IMG/VR virus record: IMGVR_UViG_3300010354_005044
Coordinates: 1 to 42,175 of that record
DNA from: a virus
DNA length: 42,175 bases
Direction: 5' to 3' (one strand)
Shown: positions 1 through 42,175 of the stretch, in pieces
Numbering within the stretch: position 1 is the first letter of the stretch
Layout: each line of letters starts with the position of its first letter
Notes under the pieces: generated by a model
What the model was told of the DNA's origin: nothing
The model's input: the letters and a program-made list of their open reading frames with translations, nothing else
The model's database searches: none
Position numbers and translations under genes: made by a program

Positions 1-42
1 CCTTGGAATTTGCGTGACAGTATGGTACAATGTTTCCCGACT

Positions 43-1062
43 ATGGAAACGCAACTAGATTACTCAGACATCCTAATCGTACCTCGTCATTCAAGCGTCA
101 ACTCTCGGTCAGAAGTTAATCTGATGCGAGTAAATATGGGACGTATTCCTTGGAGTGGTGTTCCTATTGTGGCCGCTAATATGGCAACAATCGGTACGCT
201 GGAGATGGCAGAAGCTCTTGCCAAGAGCATGTGGCTTACTTGTCTCCACAAGCACTATACCGCAGCAGAGATTCTTTCTCTGTCTAGGGATGGCCAGTAT
301 TTCTCTGCACCAACAATTGGACTGGACAACACCAGCCGTGAAACTTTCCGTCAGGTGATGGAAAAGCAGAATGATTTTAAGTTTGTTTGCATCGATGTTG
401 CCAACGGTTACATCGATAATTTTAGTGAATTAGTGTACAATATTCGTCGTGAATATGGAGATCGGGTAAATATCATTGCGGGTAATGTTGTTACCCCAGA
501 AGGAGTAAGGCTACTATGCAAGGCAGGCGCGGACTTTATCAAGGTTGGAATCGGCCCCGGAAGTGCATGCACGACACGCAAGATGACCGGAGTAGGGTTT
601 CCACAATTCTCGGCAGTCCAGATGTGTGTAAAAGAAGCACGACAAATTCCAGGACTGTCGGGAATAGTCGCGGATGGTGGGTGCGTACATCCCGGTGATG
701 TCTCAAAGGCATTTGCCGCAGGAGCACAGATGGTCATGCTGGGAGGAATGCTAGCAGGCCACGATGAAGCTGGTGGATGGGAGTTCGATTACACCACAAA
801 TACAATGGTCCCGACATTCTACGGCATGGCATCAGAACACGCCATGCAGACTCACTACAATCAGCGAAACCATTATCGTGCAGCAGAAGGCAAGAGGGTT
901 GTTATTGAACCAAAGGGTCCAGTAGAAAATACTGTACGAGAAATTATGGGCGGTGTCCGTTCGGCATGTACTTATGTTGGCGCAAAAAATCTTGATGAAC
1001 TTTCTAAGAATTCAGGTTTCATCAAGGTAAATCGCCAGTATAATACTGCCTTCGGAGACTAA
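43..1062 (+). CDS. guaC: GMP reductase (possibly 5'-truncated by window edge)
   Basis: Converts GMP to IMP with NADPH and release of ammonia, in the cytoplasm. The protein is co-linear with bacterial GuaC over its whole length: SWSGVP-like PWSGVPIVAANM near residue 37, CIDVANGY near 116, the active-site loop GIGPGSACTTR with the catalytic Cys at about 176, GGMLAGH, and the YRAAEGK plus GPVENT segments near the end. There is no CBS insert, which argues for GMP reductase over IMP dehydrogenase. From the ATG at 43 it has 339 residues, close to E. coli GuaC (347), and METQLDYSD aligns with the usual N-terminus. The frame stays open to the window edge, with a TTG at 10 and an ATG at 22, and no clear ribosome-binding site precedes 43, so the true start could lie upstream. 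One base separates it from the next gene. Confidence 0.9.
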   Translation: METQLDYSDILIVPRHSSVNSRSEVNLMRVNMGRIPWSGVPIVAANMATIGTLEMAEALAKSMWLTCLHKHYTAAEILSLSRDGQYFSAPTIGLDNTSRETFRQVMEKQNDFKFVCIDVANGYIDNFSELVYNIRREYGDRVNIIAGNVVTPEGVRLLCKAGADFIKVGIGPGSACTTRKMTGVGFPQFSAVQMCVKEARQIPGLSGIVADGGCVHPGDVSKAFAAGAQMVMLGGMLAGHDEAGGWEFDYTTNTMVPTFYGMASEHAMQTHYNQRNHYRAAEGKRVVIEPKGPVENTVREIMGGVRSACTYVGAKNLDELSKNSGFIKVNRQYNTAFGD

Positions 1063-1063
1063 T

Positions 1064-1588
1064 ATGAACATTTTCGTACTTCATCGTGATGCTTTGGTTG
1101 CTGCTAGTCATATGTGCGATAAGCATGTAGTTAAGATGATTCTTGAAAGCGCACAAATGCTTTCGACTGTTCATCACCTCTACGATAATCCATACAACCT
1201 TCCACTCTACAAGAAGTGTTTCGTCAATCACCCATGTACTCTATGGGTTGCCGATAGCAGCCAAAACTACAACTGGTTGGCAGAGCATGCGTATGCACTC
1301 TGTAACATTTATCGCAATCGTTATGGTAGGACGCACAAGAGCAATGATCTCATCTTCAAGATGGTATTTCAGTATCCAGAACTACCGAATCGCGGTCTGA
1401 CCAATTTTGCTCAGGCCATGCCCGATAAATACAAAGTCTTTGGCGATCCAGTACTTGCATATCGTAAGTATTATGTCGGAGAAAAAAGTAGGTTTGCAAA
1501 ATGGACTTGCAATCCTGAACCAGAATGGTATACTACAATGCTTAAGGAGAATGAATATGAGCGAAGTGAAGATTTTGCGACTAACTAG
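1064..1588 (+). CDS. Conserved phage protein of unknown function
   Basis: A 174-residue soluble protein. The N-terminal segment CDKHVVKMILESAQ, followed by NHPCTLW and then NYNWL, has the look of a conserved phage family rich in His, Cys and aromatic residues, but I cannot assign a reaction. The conserved His/Cys positions could form a metal or active site; that is inference. It starts one base after the GMP reductase stop with a GGAG ribosome-binding site in front, so the two are probably co-transcribed and coupled. Its 3' end overlaps the following Sm-like gene by 32 bases in another frame. No signal peptide or membrane segment is visible. Confidence 0.75.
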   Translation: MNIFVLHRDALVAASHMCDKHVVKMILESAQMLSTVHHLYDNPYNLPLYKKCFVNHPCTLWVADSSQNYNWLAEHAYALCNIYRNRYGRTHKSNDLIFKMVFQYPELPNRGLTNFAQAMPDKYKVFGDPVLAYRKYYVGEKSRFAKWTCNPEPEWYTTMLKENEYERSEDFATN

Positions 1589-1871
1589 TGGTGAAGAACT
1601 GATTGGTAAGGTTACTCAGTCAGATAATTCATACAACATCAAGAAGGCTTACATCCTGATCCCCATGGGCCAGGGTCAGATTGGTTTTGCGCCATACATG
1701 CCCTACACCAAGGCTGAGGATGGCATTGACATTCCAGACATGCATGTTATGTTTGCGTTGCAGCCAATGATTGAGATGGAGAATCAATACACTTCTTCTA
1801 TCAGCGGTCTAGTTACTGCTCCAGCAGGAATGGGTAAGATTCTCGGTGCAGGGCTGAAGCTTTCTGAATAA
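1557..1871 (+). CDS. Sm-like (LSm-type) phage protein
   Basis: A 104-residue protein beginning VKILRLTSGEELIGKV, the typical opening of the Sm-like fold proteins seen in T4-like marine phages (short beta strand, SGEE turn, next strand). A second strand pair around VMFALQP fits the same fold. The ATG at 1557 was chosen because AAGGAG at 1544-1549 lies seven bases before it; an ATG at 1551 is too close to that site. Sm-like proteins usually form rings that bind RNA, but the target here is unknown. It overlaps the previous gene by 32 bases and is followed after six bases by tRNA-Arg, so it closes the mRNA part of this transcript. A longer paralogue lies at 39723-40448. Confidence 0.65.
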   Translation: MSEVKILRLTSGEELIGKVTQSDNSYNIKKAYILIPMGQGQIGFAPYMPYTKAEDGIDIPDMHVMFALQPMIEMENQYTSSISGLVTAPAGMGKILGAGLKLSE

Positions 1872-1877
1872 AGCCAT

Positions 1878-1952
1878 ATTCCCGTAGCTCAGTTGGATTA
1901 GAGCAAATGCCTTCTAAGCATTAGGTCACAGGTTCGAATCCTGTCGGGAATG
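1878..1952 (+). tRNA. tRNA-Arg(UCU)
   Basis: Full cloverleaf: seven-pair acceptor stem ATTCCCG/CGGGAAT, D-arm GCTC/GAGC, anticodon stem AATGC/GCATT with loop CTTCTAA (anticodon UCU at 1913-1915), T-arm ACAGG-TTCGAAT-CCTGT, discriminator G. The 3' CCA is not encoded. It reads AGA/AGG; AGA is the dominant Arg codon in the AT-rich virion genes of this window. Confidence 0.95.
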
Positions 1953-1957
1953 TTTAT

Positions 1958-2066
1958 GAATCCATCGGCGTGGTAGGAACACGCGGAGTTGACAAGACTT
2001 GCGCTAGCGTAAAACCACCTATTCTGTGACAAAGCTAGGTAATGGGTGCAAATCCCATATGGATCT
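1958..2066 (+). ncRNA. tRNA-like structured RNA of about 108 nt, unassigned
   Basis: The ends look like a tRNA: ATCCAT (1960-1965) pairs with ATGGAT (2059-2064), a D-arm-like hairpin GCGT/ACGC spans 1968-1984, and a T-arm-like hairpin ATGGG-TGCAAAT-CCCAT spans 2042-2058, keeping the C, A, A positions of a T-loop but with G in place of the second T. The 57 bases between are too long for a normal anticodon arm plus variable loop. They can form a hairpin GAGT/ACTT (1986-2000, 7-nt loop without U33) and a longer stem CTAGC/GCTAG (2004-2038). It may be a decayed or insertion-bearing tRNA, or a stable phage RNA. It lies between two tRNA genes and ends three bases before the next ATG. Confidence 0.5.
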
Positions 2067-2068
2067 TT

Positions 2069-2269
2069 ATGAGAAAAAAGCCACTATATAAAACGACGAT
2101 TACACTTTGGACAGTGTATGATACAAGATTTAGAAAGCCTATGGATGTTATGGATTATGCAGTAAGGAAAGAATTTGGATCTTATTTGGCTAAGATTGAT
2201 TGCGTAGAAATCAGAGAGCCATTTAAGGACGAAGACTGGAAAGACGAAGCAAATCAATACTTCCATTGA
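2069..2269 (+). CDS. Small hypothetical protein
   Basis: A 66-residue charged protein (MRKKPLYKTTITLWTVYD...), with a beta-strand-like start and an acidic tail. No family recognised. The ATG at 2069 was preferred over an in-frame ATG at 2042 because 2042 lies inside the T-arm-like hairpin of the preceding RNA. No good ribosome-binding site is visible; the only candidate, GGA at 2061-2063, is inside the RNA's acceptor-like stem. The stop codon is directly followed by the first base of tRNA-Gln. It is probably real because the frame fills the gap between the RNAs exactly. Confidence 0.55.
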   Translation: MRKKPLYKTTITLWTVYDTRFRKPMDVMDYAVRKEFGSYLAKIDCVEIREPFKDEDWKDEANQYFH

Positions 2270-2340
2270 TGGAGATTGGTGTAACGGTAGCACAACTGAC
2301 TCTGACTCAGTTTGTCCTAGTTCGAATCTAGGATCTCCAA
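2270..2340 (+). tRNA. tRNA-Gln(CUG)
   Basis: Acceptor TGGAGAT/ATCTCCA, D-arm GTGT/GCAC, anticodon stem ACTGA/TCAGT with loop CTCTGAC (anticodon CUG at 2302-2304), T-arm CCTAG-TTCGAAT-CTAGG, discriminator A, no encoded CCA. It begins on the base after the stop codon of the preceding small gene and reads CAG. Confidence 0.93.
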
Positions 2341-2343
2341 TAC

Positions 2344-2415
2344 GAGGATGTAACTCAATGGCAGAGTGTGACCCTTCCAAGGTCAATGTTGCGGGTTCAA
2401 GTCCCGTCATCCTCT
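2344..2415 (+). tRNA. tRNA-Gly(UCC)
   Basis: Acceptor GAGGATG/CATCCTC, D-arm ACTC/GAGT, anticodon stem TGACC/GGTCA with loop CTTCCAA (anticodon UCC at 2376-2378), T-arm GCGGG-TTCAAGT-CCCGT, discriminator U as usual for bacterial tRNA-Gly. CCA not encoded. It reads GGA, the most used Gly codon of the virion genes here. It follows tRNA-Gln by three bases. Confidence 0.95.
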
Positions 2416-2416
2416 T

Positions 2417-2489
2417 TCTTCGGTAGCTCAGATGGTAGAGCGTGGAGCTGTTAACTCCAATGTCACTGGTTCGATCCCAGTCCGAAGAG
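2417..2489 (+). tRNA. tRNA-Asn(GUU)
   Basis: Acceptor TCTTCGG/CCGAAGA, D-arm GCTC/GAGC, anticodon stem TGGAG/CTCCA with loop CTGTTAA (anticodon GUU at 2450-2452), T-arm ACTGG-TTCGATC-CCAGT, discriminator G. CCA not encoded. One base separates it from tRNA-Gly and two bases from the next ATG. Confidence 0.95.
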
Positions 2490-2491
2490 TT

Positions 2492-2812
2492 ATGTCAACT
2501 TTAGAAGAAGAAATTTATGCGTTGCAGAGGTGTAAAGAATTCATCTATAGTCTTCTTGACCCAAAGCAAACGCCAAAAGTACCAAAAGAAATTCGTGAAA
2601 AAGCACGAAATGTGGTAAAACATTATCCTTTGGTGGTTGATGTTTTTGTAGAGAAGTACTATAATGAGAAGATAGTCGGGTCAAAGGCGACTTCTAATGA
2701 TTATTCCAAAATTGAGCGTGAAATTGAACGATATCTTGACGCAGACGATGCCTATTTGTCTGGAAATGGAACGGCAGAAGAAGCATGTAAGTCTGATCTT
2801 CCACAAGAATAA
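2492..2812 (+). CDS. BPSL0761-like small protein
   Basis: A 106-residue protein whose first half, with LLDPKQTPKVPKEIREKA followed by KHYP, resembles a small family found in bacteria and phages under the name BPSL0761, whose role is unknown. The C-terminal third is acidic and low in hydrophobic residues. The ATG at 2492 was chosen because in-frame sequence upstream lies inside tRNA-Asn. Only AAGAG at 2485-2489 could serve as a ribosome-binding site, and it belongs to the tRNA acceptor stem, so translation may depend on tRNA processing. Its end overlaps the deaminase gene by 47 bases. Confidence 0.65.
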   Translation: MSTLEEEIYALQRCKEFIYSLLDPKQTPKVPKEIREKARNVVKHYPLVVDVFVEKYYNEKIVGSKATSNDYSKIEREIERYLDADDAYLSGNGTAEEACKSDLPQE

Positions 2813-3092
2813 GTTAGTTTCAATTGGCACTAACCAATTTAAGACACATCCACTTGCTCGTAAGTATGGTTATGTCATTGATTGTGTTCATTCTGAACTA
2901 GATGCGTTCAATAAGCTGCCAAAATCCTACAAAAGAGGCGAAAAAAGGTTGAAATTGATCAATTTTCGTATGAATCGGTTTCATCAACTTAGAAATTCTA
3001 AGCCTTGTAAGAAATGTTTGTCATGGTGTGTTGACTTCTTTGATGAGATCTGGTACACTGATGATGAAGGTTTTCAAGAATTGGAGATTTAA
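2766..3092 (+). CDS. Small zinc-dependent cytidine/deoxycytidylate deaminase-like protein
   Basis: A 108-residue protein with the two zinc motifs of the cytidine deaminase superfamily: H42-S-E44 (His ligand and catalytic Glu) and P80-C81-K-K-C84 (Cys ligands). The order of strands also fits: VSLIFHKNKLVSIG, then the HSE helix, then PCKKC, then EIWYTDDEGF. It probably deaminates a cytosine-type nucleotide or base; the substrate cannot be read from sequence, and the length is shorter than T4 dCMP deaminase (about 190). The ATG at 2766 starts near the first strand; an upstream ATG at 2748 adds six residues. It overlaps the preceding gene in another frame, and the next gene begins directly after its stop. 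Confidence 0.7.
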   Translation: MERQKKHVSLIFHKNKLVSIGTNQFKTHPLARKYGYVIDCVHSELDAFNKLPKSYKRGEKRLKLINFRMNRFHQLRNSKPCKKCLSWCVDFFDEIWYTDDEGFQELEI

Positions 3093-3284
3093 ATGTATAA
3101 ACATGGCGAAAAAATTGTAAATTCTGAGAATAGTCGTCCTTGCACCATCGTAGGATCGCAAACTTCACGGGCAAAGGACAAGAAGGGTATGATTTACGAA
3201 GAAACTGAATATTGTGTCCGCTATGAGGATGGCTCAACGGACTGGATTTCCGCAGATAGCGCAAAGAAGCTTCTAATCGACTAA
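3093..3284 (+). CDS. Small hypothetical protein
   Basis: A 63-residue protein, no family recognised. Alternating hydrophobic residues around RPCTIVGSQ and ETEYCVRYEDGSTDWISAD suggest a small all-beta, SH3-like barrel with a closing helix; that is inference from pattern only. Its ATG follows the deaminase stop without a gap and its stop codon shares a base with the next ATG, so the three genes are probably translated by coupling from one mRNA. Codon use is like the surrounding accessory block. Confidence 0.55.
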   Translation: MYKHGEKIVNSENSRPCTIVGSQTSRAKDKKGMIYEETEYCVRYEDGSTDWISADSAKKLLID

Positions 3285-3550
3285 TGGCATACCGCATTCA
3301 CATCGATATCCCCCTCGTAGTCTCCTGCCAAGAGGAGGCTGTAATCGCCGCCAGAGCCATTATGGAGAGTCTGGCCTCCCCAGAGGCCCTACAGTCCGTA
3401 AAGGCCCACAACGGCACACAGGTCAACTATCGCCTTGGGGACGATACTGACCGCCAGAAGAGCAATTATTTGGTTTTGACTCCTTCTGGGCATGTTACTA
3501 ACCAAAAATGTAAAATTCTCTTGACAGAGGAGCCATCTTCAGTAGAATGA
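3284..3550 (+). CDS. Small hypothetical protein, GC-rich codons
   Basis: An 88-residue protein beginning with a strand (YRIHIDIPLVVSC), then a helix with Ala and Glu (EEAVIAARAIMESLA). No family recognised. Its first 180 bases are clearly richer in G and C than the genes around it (many CTC, GCC and CCC codons), which hints at a separate origin. The start overlaps the preceding stop by one base (TAATG), so translational coupling is likely. The gene is followed by a non-coding structured stretch and tRNA-Ile. Confidence 0.5.
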   Translation: MAYRIHIDIPLVVSCQEEAVIAARAIMESLASPEALQSVKAHNGTQVNYRLGDDTDRQKSNYLVLTPSGHVTNQKCKILLTEEPSSVE

Positions 3551-3556
3551 TGGTGT

Positions 3557-3632
3557 AGCAGGGAACGACAAAGCACAAATCGTTCCGCCCTAACGGGAAA
3601 GCGAGAACTAACTCGCCAGCATTGAGATGCTG
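3557..3632 (+). ncRNA. Structured non-coding stretch with four consecutive hairpins
   Basis: Between the stop at 3550 and tRNA-Ile at 3639 the sequence folds into consecutive perfect stems: GGAACGA/TCGTTCC (3562-3586, 11-nt loop), CCC/GGG (3588-3597), GCGAG/CTCGC (3601-3616, 6-nt loop) and CAGCAT/ATGCTG (3617-3632, 4-nt loop). AGCA at 3557-3560 could also pair with TGCT at 3628-3631 to close the whole element. No open frame of interest and no T-run, so it is not a plain terminator. It shares the octamer GACAAAGC with the tRNA-like RNA at 1958-2066. Function unknown; a stable phage RNA or a tRNA-processing element are possibilities. Confidence 0.45.
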
Positions 3633-3638
3633 AAATTT

Positions 3639-3711
3639 GGGTAGGTAGTTCAATCGGCAGAACCTTCCGCTTATAACGGCAGATGTGTGGGTTCGACCCC
3701 CACCCTACTCA
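3639..3711 (+). tRNA. tRNA-Ile(UAU)
   Basis: Acceptor GGGTAGG/CCTACTC with one G-U pair, D-arm GTTC/GAAC, anticodon stem TTCCG/CGGCA with one mismatch, loop CTTATAA giving anticodon UAU (3672-3674) after a correct U33, T-arm GTGGG-TTCGACC-CCCAC, discriminator A, no encoded CCA. It should read AUA directly, whereas most bacteria read AUA with a lysidine-modified CAU tRNA. ATA is frequent in the AT-rich virion genes. Confidence 0.85.
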
Positions 3712-3725
3712 TTGGAGATATAAGT

Positions 3726-3878
3726 ATGATTATGACCGAAGAAGATAAAAAAATCGTACTACTTCTCAAGGATGAGATTGAAAAGATCAAGGTCAATATG
3801 ATTCTGGAGAATAAAAAAATTGACCAAATTGTTTCAGTTTTAACCAAAATTATTCAAAAGGAGAATAATAATGCATAA
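3726..3878 (+). CDS. Small hypothetical coiled-coil protein
   Basis: A 50-residue protein, almost wholly helical by pattern, with heptad-like Ile/Leu/Val spacing (IVLLLKDEIEKIKVNMILE) and many Lys and Glu: a short coiled coil. No family recognised. The ATG at 3726 was chosen because GGAG at 3714-3717, just behind the tRNA-Ile 3' end, lies eight bases upstream. It overlaps the next gene, a small membrane protein, by eight bases, so the two may act together; that is inference. Confidence 0.55.
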   Translation: MIMTEEDKKIVLLLKDEIEKIKVNMILENKKIDQIVSVLTKIIQKENNNA

Positions 3879-4179
3879 TAATGTTTTTACTTACCGTTGG
3901 CTTGCTGTTTTTACCGCTTTTGCTGCTTTAATTTTGCATCTTGATAATGCAAAGGTTCCACTAGTTTGGGCTTTTGCTGGTCTAACTGGTCTTCTGCTTG
4001 TTGCAGAGATTCGTCGGCTTTCAAAGGAAGTCTGCTCACTTGAGCGTAGCCACTGTGATCGTGATATTCGTGAAGGAGTTGAGGGTATCCGTCGAGATAT
4101 GTGGAATCAGGTCGATACACTTCACACCGAAATCGAAAAGTGCTCAAATACCATTTGCAAGGCAAAGACTCGTCTTTGA
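3871..4179 (+). CDS. Small membrane protein with cytoplasmic helical tail
   Basis: A 102-residue protein with two hydrophobic helices (about residues 8-24 and 29-46) joined by a short charged turn, then a charged, probably coiled C-terminal half with four cysteines. Likely an inner-membrane protein made during infection; its job is unknown. The architecture (two helices plus a soluble tail) is also seen in small lysis or superinfection proteins, but there is no specific motif to support that. AAAGGAG at 3858-3864 gives a strong ribosome-binding site. It is the last gene before the terminator at 4203. Confidence 0.65.
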   Translation: MHNNVFTYRWLAVFTAFAALILHLDNAKVPLVWAFAGLTGLLLVAEIRRLSKEVCSLERSHCDRDIREGVEGIRRDMWNQVDTLHTEIEKCSNTICKAKTRL

Positions 4180-4202
4180 GCTGATTAGTTAATCGTAATT
4201 AC

Positions 4203-4233
4203 AAAACCCCCCGACTCCAGCGGGGGGTTTTTT
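4203..4233 (+). terminator. Strong rho-independent terminator
   Basis: Six C (4207-4212), a nine-base loop, six G (4222-4227) and a run of six T, with four A before the stem so that it could also work on the minus strand. It separates the accessory/tRNA block from the first late promoter. Confidence 0.95.
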
Positions 4234-4235
4234 CA

Positions 4236-4243
4236 TATAAATA
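4236..4243 (+). promoter_or_regulatory. T4-type late promoter, perfect TATAAATA
   Basis: Exact TATAAATA in intergenic DNA three bases after the terminator. In T4 the start of transcription is six bases past the box, which here is base 4249, the A of the next ATG. No ribosome-binding site precedes that ATG. Confidence 0.85.
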
Positions 4244-4248
4244 GCTAC

Positions 4249-4506
4249 ATGGACACATTTCATTCAGCTAAAATAATTTCTTTAACTTCTGGTACTGGTA
4301 TTACTAAAGCAACACTAGGAAACCATAAGGCAGTAACATTAAGTGCTCCAGGCTCGGCTATGGGGGTTACACTTGACTTTGTTTCAAGTGATGGAACTCT
4401 AAACACTGGACACATAAGCATAGCAGCAAGCACTACCGTAGATCTACCAACAAGAGTTTATGGTTTAACAGCAAATCAGGCTGGATCTATTATCGTATAT
4501 AACTGA
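4249..4506 (+). CDS. Small late protein, possibly virion-associated
   Basis: An 85-residue protein rich in Thr, Ser, Gly and Ala with alternating hydrophobics (ATLGNHKAVTLSAPG, GHISIAASTTVDLP), which suggests a small beta-sandwich, as in minor virion or fibre-associated proteins. No family recognised. It is the first gene after a perfect late promoter and lacks a Shine-Dalgarno sequence; its ATG coincides with the predicted transcription start. Its stop shares a base with the start of the nucleotidyltransferase gene. Confidence 0.6.
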   Translation: MDTFHSAKIISLTSGTGITKATLGNHKAVTLSAPGSAMGVTLDFVSSDGTLNTGHISIAASTTVDLPTRVYGLTANQAGSIIVYN

Positions 4507-5216
4507 TGTTACATCTGTCTAAATTCTTGAGGGAGAGCCTTACTCTCCAGTATCACTCTGAACTTAATCCAAAGTTCTGGGTAAATATTTTTCTCAAGGA
4601 TGAGGTTCGTAAACAGCTACTTGAAATTTCTAAAGAATGGCTAAAGTTTGCCGAAATACCAACTAGTGCAGTAGAAGATATAGTCCTTACTGGAGGAAAT
4701 GCAAATTTTAACTATACGGAAGATTCAGATTTAGATGTTCATATCATCTTAAATCCCAAAAAAATTCCAAACTGCGCTGGCGAAGAATACTTTAAGGACA
4801 AAAAACTAATTTGGTCTTTAACCCATGATATTGAAATATATGACACAGAAGTTGAAGTTTATGCTCAACTCGGACAAGTAAAGATCCCGGACAATCAGGG
4901 CGTGTATTCCTTGAAGACTGGAAAATGGATAGTAAAACCAGAAAATCTAAAATTAGATTTTGAGCATGACGATCTTCTAAAGAAAAAGATTGAAGATGCA
5001 GTTTATGAAATTGAACATGCTCTTCAAAATACTACTGATACTAAAGCAGCTGAAAAGCTTTTGGAAAAATTTCAAAAATTAAGAAAACATGCTATAGCAA
5101 AAAGTGGAGAATTTACGCAAGATAATTTAATTTTTAAAGAATTGCGTAATCGTGGCTATATTGATAAGATAAGAGAATTTATAGTTAAAATGACGGATAA
5201 GCGTCTTTCTATTTAA
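4506..5216 (+). CDS. Nucleotidyltransferase-superfamily protein
   Basis: A 236-residue protein with the polymerase-beta-type nucleotidyltransferase signature: LTGGNANF at 61-68 (the GG turn) followed by D75-L-D77-V-H, the metal-binding Asp pair. The C-terminal half is helical. Members of this fold transfer nucleotides to RNA, proteins or small molecules; the substrate here is unknown. It is in the late operon behind the promoter at 4236, overlapping the preceding gene by one base (TGATG), which suggests a virion or late-maturation role. Its last four bases overlap the 3' end of the converging minus-strand gene. The third catalytic carboxylate (probably in the EVEVYAQL strand) fits the fold. 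Confidence 0.75.
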   Translation: MLHLSKFLRESLTLQYHSELNPKFWVNIFLKDEVRKQLLEISKEWLKFAEIPTSAVEDIVLTGGNANFNYTEDSDLDVHIILNPKKIPNCAGEEYFKDKKLIWSLTHDIEIYDTEVEVYAQLGQVKIPDNQGVYSLKTGKWIVKPENLKLDFEHDDLLKKKIEDAVYEIEHALQNTTDTKAAEKLLEKFQKLRKHAIAKSGEFTQDNLIFKELRNRGYIDKIREFIVKMTDKRLSI

Positions 5217-6496
5217 ATTGGCAGAATACCAGTAACAGGTACGGCATCAGTAGCTAAATTTCTAACTATTTTTACTATTCCACCTTTATTTGGAGAATTT
5301 AAATTTTCATAGTAAAATAGTGATGGTGTTTTAGAATCTATAGTCAGTACAGTATATGCGTTATCTTTGCCTGGAACGCCACTAGAAATATAGTATTCTC
5401 CTAATAAATGTTTAGAAGAAACACTTCCCTGTACTCTTGTAAAAACTATTTGAGGTGGTGTTGAACTATAATTAGAAGAATGCCCTTGATAGAATAGGAA
5501 TTTTTTGCCTGCTACTAAATCCAATGTGGGTCGTAAAATATTATTAATGATAAATCCATTTGTGCCATACTTTACTGAAACCACTATATCGAATATTAAA
5601 TTAGAACCAACGCCACCAGATTCTATGGCAACAGATCTACAGGATCCCCCGTATCCCCATACAGAGTAACTTTCTTTATCTGCATATGCAAATTTTCTTA
5701 AATAGCTCTGAAGTTCATTTTGATTATCGTAACAAGCTAGAAAATTTCCTGTTTTATCAAAAACATTTGAAGAACCTAATAATGACTGATCAGCAGATAA
5801 CAATTCTGTTGTAGCATTACCTCTAGTGTAAACATTAATAGTTGTCCATAAACCAATTCTATTATCATTTACAATTGGCTCTTTTACAAAAATAAATTCT
5901 TCACCATCACTTGATACTTCTACTTTTTCGACATTTAATCTATCAATATTAGCAGTATTTCCTGCATAAGATATTTCTACTAAATCATTTTCATAAAGAC
6001 CTAATTTTGTAATTTCTCCAGAATTAGTTACAGATTTTATGATATATGCTGTGTCTCCTGTAAATCCAGTATTTAAATCAAGCTTTGGAGGATTTACGAA
6101 ATATTCATTTTCGTATCTATATTCTGCATTATTAATTCCTGTCAAAGATACAACAGTAGTTAAAAATATATTATCGCCAGTAGAACCATCAAATTGATAA
6201 ACACCATTTATAGATGATGTTATACCATCTTGTTCTTTTATGTAATAACCATTACTTACTGTAAAGGTATTTCCGTTTGTTATACCTTGTAAAAATAAAT
6301 TTAATAGTTCAATATCGTCTAAATCTACAGTTTCAGAATAATCAAAAATTGCTTTACCAAAAGAATTATAAAAATATACTAAAGGATTTGATTTTAATTC
6401 TTTTCCAATTAAATCAAAATCTGTGTAGGAATTTGTAATATTGATTCCATACGATCCATATGTTTTGGTTAAAACAATATTGCTATTTTTTGACAT
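5213..6496 (-). CDS. Virion structural protein candidate
   Basis: A 427-residue beta-rich protein with many Gly, Ser, Thr, Tyr and Asn and no charged clusters, as in tail-fibre or baseplate-peripheral proteins of T4-like phages. No domain recognised. It starts near the stop of the upstream minus-strand gene (ATG at 6496, previous stop at 6498), so the two form one operon, read towards the nucleotidyltransferase. AT-rich codons like the baseplate genes. It could be a fibre, a fibre adaptor or a decoration protein. Confidence 0.6.
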   Translation of the reverse strand: MSKNSNIVLTKTYGSYGINITNSYTDFDLIGKELKSNPLVYFYNSFGKAIFDYSETVDLDDIELLNLFLQGITNGNTFTVSNGYYIKEQDGITSSINGVYQFDGSTGDNIFLTTVVSLTGINNAEYRYENEYFVNPPKLDLNTGFTGDTAYIIKSVTNSGEITKLGLYENDLVEISYAGNTANIDRLNVEKVEVSSDGEEFIFVKEPIVNDNRIGLWTTINVYTRGNATTELLSADQSLLGSSNVFDKTGNFLACYDNQNELQSYLRKFAYADKESYSVWGYGGSCRSVAIESGGVGSNLIFDIVVSVKYGTNGFIINNILRPTLDLVAGKKFLFYQGHSSNYSSTPPQIVFTRVQGSVSSKHLLGEYYISSGVPGKDNAYTVLTIDSKTPSLFYYENLNSPNKGGIVKIVRNLATDAVPVTGILPI

Positions 6497-6497
6497 C

Positions 6498-7550
6498 TTA
6501 TCTTGCTATAAAGTAAATATTTTGACCTGTGCTGCCACCACCACTCTTAGCAAATAGTTTATTCATATTTGAAACTTCTAAGAATATTTCTTCACCAGCA
6601 TCAAGTGGATATCCATAAGTGAATCCTGATTCTCCTATAAAGACAAATTGAGTATTTGTCGGATAAGATTTTAGATTAACTCCTTTAGAGCATGTAAATC
6701 CTCCAGGATACATTCCAGTAGCTGTTGTGGTAGCTGTAAATAATCCAGTTAACAATGAGCTTGGTAAAGTTTCCGAATTTACTGTAACTTTTGCTGTACC
6801 AGCAGTTAGTAGAGTTTCAATTACTGGAATTCTGGATGTGAATGTTGCACCAGAAATTCCAGAATTGTTAATTGTGGTAAGTAAAGACTCAAGAGTTACA
6901 CCCGTAATACTAACTGGTGTACCAGTAGATCCTTGAATATAAACTGGACCAGTTCCGGAGTTATAAATGGCAACTGCTGGATTTACATTTGCAGTCAAGG
7001 TAATTGGAGCACCAAGGACTTGGACCATCAATGCTGGACTACCACCACCATTTGAAACCCCAGCGATGAGATTAGTTGTAGGATCGAATAAGCGGACATA
7101 AGCCCCACTAGTTGCTCCAGTAGGATCGACTCCAATTGTTTTAATTATGAAATCTCCACTGGTTAGTTTGCTATCCATATTTGCTGTATCAGCAAGTATG
7201 TCAGTCAAAAGAGTATTACCAGCCTGATCCTGAGTTAAAACTGCATTATTTAGACCTGAACCATTTACTTTTAGAGAAGTTCCGGTATAATTTACTACTG
7301 GTACGGATCCTCCCGTACCACCACCACTAATACTAGCATTTGTATTTAATGTTACACCAGTAGATGCTAAGTAGGTAGGAAGTGGATTTGAAGTAGTTAT
7401 TCTGTTTGCATCACTGGTGTTTCCCCAGACCAATTTAAAGAGCTGAACATGAGATGTAGCCCCGTAAGAATCAATAACGAAGTCTGTGGAAATGGTGGCA
7501 GTGGCTCCACCAGCAACATTGATCTGCAAATTTGCGTCATTTACGGCCAT
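6498..7550 (-). CDS. Gly/Thr-rich virion or tail-fibre-type protein
   Basis: A 350-residue protein very rich in Gly, Thr, Ser, Ala and Val with repeated short strands (SGGGTGGSVPVVNYTGTSLK), a glycine tract near the C-terminus (KSGGGSTGQN) and few charges. This composition is typical of phage fibre or decoration proteins. A GGAG ribosome-binding site precedes the ATG (TTGGAGAAATT on the minus strand). It is the first gene of a two-gene minus-strand operon and is transcribed away from gp33. The N-terminal part (NDANLQINVAGG) resembles the short capping strands of fibre proteins, but no named family is recognised. Confidence 0.6.
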   Translation of the reverse strand: MAVNDANLQINVAGGATATISTDFVIDSYGATSHVQLFKLVWGNTSDANRITTSNPLPTYLASTGVTLNTNASISGGGTGGSVPVVNYTGTSLKVNGSGLNNAVLTQDQAGNTLLTDILADTANMDSKLTSGDFIIKTIGVDPTGATSGAYVRLFDPTTNLIAGVSNGGGSPALMVQVLGAPITLTANVNPAVAIYNSGTGPVYIQGSTGTPVSITGVTLESLLTTINNSGISGATFTSRIPVIETLLTAGTAKVTVNSETLPSSLLTGLFTATTTATGMYPGGFTCSKGVNLKSYPTNTQFVFIGESGFTYGYPLDAGEEIFLEVSNMNKLFAKSGGGSTGQNIYFIAR

Positions 7551-7589
7551 AATTTCTCCAATTTAATCTAACTATATAGGGTATTCATT

Positions 7590-7814
7590 ATGCTTATCGA
7601 ACCAACATTTAAAAATCAATTTTCTAAGTTAGTAATAGATTATGTTTCAAAACATAATTCTACTTATATGGATGCTATATTAAAAATTTGTGAAGACTAT
7701 AATATGGAACCGCAAGGAGCATCTAAGCTTCTAACAAAACCAATAATCGAAAAACTAGTCGAAGAGGGAAGAGATCTGCATCTTTTACCCAAAAAGGCCA
7801 AACTTCCTTTTTGA
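7590..7814 (+). CDS. 33: Late transcription co-activator gp33
   Basis: A 74-residue protein that aligns with the core of T4 gp33: TYMDAILKICEDYNMEP, then SKLLTKPIIEKLVEEG, then LHLLPKKAKLPF, matching the T4 pattern YLEATTAFLEEN... and IIEKIQSEAIDENLL. gp33 bridges RNA polymerase and the sliding clamp to activate late promoters with gp55. The T4 protein is 112 residues; here the N-terminal arm is short and the C-terminus ends in LPF, lacking the LDFLL-type clamp-binding tail. Its position next to gene 32 is as in T4 (32-59-33) and cyanophages, but gene 59 is absent. No clear Shine-Dalgarno sequence precedes the ATG. Confidence 0.75.
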   Translation: MLIEPTFKNQFSKLVIDYVSKHNSTYMDAILKICEDYNMEPQGASKLLTKPIIEKLVEEGRDLHLLPKKAKLPF

Positions 7815-7838
7815 CTAATCACCAGACTTTGGTATACT
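7811..7838 (+). promoter_or_regulatory. Sigma70-type promoter for gene 32
   Basis: TTGACT (7811-7816), a 16-base spacer, then TATACT (7833-7838), in the gap between gp33 and gp32. The -35 overlaps the gp33 stop codon. The start would be near 7845, giving a leader of about 40 bases. It fits expression by unmodified host RNA polymerase, so gene 32 can be made early, unlike the TATAAATA-driven genes. Confidence 0.7.
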
Positions 7839-7848
7839 ACACCATCGG

Positions 7849-7865
7849 CCAAGGGAGTTCCTTGG
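7849..7865 (+). promoter_or_regulatory. Leader hairpin before gene 32, possible autoregulatory site
   Basis: CCAAGG-GAGTT-CCTTGG forms a six-pair hairpin near the 5' end of the predicted gene 32 mRNA, followed by an unstructured A/T-rich stretch up to the AAGGAG ribosome-binding site (7875-7880). In T4, gp32 represses its own translation by nucleating on a folded leader element and coating the unstructured start region; this layout is similar. Function here is inferred. Confidence 0.45.
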
Positions 7866-7885
7866 GAAAAATTTAAGGAGATTAT

Positions 7886-8761
7886 ATGTCATTTAGCGAT
7901 TTTAAGAAGCGTTCGAAGTCCAGCATTGAAGATCTTACCAAGAAGATCGAAGACCTAAACAAGACTGCCGATTACAAGGATGATCGGTTCTGGAGGCCAG
8001 AAGTTGACAAGGCGGGTAACGGCTATGCCGTGATTCGTTTCCTTCCAGCCTGTGAAGGTGAAGATGTTCCTTGGGTCAAGGTTTACTCGCACGGCTTCCA
8101 AGGCAAGGGTGGCTGGCTGATCGACAACTGCCCAACCACGCTTGGCCAGAAGTGTCCGATCTGTGAAGCCAACAGCGAACTTTGGAACAGCGGTGTCGAA
8201 AAGGACAAGGACATTGCCCGTAACCGTAAGCGCAAGCTAACCTATATCAGCAACATTCTTGTTGTCAGCGATCCTTCAAACCCCCAGAACGAAGGTAAGG
8301 TGTTCCTCTTCAAGTACGGTACGAAGATCTTCCAGAAGATCCAGGAGGCCATGCAGCCTCAGTTCAAGGACGAGGAAGCCATCAATCCGTTCGACTTCTG
8401 GAAGGGTGCTAACTTCAAGTTGAAGATCCGTAAGGTCGCTGGGTACACTAACTACGACAAGTCGGAGTTTGATGGTGCTACCGAACTCTACAAGGGCGAT
8501 GATGAGAAGCTTGAGAAGCTGTGGAAGACTCTGTACAAGCTTCAGGACTTTGTTGCTCCTGGTGAGTTCAAGTCATACGACGAACTCAAGAAGAAGTTGA
8601 ACGATGTTCTCGGTGGCGACATTCGCAGCGTTGCCCCTGCCGCTAAGAGAGCGGAGGACGAGGACGAAGTGGCTGAGGCCGTTCCTGCTCGTAAGGCTCC
8701 CAAGCCAGACGAAGACGAGGATGCGCTTGAGTACTTCAAGCGACTAGCTAAAGAAGACTAA
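7886..8761 (+). CDS. 32: Single-stranded DNA-binding protein gp32
   Basis: Binds single-stranded DNA cooperatively in replication, recombination and repair. The 291 residues (T4: 301) show the three T4 parts: a basic N-terminal B region with a KKRSKSS cooperative-binding motif near 7-13; a core with a zinc-binding set H69, C82, C90, C93 (T4: H64, C77, C87, C90); and an acidic C-terminal tail ending DEDEDALEYFKRLAKED for partner contacts. Strong AAGGAG site five bases before the ATG. The gene has its own sigma70-like promoter and a terminator just past the stop. Codons are more GC-rich (CGT, AAG, GGT, C-ending) than in neighbours, as expected for a very abundant protein. Confidence 0.96.
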   Translation: MSFSDFKKRSKSSIEDLTKKIEDLNKTADYKDDRFWRPEVDKAGNGYAVIRFLPACEGEDVPWVKVYSHGFQGKGGWLIDNCPTTLGQKCPICEANSELWNSGVEKDKDIARNRKRKLTYISNILVVSDPSNPQNEGKVFLFKYGTKIFQKIQEAMQPQFKDEEAINPFDFWKGANFKLKIRKVAGYTNYDKSEFDGATELYKGDDEKLEKLWKTLYKLQDFVAPGEFKSYDELKKKLNDVLGGDIRSVAPAAKRAEDEDEVAEAVPARKAPKPDEDEDALEYFKRLAKED

Positions 8762-8773
8762 AAAATTCAATAG

Positions 8774-10099
8774 TCAGTTGCTCATAGCCCTCCAAGTCGG
8801 AGGGCTATTTACTTTATTAAAGAACTGATCAAGATCTTCTGAATATCCAGATTTTATATTTATTGGAGTATCTTTATTTTTTAACATTGATTGTGTTTTT
8901 GCTAATCTAGCACCTGGATTTCCAGAGACAATTTCTTTAAACTTATCGAGATTTGTCTGCAACATTTCAATTTTTTCATTTACTGAATTTTTTGATTTGT
9001 ATAAAATTTTATTACTTTCATCAATAAGTTCATCTGCTTGAGTAGGTGTTTCTACTGGTGGTAATAAATCTTTAGTTGTTAACTGTGGAGTTTCTTGATC
9101 TATATTTTCTGGCAATAAATCATTCGTTGATGTTGACTCAGATTCTACCTTTTCATCTGGTGGGATTAAATCATCTGTTGTTAATTGTGAAGTTTCTTGC
9201 TCTTTATTTTCTGGTAATAGATCGGATGTAGAAATCTGCGTAGTTTCTTTTTCTGCTTCTTGTGGTAGTAAATCAGTTATAGAAACTTGTTCTGTCTGTT
9301 GAGCTGTTTCTTCTGGTAATAAATCGGAAGTGGAGATCTGTTCTACTTCCCGACTATCTTCTTGTGGTAACAAATCAATAGTAGAAGTTTGTTCTACTTC
9401 TTGGACATCTTCTTGTGGAAGTAGATCTAATGTAGAAGTTTGTTCTACTTCTTGTGTATCTTCTTGCGGTAATAAATCTATCGTAGAAATCTGTTCTATT
9501 TCCTGACCATCTTCTTGTGGTAACAAATCAATAGTAGATGCCTGTTCTACTTCTTGTGTATCTTCTTGTGGAAGTAGATCTAATGTAGAAGCTTGTTCTA
9601 CTTCCTGGACATCTTCTTGAGGTAACAGATCTATTGTAGAAACTTGTTCAATTTCATTTTCTTGTGGCGGTAGAAGATCTATTGTAGAAGCTTGTTCTAC
9701 TTCTTGTATATCTTCTTGTGGAAGTAGATCCAATGTAGAAGCTTGTTCTACTTCTTGAACATCTTCCTGTGGTAACAAATCAATAGTAGAAGCTTGTTCA
9801 ATTTCATTTTCTTGTGGAGGTAGAAGATCTACAGCTGATTCTATTGTATTACTATTGGATTGTTCTTCTGAGTTTTTTGTTTCTATTGTAGTTAGGCTAG
9901 AATAATTTGTATCTGGTATATCTACAGTTTCAATTTCTTGTGTTTGTTCTTCTGGATTATTATTTAAATCTGTTTGGGGAGAAGATTCTAAAAAATCAGA
10001 ATATTCGTTTGATCCTGTTGGAACTGGAGCTGGAACCATAGAATCAATATTAAAAAAGTCAAAATTAGTATAGTTTATGTTGGGTGTTTCGTCTTTCAT
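8774..10099 (-). CDS. Repeat protein with sixteen DLLP units, downstream of the hub chaperone
   Basis: A 441-residue acidic protein. Residues 1-87 are low-complexity (Asn, Thr, Glu, Pro). Residues about 88-355 are sixteen tandem units of about 17 residues, consensus STIDLLPQEDVQEVEQ, nearly identical in the middle (units 2-10) and divergent at the end. Residues 360-441 have a predicted coiled segment (DELIDESNKILYKSKNSV, then a Lys/Glu-rich helix) and a basic tail. No family is recognised. It lies directly downstream of the gp26-like chaperone and overlaps its frameshift extension by 35 bases; in many phages the gene after the frameshifted tail chaperone is the tape measure, so a tail or hub role is the first guess. 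Other possibilities are an assembly scaffold or a multivalent ligand. Confidence 0.8.
   Translation of the reverse strand: MKDETPNINYTNFDFFNIDSMVPAPVPTGSNEYSDFLESSPQTDLNNNPEEQTQEIETVDIPDTNYSSLTTIETKNSEEQSNSNTIESAVDLLPPQENEIEQASTIDLLPQEDVQEVEQASTLDLLPQEDIQEVEQASTIDLLPPQENEIEQVSTIDLLPQEDVQEVEQASTLDLLPQEDTQEVEQASTIDLLPQEDGQEIEQISTIDLLPQEDTQEVEQTSTLDLLPQEDVQEVEQTSTIDLLPQEDSREVEQISTSDLLPEETAQQTEQVSITDLLPQEAEKETTQISTSDLLPENKEQETSQLTTDDLIPPDEKVESESTSTNDLLPENIDQETPQLTTKDLLPPVETPTQADELIDESNKILYKSKNSVNEKIEMLQTNLDKFKEIVSGNPGARLAKTQSMLKNKDTPINIKSGYSEDLDQFFNKVNSPPTWRAMSN
8784..8815 (+). terminator. Terminator of gene 32
   Basis: A ten-pair stem ATAGCCCTCC/GGAGGGCTAT (8784-8793, 8799-8808) with a five-base loop, followed by the T-rich TTACTTT. 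It begins 22 bases after the gp32 stop. The stem lies inside the last codons of the converging minus-strand gene, so the same DNA encodes that protein's C-terminus. The T-tract is imperfect. Confidence 0.75.
9035..9838 (-). repeat. Tandem 51-bp coding repeat, 16 units
   Basis: In-frame 51-bp repeats (two units are 48 bp, those with PPQENEIEQ) encode the DLLP units of the protein above. Central units are nearly identical at DNA level, for example repeated GTAGAAGCTTGTTCTACTTC on the plus strand, which points to recent expansion by slippage or unequal recombination. Unit number probably varies between relatives. Confidence 0.9.
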
Positions 10100-10268
10100 T
10101 TGCTTTCTTTTCTTGATCTTCTAACCAAATCTTATGCTGTAGCATGTAAACATCTTTTTCCCATGGTATTAATGATTCTAATTCGTTTATAGAAATATTT
10201 GCGCCTGTGCTCAAAAAATGTGTTACTTTGTAAAAAGAAATAACATTATTGTGAGTCAGGCATGTGTA
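10065..10268 (-). CDS. -1 frame extension of the gp26-like chaperone (67 codons)
   Basis: An open frame with no suitable start codon of its own in its first 18 codons; it is entered by a -1 shift on the T7 run at 10268-10274. Its product reads FYKVTHFLSTGANISINE, then LESLIPWEKDVYMLQHK, then WLEDQEKKANERR. The IPWEKDVY... helix with a charged end is the kind of short C-terminal domain that frameshifting adds to tail assembly chaperones (lambda G-T, P2 E-E'). Together with the first 225 residues of the chaperone the fusion would have 292 residues. It overlaps the start of the repeat protein by 35 bases. Inferred from sequence; an independent start (for example TTG) is less likely but possible. 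Confidence 0.75.
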   Translation of the reverse strand, partial: YTCLTHNNVISFYKVTHFLSTGANISINELESLIPWEKDVYMLQHKIWLEDQEKKANERRNTQHKLY

Positions 10269-10942
10269 AAAAAATTGAGAATACCCTCCAATTTTGTGCT
10301 TTTTTCTGTTCCATCTTTTGTATAATATCTAATTATTGATGTTATTTTTGGTAATCCATTGACAAATAATTTTATTTTTTCGTATTCAGAAATTGTTAAA
10401 TTTGATAAAAGTTGATCTACAATTTCTTCACTAATATCATCATATCCAAGAACATTTTCTTCCATATAAATTTTAGCTATCGATGCTTTTAGGAAATGTT
10501 TTGTATCGAAATCTCCATTCATTTCTAAAATTTTATATACTTTTGGTTCTTTTAATATAATTTTTGTAGATTCGTCCAAAGATATTTCTTTTTCTTTGAT
10601 TCCAGCTACAATTGCTATTTTTGATAGATCAACTTTTGTTTCTATATTTTCTTTCGTTGAAGGACATGTAAAGTTTACCTTAACTGTTTCTCCTATTGAC
10701 TTCGATCTAAGATTACAGAAAAGATATTCCATATCTTGTAAAGTTAATTCTTTTGGATCTATATTTTTAAAACAACTTTCCAATAAATCCAAAATTGTTC
10801 TAAAAATTATTCTGGTATTTTTTTCTTCTTTAATTAATAGTAAAGATTTTTCATCTGATACTAAAAATGGTCTGAAGAAAACTTCTTTATTTTTACTTGG
10901 TAATACACAAGAGTATTCTGGATATCTTCGTTTAAAATTCAT
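10256..10942 (-). CDS. 26: Baseplate hub assembly chaperone, gp26-like
   Basis: A 228-residue protein with the features of the gp26-like family of T4-like phages: an N-terminal strand pair VFFRPFLVSDEKSLL, a helix with ILDLLESCFKNID, the MEYLFCNLRSKSIGE segment, and then a small beta part with TCPSTKEN that could hold a reduced zinc knuckle. In T4, gp26 is needed for assembly of the baseplate hub. The reading frame ends LNFFTHA-stop, and the codons AAT TTT TTT just before the stop form a slippery site for a -1 shift. It begins two bases after the stop of the tube-like gene and is in a minus-strand operon gp4, tube-like, gp26, repeat protein. Confidence 0.8.
   Translation of the reverse strand: MNFKRRYPEYSCVLPSKNKEVFFRPFLVSDEKSLLLIKEEKNTRIIFRTILDLLESCFKNIDPKELTLQDMEYLFCNLRSKSIGETVKVNFTCPSTKENIETKVDLSKIAIVAGIKEKEISLDESTKIILKEPKVYKILEMNGDFDTKHFLKASIAKIYMEENVLGYDDISEEIVDQLLSNLTISEYEKIKLFVNGLPKITSIIRYYTKDGTEKSTKLEGILNFFTHA
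10268..10274 (-). promoter_or_regulatory. Programmed -1 frameshift slippery site (seven T)
   Basis: On the minus strand the zero-frame codons are AAT TTT TTT ACA, so T TTT TTT is a canonical X XXY YYZ heptamer in the right phase, 12 bases before the zero-frame TGA. A slip lets ribosomes read 67 more codons. Confidence 0.75.
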
Positions 10943-10944
10943 AA

Positions 10945-11490
10945 TTATCTCGCTTCATAATATCTAAAATTAAAAATAACATCATATGTTGCGTTCCCAG
11001 AATTAGGTTCTGAGTCAAAATCTATTGGAAGAATAACTGCTGGAAATGCTTCTTTGAATGTAAATGTACATGCTACAGTCCCATTGTATGTCAATGCTTT
11101 AAGAGTTACTGTTCCCTGTTTAGCACAATCATCATAAAATTTAATGGCTGTAAGTTTACCAGATACTCCAGCATTTAAAGAACCCAATCCATTAAACCAA
11201 CTTTGTATAATCTTATATGTTGCCCAGTCTTGTTCTACCGGGAATCTTATTAATAATCCTTTATCGCTTTCATATGTTGGATTTGTTGGAATATTTCTTC
11301 CAATTCCTGGTCCAGTGTTTCTATCTGGAGTTAATTCAACCCCTCTTTGTCCAAAGCTGGCATATATTGCTGGTATCGACTCTACACTAGTAATATTCCC
11401 GCATTCCGAGGAAAAATCCACAGAAAATCTATTTCTTCTTTGGATACCATTATGTTCTGAAATTTTTGCTATTAGTTCGTCTGGAGTCAT
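10945..11490 (-). CDS. Tail-tube-like protein, probably hub or tube initiator
   Basis: A 181-residue protein with the gp19-type tube layout: an N-terminal RRNRFSVDF strand after GIQ (compare GGTRKNRFRV in the gp19 copies), a middle part with LLIRFPVEQDWATYKIIQSWFN, and a closing AFPAVILPIDFD then FNFRYYEAR strand pair. Tube, tube-initiator (gp54, gp48) and terminator proteins share this fold. Its place before the gp26-like chaperone, away from the three gp19 copies, suggests a baseplate or hub tube ring, not the main tube. It overlaps the end of the gp4 gene by four bases (ATGA). Confidence 0.6.
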   Translation of the reverse strand: MTPDELIAKISEHNGIQRRNRFSVDFSSECGNITSVESIPAIYASFGQRGVELTPDRNTGPGIGRNIPTNPTYESDKGLLIRFPVEQDWATYKIIQSWFNGLGSLNAGVSGKLTAIKFYDDCAKQGTVTLKALTYNGTVACTFTFKEAFPAVILPIDFDSEPNSGNATYDVIFNFRYYEAR

Positions 11491-11915
11491 TTGAATATAT
11501 TTTTTTCGGTTAATAATTTAAACTGCCATTTATTTTCTTCGCATAATTTTTGTGCAGCTTTCCATTTTGATTCATTTATCAAATATCTAGCAGTTTCTTC
11601 TTTGAATGATTTTGTTTTTTTATTTTTTGGAAGCATAGTTTGTTTATAAGGTTTTACTTCCACTATCAGTGTTTGTTCTTTTCCACTTTTATCTTTTAAC
11701 TTAACAACAAAATCTGGAAAATACATATGAACCTTTCCGTCTACTGGAGACAGATAAGGTATTTTTAAACACTCATAGCACCAATTTATAACGGAGTCGT
11801 TATCATCAAAATACTTGCAAAGTTTTCTTTCCCACAAGGACTTGCATAATATTTTTGATGAATTTCCAACATATTTTTCTGTGTGCTCTGGTAAAAATTT
11901 TGTTTTATACGGCAC
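11487..11915 (-). CDS. 4: Head completion protein gp4
   Basis: A 142-residue protein matching the T4 gp4 (gene 50/65) head completion family, which has a nuclease-like fold: SLWERKLCKYFDDND, then KIPY, YFPDFVVK, LIVEVKPYKQT and RYLINESKWKAAQKLCEE. The E in LWER, the D in PDF and the E-x-K of VEVKP are the usual acidic and basic positions of a restriction-endonuclease-like core. In T4 it acts after packaging so that tails can join heads. The start is a GTG; no ATG lies before the conserved part. A 25-base AT-rich gap separates it from the divergent baseplate gene at 11941. First gene of its minus-strand operon. Confidence 0.88.
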   Translation of the reverse strand: MPYKTKFLPEHTEKYVGNSSKILCKSLWERKLCKYFDDNDSVINWCYECLKIPYLSPVDGKVHMYFPDFVVKLKDKSGKEQTLIVEVKPYKQTMLPKNKKTKSFKEETARYLINESKWKAAQKLCEENKWQFKLLTEKNIFK

Positions 11916-11940
11916 TAAATATATATAACGGAATAAAAAT

Positions 11941-12723
11941 ATGGCAATATGGCAATTTCCATCTGGGTCTTATATCGGAGAACAAGGCTATAGTATTAGA
12001 ATGTATGCTAAAGAATATAGTGTTCTTGCAGGACTAAGAACTAGAAATGCTATTGCAGCAGCACCATTTCATACCATCACATTACCAATACCAGGAAATT
12101 TAGTAACTCAAACCCAACATGGTTATTCAGAAGAAGCAAATCCTGTTGGACCAATGCTTACTGCTGCTGGAGCATTGAATAGTGGAGGAACTGCAAATTT
12201 ATTAAAAAGGGTCTTTATAGATCCCATGCTTACATATTTTAGTAATATTAGTTCTACAACCACACAACAAATGTATTCCAATATAACAGAATTATCTTTA
12301 AAGTCTGAAGCTAGAAGAGAATTTGAATTTGGGTGGTTATTAATACCAAAAAATGAAACTGAAGCTACCGCAGTTGCAAATATATGTAATGTTTTAAGAG
12401 AAGCTTCATACCCAGTATATGCTGGTGGTCCAGAAAGAATTTATCCCCCTCCAATATGGACTTTGAGGATTGCTGCATCTGGTGGTGATGATTTAGGTCT
12501 TACTAGAGATTGGTTAGGAGATCCTATGCCCTGTGTACTAGCAGGAATTTCAGTAAATAAAGTTCCTTTAGATTCGAATAGACCTACTTATTTTACAAAC
12601 GGACAACCATTTGCTACAGCACTGAGTGTAATATTTAAAGAGTTTGAGACTGGAGCAATTGGAGGTAATGGATTTGTTATTAGTAAATCTGAGGCGGTAT
12701 CAACAATACCAACAACAGGATAA
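11941..12723 (+). CDS. Baseplate tube-cap protein, gp48/gp54-like
   Basis: A 260-residue protein with the hallmark of T4-like gp48/gp54 proteins: REFEFGWLLIPKNETEA, where the tube-fold strand is followed by a helix with AVANICNVLREASYP, then a hydrophobic run with IYPPPIWTLRI, and a closing GQPFATALSVIFKEFE strand. These proteins form the rings on the baseplate from which tube and sheath grow. gp48 and gp54 are not told apart with certainty; the N-terminus (IWQFPSGSY) resembles gp48 more. Only a weak GGA site precedes the ATG. It begins the long plus-strand baseplate operon, divergent from gp4. Confidence 0.7.
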   Translation: MAIWQFPSGSYIGEQGYSIRMYAKEYSVLAGLRTRNAIAAAPFHTITLPIPGNLVTQTQHGYSEEANPVGPMLTAAGALNSGGTANLLKRVFIDPMLTYFSNISSTTTQQMYSNITELSLKSEARREFEFGWLLIPKNETEATAVANICNVLREASYPVYAGGPERIYPPPIWTLRIAASGGDDLGLTRDWLGDPMPCVLAGISVNKVPLDSNRPTYFTNGQPFATALSVIFKEFETGAIGGNGFVISKSEAVSTIPTTG

Positions 12724-13499
12724 TGTTTAATAATTATCAAAAAATTTCTTATGATTTCGATGGTACAAAAAGAACAATTGTATCATTTAATATAGATTTT
12801 GATTTTTCGACTATCGAATCTTCGTTTTATACTGAAAAAATAAATGATGATGAATTGCTTGATAGTTTTTCTTTAAAAACTTTTAAAGATTCTTCCAACT
12901 ATTATATTCCATTATACACTGGAGAAATATTAAATCCATTTATAGAACTACCTCCATCTACAGAACAAATAGAAAATGAATTAAGTACATTTAAATCTTT
13001 ATTTTCTAATTCAGTTAATTTTACCGCAACTGGAGGTCAAACCGCAGCTAGAGTTGAACCAGGAGATTTAGTAGTCAAATTTGATGCATCTTACGATGCA
13101 GATTTCAACACTACAGATAATTTTGCATATGTCTCTGAAGTTGATTATGAAATTAATAAACTTAAAGTTTTGAGTAAGGGATTTACAGCTAGTAGTGGAT
13201 ATAGAATTCTAAGAAAAACAAATAATACATGGAATCCAATAACTGAACCTTTACTTACTGGATTTGTTTTAAATAATGTTCAATTGGAAAATTACTCAAA
13301 TTCTCCTACTTCATTTACAAATGAATATGAAATAATTACAAAAAGTTTTTCTACCGCTGGATATACTGGTGGAACACCAACTGGTGGATACATATCCATA
13401 ACGGAAATTAGTGATTTTATTGGAAATAAAAATATGATTAATATTCCAATTATATCACAACTAAAAACTGTTGGAGATATGATTAATGTCAGTAGCTAA
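12723..13499 (+). CDS. 53: Baseplate wedge protein, gp53-like
   Basis: A 258-residue protein. The opening YQKISYDFDGTKRTIVSF and the later DDELLDS and SNYYIPLYTGEILNPF segments follow the pattern of gp53 in T4-like marine phages (aromatic first strand, then a short LysM-like part that in T4 joins the wedge to the hub). The remainder is beta-rich and longer than T4 gp53 (196). Position between gp48-like and hub genes fits. The ATG overlaps the preceding stop by one base and its end overlaps the hub gene by 14 bases. Confidence 0.55.
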   Translation: MFNNYQKISYDFDGTKRTIVSFNIDFDFSTIESSFYTEKINDDELLDSFSLKTFKDSSNYYIPLYTGEILNPFIELPPSTEQIENELSTFKSLFSNSVNFTATGGQTAARVEPGDLVVKFDASYDADFNTTDNFAYVSEVDYEINKLKVLSKGFTASSGYRILRKTNNTWNPITEPLLTGFVLNNVQLENYSNSPTSFTNEYEIITKSFSTAGYTGGTPTGGYISITEISDFIGNKNMINIPIISQLKTVGDMINVSS

Positions 13500-15786
13500 T
13501 ATTAAAGGTATAGTGAGTATTACGATTACTCACGGTAGAAGCGATGAAACTTGGACACTTGTAAATGGTGAGTATTCAAGTGGTTATTTTGAGCAAATAT
13601 CATTTGATGAAGGAATAGAACAGATTCTTTGTAGTGGTACTTTAATGATAAGAGATCACTCAGATGTTCTTAGAAATTTTAACTTTACTGGTAGAGATGG
13701 ATTAAAGGTAGTAATTAATGATACAGTAGCCAATGGTTCCGGAGAAACAAAAACTTTATATTTTATAATCTATCAGGTAGTTCACGCAACAGATTATTCT
13801 GATAGAAATCAAGCTAGAATGGTTGCTTTGAAATTCATTGATCCTCTTTATTTCTATAATCAAAGAAGACCATTTTTATATGAAGAAGACATTAAGCAAA
13901 TATCAAAAGAACATCCTCAAGCTGAACCCCCCGAGGGTACAGGAGGAGGCGGTGGAGGCGGTGGGGGAGAACCCGGTCAAGAAGAGACTGGATGGGTAAA
14001 TGAAATATTTGCAAAATTTGCCGACACTGGAACTCCTGGAGTAGACTCAGAATATTTTATTGATTCTTCTAAAAATTATGCTTGGTTAAAAGAAAAGCAT
14101 CAAATATATCCAAGTGGAAGAAAAATAGATACGGATAATTTCTTATCTTTATTGAACTACTTGGCCACCAATGCAGTAGATGACAATAATGTTCCAAATT
14201 TTTTCTGTTGGAAAGATTTGAATAGCTTTAACTTCATAAGCTATTCAACGATGTCTTCTTTAAGTCCATCTGTATTTTTAACCACTGGACTCGTAGATGC
14301 ACTATATGGTAGTCAGCGGATAAAGATAAATTCTATAAATGAAATTACTAATTTATCTTTAATGGAATTAGAAAACAATGGAGCATTTTCATCTTACTAT
14401 GAAAGAATAGATCCGGATTTTGAAAATCCATATTTTTCATTTAGTGATGTTTCAAAGGGATATACGAAGTTTTTAGTTCAATATTCTCTTGGAGAAGAAT
14501 TTAGATTAGGTGGTAAATTATTTAATTTAAATGATGCTAATCTTGGAGAACAGGGATCGATAGATCCAGAAGAAATTGGAAATATAGAAACAGATATTTT
14601 TAATAATTTTGATCCAGATAATCCATCAAAACCAAAAGTAACTTCTAGAAGATTTTATGATGACGGCCAATGGGGAAGTTATGATTCTGGATACTTTAAT
14701 AGTTCTATGCCAGAACAAACTTATAGTCTATACACCAATCAGGGAAATACGTTTAAGTACGAAGGCACAAATAGATTATCCGGTTACATGTGGCAAAGTA
14801 TGTTTGATATAGAAGAAATTGGTCCAATTTCTGGTACAACTTTGTACATTGAATCCGAAGTTGATGAAGACAATCCTTCGGGTGCTTCATTCCAAAATGT
14901 AAATTTTATCAAAGAATATATTAACATACGCAAAGGTATCTCTGGAGAAAGAGACAAATATTATAAACTAAGAGAATTGAAAGAAAGATGGAATATATTC
15001 AAATATGTTGTCTGCTGCATGAATAATATTTCAGATTCATTCTATGCTCTTATATTAGGTGCTACTGTTCTAAATGGTGATGAAGAAGGTGGACCAATAC
15101 CAATAGATCCAAAACCATTAAAATCTAAAGCGTTTAAATATGTTTGGAAAGAAGTAGAATTTGTTCCTAAAGGATATGAAGGAGTTTCTGGGGGAACTGC
15201 TACTATCATATATCCTATGTTTGCTGGTTCGTCCAGTTCTGCTGGTGGATGTACCTGTGGGGTTCCATCTGGAATATCTGGGATAGGCGGTATAACGGGT
15301 GTCACTTTCCATTTTGCTCATCCATATTTTGAAATTTTTATTCCAAATAATTCAAGATCTGGTGGATTTACTGGATTTAATGCAGGATTTACCGCTGATT
15401 ATGGAGGAGCTATAGGAAATACATTTGTTAAAATTCCAACATATTCATATTTTCCAGCATTTAATATTAATGAGCTTACTAATTATGAAACAAAAACACA
15501 AAATGAATTAAATCCTAGAAAATATGTTGGTGCAGGAATTAATATGGATCTGGAACAATTCCCTGGAGGAAATAAGATAATACCTGTAGGCTATAACCCA
15601 ACTATAGACGATCCTTGCAAACATTCATTCAATGGTCAAATAGTAAAAATGCAACAAATTAACATTAAAGATTTAACGGGCATTAGTCTTTCTCAGAAAG
15701 ATATTAACGCTGCTCCTGTTTTATACTTTTTTGATGTTCAAAATGCTGTAGAAGGGCAATGCGAAGATTGTCCTGCGGAGGGTTAA
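13486..15786 (+). CDS. Large baseplate hub-like protein (gp27-type N-terminus)
   Basis: A 766-residue protein. The first 150 residues fit the hub fold of gp27-like proteins: a beta barrel with SGTLMIRDHSDVLRNF, then NFTGRDGLKVVI, a YFIIYQVV strand and VALKFIDPLYFYN. Residues about 153-162 contain nine consecutive glycines, a flexible linker. The remaining 600 residues are beta-rich and include a Gly/Ser/Cys segment (GGCTCGVPSG) and a C-terminal CEDCPAEG; these Cys could bind metal with those of the next gene. T4 gp27 is 391 residues and lacks this extension. GGAG precedes the ATG. The next gene probably supplies the other half of the hub. Confidence 0.6.
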   Translation: MSVANIKGIVSITITHGRSDETWTLVNGEYSSGYFEQISFDEGIEQILCSGTLMIRDHSDVLRNFNFTGRDGLKVVINDTVANGSGETKTLYFIIYQVVHATDYSDRNQARMVALKFIDPLYFYNQRRPFLYEEDIKQISKEHPQAEPPEGTGGGGGGGGGEPGQEETGWVNEIFAKFADTGTPGVDSEYFIDSSKNYAWLKEKHQIYPSGRKIDTDNFLSLLNYLATNAVDDNNVPNFFCWKDLNSFNFISYSTMSSLSPSVFLTTGLVDALYGSQRIKINSINEITNLSLMELENNGAFSSYYERIDPDFENPYFSFSDVSKGYTKFLVQYSLGEEFRLGGKLFNLNDANLGEQGSIDPEEIGNIETDIFNNFDPDNPSKPKVTSRRFYDDGQWGSYDSGYFNSSMPEQTYSLYTNQGNTFKYEGTNRLSGYMWQSMFDIEEIGPISGTTLYIESEVDEDNPSGASFQNVNFIKEYINIRKGISGERDKYYKLRELKERWNIFKYVVCCMNNISDSFYALILGATVLNGDEEGGPIPIDPKPLKSKAFKYVWKEVEFVPKGYEGVSGGTATIIYPMFAGSSSSAGGCTCGVPSGISGIGGITGVTFHFAHPYFEIFIPNNSRSGGFTGFNAGFTADYGGAIGNTFVKIPTYSYFPAFNINELTNYETKTQNELNPRKYVGAGINMDLEQFPGGNKIIPVGYNPTIDDPCKHSFNGQIVKMQQINIKDLTGISLSQKDINAAPVLYFFDVQNAVEGQCEDCPAEG

Positions 15787-15787
15787 A

Positions 15788-16576
15788 ATGTCTAAAAATG
15801 TTTTTCTTAATAAAATAATTGCAACTACTGCATCAAAAACAAATGAAATAGATGAAGAACATATTGAGGCTAAAGAATATGTTTGTGCCAATCCATTGGC
15901 AATTTATGGGTCACCACCAAGAACTGTAGATGAATGTCTTGAAAAGTTCTTTCCGGGTTATACTCAAGACGCAGCTTTAAATGACATGGTTGGAAAAATA
16001 AGACCATCTAAAACACCAACGCAGTCTTCTACTCTTCTTATTTACGAGGAAGATCCTGAGCCAGATGGATGTACTTTAACTTGTGCATTCACGGAAACAA
16101 AGCTATGTGATGATATTTCTAAAAAGATGGGCGATAACTTTTTAGGATGCTTATACTCAGAACCCAATTCCCCATTTAGCTGTGATTGTCCAAAATATGG
16201 AAAAGATTTTCCAAAACTTTTAGCAGCAGCACTTAAAAATAGCACTTTCTGGGGTACACCGTTTGAAAGCCCGTTGGCAAGAAGAGCATTCATTGCATTG
16301 TTAAATGCTACTAAAGTACAGGTTACGATTGATGGTACATTTGCTGTGCGACCTGGCTATAAAGTGAATATTGAAGATATTCCAAGAGAATATTCTGGCA
16401 ATAATTTTGGAAAATTACATGGAAACTGGATTGTTCTAAACGTTAATCATAGAATATTTAAAGATAGACACCAGGAAACAACATTGACACTTGTTAGAGA
16501 TTATTCTGCTGATAATGCCCCAAATATAAGCACAGCTAGTTCTAATCTTGGACCAATTATAAATATACAGAGATGA
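15788..16576 (+). CDS. Second hub-like protein, cysteine-rich
   Basis: A 262-residue protein. The C-terminal third has the pattern of the last domain of hub/spike proteins: VQVTIDGTFAVRPGYKVNIE, then LHGNWIVLNVNHRIF and TTLTLVRDYS. The middle carries eight cysteines (33, 50, 95, 99, 107, 121, 132, 134) in a zinc- or iron-ligand-like spacing, unusual for a hub. No lysozyme domain is present, so it is not a full gp5. A strong GGAGGG site overlaps the end of the larger hub gene, one base away, suggesting the two work as a pair. It overlaps the gp25-like gene by four bases. Confidence 0.55.
   Translation: MSKNVFLNKIIATTASKTNEIDEEHIEAKEYVCANPLAIYGSPPRTVDECLEKFFPGYTQDAALNDMVGKIRPSKTPTQSSTLLIYEEDPEPDGCTLTCAFTETKLCDDISKKMGDNFLGCLYSEPNSPFSCDCPKYGKDFPKLLAAALKNSTFWGTPFESPLARRAFIALLNATKVQVTIDGTFAVRPGYKVNIEDIPREYSGNNFGKLHGNWIVLNVNHRIFKDRHQETTLTLVRDYSADNAPNISTASSNLGPIINIQR
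16558..16565 (+). promoter_or_regulatory. T4-type late promoter, perfect TATAAATA
   Basis: Exact TATAAATA inside the last codons of the hub-like gene, seven bases before the ATG of the gp25-like gene. The predicted start is 16571, two bases before that ATG. Confidence 0.6.
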
Positions 16577-16950
16577 TGTATTTAAAAGATATAAACATCT
16601 TTGGTTATATTGATGCAAAGGGAGATGTAGCTAAAGTATCAAAAATGGCCTTTACTAATCAAATAGTGAAGAATTTGATAAATTTAAAATTTGGTGATGC
16701 TAGATTGACAGAAGAAAAATACGAATTCACTATTGACTCTTTTAAATTTTCAACAGATTATGGGTACGACAGCGTATCTTTATCTTCTCTTATGGCCAGA
16801 GTCATGCACAAATTGCCTCAAGTAAAAGATATTAAGATAATCCCGTTAAGAAGCGAAAAAACAGTAACTTTCGATGTTTCTTACCAAATAGAAGATTCCA
16901 TATCTAAAAATATACAGACATCTACGTTTAAGTTTACAATAGATAAATAA
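16573..16950 (+). CDS. 25: Baseplate wedge protein, gp25-like
   Basis: A 125-residue protein, close to T4 gp25 (132). It keeps the broad order of that family: a helix with FTNQIVKNLINL, a central region, a helix SLSSLMARVMHKLPQVKDIKI, and two strands TVTFDVSYQIED. The typical G-R-x-F and EPRI motifs of gp25 are not present, so the match is remote and rests mostly on size, order and position directly before gp6. In T4, gp25 joins gp6 and gp53 in the wedge and sheath initiation. It overlaps the preceding stop (ATGATG) and is preceded by a perfect late promoter box. Confidence 0.5.
   Translation: MMYLKDINIFGYIDAKGDVAKVSKMAFTNQIVKNLINLKFGDARLTEEKYEFTIDSFKFSTDYGYDSVSLSSLMARVMHKLPQVKDIKIIPLRSEKTVTFDVSYQIEDSISKNIQTSTFKFTIDK
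16942..16949 (+). promoter_or_regulatory. Late-promoter-like box GATAAATA before gene 6
   Basis: GATAAATA differs from consensus only in the first base. The predicted start (box end plus six) is 16955, the A of the gp6 ATG. The box contains the stop codon of the gp25-like gene. The same GATAAATA with the same spacing is found at 39710. Confidence 0.5.
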
Positions 16951-16954
16951 TTTC

Positions 16955-18670
16955 ATGAATTATGAAATAAATCTTGTAGATCTGGATAAAGATTCTTTAA
17001 AACAAAATCTAATAACCTACCTAAAAACTACAGAGGTAGGTAAACAGTATGATTTAGATACCGATGGCACAGCTATCAAGATGTTAGTGGATTTATTCAG
17101 CTATAACACCCTAATATGGCTACATTATTTACATTATGTCAATAAGGAATCATTTATATCTACTGCACAGAGAACAGATTCTTTATCTAAGCTATTACAG
17201 ACTGTAGGATTTACCCTAAACAACAAAAATTCAGCATTTTCTTTAGTAACTTTTGCAAAAACAAATGCAAGTTTAGCTCAAATTGATAGATTTGCAGTTG
17301 TAAGAGGTAGAAATGCAAATAACTCCCTACAAAATTTTTATTATCTTGATGGTCTAAAGACACTAGACAATACAACAACTTTGCCATTTTATGCTGGAAC
17401 TGGATTAGTAAAACAAATACCTATAGAAATTGATTTAGATAATCAAGAATACAAAATAGAAAATGAGAACGTGGATATCAGAACTATTCGCGTTTCTGTA
17501 AATTCTACATTCTGGACTAATTATACCAATAATCCACTTCAAGATACTGATGAAAATTCTCAGATATTTTTCGTCATTAAAAAGGGAAAGTATTATTACC
17601 TAAAATTTGGAAAAAATCTACAAAGCCAGGATATAAATTCCATAGGAAAGTCTATAACTGGTTCAGATACTGTTACTTTAAGTTATGTAATTTCTTCGGG
17701 AACTGTTGGAAATAATGTAAAAATAACAGAATTGGTTTCAAATGGAACAAAAACTATTCCTGTGGTTTTAATATCATCCACTTTATCAAGCGGGGGGTAT
17801 GATACACCAGATCTGAATTACTTAAAATATATTGGACCAAGATATTATGGTTATAATGGTTTAATAACAAAATCTGATTATGAAGCAGCAATCGCCTCAT
17901 CTGGATATCTATCAAGCTATACAGATATTGTAAACAAAATAGCTGTTTTTGATGGACAAAATCATAATAATAATTATGGAAAAATTTATTATTCTATAAT
18001 TGGTTATGATGTTGGTGATGTTACGATTCAGAGTATAACAGATATACTACAAGCAAAGGCTGTATATGGTCTTAATGTTGTTTATAAAGCAAGTGAAAAT
18101 TTCACTGGAAACATAACAATGGCTTGTACAAGAGATGCTTCCAAAACTACAAAAACAACTGGTCAATTGAGAAATGAACTTGAAGATGCCATAGAAAATA
18201 ATTATGGTACTTTAAAGTTTAATAATTCAATCTCAAAATCTGCTCTAATAACATTAGCTACAGAAGTCAGTCCCGGACTTGTAGTAAAGGATTCTAATAT
18301 ATCTTTTACATTTACAAAAGCAATTAATCTCACAGAAAATAAGACTGTTTATTTCTATAATTCAATATCAAGTATAACTACAGATCTTGTGTCATCTAAT
18401 CTTTCTACAAGTTCTGTTAAATTTGTTTCAACTACCACAAGTGTTCCAGAACTTAATGGATTTAAATATATTGATGCTGTTTTATCAAACGGGACTACTG
18501 TAAAATCTAAAATTGGAGTATTTAATCCAACTACAGGATTTGTATTATTCTATGATGGATTAACCGTTGCTGATGAGTTTGATATGACTATAACTCCAAA
18601 TACAGATCAGATTACACCAGTTCAAAATATGGCAGTGGATTACGCAATCTCAAGTATTACAATAACATGA
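16955..18670 (+). CDS. 6: Baseplate wedge protein gp6
   Basis: A 571-residue protein (T4: 660) that matches gp6, the wedge component forming the inner ring of the baseplate (phage J-type baseplate family). N-terminal motifs: LVDLFSYNTLIWLHYLHYV and FISTAQRTDSLSKLLQTVGF, both typical of gp6 and its P2 J counterparts. The middle is beta-rich with a YGYNGLITKSDYEAAI segment, the standard J-type turn, and a C-terminal beta domain. No Shine-Dalgarno sequence precedes the ATG; instead a late box lies six bases upstream. It overlaps the next gene by four bases (ATGA). Confidence 0.88.
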   Translation: MNYEINLVDLDKDSLKQNLITYLKTTEVGKQYDLDTDGTAIKMLVDLFSYNTLIWLHYLHYVNKESFISTAQRTDSLSKLLQTVGFTLNNKNSAFSLVTFAKTNASLAQIDRFAVVRGRNANNSLQNFYYLDGLKTLDNTTTLPFYAGTGLVKQIPIEIDLDNQEYKIENENVDIRTIRVSVNSTFWTNYTNNPLQDTDENSQIFFVIKKGKYYYLKFGKNLQSQDINSIGKSITGSDTVTLSYVISSGTVGNNVKITELVSNGTKTIPVVLISSTLSSGGYDTPDLNYLKYIGPRYYGYNGLITKSDYEAAIASSGYLSSYTDIVNKIAVFDGQNHNNNYGKIYYSIIGYDVGDVTIQSITDILQAKAVYGLNVVYKASENFTGNITMACTRDASKTTKTTGQLRNELEDAIENNYGTLKFNNSISKSALITLATEVSPGLVVKDSNISFTFTKAINLTENKTVYFYNSISSITTDLVSSNLSTSSVKFVSTTTSVPELNGFKYIDAVLSNGTTVKSKIGVFNPTTGFVLFYDGLTVADEFDMTITPNTDQITPVQNMAVDYAISSITIT

Positions 18671-19422
18671 TTTTATTCTTCAATCCAACATCATCTCAGT
18701 CAATCGGACCAACCGGAATGAACATGACGGTCGGAGCTGAATATGCAATTAATCAATTAAAACAACTTTACGATTTTAATAAGATTTTTAGAGATGATCT
18801 AAATTTTAGATATTATGTCGAGAATCAATTTCCACAATGGATAGTAGATCAGTCAAAGACAAATTCTGATGTAAAAATTATTGATCTAATTCAAGAATTT
18901 TATAATTTTTATTTTTCCAAGAATGGCTTAAATCTTTATCCAAATTATGAACATATTCAGAGTGTATTTTTCTCAAACCAAGATGGACTTAGGCAGACAT
19001 ATTCTTCCTTATTTTCTGACTTTGATTTTGACGATTTTATAACTTCGAAAGAAGATGAACTTAGAGAATTTTTGATATCAAATAAAAGTAGATTCATATC
19101 AAATAAAGGTATGCAAAAGTCATATGAATACTTTTTGGATAGTTTATTTGCATCAATCCAATATCAACTTAGCAAAGGAATAGATGATACTTTTGTATTA
19201 AATGCTTCAGAAATGAATGAAAATAGCTTTACAGATGGTACAGATTTACAGGAATATTCTATTAAAATAGAGGCATCCATAGATGAAAAATATCAGGATG
19301 ACTTTATTTCCATGTTAAAACCAGTGGGATTCTACATGAATTTATTACAATCTCCGCAAACATTTGCCCAGGCTGGATCTACGATAAATAAAAAGATCCC
19401 TTCGAAGGTTTCTGTATCGTGA
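18667..19422 (+). CDS. Baseplate wedge component, gp7 / P2 gpI-type candidate
   Basis: A 251-residue protein. The segment FISNKGMQKSYEYFLDSLFA is the KGT-type helix seen in tail proteins of P2 gpI type and in gp7-like wedge proteins of T4-like marine phages; a preceding run FPQWIVDQ and a helix FYNFYFSKNGL fit the same family. T4 gp7 is much longer (1032), so if this is the equivalent it is only its N-terminal core. It lies between gp6 and gp8, where gene 7 belongs. It begins inside the gp6 stop codon. Confidence 0.5.
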   Translation: MILFFNPTSSQSIGPTGMNMTVGAEYAINQLKQLYDFNKIFRDDLNFRYYVENQFPQWIVDQSKTNSDVKIIDLIQEFYNFYFSKNGLNLYPNYEHIQSVFFSNQDGLRQTYSSLFSDFDFDDFITSKEDELREFLISNKSRFISNKGMQKSYEYFLDSLFASIQYQLSKGIDDTFVLNASEMNENSFTDGTDLQEYSIKIEASIDEKYQDDFISMLKPVGFYMNLLQSPQTFAQAGSTINKKIPSKVSVS

Positions 19423-19427
19423 TTTAG

Positions 19428-19435
19428 AATAAATA
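19428..19435 (+). promoter_or_regulatory. Late-promoter-like box AATAAATA before gene 8
   Basis: One mismatch to TATAAATA, in the 19-base gap before the gp8-like gene. Predicted start 19441, next to the ATG at 19442; no Shine-Dalgarno sequence. Confidence 0.45.
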
Positions 19436-19441
19436 ACCTGT

Positions 19442-21283
19442 ATGACTATTCCAAATAAATCAGAAAATCTTTATTCCTCAAGTGTAGTTGATTTTATCAA
19501 AGCTGCCTTTAAGGAGGATTATTATCTTGGTCTTGGGGTTGGCAAGGCAGGATATGAAAAATACACTAACAGATTATCAAAAACCGCAGCCAATTGTGGC
19601 GTTTTTGCTAAGAGAATTTTACCAAATGATATAAATGCTGTTATCGATAGAAAGGATTGGGTTCCCAAAGCCTATGTCCCATATAATTCAGCAGTAGATA
19701 TAACAAATAGTATTTGTTTTAATTCTACTAATGGTGGCCTTTATCTTTGTGTTAAGGACCCTACGTTCAATAGACAAAGTGCATTTGGCACAGAAATTTC
19801 TAGATATAAGCCAGATGCAACTGCTGGTGTTATAACCTCATATCCAGATGGATTTAGTTGGGTTTTGATAACAGAAGATTCTTCTCCATATTTAACTGAC
19901 TATGTTAGAATTCGCGGCATCGATACGATGGTTGAATTCAGAGGAGTCACTGGGGATGGTTCCAGTATTACAGGTACTACTGGAGGAGGAGGAACTTCGG
20001 GAATTACAGTTGGAACATGCTGTCTCTACGCAAAATATAAAATGGAGATTAATGGAATATGTTTTGATAAGGGAGATTTAATTCAAGCCTTTACAATTCC
20101 TAATGAAGCAACTTGCAGAATTTTTGGTAATCTTTTGGATCTACAATCAGATTTTAAAAATTCTTTACTAGGTCTATCTGGAGGATTTTTTAATTACTCT
20201 GGAACAGCTGGATGTACTCCATGCAACGAAACATTATCCAGTGTTACTCCATATGAAACATTTGGAGATGTTATTAACCTTTATCCAACAACAAATATTT
20301 TCAGAAAAAACTATGAAACACAAAGTACAAACTTCAAATCGGGTGGGTTGGTAAATGCTACTTGGTGGGATGATCCAACTGAAGCTTACTATGTAAGTAA
20401 AGAAAATCCGCAATTAACACTAAGTTATGATGGAACTATCGGAAACTTCAAGGCATATCTCAAAACTGTGTATGTTGGATCTAATTTAGGTTACAAAGTA
20501 ATAGGAATAATTACAGAAAATGAATTAGATGTACAGGATTGTGTGTATATCGAAGCAGTAGCTATTGAATCTGGTGTTAATGGAACTAGTCCAAATGGAG
20601 ATTTCTCCAAATGTCTTGCCAATATAGAATTTGGATTGTTGCCAGAAACAGACGATGATTATCTAAATGTTTATGGATTATTAAGACCCAGTAAAATTTC
20701 TGTAGAACTTACTGTTCTAAAATCTGAAATCAAGGATATTTTAACACCAACTACAGGATCTCCAAATTTTGGTCTGGATTCTGTATTCCTTTCAGTTGGG
20801 ATTAGATATCCAGATGGAACAAAGATATCTCCTGTTTTAAACAGAAGTTTTTCTCCAAGCTTGAAAAAGACCTGTGCATCGGCTTTAACATTTAGTGATA
20901 TTACTTCTCTTAGCGAGGCCAGTTTAGTGTTTGATCCAATTACTACATCAACTAATTATTTCTCAAATAAGTTGAATAGAACAAAGGATTCAAAATATTC
21001 TGGTGAACCCATAGAGACATCAACACCATTATCTTCATATAAGGTTACAAATGTAATTGATGGAAATGAATTATTATTATCAAGCTATGATTCTTCTACT
21101 CTTACTGGAGGAATTAGCTTAAATTATGCAAATCCAGATAAAACTACCGGAACTATTTATTTAACAACAGTAAATGCAGCTCCATTTACATTCGATGGGT
21201 GCAATATACTTTCAGCTACGGATAGTACAATATCTTCTGCCGCAACTACATATACAATAACATCAATATTTGATATATCATGA
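19442..21283 (+). CDS. 8: Baseplate wedge protein gp8-like
   Basis: A 613-residue protein whose first 150 residues align with T4 gp8: YYLGLGVGKAGYEKY, then LPNDINAVIDRKDWVP followed by YVPYNSAVD (T4: MLDAVIPRRDWG...YPDPYTF), then ICFNSTNGGLYLCVKD and the SYPDGFSWVLITE turn. gp8 links wedge subunits gp7, gp10 and gp53. The protein is nearly twice the size of T4 gp8 (334): an insertion rich in Gly/Thr with a CC pair and two further Cys-x-x-Cys elements (TPCNETL area) follows residue 170, and a long C-terminal beta part with repeated short strands. Downstream gene overlaps by four bases. Confidence 0.75.
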   Translation: MTIPNKSENLYSSSVVDFIKAAFKEDYYLGLGVGKAGYEKYTNRLSKTAANCGVFAKRILPNDINAVIDRKDWVPKAYVPYNSAVDITNSICFNSTNGGLYLCVKDPTFNRQSAFGTEISRYKPDATAGVITSYPDGFSWVLITEDSSPYLTDYVRIRGIDTMVEFRGVTGDGSSITGTTGGGGTSGITVGTCCLYAKYKMEINGICFDKGDLIQAFTIPNEATCRIFGNLLDLQSDFKNSLLGLSGGFFNYSGTAGCTPCNETLSSVTPYETFGDVINLYPTTNIFRKNYETQSTNFKSGGLVNATWWDDPTEAYYVSKENPQLTLSYDGTIGNFKAYLKTVYVGSNLGYKVIGIITENELDVQDCVYIEAVAIESGVNGTSPNGDFSKCLANIEFGLLPETDDDYLNVYGLLRPSKISVELTVLKSEIKDILTPTTGSPNFGLDSVFLSVGIRYPDGTKISPVLNRSFSPSLKKTCASALTFSDITSLSEASLVFDPITTSTNYFSNKLNRTKDSKYSGEPIETSTPLSSYKVTNVIDGNELLLSSYDSSTLTGGISLNYANPDKTTGTIYLTTVNAAPFTFDGCNILSATDSTISSAATTYTITSIFDIS

Positions 21284-21987
21284 CATATCCACTAGATAAT
21301 AATCAATTTCCCTTAACGAATTATCCATACTCAAGTAGGACATGGAGTAATAATGAAAATTTAGATCCAAAGAAGAATTATACTTCTGTAGGATTCAAAC
21401 CAGGATCTAAATTGCAAGCGTCTGAGCTTAATGAAATACAAGAAAATTTCATGCTCCAGCAAACATTGACATTAACTTCTATGAGAGAATGGTTCAATGA
21501 GCTTTTAGGAAAAACTGCAAGTGGTCCAGCTTGGGAGGGGGCAATGCCTCTTTTTCCAAAGTCCCATCCTCTAGGCGGAACATATGATAAACTAATAGGA
21601 TATACTTTCGTCAATGGTACTGGTGTCACACTATCTTTTAATACTGGATGGTATTTACTGACTCTTCCATCAGGACTAAAGCAATGGTTCCACTTGAATG
21701 CTGGTCAAACAGCATTTATAAATCCTAGTGCATCTACCGTTTATTATGCTGGAATTTCATTTGCCGATAATTATGTAGATTGCTCAGAAGATTCTACATT
21801 ATATGATACATCAAGTGGATCTCCCGCAGTTTCTATCTGTGGAGCTGATCGCCATCAATTGGCATTTACAGCTGTAGAAATTACTGGTGCATCTGGTTTT
21901 AACGACACCAGATTTAATAAAGTTCTTTCTATTACCTTGACAGGATCTACTTTAGGAGTAAAATATATCAATGGTCTGACTATTTGA
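21280..21987 (+). CDS. Baseplate or tail-fibre attachment protein candidate
   Basis: A 235-residue protein. The N-terminal SVGFKPGSKLQASELNEIQ motif (a PG...LQA-EL turn plus helix) is typical of baseplate-fibre adaptor domains, seen in several contractile phage baseplate proteins; the rest (about residues 100-235) is a beta-rich domain with WFHLNAGQTAFI and a Cys pair. It could be the phage's counterpart of gp9/gp10 or a fibre base. It starts inside the gp8 stop codon (ATGA), as part of the baseplate operon. Family name uncertain. Confidence 0.45.
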   Translation: MTYPLDNNQFPLTNYPYSSRTWSNNENLDPKKNYTSVGFKPGSKLQASELNEIQENFMLQQTLTLTSMREWFNELLGKTASGPAWEGAMPLFPKSHPLGGTYDKLIGYTFVNGTGVTLSFNTGWYLLTLPSGLKQWFHLNAGQTAFINPSASTVYYAGISFADNYVDCSEDSTLYDTSSGSPAVSICGADRHQLAFTAVEITGASGFNDTRFNKVLSITLTGSTLGVKYINGLTI

Positions 21988-21998
21988 GGTATTAATTT

Positions 21999-22580
21999 AT
22001 GAGTGAACCAAAAAAAGATTGTGGTTGTGGAAAGAAGAAAAAGTTCTCGGATTCCCCCCTACCTAATAAAGAACCAGCAGTAAAAAAGGCTTTGAGCATG
22101 ATTCAAAGTTATGCTACTGCTGTAGCCTCAAGGGGACTGAAGGATAAAAGAGTAGATAAAACTGTAAAGCAACTAAGAGTTTTAAGTTGCTTTGGAAATG
22201 AACACAACGGCGGTGTATTACCTCCTTGTGCTCATCTTAAAAAATCTTCTACTGATGGTAAATTTTACTGCGGTGCATGCGGCTGCGGAGATAGAAAAAA
22301 TACTTGGTTAAATGGAAAAGATGAGGAATATAGCAAACTAGATTATCCAAATGTTTCATGTCCTCTATCAATGCCAGGATTTAGCAATTATACTATGAGT
22401 TTGCCGCAGGAAGCCAAAGAGCCAGAGTCTAGAAAACACTATATTGAAAATCTTGAATTTAATTCTGTTCAAAATGTAGAAGTTACTATGCCAGATACCC
22501 CAAAAGAAATTTCTGATATTTTGGATAAAATAAAGCAAAAAATGGAAGAAACTAAAAATTCTCAACCCCCTTCAGAATAA
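21999..22580 (+). CDS. Cysteine-rich, probably metal-binding protein
   Basis: A 193-residue protein with eight cysteines: CGCGKKKK at 8-15, C64, C77 (PPCAHL), then C91-G-A-C94-G-C96-GD and C121 (SCPLSMPGF). The spacing suggests zinc or an iron-sulfur centre; the CxxCxC-GD core with a following PxxSCP is the most telling part. The last 50 residues form a charged helix (EISDILDKIKQKMEE). No named family recognised. It lies between the last baseplate gene and the neck genes, with a GAGG site before the ATG, so it is probably made late and may be a virion or assembly protein. Confidence 0.65.
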   Translation: MSEPKKDCGCGKKKKFSDSPLPNKEPAVKKALSMIQSYATAVASRGLKDKRVDKTVKQLRVLSCFGNEHNGGVLPPCAHLKKSSTDGKFYCGACGCGDRKNTWLNGKDEEYSKLDYPNVSCPLSMPGFSNYTMSLPQEAKEPESRKHYIENLEFNSVQNVEVTMPDTPKEISDILDKIKQKMEETKNSQPPSE

Positions 22581-22596
22581 TATAAGTTTTGTTGTG

Positions 22597-22604
22597 CATA
22601 AATA
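22597..22604 (+). promoter_or_regulatory. Late-promoter-like box CATAAATA before gene 13
   Basis: One mismatch to TATAAATA in the 30-base gap before gp13. Predicted start 22610, one base before the ATG at 22611. The next bases (TTTTCA) hold no Shine-Dalgarno sequence. Confidence 0.55.
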
Positions 22605-22610
22605 TTTTCA

Positions 22611-23414
22611 ATGGCACAACCAAACTCAAGAGATTCTATAATACAATATGCCTACAGGCAGCTAGGTGCTCCAGTAATTGAAATTAATGTAGATTACGAG
22701 CAAGCTAATGACCGCCTTGATGACGCTTTGCAATTTTTTGCAGAGCGTCATTTTGATGGGGTCGAGAGAGCATATTTTAGTTATCAGGTAACAGATACTG
22801 ATATACAAAATAAGTATATCAATACTAATTCGTTTGGACCAATTGTCGGTGCGTCTGGCGGCGATCCAAATGGATATGATATTTTATCAATTATACGAGT
22901 ATTTCCATTTGGTTCTTTAAATGCAAATGAATTATTTGATGTAAGATATCAAATGGCATTAAATGATGTTTACGGAATAAACACAAATCTTGGTTTTGTT
23001 AATTCTGCCCCGATAGCAAATTTTGATATAACAAAACGTTATATTAGAATGATCGAAATGATGTTCGATCCGGAAAGAACAATTAGATTCAATAAAGTAA
23101 CAAATAAACTTTATATCGAAACTGATTGGAGCACACTCAAGGCAGGAACATTCTTGGCTATTGAGGGTTATGTCAATCTTGATCCAGATACATACCCAGA
23201 AATTTACAATGATAGAATGCTTAAAAAGTATTTTACTGCATTAATAAAGAAACAATGGGGAGCCAATCTTTCAAAATTTGATGGAGTATCATTGCCCGGT
23301 GGAGTTGCCTTACGAGGGGGACAAATACTAGCAGAGGCAGTTCAAGAGATTGCAATTCTTGAGGATCAGATTATTTCCGCATATGAATTACCACCAGATA
23401 TGATGACTGGATAA
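22611..23414 (+). CDS. 13: Neck protein gp13
   Basis: Forms with gp14 the neck ring that closes the filled head and joins it to the tail. The 267 residues (T4: 309) show the typical order: N-terminal helix with IIQYAYRQLGAPVIEIN and the DDALQFFAERHFDG run, a middle with VFPFGSLNANELFDVRYQ, and a C-terminal half with MFDPERTIRFNKVTNKLYI, YNDRMLKKYFTALIKKQWG, and GGVALRGGQIL. It is the first gene of the neck-terminase-sheath series, behind a late-promoter-like box that puts the transcription start at the ATG. Confidence 0.92.
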   Translation: MAQPNSRDSIIQYAYRQLGAPVIEINVDYEQANDRLDDALQFFAERHFDGVERAYFSYQVTDTDIQNKYINTNSFGPIVGASGGDPNGYDILSIIRVFPFGSLNANELFDVRYQMALNDVYGINTNLGFVNSAPIANFDITKRYIRMIEMMFDPERTIRFNKVTNKLYIETDWSTLKAGTFLAIEGYVNLDPDTYPEIYNDRMLKKYFTALIKKQWGANLSKFDGVSLPGGVALRGGQILAEAVQEIAILEDQIISAYELPPDMMTG

Positions 23415-23415
23415 T

Positions 23416-24354
23416 ATGGCTTTAAATCCTTACTTTAGATTCCAAAATACAGAACAAAATGTTGTTGAAGACAACATCATTGAAATTATTCGTATGATGG
23501 GTAAAAATGTTTGGTATATTCCAAGAGAAAATGTGAACTTGGATAGATTATTTGGAGAAGATCAGCTCAATCGATTTACAAAAGCTTATCAGATTGAAAT
23601 GTATGTTGCTTCGTCAGCTGGATTTGATGGCACTGATGTTATAACTAAATTCGGCTTAGAAGTAAAGGATAGAGTAAATCTTGTAGTTAGTAAAAAACGA
23701 TTCACTAACGAAGTAACTACTAAAAATTCTACCATCATAAGACCGCGTGAAGGAGATCTTATATTCTTTCCACTAACTAAAACATTATTTGAAATAAACT
23801 TTGTTGAACACGAATTACCATTTTATCAACTAGATAAAAATTATGTGTTTACATTGAATTGTGAAACTTTTGTTTACTCTGCGGAAGAATTCGAAACTGG
23901 AAATACGGATATGGATTCTTTGGCCGATACGAAGCAAGGAATTTACAATTTCACCATAGGTGCTACCTTCTCCGGATTTACAGCTGCTTACAATAAGGCA
24001 GTTCGCGGAGAACAGTATTATGTTCCTGGTTCTGTCTCTGGAACTACGTCATACTTCCGTATGCTTGATTACGATCTATCTGGAACGCAGATGACTGGCA
24101 AGCTAGCATCTATAGACGGAATTACCTTCCTCAATCCAACGGTTCTCACCAGCTCTGTATCTGGTGCAACATTCAAGATTCTATCAGTATCCTCGACAAA
24201 CGATATCGTCACAATCAATCCTATATTGGAAGATTTGTCTGGAGAAATACAGCCTCTAGACTATCAACGAGGCTTCACAGGAAGCGGAAGCAAAATAGAT
24301 ACTCCTATAGTCAATTTCAGTGAAACTGATCCGTTCTCGGAGGGTAATTACTAA
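23416..24354 (+). CDS. 14: Neck protein gp14
   Basis: Neck protein that works with gp13. 312 residues (T4: 256). The N-terminal half is diagnostic: LVEDNIIEIIRMMGKNVWYIPRE-type opening, LDRLFGEDQLNRFTKA and a DVITKFGLEVKDRVNLVVS strand, then PREGDLIFFPLTKTLFEI. The last 130 residues are an extra beta-rich domain (Ser, Gly, Thr) not in T4. Base composition shifts: the first half is AT-rich, the last part (from about 23930) uses many C-ending codons. It begins one base after gp13. Confidence 0.92.
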   Translation: MALNPYFRFQNTEQNVVEDNIIEIIRMMGKNVWYIPRENVNLDRLFGEDQLNRFTKAYQIEMYVASSAGFDGTDVITKFGLEVKDRVNLVVSKKRFTNEVTTKNSTIIRPREGDLIFFPLTKTLFEINFVEHELPFYQLDKNYVFTLNCETFVYSAEEFETGNTDMDSLADTKQGIYNFTIGATFSGFTAAYNKAVRGEQYYVPGSVSGTTSYFRMLDYDLSGTQMTGKLASIDGITFLNPTVLTSSVSGATFKILSVSSTNDIVTINPILEDLSGEIQPLDYQRGFTGSGSKIDTPIVNFSETDPFSEGNY

Positions 24355-25403
24355 TGTTTAATTCGTATGATAACCAATCTATAAGAAAACTGGTAATTGC
24401 CTTTGGCTCATTATTTGATGAAATTTATGTTTCAAGAAAAAATGATACAACATCGGTAACAGAAAAAGTAAAAGTTCCTATTACATTTTCTTCGAAGGAA
24501 AAGTTTCTACGCAGATTAGAATCAAATTCCTCCATAACCGATAATGTAAAAACACAGATAAATATTCCCTATTTAAGTTTTGAAGTTTCAAATATTGCAT
24601 ATGACTTCGGTAGGAAAAGAAATAAACTATTAACAACTAATGAGGCTGTTACAGCTGCGGATGGTAGTATTTCCGAAAGCTATAAAACATTCTCAGAAAC
24701 TCCAATTAATGTAGCCTTCAATCTTTACTTTTATTCTAGAAGTCTGAATGAATTATTCCAAGTATTAGAACAAATACTTCCTTATTTTAATCCAGAATTT
24801 AATATTAGAATCAATTTCAATAAAATATTTAAAAATGTAAATATACCAATTGCTTACAGAGATTTTAAAATAATTGATGATTATGAAGGATCTTTGCAAT
24901 CACGCCGAATGATGATTGGAGTAATATCTTTTGTAGCTTCCTCGTATGTCTTTGGTGAAATAAAGCCAACTACTCTTATTGAAGATGTTATTGACGATAC
25001 TGCTCCAGATCCAAATCTTGATCCTGATGAAGATCCTGTACCAACTACATCTATACAAATAAGTTCAAGTTTTGGAGTTAATACTTATTTCTTACCAATT
25101 GGTCAAAATGGATTTACAAATAATTTAACTTGGACAGAAACCAGCGTTTCTGATCTAAATACTGTTGTTAGTATTTTAACTACAACAAATAGAGTAGTTT
25201 ATACACAAATAATTCCTGCTGGAACTTTGGCCCTCACGACAGCACAGACTACTAGTATAATAAACGCTATTTGTGAAGAATTTAATTTATGTGGAATTGA
25301 GGATGGAATACAAAGAAAATTAGTTTTAAAAATCCAAAATGGAACAACCGTGGCTCAAAAAGATTTTAAAGCAGTAATGGATTGTACTACAGTATGTCAG
25401 TAA
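24354..25403 (+). CDS. 15: Tail sheath stabiliser and completion protein gp15
   Basis: Caps the finished tail and holds the sheath. Residues 1-220 match T4 gp15 (272 aa): SIRKLVIAFGSLFDEI, then VKVPITFSSKEKFLRRLES, PINVAFNLYFYSRSLNEL, QVLEQILPYFNPEFNI and the RRMMIGVISFV strand. Residues 225-245 are an acidic Pro/Asp linker, followed by a beta-type domain of about 100 residues that T4 gp15 lacks. A GGAGGG site precedes the ATG, and the ATG overlaps the gp14 stop. The gp16 gene starts inside its end. Confidence 0.92.
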   Translation: MFNSYDNQSIRKLVIAFGSLFDEIYVSRKNDTTSVTEKVKVPITFSSKEKFLRRLESNSSITDNVKTQINIPYLSFEVSNIAYDFGRKRNKLLTTNEAVTAADGSISESYKTFSETPINVAFNLYFYSRSLNELFQVLEQILPYFNPEFNIRINFNKIFKNVNIPIAYRDFKIIDDYEGSLQSRRMMIGVISFVASSYVFGEIKPTTLIEDVIDDTAPDPNLDPDEDPVPTTSIQISSSFGVNTYFLPIGQNGFTNNLTWTETSVSDLNTVVSILTTTNRVVYTQIIPAGTLALTTAQTTSIINAICEEFNLCGIEDGIQRKLVLKIQNGTTVAQKDFKAVMDCTTVCQ

Positions 25404-25816
25404 ATAAATTAAATGATTTTTTTGAAATAGAATCTGCTGGAAAAACAGCTAACAGCGAAATTCAGAAATCATCTGAAAATGATTATGAATATGCCAGAGA
25501 AAATTTGTATGACATAATTCAAAAATCAAAAGTTGCCCTTGAGGGAATCATGAAGGTTGCCTCTGAGGGAGATTCACCAAGAGCATATGAAGTCGTGACT
25601 CAAATGCTCAAAACCATGTCAGAGATCAACAAGGATCTTATAGATTTGGAAAAGATCAAGAACGAAGCAAACAAGACCACAATAAAGACAACCACAAATA
25701 ATTCGTTCTTTATTGGCTCAACAAGTGATCTTCAGGATTTAATCAATCCTGAACGGAGCAAGAAAAAGGCTCTAGATATAATTGATGCGGAAGTGAAGAA
25801 TGTCGAGGAAATTTAA
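25394..25816 (+). CDS. 16: Terminase small subunit gp16
   Basis: Recognises phage DNA and stimulates the gp17 packaging motor. 140 residues from the ATG (T4: 164). The central part matches the family: YEYARENLYDIIQKSKVALEGI, the AYEVVTQMLKTMSEINKDLIDLEKI coiled coil and a basic C-terminal portion SKKKALDIIDAEVKN. A TTG at 25382 would add four residues; the ATG at 25394 is preferred. It overlaps gp15 by ten bases and gp17 by 17 bases, a tight packaging operon. Confidence 0.9.
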   Translation: MSVNKLNDFFEIESAGKTANSEIQKSSENDYEYARENLYDIIQKSKVALEGIMKVASEGDSPRAYEVVTQMLKTMSEINKDLIDLEKIKNEANKTTIKTTTNNSFFIGSTSDLQDLINPERSKKKALDIIDAEVKNVEEI

Positions 25817-27449
25817 AGGTTACTTAGGTAATCCAAACCTAAAAGAAGCTGGAGTAAAGATTGACTTCACCGAAGAACAGATTCGGGAGTATGTTCGTTG
25901 CTCCCAGGATCCAATCTATTTCATCAAGAAATACATCAAAGTCGTGTCTCTGGATAAGGGTCTAGTTCCATTTGAACTATACGATTATCAGGAGGAAATG
26001 GTCAAGAAAATGCATGACAATCGTTATATCATTGCCAAACTGCCTCGTCAGTCTGGTAAGAGCACCACGATTGTAGCCTTCATTCTACATTACATTCTGT
26101 TCAACCAGAGCATGAGCGTGGGTATTCTGGCCAACAAGATGAATACAGCCAGAGAAATTCTTGGCAGACTTCGCCTAGCCTACGAATATCTTCCCAAGTG
26201 GCTTCAGCAGGGTATCATTGAATGGAACAAGACTTCTATTCATTTGGAGAATGGCTCCAAGGTCATGGCCTCTGCCACCTCATCATCCGCTGTTCGTGGT
26301 GGTTCGTTTAACTTAATCTTCTTGGACGAATTTGCTCACGTTCCCCAGAACGTGGCCGAAGAGTTTTTTAGTTCAGTTTACCCTACAATTACATCAGGTC
26401 AGACAACCAAAGTATTCATGGTATCTACCCCAAACGGTCTGAACATGTTCTACAGCTTCTGGAAGGGGGCTACAAGGAAGCCTGGGGACGAAGGAAAGAA
26501 CGAGTACGTCCCCATAGAGGTATCATGGAGACAGGTTCCTAAGTACGCTGGTGGGCCTCTGCGAGATGAGGAATGGAAGCAGCAGATGATTGCTCAAACC
26601 AGCGAACAGCAATTTGAGCAAGAATTTGAGTGTTCATTCCTTGGATCTTCAAATACTTTGATTAGTTCAAGTAAACTAAATTTATTGCAATTTGACAAAC
26701 CTTTAGTTAAAGAACCGGGGGGTCTTTACATCTACGACGAACCGAAAGACGAGCATGCTTACTTCATTATGGTCGATACTGCTAGAGGCCAAGGTAGAGA
26801 CTACACGGCAATGGTAGTAATTGATTCTACTGAAAAACCACACAGAGTTGTGGCTAGGTATCGAAACAATACCATTTCGCCATTTGATGTTCCTCCCGAA
26901 TTATATGCTTTGGCGACAAAATATAATAACGCCCACTTACTAATCGAAGTAAATGACATTGGTGGCCAGATTGCCGATGTTATGCATGAAGAATTTGAAT
27001 ACGAAAACATCATTCAGACCACGATGATGGGTAGAGCTGGCCAGAAAGTTTCTCTTGGGTTTGGAAGAGGAACAAAACAAAGAGGGGTTAGAACCAGCGC
27101 AGCAGTCAAAAAACTGGGGTGTGCTGTTCTAAAAACTCTAATCGAACAAGATAAATTACTTGTTAGGGATTATGACATCATTCAAGAATTGATGACATTT
27201 ATTTCCAAACATCAAACATTTTGTGCGGATGATGGTTATACAGACGATTTAGTTATGTGCTTGGTTTTATTTGGATGGCTAACTCGACAGGGCTACTTTG
27301 AAGAGATCATAGACATACAAAGGAAAAAAATTATAAATACCACAGAGAAAGAGGAGGAAGAGAACACTACTTTTTTTATGGGTTCGCGGGAATTTGATAT
27401 AGAAAACACATTTAAAGAAGGTAATTCTCTTTGGTTTACCGAGGAATAA
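25800..27449 (+). CDS. 17: Terminase large subunit gp17
   Basis: Packaging ATPase and nuclease that drives DNA into the prohead. 549 residues (T4: 610). ATPase domain: Walker A RQSGKST at 83-89, Walker B LIFLDE at 172-177, motif III MVSTPNG at 208-213. Nuclease domain: MVDTARGQGRDYTAMVVID with the metal Asp near 326, a middle LLIEVNDIGGQIA, and a late DDGYTDDLVMCL with further acidic residues. It overlaps gp16. Base composition changes inside the gene: before about 26640 it is GC-richer, after that it is AT-rich. A perfect late promoter box for the sheath genes lies in its 3' end. Confidence 0.97.
   Translation: MSRKFKGYLGNPNLKEAGVKIDFTEEQIREYVRCSQDPIYFIKKYIKVVSLDKGLVPFELYDYQEEMVKKMHDNRYIIAKLPRQSGKSTTIVAFILHYILFNQSMSVGILANKMNTAREILGRLRLAYEYLPKWLQQGIIEWNKTSIHLENGSKVMASATSSSAVRGGSFNLIFLDEFAHVPQNVAEEFFSSVYPTITSGQTTKVFMVSTPNGLNMFYSFWKGATRKPGDEGKNEYVPIEVSWRQVPKYAGGPLRDEEWKQQMIAQTSEQQFEQEFECSFLGSSNTLISSSKLNLLQFDKPLVKEPGGLYIYDEPKDEHAYFIMVDTARGQGRDYTAMVVIDSTEKPHRVVARYRNNTISPFDVPPELYALATKYNNAHLLIEVNDIGGQIADVMHEEFEYENIIQTTMMGRAGQKVSLGFGRGTKQRGVRTSAAVKKLGCAVLKTLIEQDKLLVRDYDIIQELMTFISKHQTFCADDGYTDDLVMCLVLFGWLTRQGYFEEIIDIQRKKIINTTEKEEEENTTFFMGSREFDIENTFKEGNSLWFTEE
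27332..27339 (+). promoter_or_regulatory. T4-type late promoter, perfect TATAAATA, inside gene 17
   Basis: Exact TATAAATA with A/T-rich flanks, about 117 bases before the first sheath gene. It would let the sheath and tube genes be expressed more strongly than the terminase. Confidence 0.6.
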
Positions 27450-27455
27450 AAAAAT

Positions 27456-28625
27456 ATGCCATCAATTAACATTTTCGAAAACTCAACACCTATCATAGCA
27501 GGAATCGAAGCAGAAGCTTCATCTCACCTATCGGCGTTTATTTGCGGATATTCATTATACCACAAAATTACCCAGGCAGATGCTACTCAATTGGGTTACA
27601 AAATATTTAATACTCCAAATGAACTTTTATCAACATTTGATATTACAGTTCTGAGCGGAGTTTCTTCTGGGTTTGCGTCTGGTGCTGGTTTTAGCGGTGG
27701 AACAATTCACGACAGAGAATTACATGCAGCTCTAAATTACTTGCAATATGGTGGCATTTTGGTTGCTGCTACTGGAGCCACTGCTCTAAACAATACAAAT
27801 CTATCAATCGATAGCGTTTTCTGCGAAGATAATTCTAAATTTAATGATGTAATCAATTTAGTTGCAATGAGACAAGATTGTGTTGGTATTTTGGGATGTT
27901 CGGCAGAATATCACAGCGGTACTTCAGCTTCATATCCAACAAATAATTTGGCAATCTATTCGATGTATGGCATCACCGGAATCACTGGAGCCACAAGCAT
28001 TGATGAGAATTTCTTCAGCATAATTGGAAGAAAGACCAGAGAAAGAATATACGGAGCAACGGGAACAATTACTTTACTTTTAGGTTCAGATGTTGCTGGT
28101 CTAATGGCTGTATCGGACAATCTATATGGCCCATGGAATCCTCCAGCTGGAATTAGAAAGGGAGAAATCTTATCTTTCACAAACTTTGAACCCAAACTCA
28201 GTGAAACAAATATTGATTCTTTAAATGATACCTATGGAATCAATAGTTTGAGCGGAGTCTATGGTTATCCGGATAGAGTCTTCGTCATGGGAGATTCGTC
28301 CTTAGAACAAGTAGATTCAGATAGAATGCACATAGGCATTTCAAGACTAATTCTTCACATCAAGAGAGCGATCAAACCATTACTACAGGGAGTATTGTTT
28401 GAAGTTAATAATTCTTCTACTAGAACAGCACTATCAAATAGTGTAGTTAATATTTTAGATAGAATTAGATCTAGAAGTGGAATTAGAAGCTTTACTGTAG
28501 TATGCAATGAAACAAACAATACAGATACAGTAATCAATGCTAAACAATTGATAATTGATATTTCATTCGTACCATATTACACAATTGAAACAGTTACATT
28601 TAGATTTGTCCTCACTCAAGCTTAA
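27456..28625 (+). CDS. 18: Tail sheath protein, copy 1 (gp18-like)
   Basis: Contractile sheath subunit. 389 residues (T4 gp18: 659), i.e. a compact sheath. The C-terminal half matches the sheath core: GSDVAGLMAVSD, PWNPPAGIRKG, YGYPDRVFVMGD, DRMHIGISRLILHIKRAI, and the final strand IIDISFVPYYTIETVTFRF that holds neighbours together. The N-terminal part has HDRELHAALNYLQYGGIL. The gene starts seven bases after gp17 with a GAGG site and ends one base into the next gene, a second, divergent sheath copy. Confidence 0.93.
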   Translation: MPSINIFENSTPIIAGIEAEASSHLSAFICGYSLYHKITQADATQLGYKIFNTPNELLSTFDITVLSGVSSGFASGAGFSGGTIHDRELHAALNYLQYGGILVAATGATALNNTNLSIDSVFCEDNSKFNDVINLVAMRQDCVGILGCSAEYHSGTSASYPTNNLAIYSMYGITGITGATSIDENFFSIIGRKTRERIYGATGTITLLLGSDVAGLMAVSDNLYGPWNPPAGIRKGEILSFTNFEPKLSETNIDSLNDTYGINSLSGVYGYPDRVFVMGDSSLEQVDSDRMHIGISRLILHIKRAIKPLLQGVLFEVNNSSTRTALSNSVVNILDRIRSRSGIRSFTVVCNETNNTDTVINAKQLIIDISFVPYYTIETVTFRFVLTQA

Positions 28626-29920
28626 TGGCCTTTACATATTCCATAAAGCAAATAGATTCGAAGAAAGTCGTAGATGGGGGATTTCTCATCTACGACTCTC
28701 TTTTATTCAGTGTTTTAGGAATAACTAGCACTCATGTTCTGTTAGAATCTGTAAGTGATTTTACAAAATTAATAAATGATGCAGATTATACGCAGATAGG
28801 TGCGTCAGTAACTGATTCAGAAGTATTTCTTAAAGAAGTAAATAATACATCTTCGACAGCATCTAAAACAGATATAAGAAAAATAGATTTTTATTTTAAT
28901 TATATTTTAGATGCTCTTCATTATAATTATAACATTTATTTGATAAATGCTTCTACCGAAAGTAACATTTATGATGTTTTTTCCAAATATGATTTGGATT
29001 ATTTAGTGTATGATCCTATTAAGACAACAATTTCTTCGGATTTAATTTCAGAAATAAAACTTAAACAAATACCAATTTTATTAAATGCGTCTATCGATCA
29101 AAATTCATTTAGATCATTAGAAAATTTATATATTTTAAATAATCAGACAAATATAAATTATAAATTTGATAATTTTTACGCTAGAACAGAATTGAGTGAT
29201 GCCGATTTCAATCAATTAACTTTTACAATAGGAGGAGTTAAAAGATTAAAAAGATATTATGGCGACGAAAATATTAATGATGACACTGAGTACAGCAATA
29301 GTCCATATATCTTAGTATCATTACTAAGTGATGCAGCTGGTATGATGGCAAGAAGCTATTCTTATTATCCATGGAATAGCCCAGCTGGATTTAGAAATGG
29401 TAAAGTCTTAAATCAAATTTTTACGAAAATAAATTTACCGAATATTAAATTTACAGAAACTATAATTCCGCAAACACCAGTCGATATAACATTTAACTCT
29501 GGAACAGAACTTAAGACTGCTCAAAATAGAGGAATAAACTGTATATTAAATGTATCTGGTCCAAATGGAAAAGAGTATTTCTTATCAACCGATTTTTCTG
29601 GAAATACAGCTTCCTCAAACACAGTAAAACAAACATTTACTTATGCTAACACATATTCTTATATCGTAAGAAACAGTAAATCTATTTTGAACGAATTCAG
29701 ATTTGAATTAAATTCTCCAGAAAATAGAGAATTAATATCCAATAGATTAAATGTTTTACTTGAAGATGTGCAGTTAAATGGTGGAATAGACTCTTATGGA
29801 GTTATTTGCAACGAATCAAATAACTCCGAATCATCTATAGCTCAAAATATAATAGTTGTTGATATATCATTTAAACCTATACAAAGCCCCTCAATAATAA
29901 GTCTTAATTTTACTATATAA
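28625..29920 (+). CDS. Tail sheath protein, copy 2 (diverged paralogue)
   Basis: A 431-residue relative of the preceding sheath protein. Shared landmarks: LSDAAGMMARS (copy 1: SDVAGLMAVS), YPWNSPAGFRNGKVLN (PWNPPAGIRKGEIL), ILNEFRFELNSPENRELI, GGIDSYGVICNESNNSES, and the last strand IIVVDISFKPIQSPSIISLNF. The N-terminal third is not alike and is more AT-rich. Both copies keep the C-terminal interlocking strand, so both may be built into the tail, perhaps in different layers or as a mixed sheath. The ATG overlaps the copy 1 stop by one base. Confidence 0.9.
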   Translation: MAFTYSIKQIDSKKVVDGGFLIYDSLLFSVLGITSTHVLLESVSDFTKLINDADYTQIGASVTDSEVFLKEVNNTSSTASKTDIRKIDFYFNYILDALHYNYNIYLINASTESNIYDVFSKYDLDYLVYDPIKTTISSDLISEIKLKQIPILLNASIDQNSFRSLENLYILNNQTNINYKFDNFYARTELSDADFNQLTFTIGGVKRLKRYYGDENINDDTEYSNSPYILVSLLSDAAGMMARSYSYYPWNSPAGFRNGKVLNQIFTKINLPNIKFTETIIPQTPVDITFNSGTELKTAQNRGINCILNVSGPNGKEYFLSTDFSGNTASSNTVKQTFTYANTYSYIVRNSKSILNEFRFELNSPENRELISNRLNVLLEDVQLNGGIDSYGVICNESNNSESSIAQNIIVVDISFKPIQSPSIISLNFTI

Positions 29921-29941
29921 TAAAGAATTTGAGGTAATTCG

Positions 29942-30496
29942 ATGGCAAATAAAATAGATGACTTCATCAATGGATTTAGAGGCGGTACTAGAAAAAATCG
30001 CTTTAGGGTAGAAGGAACTTTTCCTGCCAATAGCGGTGGGGATGCTAATAAATTGCAATATCACGTTCTTTCCGCTTCTCTTCCAAGCTCAACCCTTGGG
30101 ATTGTAAATTTCCCATATAGAGGAAGATTAATTCCTTATGTTGGAGATAGAACTTATGAGCCGTGGGATGTTTTGGTATTAGACGATAGAGGTGCTGGCC
30201 TGTATAAAGCATTTCAGGCATGGAGCGAAAAGATTAATAATCAAGAAACAAACACTCATGCCTATGCAGCTAATGATAGTTGGTTCCAAGGAACTGCGGA
30301 TGCCATTCAAAATAGTAGTTGGAAAATCAATCAACTTGATTTAGGAGGAGCTGTAATTAAAACTATTACTCTTAGATCTTGTTGGCCAGGATTCATCAGT
30401 CCACTTCAATTTAACATGGCAGATACCGGATTCAATTCATTTGCTGTAAGATTAAATTATAATTATATTAGTATTAATGGCGTAAATCCAGTTTAA
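29942..30496 (+). CDS. 19: Tail tube protein, copy 1 (gp19-like)
   Basis: A 184-residue gp19-type tube protein (T4: 163). Landmarks: FINGFRGGTRKNRFRVEG, LPSSTLGIVNFPYRGRLIPY, VGDRTYEPWDVLVL, and the end SCWPGFISPLQFN then FAVRLNYNYIS. Tube proteins stack as hexamers under the sheath to form the DNA channel. This is the most diverged of three tandem tube genes; the central segments between the YRGR and WPGF motifs differ from the other two. A GAGG site precedes the ATG. Confidence 0.88.
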   Translation: MANKIDDFINGFRGGTRKNRFRVEGTFPANSGGDANKLQYHVLSASLPSSTLGIVNFPYRGRLIPYVGDRTYEPWDVLVLDDRGAGLYKAFQAWSEKINNQETNTHAYAANDSWFQGTADAIQNSSWKINQLDLGGAVIKTITLRSCWPGFISPLQFNMADTGFNSFAVRLNYNYISINGVNPV

Positions 30497-30508
30497 TAAG
30501 TAATAATT

Positions 30509-31129
30509 ATGTCAGTACAGAACTTTATTACGAATTTTAATGGTGGGACACGAAAAAATAGATTTCGTGTATTTTGTGATATACCTGGATTTTCAATTCC
30601 ACAAGTTCCTGGTACTACCCCCAATACTACGCCAGCTTCTGTAACATCAGCTCCAGCTGGACAGCCAAGCCCAAGAGGTGGATTTGACGATTTTCACGTT
30701 TTGGCAGCAGCAATGCCTGCCTCAATTATAACTACTAATCCTATCGACTATCAGGGTAGAAAAATTTTATACCCAGGAGATAGAATTTATAGTGCTGATG
30801 GATTCAATGTTTGGACAGTCACTATTCAAGATGATATAAGTGGAGGATCTGGCCTTACGAGCAATTTGTGGTCCAAATTGCACATATGGTGCAATGGTAT
30901 CAATTCCAACAATAATAATATTGGAAATACTACATCTGCATCTGAAGCAGACATAACAGTAGAACAATTAAATTTAAATGGAACCGCTGTTTTAAAAAGA
31001 GCTGTTTTGAAAAGAGCATGGCCACAATCTGTTGGTCAAGTAGATATGGAAATGCAGGCTAGAGATCAATATAATTCTTTTGATGTAACGTTCTGTTTTA
31101 AATATGTTCAATACGAAAGTTTAGCTTAA
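30509..31129 (+). CDS. Tail tube protein, copy 2 (gp19-like)
   Basis: A 206-residue tube protein of the gp19 family: FITNFNGGTRKNRFRVFC, then a Pro/Thr-rich insertion (TTPNTTPASVTSAP) with about 20 extra residues, then AAAMPASIITTNPIDY, YPGDRIYSADG and the tail MEMQARDQYNSFDVTF. Between 30704 and 30816 the DNA is nearly identical to copy 3. No Shine-Dalgarno sequence precedes its ATG; it may be translated by coupling to copy 1. It follows copy 1 by 12 bases. Confidence 0.88.
   Translation: MSVQNFITNFNGGTRKNRFRVFCDIPGFSIPQVPGTTPNTTPASVTSAPAGQPSPRGGFDDFHVLAAAMPASIITTNPIDYQGRKILYPGDRIYSADGFNVWTVTIQDDISGGSGLTSNLWSKLHIWCNGINSNNNNIGNTTSASEADITVEQLNLNGTAVLKRAVLKRAWPQSVGQVDMEMQARDQYNSFDVTFCFKYVQYESLA
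30704..30816 (+). repeat. 113-bp direct repeat shared by tube copies 2 and 3
   Basis: 30704-30816 and 31264-31376 are identical except for one base. A second shared block (31046-31089 and 31603-31646, 44 bases, one difference) covers the C-terminal strand. Flanking coding DNA differs a good deal more, so recent gene conversion, not just ancient duplication, is likely. Confidence 0.92.
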
Positions 31130-31140
31130 AGGATAAAACA

Positions 31141-31749
31141 ATGGCAGGAATTCAAGATTTTATTGATAATTTTAATGGCGGAACTAGAAAAAATAGATTT
31201 AAAGTTACTTTAATTGGTTCGCCAAATCAAGCAGATGATCTTGTAGATGATTTTCATATTCAAGCAGCAGCAATGCCTGCCTCAATCATAACTACTAATC
31301 CTATCGACTATCAGGGTAGAAAAATTTTATACCCAGGAGATAGAATTTATAGTGCTGATGGATTCAATGTTTGGACTATGACTGTATTGGATGATATTGG
31401 ATCTGATAATCTTTGGCAAAAGTTTCATGATTGGAGCAATCAAATCAATGGACACGATACAAATGCTGGAGATACAGTAGGTATTACAGATGCACAAATA
31501 ATTGTTGAACAATTGAATTTAAACCAAGAAGGGGCAAATGGCGGTGTAATAAAAAGAGCTAAATTATTTGGTTGTTGGCCTCAATCGGTTGGTCCAATTG
31601 AGATGGAAATGCAGGCTAGAGATCAATATAACTCTTTTGATGTAACAATTTGTTTCAAATATGTTAAATATGAAGATCTAGATTCAGTTGGACCAACCAA
31701 TCCAACCGATCCAACCGATCCAGAGGATCCTACCCTTCCCGGTATCTGA
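31141..31749 (+). CDS. Tail tube protein, copy 3 (gp19-like) with Pro-rich tail
   Basis: A 202-residue tube protein, closest to copy 2 (same AAAMPASIITTNPIDY and YPGDRIYSADGFNVW core, same MEMQARDQYNSFDVT end). It lacks the Pro/Thr insertion of copy 2 but has a C-terminal extension of about 20 residues, GPTNPTDPTDPEDPTLPG, that would stick out from the tube or be cut. An AAAGGA site precedes the ATG. It is the last gene before the portal and follows copy 2 by 11 bases. Confidence 0.88.
   Translation: MAGIQDFIDNFNGGTRKNRFKVTLIGSPNQADDLVDDFHIQAAAMPASIITTNPIDYQGRKILYPGDRIYSADGFNVWTMTVLDDIGSDNLWQKFHDWSNQINGHDTNAGDTVGITDAQIIVEQLNLNQEGANGGVIKRAKLFGCWPQSVGPIEMEMQARDQYNSFDVTICFKYVKYEDLDSVGPTNPTDPTDPEDPTLPGI
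31264..31376 (+). repeat. 113-bp direct repeat, partner in tube copy 3
   Basis: Second copy of the repeat at 30704-30816 (112 of 113 bases the same). Confidence 0.92.
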
Positions 31750-31759
31750 TATTGGTTAA

Positions 31760-31788
31760 TATAGTTTGTGTTTAAAAAATCAACTATA
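31760..31788 (+). repeat. Inverted repeat between tube and portal genes
   Basis: TATAGTT (31760-31766) and AACTATA (31782-31788) can pair across a 15-base A/T-rich loop. No T-run follows, so termination is not supported; it may slow or stabilise mRNA ends between the tube genes and gene 20. Confidence 0.35.
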
Positions 31789-31810
31789 TACTTGACAAGG
31801 ATTTTATATA

Positions 31811-33340
31811 ATGGCTTATAAACTATTCGGTTTTACCGTCAGATCTAAAGATGAAGAAGATAAATTATCTCTTCAAAATTTTGCTACTCCAGAAGAATTT
31901 GATGGAGCATATACAGTTGAAGGTGCTGGTGTATATGGCACTTTTATCGACTTCATGGGGTCAGTTAAGGATGAACAAGCACTCATGGCTCAATACAGAG
32001 CCATGTCTTTGTTTCCAGAGGTAGATACAGCTATCGATGAAATTACAAATGAATCTATAGTAACTGGCAATGATAGAAAACCAATAAAACTAGATTTATC
32101 TAAAATTACATTTTCAGATAATATTAAAAGCAAAATATATACAGAATTTGATAATATCCTAAAGCTTCTTGATTTTCAAGATAAAGGATATGAAATCTTT
32201 AGAAGATGGTATGTAGATTCTAAACTTTATTACTATATTTCAATTGACTCTGAAAATCCATCTGAGGGCATTAAGCAATTGATTCCTCTTGATGCAACCA
32301 AAGTTAAAAAAGTAAGAAAAATAAAAACAAAAAATACAAAACAAGATGGTGCTAATGTTTCTTTAATAAAAGATGTTGAAGAATATTTTGTATATACAAA
32401 TACCGACAAAAATTCTGTAATTGGAACTCCTACATCTGGTCTTAAGATTTCTCCAGACTCTATAGCATATTGCCACTCAGGTATGGTGGATATGAACTCA
32501 AAGAGAGTTGTTGGCTACCTCCACAAGGCCATTAGACCTCTAAACATGTTGCGCCAGATCGAAGATGCTATCGTCGTATATCGCATCTCACGCGCCCCTG
32601 AGCGTCGTATTTTCTATATCGATGTCGGTAACTTACCAAAGCAAAAAGCTGAACAGTATGTTCGTGAGCTTATGAACAAATATCGTAATCGAATGATTTA
32701 TAACCAGACAACTGGAGAAATCAAAGACGATAGAAATCAAATGGCAATGATTGAAGATTACTGGCTACCTCGCCGCGAAGGTGGTAGAGGAACAGAAATC
32801 TCAACCCTGGATGGGGGACAGAATCTAGGTGAATTGACTGATGTTGAGTATTTCAAGAGAAAGCTATATTACGCTTTGAATATTCCACCTTCACGATTGG
32901 TGGGAGAAAATGGCTTCAATCTAGGAAGATCGGCTGAAATTACGAGAGATGAAGTTAAATTCTATAAATTTATTGAAAGATTGCGTAATAAGTTTGCCCA
33001 AGTATTCATGCAATTGCTTAGAGTTCAATTGGTTCTTAAGGGTATTATAACTCAGAATGACTGGGAAGAAATTAATTATGCTATTAACTTCTCATTTAAT
33101 AAAGATTCATATTTTACCGATTTAAAGGATGCAGAAATTTTATCAGCAAGAATGGAATTGGCAGCTCAGATGGAGCCAATGATAGGTAAATATTTCTCTT
33201 CTATGTACATCAAAAAGAATATTTTGAAGCAAAGTGATGAAGAAATAGAACAATTAAACCGCGAAATGGCTGTAGATATAGCAAAACAGCAGCAAGAACA
33301 ATTGGCACAAATGCAAATGGCACAAGAACAGCCAGAATAA
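31811..33340 (+). CDS. 20: Portal vertex protein gp20
   Basis: Dodecameric portal through which DNA enters and leaves the head and on which prohead assembly starts. 509 residues (T4: 524). Diagnostic segments: YRAMSLFPEVDTAIDEITNE near residue 62, RRWYVDSKLYYYI, LIPLDATKVKKVRKI, the clip-stem run RPLNMLRQIEDAIVVYRISRAPERRIFYIDVG, EDYWLPRREGGRGTEISTL, and the acidic, Gln-rich end. The central segment (about 32490-32680) is GC-richer than its flanks. AAGG lies ten bases before the ATG. Followed by a perfect late box. Confidence 0.97.
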   Translation: MAYKLFGFTVRSKDEEDKLSLQNFATPEEFDGAYTVEGAGVYGTFIDFMGSVKDEQALMAQYRAMSLFPEVDTAIDEITNESIVTGNDRKPIKLDLSKITFSDNIKSKIYTEFDNILKLLDFQDKGYEIFRRWYVDSKLYYYISIDSENPSEGIKQLIPLDATKVKKVRKIKTKNTKQDGANVSLIKDVEEYFVYTNTDKNSVIGTPTSGLKISPDSIAYCHSGMVDMNSKRVVGYLHKAIRPLNMLRQIEDAIVVYRISRAPERRIFYIDVGNLPKQKAEQYVRELMNKYRNRMIYNQTTGEIKDDRNQMAMIEDYWLPRREGGRGTEISTLDGGQNLGELTDVEYFKRKLYYALNIPPSRLVGENGFNLGRSAEITRDEVKFYKFIERLRNKFAQVFMQLLRVQLVLKGIITQNDWEEINYAINFSFNKDSYFTDLKDAEILSARMELAAQMEPMIGKYFSSMYIKKNILKQSDEEIEQLNREMAVDIAKQQQEQLAQMQMAQEQPE

Positions 33341-33346
33341 TAAAAA

Positions 33347-33354
33347 TATAAATA
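33347..33354 (+). promoter_or_regulatory. T4-type late promoter, perfect TATAAATA
   Basis: Exact TATAAATA in the 29-base gap between gp20 and the prohead core gene. Predicted start 33360; AGGA precedes the next ATG, so this one has a short leader. Confidence 0.8.
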
Positions 33355-33369
33355 ACAAAGGAAAAAACT

Positions 33370-33696
33370 ATGAAAGCAAAAACAATCATCCATTCAATTC
33401 TTGAAGAGAATGCAATCAAAGCAAAAAAGGCAATTGCTGAGGATTTAGCTATTAAGCTAGGCCAAAGACTAGCCGAAGAATATGTAAGAGTTGCCAAAAC
33501 AACTTTTAATGAGGCAGATGATAATCTAGCAAACAATTATCCTCCCTTCGATAAAGTTACCAGAGGAGATATCATTGCTGCTGGTAAAGATGAAGAGCAA
33601 GACGGGGAAGTAGAAGGCGAAGAAGAGGAAATGGAAGAAGAGGAAATGGAAGAAGAGGATGAAGAGGGCGAAGAAGAAGAAATGGACGAAGAATAA
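33370..33696 (+). CDS. 67: Prohead core protein, gp67-like
   Basis: A 108-residue protein with a helical basic/alanine-rich N-terminus (KAKKAIAEDLAIKLGQRLAEEY) and an extremely acidic C-terminus (about 30 Glu/Asp in the last 40 residues). T4 gp67, encoded right after gene 20, is a small acidic prohead core protein cut by the gp21 protease; position and composition agree, although direct sequence similarity is weak because the tail is low-complexity. The gene is three bases from the protease gene. Confidence 0.6.
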   Translation: MKAKTIIHSILEENAIKAKKAIAEDLAIKLGQRLAEEYVRVAKTTFNEADDNLANNYPPFDKVTRGDIIAAGKDEEQDGEVEGEEEEMEEEEMEEEDEEGEEEEMDEE

Positions 33697-33698
33697 GA

Positions 33699-34343
33699 AT
33701 GAAATTAATTACCGAAACAGTTGAAGAAGTAGCATATCTAACTGAAAACAAAGACGGTGAAAAGCAATATTTCATCGAAGGTGTTTTCATGCAGGCTGAA
33801 CAAAAGAATAAAAATGGCAGAGTTTATCCAAAGCAAATTCTTGCCAAAGAAGCCAATCGCTATGTTACTGAATATGTGAATAAGAATCGCGCTCTTGGAG
33901 AATTGAATCATCCAACTGGTCCTTCAGTTAATCTTGATCGTGTTTCTCACAAGGTCACCTGGCTTTACGAGAACAACAATGACTTCTACGGTAAAGCTAA
34001 GATTCTTGATACCCCATGCGGTCAGATTGTAAAGAATCTGATGAGCGAAGGTGTCAAACTCGGAGTTTCAACCCGTGGTATGGGTTCTTTGGAAAAGCGC
34101 GGTGGAGTAAATGTCGTAAAGGAAGACTTCATGCTTGCTGCCATCGATATTGTTGCAGATCCTTCAGCTCCAAATGCTTTCGTCAACGGAATCATGGAAG
34201 GTAAAGAGTGGGTTTGGGATAATGGTCTTCTAAAAGAACAGCAAATTGCTGAGTATAGAAACACCCTAAATAAGACTCCTTCCAGAAAACTACAAGCAGA
34301 ATCAATTAAACTTTTTGCTGATTTCTTGAGAAAAATTAAATGA
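33699..34343 (+). CDS. 21: Prohead core protease gp21
   Basis: Serine protease that cleaves scaffold and capsid proteins during head maturation. 214 residues (T4: 212). Catalytic landmarks: GELNHPTG with His at 71, SEGVKLGVSTRG with Ser at 124, and an acidic residue in the following DFMLAAIDIVADPSAPNAF run. The N-terminal part has GVFMQAEQKNKNGRVYP, common to the family. It starts three bases after the gp67-like gene and overlaps the next gene by four bases. Confidence 0.96.
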   Translation: MKLITETVEEVAYLTENKDGEKQYFIEGVFMQAEQKNKNGRVYPKQILAKEANRYVTEYVNKNRALGELNHPTGPSVNLDRVSHKVTWLYENNNDFYGKAKILDTPCGQIVKNLMSEGVKLGVSTRGMGSLEKRGGVNVVKEDFMLAAIDIVADPSAPNAFVNGIMEGKEWVWDNGLLKEQQIAEYRNTLNKTPSRKLQAESIKLFADFLRKIK

Positions 34344-34768
34344 ATCAAAAATTAGAAAATTTTCATTTCTTATCAGAGTCTAATAGAAATATTGATTTTG
34401 TTTCATTGAATGAAAATATTTTGACTACTATTTTGGGGAAAGTAAAAAGAGGATTTGGGCGAGTAGCTGGTGGTTCTAAAAATAAAACCTACAGTGATAA
34501 AGTTTTAGATGCAGCTGCTGCTGGTTCATATGCAGGAGCAGCCTGGGCTGATGAACAAAGGAATTGGCAGAATTACCTAGCTAATCAATCGGCTCAAGGC
34601 CCACTTGGTAGATTAGGTGCTGAATATAAAGAAGCTGGAATGAAAACTCTGCTTGCCCCATTTAAACTAGCTCCACAAGCTTTAAAAGCAAGCGCGGGAA
34701 TCAATTTGAGAAGAATGGGCAGAGGCACATCCCATGCAAATATACAATACGGTCCAACAGAAATTTAA
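34340..34768 (+). CDS. Unknown prohead-cluster protein
   Basis: A 142-residue protein between the protease and scaffold genes, where T4 has no gene (T4's gp68 lies before 21). Residues 1-30 resemble a leader with LSE and LNE, possible cleavage sites for gp21 (cuts after hydrophobic-x-Glu). The rest is Ala/Gly-rich and basic (LDAAAAGSYAGAAWADEQ, then APFKLAPQALKASAG). It may be a small core or internal virion protein. It begins inside the protease stop codon. No family recognised. Confidence 0.6.
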   Translation: MNQKLENFHFLSESNRNIDFVSLNENILTTILGKVKRGFGRVAGGSKNKTYSDKVLDAAAAGSYAGAAWADEQRNWQNYLANQSAQGPLGRLGAEYKEAGMKTLLAPFKLAPQALKASAGINLRRMGRGTSHANIQYGPTEI

Positions 34769-34794
34769 ACATATATAAAACGGAGAATTAACAA

Positions 34795-35742
34795 ATGAAC
34801 GATACATCAGTAGAAATGGATTTTTTAGGTAAAACATCATTCGATGCCGAAGGAAAGGGATTTATGCTCCAGACAAAGAATCCCCCATCCGAAGGTTTAG
34901 CCCAAATGAACATGAGAACTGTTCAGGGGCCAATGGGTCAACAACAAGCACAAATGCCCGTTGAAGGCGAAGAAGAAGAAGAATCAACTGAAGAAAGCTT
35001 AAAGGAGCATCTAGCTGCACTTTTTGCAAATGCTAATCTTTCAGAAGATTTTGTTGAAAAGGCAAAGACCATCTTTGTTGCCGCAGTAAACGAAAAATCA
35101 AACGAGATTGCAACTCGCATCAACGAAGCTTACAAGGCTCAGTATACCAATGCTCTCGCTGGAACTGTAAATGAACTCACTGAAAAGGTTGATGATTATC
35201 TAACCTATGTTGTTGAGGAATGGATTAATGAAAATAAGCTCCAGGTCGAAAGAGGAATTAAGGTAGAATTAGCCGAAAACTTCATCTTTGGACTAAAGAA
35301 ACTATTTGAGAGCAACTTCATTGATGTTCCAAATGAAAAATATGATGTTCTAGACGAACTATACACCAAGATTGAGCAGCAGGAAGATCAATTGAATAAT
35401 TCAATGAACGAAAATATTGCTCTAAGAAAGAAATTACTTGAATCTGCCGCCGTGAGCGTTTTCGCTCAGGAAACCCAGGGTCTTGCTCAGACTCAGGTTG
35501 AGAAACTGGCCAATCTAGCTGAAGGCATCGAATATGACGATGTAGAACAGTTCAGAGGAAAGATTCAAATTCTAAAGGAAAGTTATTTTGGAAATGGAAA
35601 TGCCCAACCACAATCAGCTCAAGCAGCAATGCCAAGATTTGCTCCAAAGGTAGACATTCTTGATACAGCATCTGAGCCTGAAATGATTAACGAGGGAATG
35701 GATATTTACAGAAGAGCTATTAGTAGACACATAAAGAAATAA
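34795..35742 (+). CDS. 22: Prohead scaffold core protein gp22
   Basis: Main scaffold on which the capsid is built; destroyed by gp21 later. 315 residues (T4: 269). Mostly long charged helices (ESLKEHLAALFANANLSED, then VEKAKTIFVAAVNEKSNEI, then a run to VVEEWINENK), a middle KLFESNFIDVPNEKYDVLDELY motif common in gp22 proteins of marine relatives, and a coiled coil with LYTKIEQQEDQLNN. The N-terminal 60 residues are Gln/Glu-rich. A CGGAG site precedes the ATG. Gene 23 follows behind its own late promoter. Confidence 0.88.
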   Translation: MNDTSVEMDFLGKTSFDAEGKGFMLQTKNPPSEGLAQMNMRTVQGPMGQQQAQMPVEGEEEEESTEESLKEHLAALFANANLSEDFVEKAKTIFVAAVNEKSNEIATRINEAYKAQYTNALAGTVNELTEKVDDYLTYVVEEWINENKLQVERGIKVELAENFIFGLKKLFESNFIDVPNEKYDVLDELYTKIEQQEDQLNNSMNENIALRKKLLESAAVSVFAQETQGLAQTQVEKLANLAEGIEYDDVEQFRGKIQILKESYFGNGNAQPQSAQAAMPRFAPKVDILDTASEPEMINEGMDIYRRAISRHIKK

Positions 35743-35746
35743 ATTT

Positions 35747-35754
35747 TATAAATA
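35747..35754 (+). promoter_or_regulatory. T4-type late promoter for gene 23, perfect TATAAATA
   Basis: Exact TATAAATA in the 30-base gap before the major capsid gene. Predicted start 35760 gives a 13-base leader with AGGAG (ribosome-binding site) before the ATG at 35773, fitting the highest expected expression. Confidence 0.88.
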
Positions 35755-35772
35755 AAATATTAGGAGATACAC

Positions 35773-37203
35773 ATGAATTTTGACGATACAACACCATACG
35801 ATATTCTAACTGAGAAGTGGGAGCCAGTTTTAAAGCACGATGCACTCCCACAGATTGAAGATACCTACAAGAACAAGGTAACTGCTGTTCTTCTTGAGAA
35901 CCAAGAGCAAGCCATGCGCGCTCAGAGACTAGTTGAAGACAACACCCTCGGTGGAGTCATCAGCAACGTCGCTAGCCCCTCTTCAGGAAACATCGCTGGT
36001 TATGACCCAATTCTAATCAGCCTTGTTCGTCGTGCAATGCCTAACCTCATTGCTTACGACATCTGCGGAGTTCAGCCCATGACCGCTCCAACCGGACTCA
36101 TCTTCGCAATGCGTCCCAAGTACGATCCCAATGGCGGAACCCGTAAGGAAGCCATGTTCCAGGAACCATTTGTTCCCTTCGCAGGTTCAGGTGGTACTGG
36201 TGGTCAGGGAGACACCTATGCTGATTACCTCGACGGACTCAGCTACAGCACCGATTACGGTCTAACTCTATTCGGTGGATCAACTGGTGCAACTAGAGGT
36301 GCATTCTACGGCGGAAACTTCAAGGGTATGCTTGTCGGTGAAGCTGAAGGTCTAGGTGCTGCCAAGCAGTTCCAGGAAATGGCATTCACCATTGATAAGG
36401 TTGCTGTCCAGGCTAAGACCCGTGCTCTAAAGGCTGATTACACCACTGAGCTTGCTCAGGACCTAAAGGCCGTTCACGGACTTGATGCTGAAACCGAACT
36501 CGCTAACATTCTCAGCACTGAAATTCTTGCTGAAATCAACCGCGAAGTCGTCCGTGGCATCTACCATGTTTCTAAGCTTGGCGCACAGCAGACCGACTTG
36601 AATGCCAAGTCAGCTGCTTCAGGCCCAGCCTCTGTCGGTGGCGTATATGACCTACTCGTTGACTCTGACGGTCGTTGGTCAGCTGAACGCTTCCGTGGCC
36701 TCATGTTCCAGATCGAACGCGAAGCCAACCAGATTGCTAAGGAAACTCGTCGTGGTAAGGGTAACTTCATCATCTGCTCATCAGATGTTGCTTCAGCCCT
36801 CGCCATGGGTGGATGGCTAAACATCAGCCCCGCTCTAAACAACCAGCTTGAAATCGATGATACTGGCAACACCTTTGCTGGCGTACTCAATGGCAAGATG
36901 CGCGTTTACATCGATCCTTACGTCAAGTCAGGCGTAGATTTCGTCTGCGTCGGCTATCGTGGTGCAAGCCCCTACGACGCTGGCCTCTTCTACTGCCCAT
37001 ACGTCCCACTCCAGATGGTCCGTGCAGTCGATCCTGACACCTTCCAGCCCAAGATCGGCTTCAAGACCCGTTACGGCATGGTTGCTAACCCATTCGTCAT
37101 CAATACCACCACTGGTCTTGCTGATGGTGAAACCATGACTGCCAACCTCAACCAGTACTACCGTATCTTCCGTGTTGTTAATCTCCACGGTAACACTAAC
37201 TGA
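35773..37203 (+). CDS. 23: Major capsid protein gp23
   Basis: Forms the hexamers of the head shell. 476 residues (T4: 521). Diagnostic segments: SLVRRAMPNLIAYDICGVQPM near 80, FAMRPKYDP, EMAFTIDKVAVQAKTRALKA, EYTxELAQDLKAVHGL-type run near 235, and FKTRYGMVANPF near the end. The first 55 residues form the removable N-terminal peptide; LVE at 53-55 is a likely gp21 cut site, LLE at 40-42 another. Codon use is strongly C-biased (ATC, AAC, TAC, CGT), unlike most neighbours, typical of the most abundant phage protein. A terminator follows the stop. Confidence 0.97.
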   Translation: MNFDDTTPYDILTEKWEPVLKHDALPQIEDTYKNKVTAVLLENQEQAMRAQRLVEDNTLGGVISNVASPSSGNIAGYDPILISLVRRAMPNLIAYDICGVQPMTAPTGLIFAMRPKYDPNGGTRKEAMFQEPFVPFAGSGGTGGQGDTYADYLDGLSYSTDYGLTLFGGSTGATRGAFYGGNFKGMLVGEAEGLGAAKQFQEMAFTIDKVAVQAKTRALKADYTTELAQDLKAVHGLDAETELANILSTEILAEINREVVRGIYHVSKLGAQQTDLNAKSAASGPASVGGVYDLLVDSDGRWSAERFRGLMFQIEREANQIAKETRRGKGNFIICSSDVASALAMGGWLNISPALNNQLEIDDTGNTFAGVLNGKMRVYIDPYVKSGVDFVCVGYRGASPYDAGLFYCPYVPLQMVRAVDPDTFQPKIGFKTRYGMVANPFVINTTTGLADGETMTANLNQYYRIFRVVNLHGNTN

Positions 37204-37225
37204 TAAGTAGTATCTAAATCTTCGG

Positions 37226-37259
37226 AAACGGGAGCCAGAAATGGCTCCCGTTTTCTTTT
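37226..37259 (+). terminator. Strong rho-independent terminator after gene 23
   Basis: An 11-pair stem AAACGGGAGCC/GGCTCCCGTTT (37226-37236, 37243-37253) with a six-base loop, merging into TTTTCTTTTC. It ends the capsid transcript 22 bases after the stop. Confidence 0.95.
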
Positions 37260-37270
37260 CTACATAGTTT

Positions 37271-37780
37271 ATGTCTTTAACAGAAATTTCTACATTAGGT
37301 CAGAACTATTTTCGGTTCGAAATCTCAAGACTTCCAACTGTTCAATATTACATACAGGAAGCTAATTTACCTAATTTGATTCTTGAAGCGCAAGATCAGC
37401 CTACCACTTTAGGCATACCAGTTAGAAGACCGATAGGTGCTTATAGGTTTGAAAATTTAACTTTAAGTTTTCTAGTTGACGAAAAAATGACTAACTGGTT
37501 AGAAATTTATAAATGGATGCGCCATTTAGGAAATATTGATACTGATACTGATAATAACGAATTACCATTTGAATCATGGCAAACTAAAGCATATTTGTAT
37601 TTAACTAAGGGAACATATAACGATAATTTAAAGGTTGTATTTCACGAAGTATTTCCAGTAGCTTTATCTGGATTAAAATTTATGACTGACTCTCCAGCAA
37701 ATTCTGTTCAAAAGGCAACAGTATCTTTCGCATATACTTACTATTCGTTTGATCCTGATCCTGGAAATATAACAAGTTGA
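37271..37780 (+). CDS. 3: Tail completion protein, gp3-like (tube-terminator type)
   Basis: A 169-residue protein (T4 gp3: 176). It has the tube-type layout (FRFEISRLPTVQYYIQEANLPN opening, then FENLTLSFLVDEKMTNWLEIYKWM, then FHEVFPVALSGLKFMTD) that is expected for the tail terminator, and lies between gene 23 and uvsY, where gene 3 is found in marine T4-like phages. It has no GGTRKN motif and differs clearly from the three gp19 copies. No Shine-Dalgarno sequence precedes the ATG, which lies just after the gene 23 terminator. Confidence 0.6.
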   Translation: MSLTEISTLGQNYFRFEISRLPTVQYYIQEANLPNLILEAQDQPTTLGIPVRRPIGAYRFENLTLSFLVDEKMTNWLEIYKWMRHLGNIDTDTDNNELPFESWQTKAYLYLTKGTYNDNLKVVFHEVFPVALSGLKFMTDSPANSVQKATVSFAYTYYSFDPDPGNITS

Positions 37781-37803
37781 TTTAATAGAATAATGTGTAT
37801 AAT
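37777..37803 (+). promoter_or_regulatory. Promoter for uvsY
   Basis: TTGATT (37777-37782), 15 bases, TATAAT (37798-37803). The start should be near 37809-37810, i.e. at the uvsY ATG. The same bases also read TATAATTA, one mismatch from the late box, so early/middle and late use are both possible. Confidence 0.5.
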
Positions 37804-37809
37804 TATATT

Positions 37810-38244
37810 ATGAATTTTGATGAACTAAAACAACAAGTCCAAGAAGATCTGAAGATTGATTCCACCGAACTAGCAATAGAATCGGTAAATACTCCACAGA
37901 TCCATAACAAGTATCTTATATTCCTCAAGAAACACAAGGAAGCCCTTGCAGAGGACGAAAGAACCCTTCGTGTTATGCGGAAGTACAAGTGGCTATATTA
38001 CACAGGAAAGCTGTCTAAAGAGGAACTAGATCGTTTTAAGTGGGAGCCATTCGACCTAAATATTCTCAAGACCGATGTTGATCGATTTATTGATGCGGAT
38101 GATGATGTCATTCGTCTTGAAAGACAAATTACTGAAAAGAAAGAACTAGTGAATTATTTGGATGGTGTCGTAAAGATCGTAGGAAACAGGCAATGGAATA
38201 TACGATCAGCCATCGAATGGATTAAATTCAGTCATGGGCAGTGA
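37810..38244 (+). CDS. uvsY: Recombination mediator UvsY
   Basis: Loads the UvsX recombinase on gp32-coated single-stranded DNA. 144 residues (T4: 137). The family pattern is clear: NKYLIFLKKHKEALAEDERTL, a MRKYKWLYYTGKLSKEEL run, KWEPFDLNILKTDVDRFID and RNRQWNIRSAIEWIKF-type end (here NRQWNIRSAIEWIKFSHG). An in-frame GTG at 37795 lies within the -10 region, so the ATG at 37810 is the more likely start; no Shine-Dalgarno sequence is present. It overlaps uvsW by 11 bases. Confidence 0.93.
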   Translation: MNFDELKQQVQEDLKIDSTELAIESVNTPQIHNKYLIFLKKHKEALAEDERTLRVMRKYKWLYYTGKLSKEELDRFKWEPFDLNILKTDVDRFIDADDDVIRLERQITEKKELVNYLDGVVKIVGNRQWNIRSAIEWIKFSHGQ

Positions 38245-39706
38245 AGAAGTAAAAATAGAAAAAATCGATGGTACATTCATCAAAATACATTGCGAAAATT
38301 CAGTAGCAAAAGAGATATCCGATTACTTCACATTCAAGGTTCCTAACTCCCAATACTCACCAGCATTCAAACGTAGAATCTGGGATGGTCAGATTCGTCT
38401 TTTCAATTACTTCACACGCAAGATCTATACAGGTCTTAGAAACAAAGTAGTTCAATTCTGTCTCGACAGAAACTACGAATGTAAGTTTGAAAATTTCAAG
38501 GAGGAGTTTTTTGAGGATTATAAGTCTTATCTTGATGACTTACATCTATACTCAGATTCTGGCGAAATCCAGCTCAGAGACTATCAGAGAAGGGCTGTGG
38601 AAATGGCTCTTGATCATAAGCGTAGTCTACTGATATCTCCAACAGGTAGCGGTAAGTCTCTGATCATCTACTGCATTCTTCGCTATCTTCTTAGCAAGAA
38701 CAAGAGAGTTCTTATTCTAGTTCCTACCACAAGCCTGGTCCATCAGATGAGATCGGACTTTATTGAGTATGCTGGTAAGGAATGGAATGCCGAAAAAAAT
38801 ATTCATATAATTTACGCAGGCAAAGAGAAAGAGACTACAAAGCCGATAGTCATTTCTACTTGGCAAAGCATATACGAATTACCAGAGAAAACATTTGCAG
38901 ATTATGATGCTGTGATTGGTGATGAATGCCATCTATTCAAGGCAAAGTCATTAGTCAAACTGATGAACAAGCTCAGGAACTGTCACATTCGCGTTGGTAC
39001 TACTGGTACATTAGATAATATACAAGTTCATAAGCTAGTACTTGAAGGTCTTTTTGGCCCACCGATTCGCGTTACAAGCACGAAGAATCTGATTGACAAC
39101 AAAGTTCTTTCGCAGCTTGACATCAATTGCATTCAGCTTAAATATGCAAAAGAAGAATGTAATTCAATGAAGCGCAAGACATATCAAGAAGAAATTGAAT
39201 ATATTATTTCTCATGAAAGAAGAAATAAGGTTGCAGAAAAACTTTGTTCTTCTCTCAAAGGAAATACGCTTGTGCTTTTCTCACAAGTGCAAAAGCACGG
39301 CCTTCCATTTTATGAATCTCTTCAGAAAAAATGCACAGACAAGAAAGTGTATTTTATTTCTGGAATGACTGATGTAGAAGACAGAGAACAGATTCGTAAG
39401 ATTGTTGATAAGTCTACTGATTCAATTCTTGTTGCTTCATACGGAACATGCAGCACTGGTATAAATATCAAGAATATACACAATATTGTATTTCTGCATC
39501 CTTCAAAATCAATAGTTCGCGTTTTACAGTCAATTGGTCGTGGTCTTCGAATGTCAGAAACAAAAGATCATGTGATGATTTACGATTTAGTTGATGATCT
39601 TCGTCACAAAAAATATCAGAATCACGCATTCAATCATTTCTTGGAACGAATTAAAATTTACGAAAACGAATCTTTCAACTTTAAACTAGTCCCTATAGAT
39701 CTATGA
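38234..39706 (+). CDS. uvsW: ATP-dependent DNA/RNA helicase UvsW
   Basis: Branch-migrating superfamily 2 helicase of recombination that also unwinds R-loops, shutting off origin replication. 490 residues (T4: 503). Motif Q/N-terminal KIYTGLRNKVVQF domain, LRDYQRRAVEMAL at about 115, motif I SPTGSGKS at 135-142, VPTTSLVHQM at 163-172, motif II DECH at 230-233, motif III VGTTGTL, then motif V/VI with STGINIKNIHNIVF and QSIGRGLRMSE. Complete and intact. It overlaps the end of uvsY and is followed by an Sm-like gene. Confidence 0.96.
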   Translation: MGSEEVKIEKIDGTFIKIHCENSVAKEISDYFTFKVPNSQYSPAFKRRIWDGQIRLFNYFTRKIYTGLRNKVVQFCLDRNYECKFENFKEEFFEDYKSYLDDLHLYSDSGEIQLRDYQRRAVEMALDHKRSLLISPTGSGKSLIIYCILRYLLSKNKRVLILVPTTSLVHQMRSDFIEYAGKEWNAEKNIHIIYAGKEKETTKPIVISTWQSIYELPEKTFADYDAVIGDECHLFKAKSLVKLMNKLRNCHIRVGTTGTLDNIQVHKLVLEGLFGPPIRVTSTKNLIDNKVLSQLDINCIQLKYAKEECNSMKRKTYQEEIEYIISHERRNKVAEKLCSSLKGNTLVLFSQVQKHGLPFYESLQKKCTDKKVYFISGMTDVEDREQIRKIVDKSTDSILVASYGTCSTGINIKNIHNIVFLHPSKSIVRVLQSIGRGLRMSETKDHVMIYDLVDDLRHKKYQNHAFNHFLERIKIYENESFNFKLVPIDL

Positions 39707-39709
39707 AAG

Positions 39710-39717
39710 GATAAATA
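39710..39717 (+). promoter_or_regulatory. Late-promoter-like box GATAAATA before second Sm-like gene
   Basis: One mismatch to TATAAATA. Predicted start is 39723, the A of the next ATG; AAAGG lies too far (12 bases) from that ATG to be a normal ribosome-binding site. Confidence 0.5.
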
Positions 39718-39722
39718 GTCAT

Positions 39723-40448
39723 ATGGAAACTACTTGCAGATTGTTTAAGCTGAGGAGTGGTGAAGAAGTTCTTGGATTGCTATCCGGAGAAAGCGATTCT
39801 ACGATTAGCATTCTAAAACCAATGGTTATCAAAACTCATATTTCTCCAGATCCTCTTGGTGTGACTAGAGAAATAACAGTCCTTAGAAATTGGTTAGAAT
39901 TTACTGATCAGGAATATATCGATCTTCCGAGAGATCACATTGCTTCCGTTCTGATGCCTTCAGAAAGCACAGTAGTTTTATACCAAAAATCTGTAAGAAC
40001 AGAAGAAAATTATAAAGAAAGTTTGAAGCAAGCTGAAGAAAAGAAAAAAGAAACAATGCAAAATCCTGATAGTTTGCAGGATATGTTCAAGTCATTGTTT
40101 GATGAAATTATTGAAATGGAATCTGAGGAACCCCCAATCAATAATCCATTGGCTAAAACACCATCTTCAATGCCATTTCCTTTTATGAATCCAAACACAA
40201 ATGTAGGAATGTTCTTTTCGATTCCTCCAGACGTATTTCAGGATATGATTGAAAATGGTCTTTTAGATTTTGATATGTTTGGTGCTTTAAAAGATGACGA
40301 TGAAGAAGAAGATCTTTTAATTCCTGAAATGGAATTCCTCACCGATAAAGAAAAAGAAAAAATGAAACGAAAGGGGATTAATTGGGAAGACTTCCCAGAC
40401 GATCCTCGTAAGTATATCGATGATATATCTGAGGATACTAAAGAGTAA
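39723..40448 (+). CDS. Sm-like protein with acidic C-terminal extension
   Basis: A 241-residue protein. Residues 1-90 have the same layout as the Sm-like protein at 1557-1871: CRLFKLRSGEEVLGLL, a second strand pair with ISILKPMVIKTH, and a final pair at IASVLMPSESTVVLYQKSV. Residues 90-241 are an acidic, helical extension with Met/Pro-rich parts (SSMPFPFMNPNTNVGMFF) and DDDEEEDLLIPEMEF. RNA binding is the usual role of this fold; here the target is not known. The gene sits in the recombination and late-transcription cluster between uvsW and gp55. Confidence 0.65.
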   Translation: METTCRLFKLRSGEEVLGLLSGESDSTISILKPMVIKTHISPDPLGVTREITVLRNWLEFTDQEYIDLPRDHIASVLMPSESTVVLYQKSVRTEENYKESLKQAEEKKKETMQNPDSLQDMFKSLFDEIIEMESEEPPINNPLAKTPSSMPFPFMNPNTNVGMFFSIPPDVFQDMIENGLLDFDMFGALKDDDEEEDLLIPEMEFLTDKEKEKMKRKGINWEDFPDDPRKYIDDISEDTKE

Positions 40449-40519
40449 CTATTTAGTTACAATTTTACTTGTTGATCGCCTACACAGCGAAGTGTATCCA
40501 GAAGCCTAGATTTTGTCAA

Positions 40520-40547
40520 TTGATTTTTTCTGGAAACATGATATTAT
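40520..40547 (+). promoter_or_regulatory. Sigma70-type promoter for gene 55
   Basis: TTGATT (40520-40525), 16 bases, TATTAT (40542-40547) in the 105-base gap before gp55. The start would fall at about 40554, the ATG itself. The rest of the gap holds a small hairpin (TACAC/GTGTA, 40473-40488 region) and nothing else obvious. Confidence 0.5.
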
Positions 40548-40553
40548 TTACTC

Positions 40554-41150
40554 ATGAGCAAAAAGAAAAAAATAGAAGAGTCAGATGATATAATAGAGCC
40601 AGATTTAATACCCATAGTGGAGGAAGAAGAAAAGTCCCATTATGTGGATAATAAAGAATTTTTGGCTGAGATGATAAAATGGAAAAAGAAATATAATGCG
40701 GCGGAAGAATCGGGAAGAAAAAAACCCCCAATATCAAATTATATAGCAGAATCATTTTTAAAAATCGCAGAGCATCTTTCTTATAGACCAAACTTCATGA
40801 ACTACCCCTATAGAGAAGAGATGGTAGGGGATGGAATCGAAAATTGTTTGATGTACGCCCACAATTTCGATCCAGAAAAATCAAAAAATCCTTTCTCATA
40901 TTTTACTCAAATTATATACTTTGCATTCTTAAGACGCATCGAAAAGGAAAAGAAGCAGTCTTATATCAAGTATAAGATCATGGAAGACAATGCGGATGAG
41001 AGGTTTCATCGCTGGTTCAAAGAAAATTACTTTGCTAAAGATAGTTCAGCCAGTTTCAGAGAAATTTTTAGTTTATCTGAAAATGATGTAAACAAGTTTG
41101 AAGACAATAAAGAAAAGAAAAAGAAGAAAAAGAAGAAAAGAATCAGATGA
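40554..41150 (+). CDS. 55: Late-transcription sigma factor gp55
   Basis: Directs RNA polymerase to TATAAATA boxes. 198 residues (T4: 185). Core match: SHYVDNKEFLAEMIKWKKKY, then AESFLKIAEHLSYRPNF, the sigma-2-like run YREEMVGDGIENCLMYAHNF, and SKNPFSYFTQIIYFAFLRRIEKEKKQ (T4: [24 protein letters not shown]). The N-terminus carries a KKKK cluster and an acidic stretch. The C-terminus is different: it ends in a Lys-rich tail with eight consecutive Lys plus Arg, and the T4 SLDFLYE clamp-binding motif is not seen. It lacks a Shine-Dalgarno sequence. It overlaps gp47 by four bases (ATGA). Confidence 0.93.
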   Translation: MSKKKKIEESDDIIEPDLIPIVEEEEKSHYVDNKEFLAEMIKWKKKYNAAEESGRKKPPISNYIAESFLKIAEHLSYRPNFMNYPYREEMVGDGIENCLMYAHNFDPEKSKNPFSYFTQIIYFAFLRRIEKEKKQSYIKYKIMEDNADERFHRWFKENYFAKDSSASFREIFSLSENDVNKFEDNKEKKKKKKKKRIR

Positions 41151-42175
41151 AGATAGCAATTATCAATGATACTCACTTCGGAGCTAAGAATGACTCTCCA
41201 GTTCTTTTAGAACATTTCATTCGATTCTTTGAATGGCAGTTCTTTCCCTATTGCATAAAGAACAATATTCAACGAATAATTCATCTGGGTGATTTCTTTG
41301 ATCGTCGCAAATACATCAACTTCAATACTCTAAAGCAAGTTCGTACTAGGGTGATTGAACCGATGGAACAGATGGGCATGTCAATGCAAATCATCATTGG
41401 AAATCATGATACCTATTTTAGAAATACGAATAAAACAAATTCTCCACAAGAACTTCTTGAGAAATATTTTCACATAGAAGTAGTAAACGAACCAAAAGAT
41501 CTGCTTTATCCAGATGTGACGATTGGTGCAGTTCCCTGGATTTGCGAAGACAATCTTCCTCAATGCTTGGACTATATTAAGAACTCAAAGGCTCACATTC
41601 TTATGGGTCATTTTGAGATCGTTGGATTTGAAGTTCTTCGCGGGGTATATCATGAATCAGGACTTCAGCGAGAGATGTTCGATAGATTCGAAACTGTTAT
41701 GTCAGGCCACTTTCACCTGAAGTCTCGCCACAAGAATATCGAATATCTTGGAACCCAGTATCAGATGGGTTTCACGGATGTAAACGAACGAAAAGGTTTC
41801 CATGTCTTTGATACCAAAACACGGGATCTTGAATTTGTTCAAAATACTCAAGAGCTTTTCCACAGAATCATTTACGATGACTCATTGCCAGAACAGCTAG
41901 AGAATCTTGACTTTTCTCAGTTCAATGATAAGTATGTAAGATTGATTGTGCAGAGAAGAAATAAACCAGTATTCTACGAAAAGTTCATAACGAAATTGAA
42001 CGAAGCAAAGCCATATGATGTAACAGTCGTAGATGAAGAAATCGAAATGAATTATTCGTCTATTGATATTGATATGAATATGGATACAATAACGATGATC
42101 TGCAAAGAGATAGACGATCTATCTGAGATCACGAATAAAGACGATATCAAGAATATCATCAAAGATCTGTACCAC
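41147..42175 (+). CDS. 47: Recombination endonuclease subunit gp47 (3'-truncated by window)
   Basis: Mre11-type nuclease that with gp46 (Rad50-type) processes double-strand ends for recombination-dependent replication. The visible 343 codons show all the phosphodiesterase motifs: N7-D8-T-H10, HLGDFFDRR with D49, GNHDT with N86-H87, GHFE and then SGHFHLKS. T4 gp47 is 339 residues, so little is missing, but no stop codon is seen before the edge. The ATG lies inside the gp55 stop codon, so the two are coupled. gp46 should follow outside the window. Confidence 0.96.
   Translation, partial: MKIAIINDTHFGAKNDSPVLLEHFIRFFEWQFFPYCIKNNIQRIIHLGDFFDRRKYINFNTLKQVRTRVIEPMEQMGMSMQIIIGNHDTYFRNTNKTNSPQELLEKYFHIEVVNEPKDLLYPDVTIGAVPWICEDNLPQCLDYIKNSKAHILMGHFEIVGFEVLRGVYHESGLQREMFDRFETVMSGHFHLKSRHKNIEYLGTQYQMGFTDVNERKGFHVFDTKTRDLEFVQNTQELFHRIIYDDSLPEQLENLDFSQFNDKYVRLIVQRRNKPVFYEKFITKLNEAKPYDVTVVDEEIEMNYSSIDIDMNMDTITMICKEIDDLSEITNKDDIKNIIKDLYH

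Follow-up and report, generated by a model that had tools for sequence, protein, structure and literature searches.

Sequence comparisons make it very likely that a single gene on the minus strand of the window, the 42,175-nucleotide stretch of viral DNA analysed here, encodes two tail assembly chaperones, a short and a long form, by means of programmed -1 frameshifting. This reading, which had been proposed in a preliminary description of the sequence, is supported because the slippery heptamer is conserved, the domain encoded in the -1 frame is under selection, many relatives lack a usable start codon for this domain, and plausible stimulatory elements are present. The positions of the relevant features are listed in Table 1.

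Table 1. Features of the gp26-like gene and its surroundings in the window.
Feature	Position	Strand	Basis
gp26-like gene, 0 frame, probable short tail assembly chaperone, 228 aa	10256..10942	-	PF12322, PHROG 150, AlphaFold
Slippery heptamer T_TTT_TTT	10268..10274	-	in phase in 160/160 distinct relatives
0-frame stop codon TGA	10256..10258	-	sequence
-1 frame extension, gp51 C-terminal domain, 67 codons + stop	10065..10268	-	PHROG 634, 35-relative alignment, dN/dS, extension HMM
GGAGGG, internal Shine-Dalgarno-like stimulator (putative)	10284..10289	-	clade conservation, synonymous randomisation
Putative downstream stimulatory stem	10202..10262	-	fold z, RNAalifold, covariation
Upstream gene, tail-tube-like protein	10945..11490	-	PHROG 45 tail tube, E 7e-16
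Next gene, acidic tandem-repeat protein	8774..10099	-	start inside -1 frame

On the minus strand, the 0 frame ends with CTC AAT TTT TTT ACA CAT GCC TGA, in which T_TTT_TTT lies in the X_XXY_YYZ phase, with 9 nt between the end of the heptamer and the TGA stop codon, or 12 nt when the stop is included. In the -1 frame the last T is re-read, giving TAC ACA TGC CTG ACT and so on, and this frame contains 67 open codons up to the stop codon at 10067-10065, resulting in a calculated fusion of 225 + 67 = 292 aa. In the -1 frame no possible start codon precedes codon 18, a TTG, which is followed by an ATG at codon 41, and both are located within the conserved domain. The preliminary description had given the same 3' end and coordinates, the same phase and distance of the seven T residues, a -1 frame of the same length, a 292-residue fusion, and no good early start codon, and all of this was correct on re-reading and recomputation. 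T6-type heptamers are found six times per ~11,800 codon-phase positions in the main genes of the window, and the slip-site heptamer is the only one of these six that is situated 10 nt or less from the stop codon of its own gene. When the window is considered alone, the probability that such a stop-proximal heptamer occurs by chance is low but not negligible, and it is the related sequences that settle this question, since the heptamer is kept in phase in every one of them (see below). A second in-phase TTTTTTT heptamer is present in the terminase large subunit gene (25800-27449, plus strand), 69 nt before the end of that gene.

Relatives were gathered by gp26 similarity, the largest sets by using motifs from the N-terminal part of gp26, and their 3' ends were thus not selected for the presence of the heptamer. 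After removal of duplicates, and with one record (L195) set aside, 160 distinct non-T-even sequences with a readable end formed the basis for the counts. A correctly phased T_TTT_TT[C/T/A] precedes the 0-frame stop by 0-24 nt in all 160, having six T residues followed by a C in 129 of them, and wherever the -1 frame is complete it comprises 56-73 codons, so that aligning related genes, as the preliminary description had suggested, brought out both a conserved heptamer and an open -1 frame. The groups that carry the heptamer are cyanophages, KVP40-like Vibrio phages, the Methylophilales phage Melnitz-2, the Stenotrophomonas phage Mendera and the Acinetobacter phage nACB2, and protein identity to the window is about 24-35% for the members that do not belong to its own clade. 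These relatives share ancestry and the 160 counts are not independent events; the weight of the conservation is carried by the breadth of phage groups. The residue preceding the Phe-Phe pair is variable (Ser, Asn, Asp, Ala, or Gly), the third base of its codon is always T, and the first Phe codon of the slip site is always TTT, compared to 73% TTT elsewhere in the same genes. Comparison of synonymous and non-synonymous changes, another check that had been proposed at the outset, yielded dN/dS values of 0.16-0.23 for the extension past the 0-frame stop in the window's clade, which are close to those of gp26, while reading this DNA in the other frames gave pN/pS values of ~1 or more in most pairs. 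The -1 domain is therefore under purifying selection, with a dN/dS of ~0.2.

Frames that are joined at a homopolymer might also be explained by a sequencing error, or by decay of the gene with loss of its frame. Homopolymers are indeed error-prone, and L195 lacks a T that is present in its sister L194, but the occurrence of the same layout in 160 distinct sequences rules out this explanation, both parts of the gene are under purifying selection, and we consider its probability negligible. As for L195 itself, one T of the slippery run (near 2244-2260) is missing compared to the near-identical, Mendera-like L194, which would put gp26 in the wrong (+1) frame and is probably a homopolymer sequencing error. 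In another record, L204, a T-even-type gp51 gene is broken around position 1860, where one base has changed within a run of A residues (CAAAAACCC), which is likely a sequencing error as well, as judged from this record alone. Both records were set aside as apparent single-base homopolymer errors.

Slippage of RNA polymerase, instead of the ribosome, is a known alternative way to join two frames, for example in Thermus dnaX (PMC5009743). Here, an extra U would have to be inserted on the T run, and although the seven T residues of the window would suit such a mechanism, the run is limited to six T residues and a C in 129 of the 160 relatives. A run of six T is short for polymerase slippage. Moreover, the exact codon phase and the Shine-Dalgarno (SD)-like and stem elements described below favour the ribosome, which makes polymerase slippage highly improbable.

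Most GenBank records annotate gp51 as a separate small gene, which would be translated by coupled re-initiation near the gp26 stop codon. In 97 of the 160 relatives, the -1 frame indeed has an ATG at one of its first 13 codons, and such starts have been annotated in the P-SSM4 and Mendera records; however, 47 of the 160, including the window, contain no ATG, GTG or TTG in these 13 codons, so that the presence of a separate ATG, put forward earlier as a possible refutation, was only partly informative. In P-SSM4, the SD-like sequence GAAGGA is situated ~24 nt upstream of the annotated gp51 ATG, which is outside the usual initiation spacing and too far from this ATG to be its ribosome-binding site. 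The annotated starts are also inconsistent: gp51, or its unnamed equivalent, has an arbitrary length of 61 aa in P-SSM4 (L001), 29 aa in RN05-S (L003), 47 aa in Melnitz-2 (L005), and 54 aa in Mendera (L007), all in the -1 frame after gp26. Such scattered starts are easier to reconcile with an overlooked fusion than with a genuine gene. Re-initiation also leaves the in-phase heptamer of every relative and the gp51 fusion of T4 (see below) unexplained. A free-standing gp51 gene was rejected because its start codons are absent or misplaced, and translation by re-initiation seems very unlikely. In records of T4-like marine phages, the tail of the long form is thus often listed as a small separate gene with an arbitrary start, and such gp51 genes should be re-annotated as -1 frameshift product.

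The proteins encoded by the two frames belong to known families. The 0-frame protein matches PF12322 (T4_baseplate) over its full length (profile positions 2-218 of 219, E 5e-44) and PHROG 150 (E 4e-45). The -1 extension of the window (FYKVTHFLSTGANISINELESLIPWEK), which was aligned with those of relatives (35 in total) and compared with the C-terminus of T4 gp51, matches PHROG 634 (E 3e-14), the gp51 family, which is annotated as "baseplate hub assembly catalyst". PF12322 is matched end to end by both T4 gp26 (208 aa) and T4 gp51 (249 aa), the latter having 48 additional C-terminal residues beyond this match, and PHROG 634 covers residues 147-246 of T4 gp51 (E 1e-23). An HMM of the frameshift-encoded extensions matched the gp51-type C-termini in 11 of 11 T-even loci, and nothing else there. 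T4 gp51 is thus gp26 with this C-terminal domain joined to it in one frame, and together the PF12322, PHROG 634 and HMM matches indicate that gp51 is the counterpart of the 292-aa fusion and gp26 that of the 228-aa product. The suggestion in the preliminary description that gp51 might be related was therefore well founded, as the -1 domain is the gp51 C-terminal domain. The T-even gp26 genes lack the heptamer, T4 gp26 ending in GAG TTC TTT GAG, and in a census the nine whole frameshift-type records had a single PF12322 gene each, versus two in each of five T-even phages. The 42-kb window contains one PF12322 gene, which carries the slip site, and the two-gene arrangement of the T-evens was not encountered, so that the arrangement in the window is of the frameshift type and not of the T-even type.

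Structure prediction with AlphaFold gave a confident model of the N-domain, with a pLDDT of 88.9. The extension is predicted to be helical, with a pLDDT of 78.6. In BFVD, the N-domain model matched gp26-type hub proteins of Vibrio, Rhizobium, Aeromonas, Campylobacter, and Bacillus phages. A Foldseek search of this model against the PDB gave no significant match; the highest probability among the matches listed was for the HK97 tail assembly chaperone (2ob9), which was not significant (probability 0.30, E 1.2, TM 0.42 by target). A sequence search of solved structures did not give a match either.

Two elements around the slip site are likely stimulators of frameshifting in the window's clade. 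The first, GGAGGG, is located 9 nt upstream of the slip site. A GARGG core is found in nearly all relatives, ending about 8-11 nt before the heptamer, with a mean anti-SD duplex energy of -7.0 kcal/mol versus -1.9 kcal/mol elsewhere in the genes, and its spacing fits the 9-14 nt reported for SD stimulators of -1 frameshifting (PMC5009743). In the window's clade the sequence is TTG/CTG GAG GG throughout, even though GAG accounts for 7% of the Glu codons otherwise, and less than 1% of synonymous randomisations pair as strongly as the native element. The SD-like pairing in this clade is thus stronger than codon choice explains. In the groups beyond it, there is a modest excess of SD pairing and GAG is enriched overall, but GARGGN is largely dictated by a conserved Leu-Glu-Gly. 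A universal SD stimulator is therefore supported in part only, as Leu-Glu-Gly accounts for most of the signal outside the window's clade.

The second element is a putative stem that starts 6 nt after the slip site, in which UGCCUG (10262-10257) pairs with CAGGCG (10207-10202) and which is extended by another short helix, formed by 10255-10252 and 10213-10210 (CUCA/UGAG in the window). The fold has a z-score of -3.27 in the window, and the same stem was recovered in the RNAalifold consensus for the window's clade, with pairing in 98.6% of cells compared to at most 53% for slid versions. Two pairs have undergone compensatory changes, one from G-C to A-U in L022 and the other from U-A, as found in relatives, to C-G in the window, and this covariation, based on eight distinct rows, is supportive but not conclusive. 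The stem is absent in the more distant relatives L024, L033, and L034. A universal downstream stem was also considered, but inspection of single cyanophage folds revealed no common structure, and in the 50% relatives no such stem was evident.

The gp26-like gene is flanked by a tail-tube-like gene upstream and by a repeat-protein gene downstream. The latter overlaps the -1 frame by 35 nt, which the preliminary description had regarded as a consequence of the frameshift; however, frameshifting does not in itself explain this overlap. The product of this next gene is acidic and consists of tandem units of ~17 residues, such as STIDLLPQEDVQEVEQA. Homologues are also found 3' of the frameshift in L012, L013, L014, L017, L023, and L025, and in close relatives the start and end of the protein are conserved (e.g., PPxWR near the C-terminus), with a length that ranges from 224 to 830 aa. 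No known family was matched by the product in the window, which is not recognisable as a tape measure protein; in some relatives weak tape-measure matches were obtained. The gene occupies the position of the tape measure gene in lambda-like phages.

Based on these data, we propose that most ribosomes halt at the TGA and produce the 228-aa gp26-like short form, while a minority would slip back one base on T_TTT_TTT and produce the 292-aa form with the gp51 domain, probably helped by pairing of GGAGGG with 16S rRNA and by the downstream stem. It should be mentioned that T_TTT_TTT belongs to the heptamers for which far less slippage than on A_AAA_AAG has been reported in E. coli (PMC5009743), which counts against this reading. 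By analogy with lambda G/GT, the tape measure would be coated by many short and few long chaperones, and the long form might attract subunits of the tail tube or hub via its gp51-type tail. The G part is what attaches both lambda forms to the tape measure, whereas the T part interacts with the tail tube protein (PMC5009743). This corrects the preliminary description, in which tape measure binding was ascribed to the long form. Both gp26 and gp51 appear among the hub assembly chaperones listed for T4, whose assembly requires gp51 even though the particle does not contain this protein (PMC3004832); by analogy, this would fit a chaperone role.

Although no account of frameshifting in cyanophage gp26 was found in the literature under that name, the frameshift claim, while right, seems to have been largely anticipated by Vladimirov, Gautam and Davidson (2022; Virology 566:9-15), at least as this study is cited by others. 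According to PMC12846349, it describes poly-T slip sites in the TAC-N genes of T4-like phages, and according to PMC10885494, the PRFect paper, some T4-like phages have one short and one fused long chaperone gene and no frameshifting. Going by these citations, T4-like gp26/gp51 were apparently already described as tail assembly chaperones with poly-T slip sites in 2022, and aspects that may be new are how widely the census extends, the likely stimulators in this uncultured clade, and the clear division into one-gene and two-gene phages. Tentatively, at somewhat less than even probability, non-T-even T4-like phages may share an ancient gene 26 cassette, consisting of an SD-like element, T_TTT_TTY, and in some clades a covarying stem, from which the T-even 26/51 pair would have arisen by duplication, one copy having lost the slip site and the two frames having been fused in the other. 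If so, novelty would lie in the stimulators and in the direction of change, but not in the chaperone assignment. Independently of this origin, the two-product reading gives the two puzzling T4 hub genes a clear meaning, as gene 26 would encode the short chaperone and gene 51, whose product has traditionally been termed a catalyst, the long one, and these roles become testable in phages in which one slip site controls both.

The arrangement resembles lambda gpG/gpGT and P2 E/E' in that a short and a long form are made from one gene in the tail region by a -1 shift near its 3' end, but no detectable sequence relation was found and the size of the N-domain is different. HK97 gp13 (2ob9) shows weak structural similarity only, and only to the N-domain of the window. 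The cassette resembles that of Escherichia coli dnaX, with an upstream SD-like stimulator, a heptamer, a short spacer, and a downstream stem; however, the protein is unrelated, the heptamer is A_AAA_AAG in dnaX and T_TTT_TTT in the window, and frameshifting in dnaX yields the shorter of the two products. Closest are the T4-like gp26/gp51 chaperones (PF12322), which belong to the same family, have the gp51-type C-terminal domain, and for which, in the citing papers, a poly-T slip site is reported; compared to the cases described there, the GGAGGG element and the stem of the window's clade may be new. In T4, the equivalent pair of proteins comes from two paralogues, gene 26 for the short form and gene 51, an in-frame fusion, for the long form, and T4 and the other T-evens thus use two genes and no slip site, whereas the window has one gene and a probable -1 shift.
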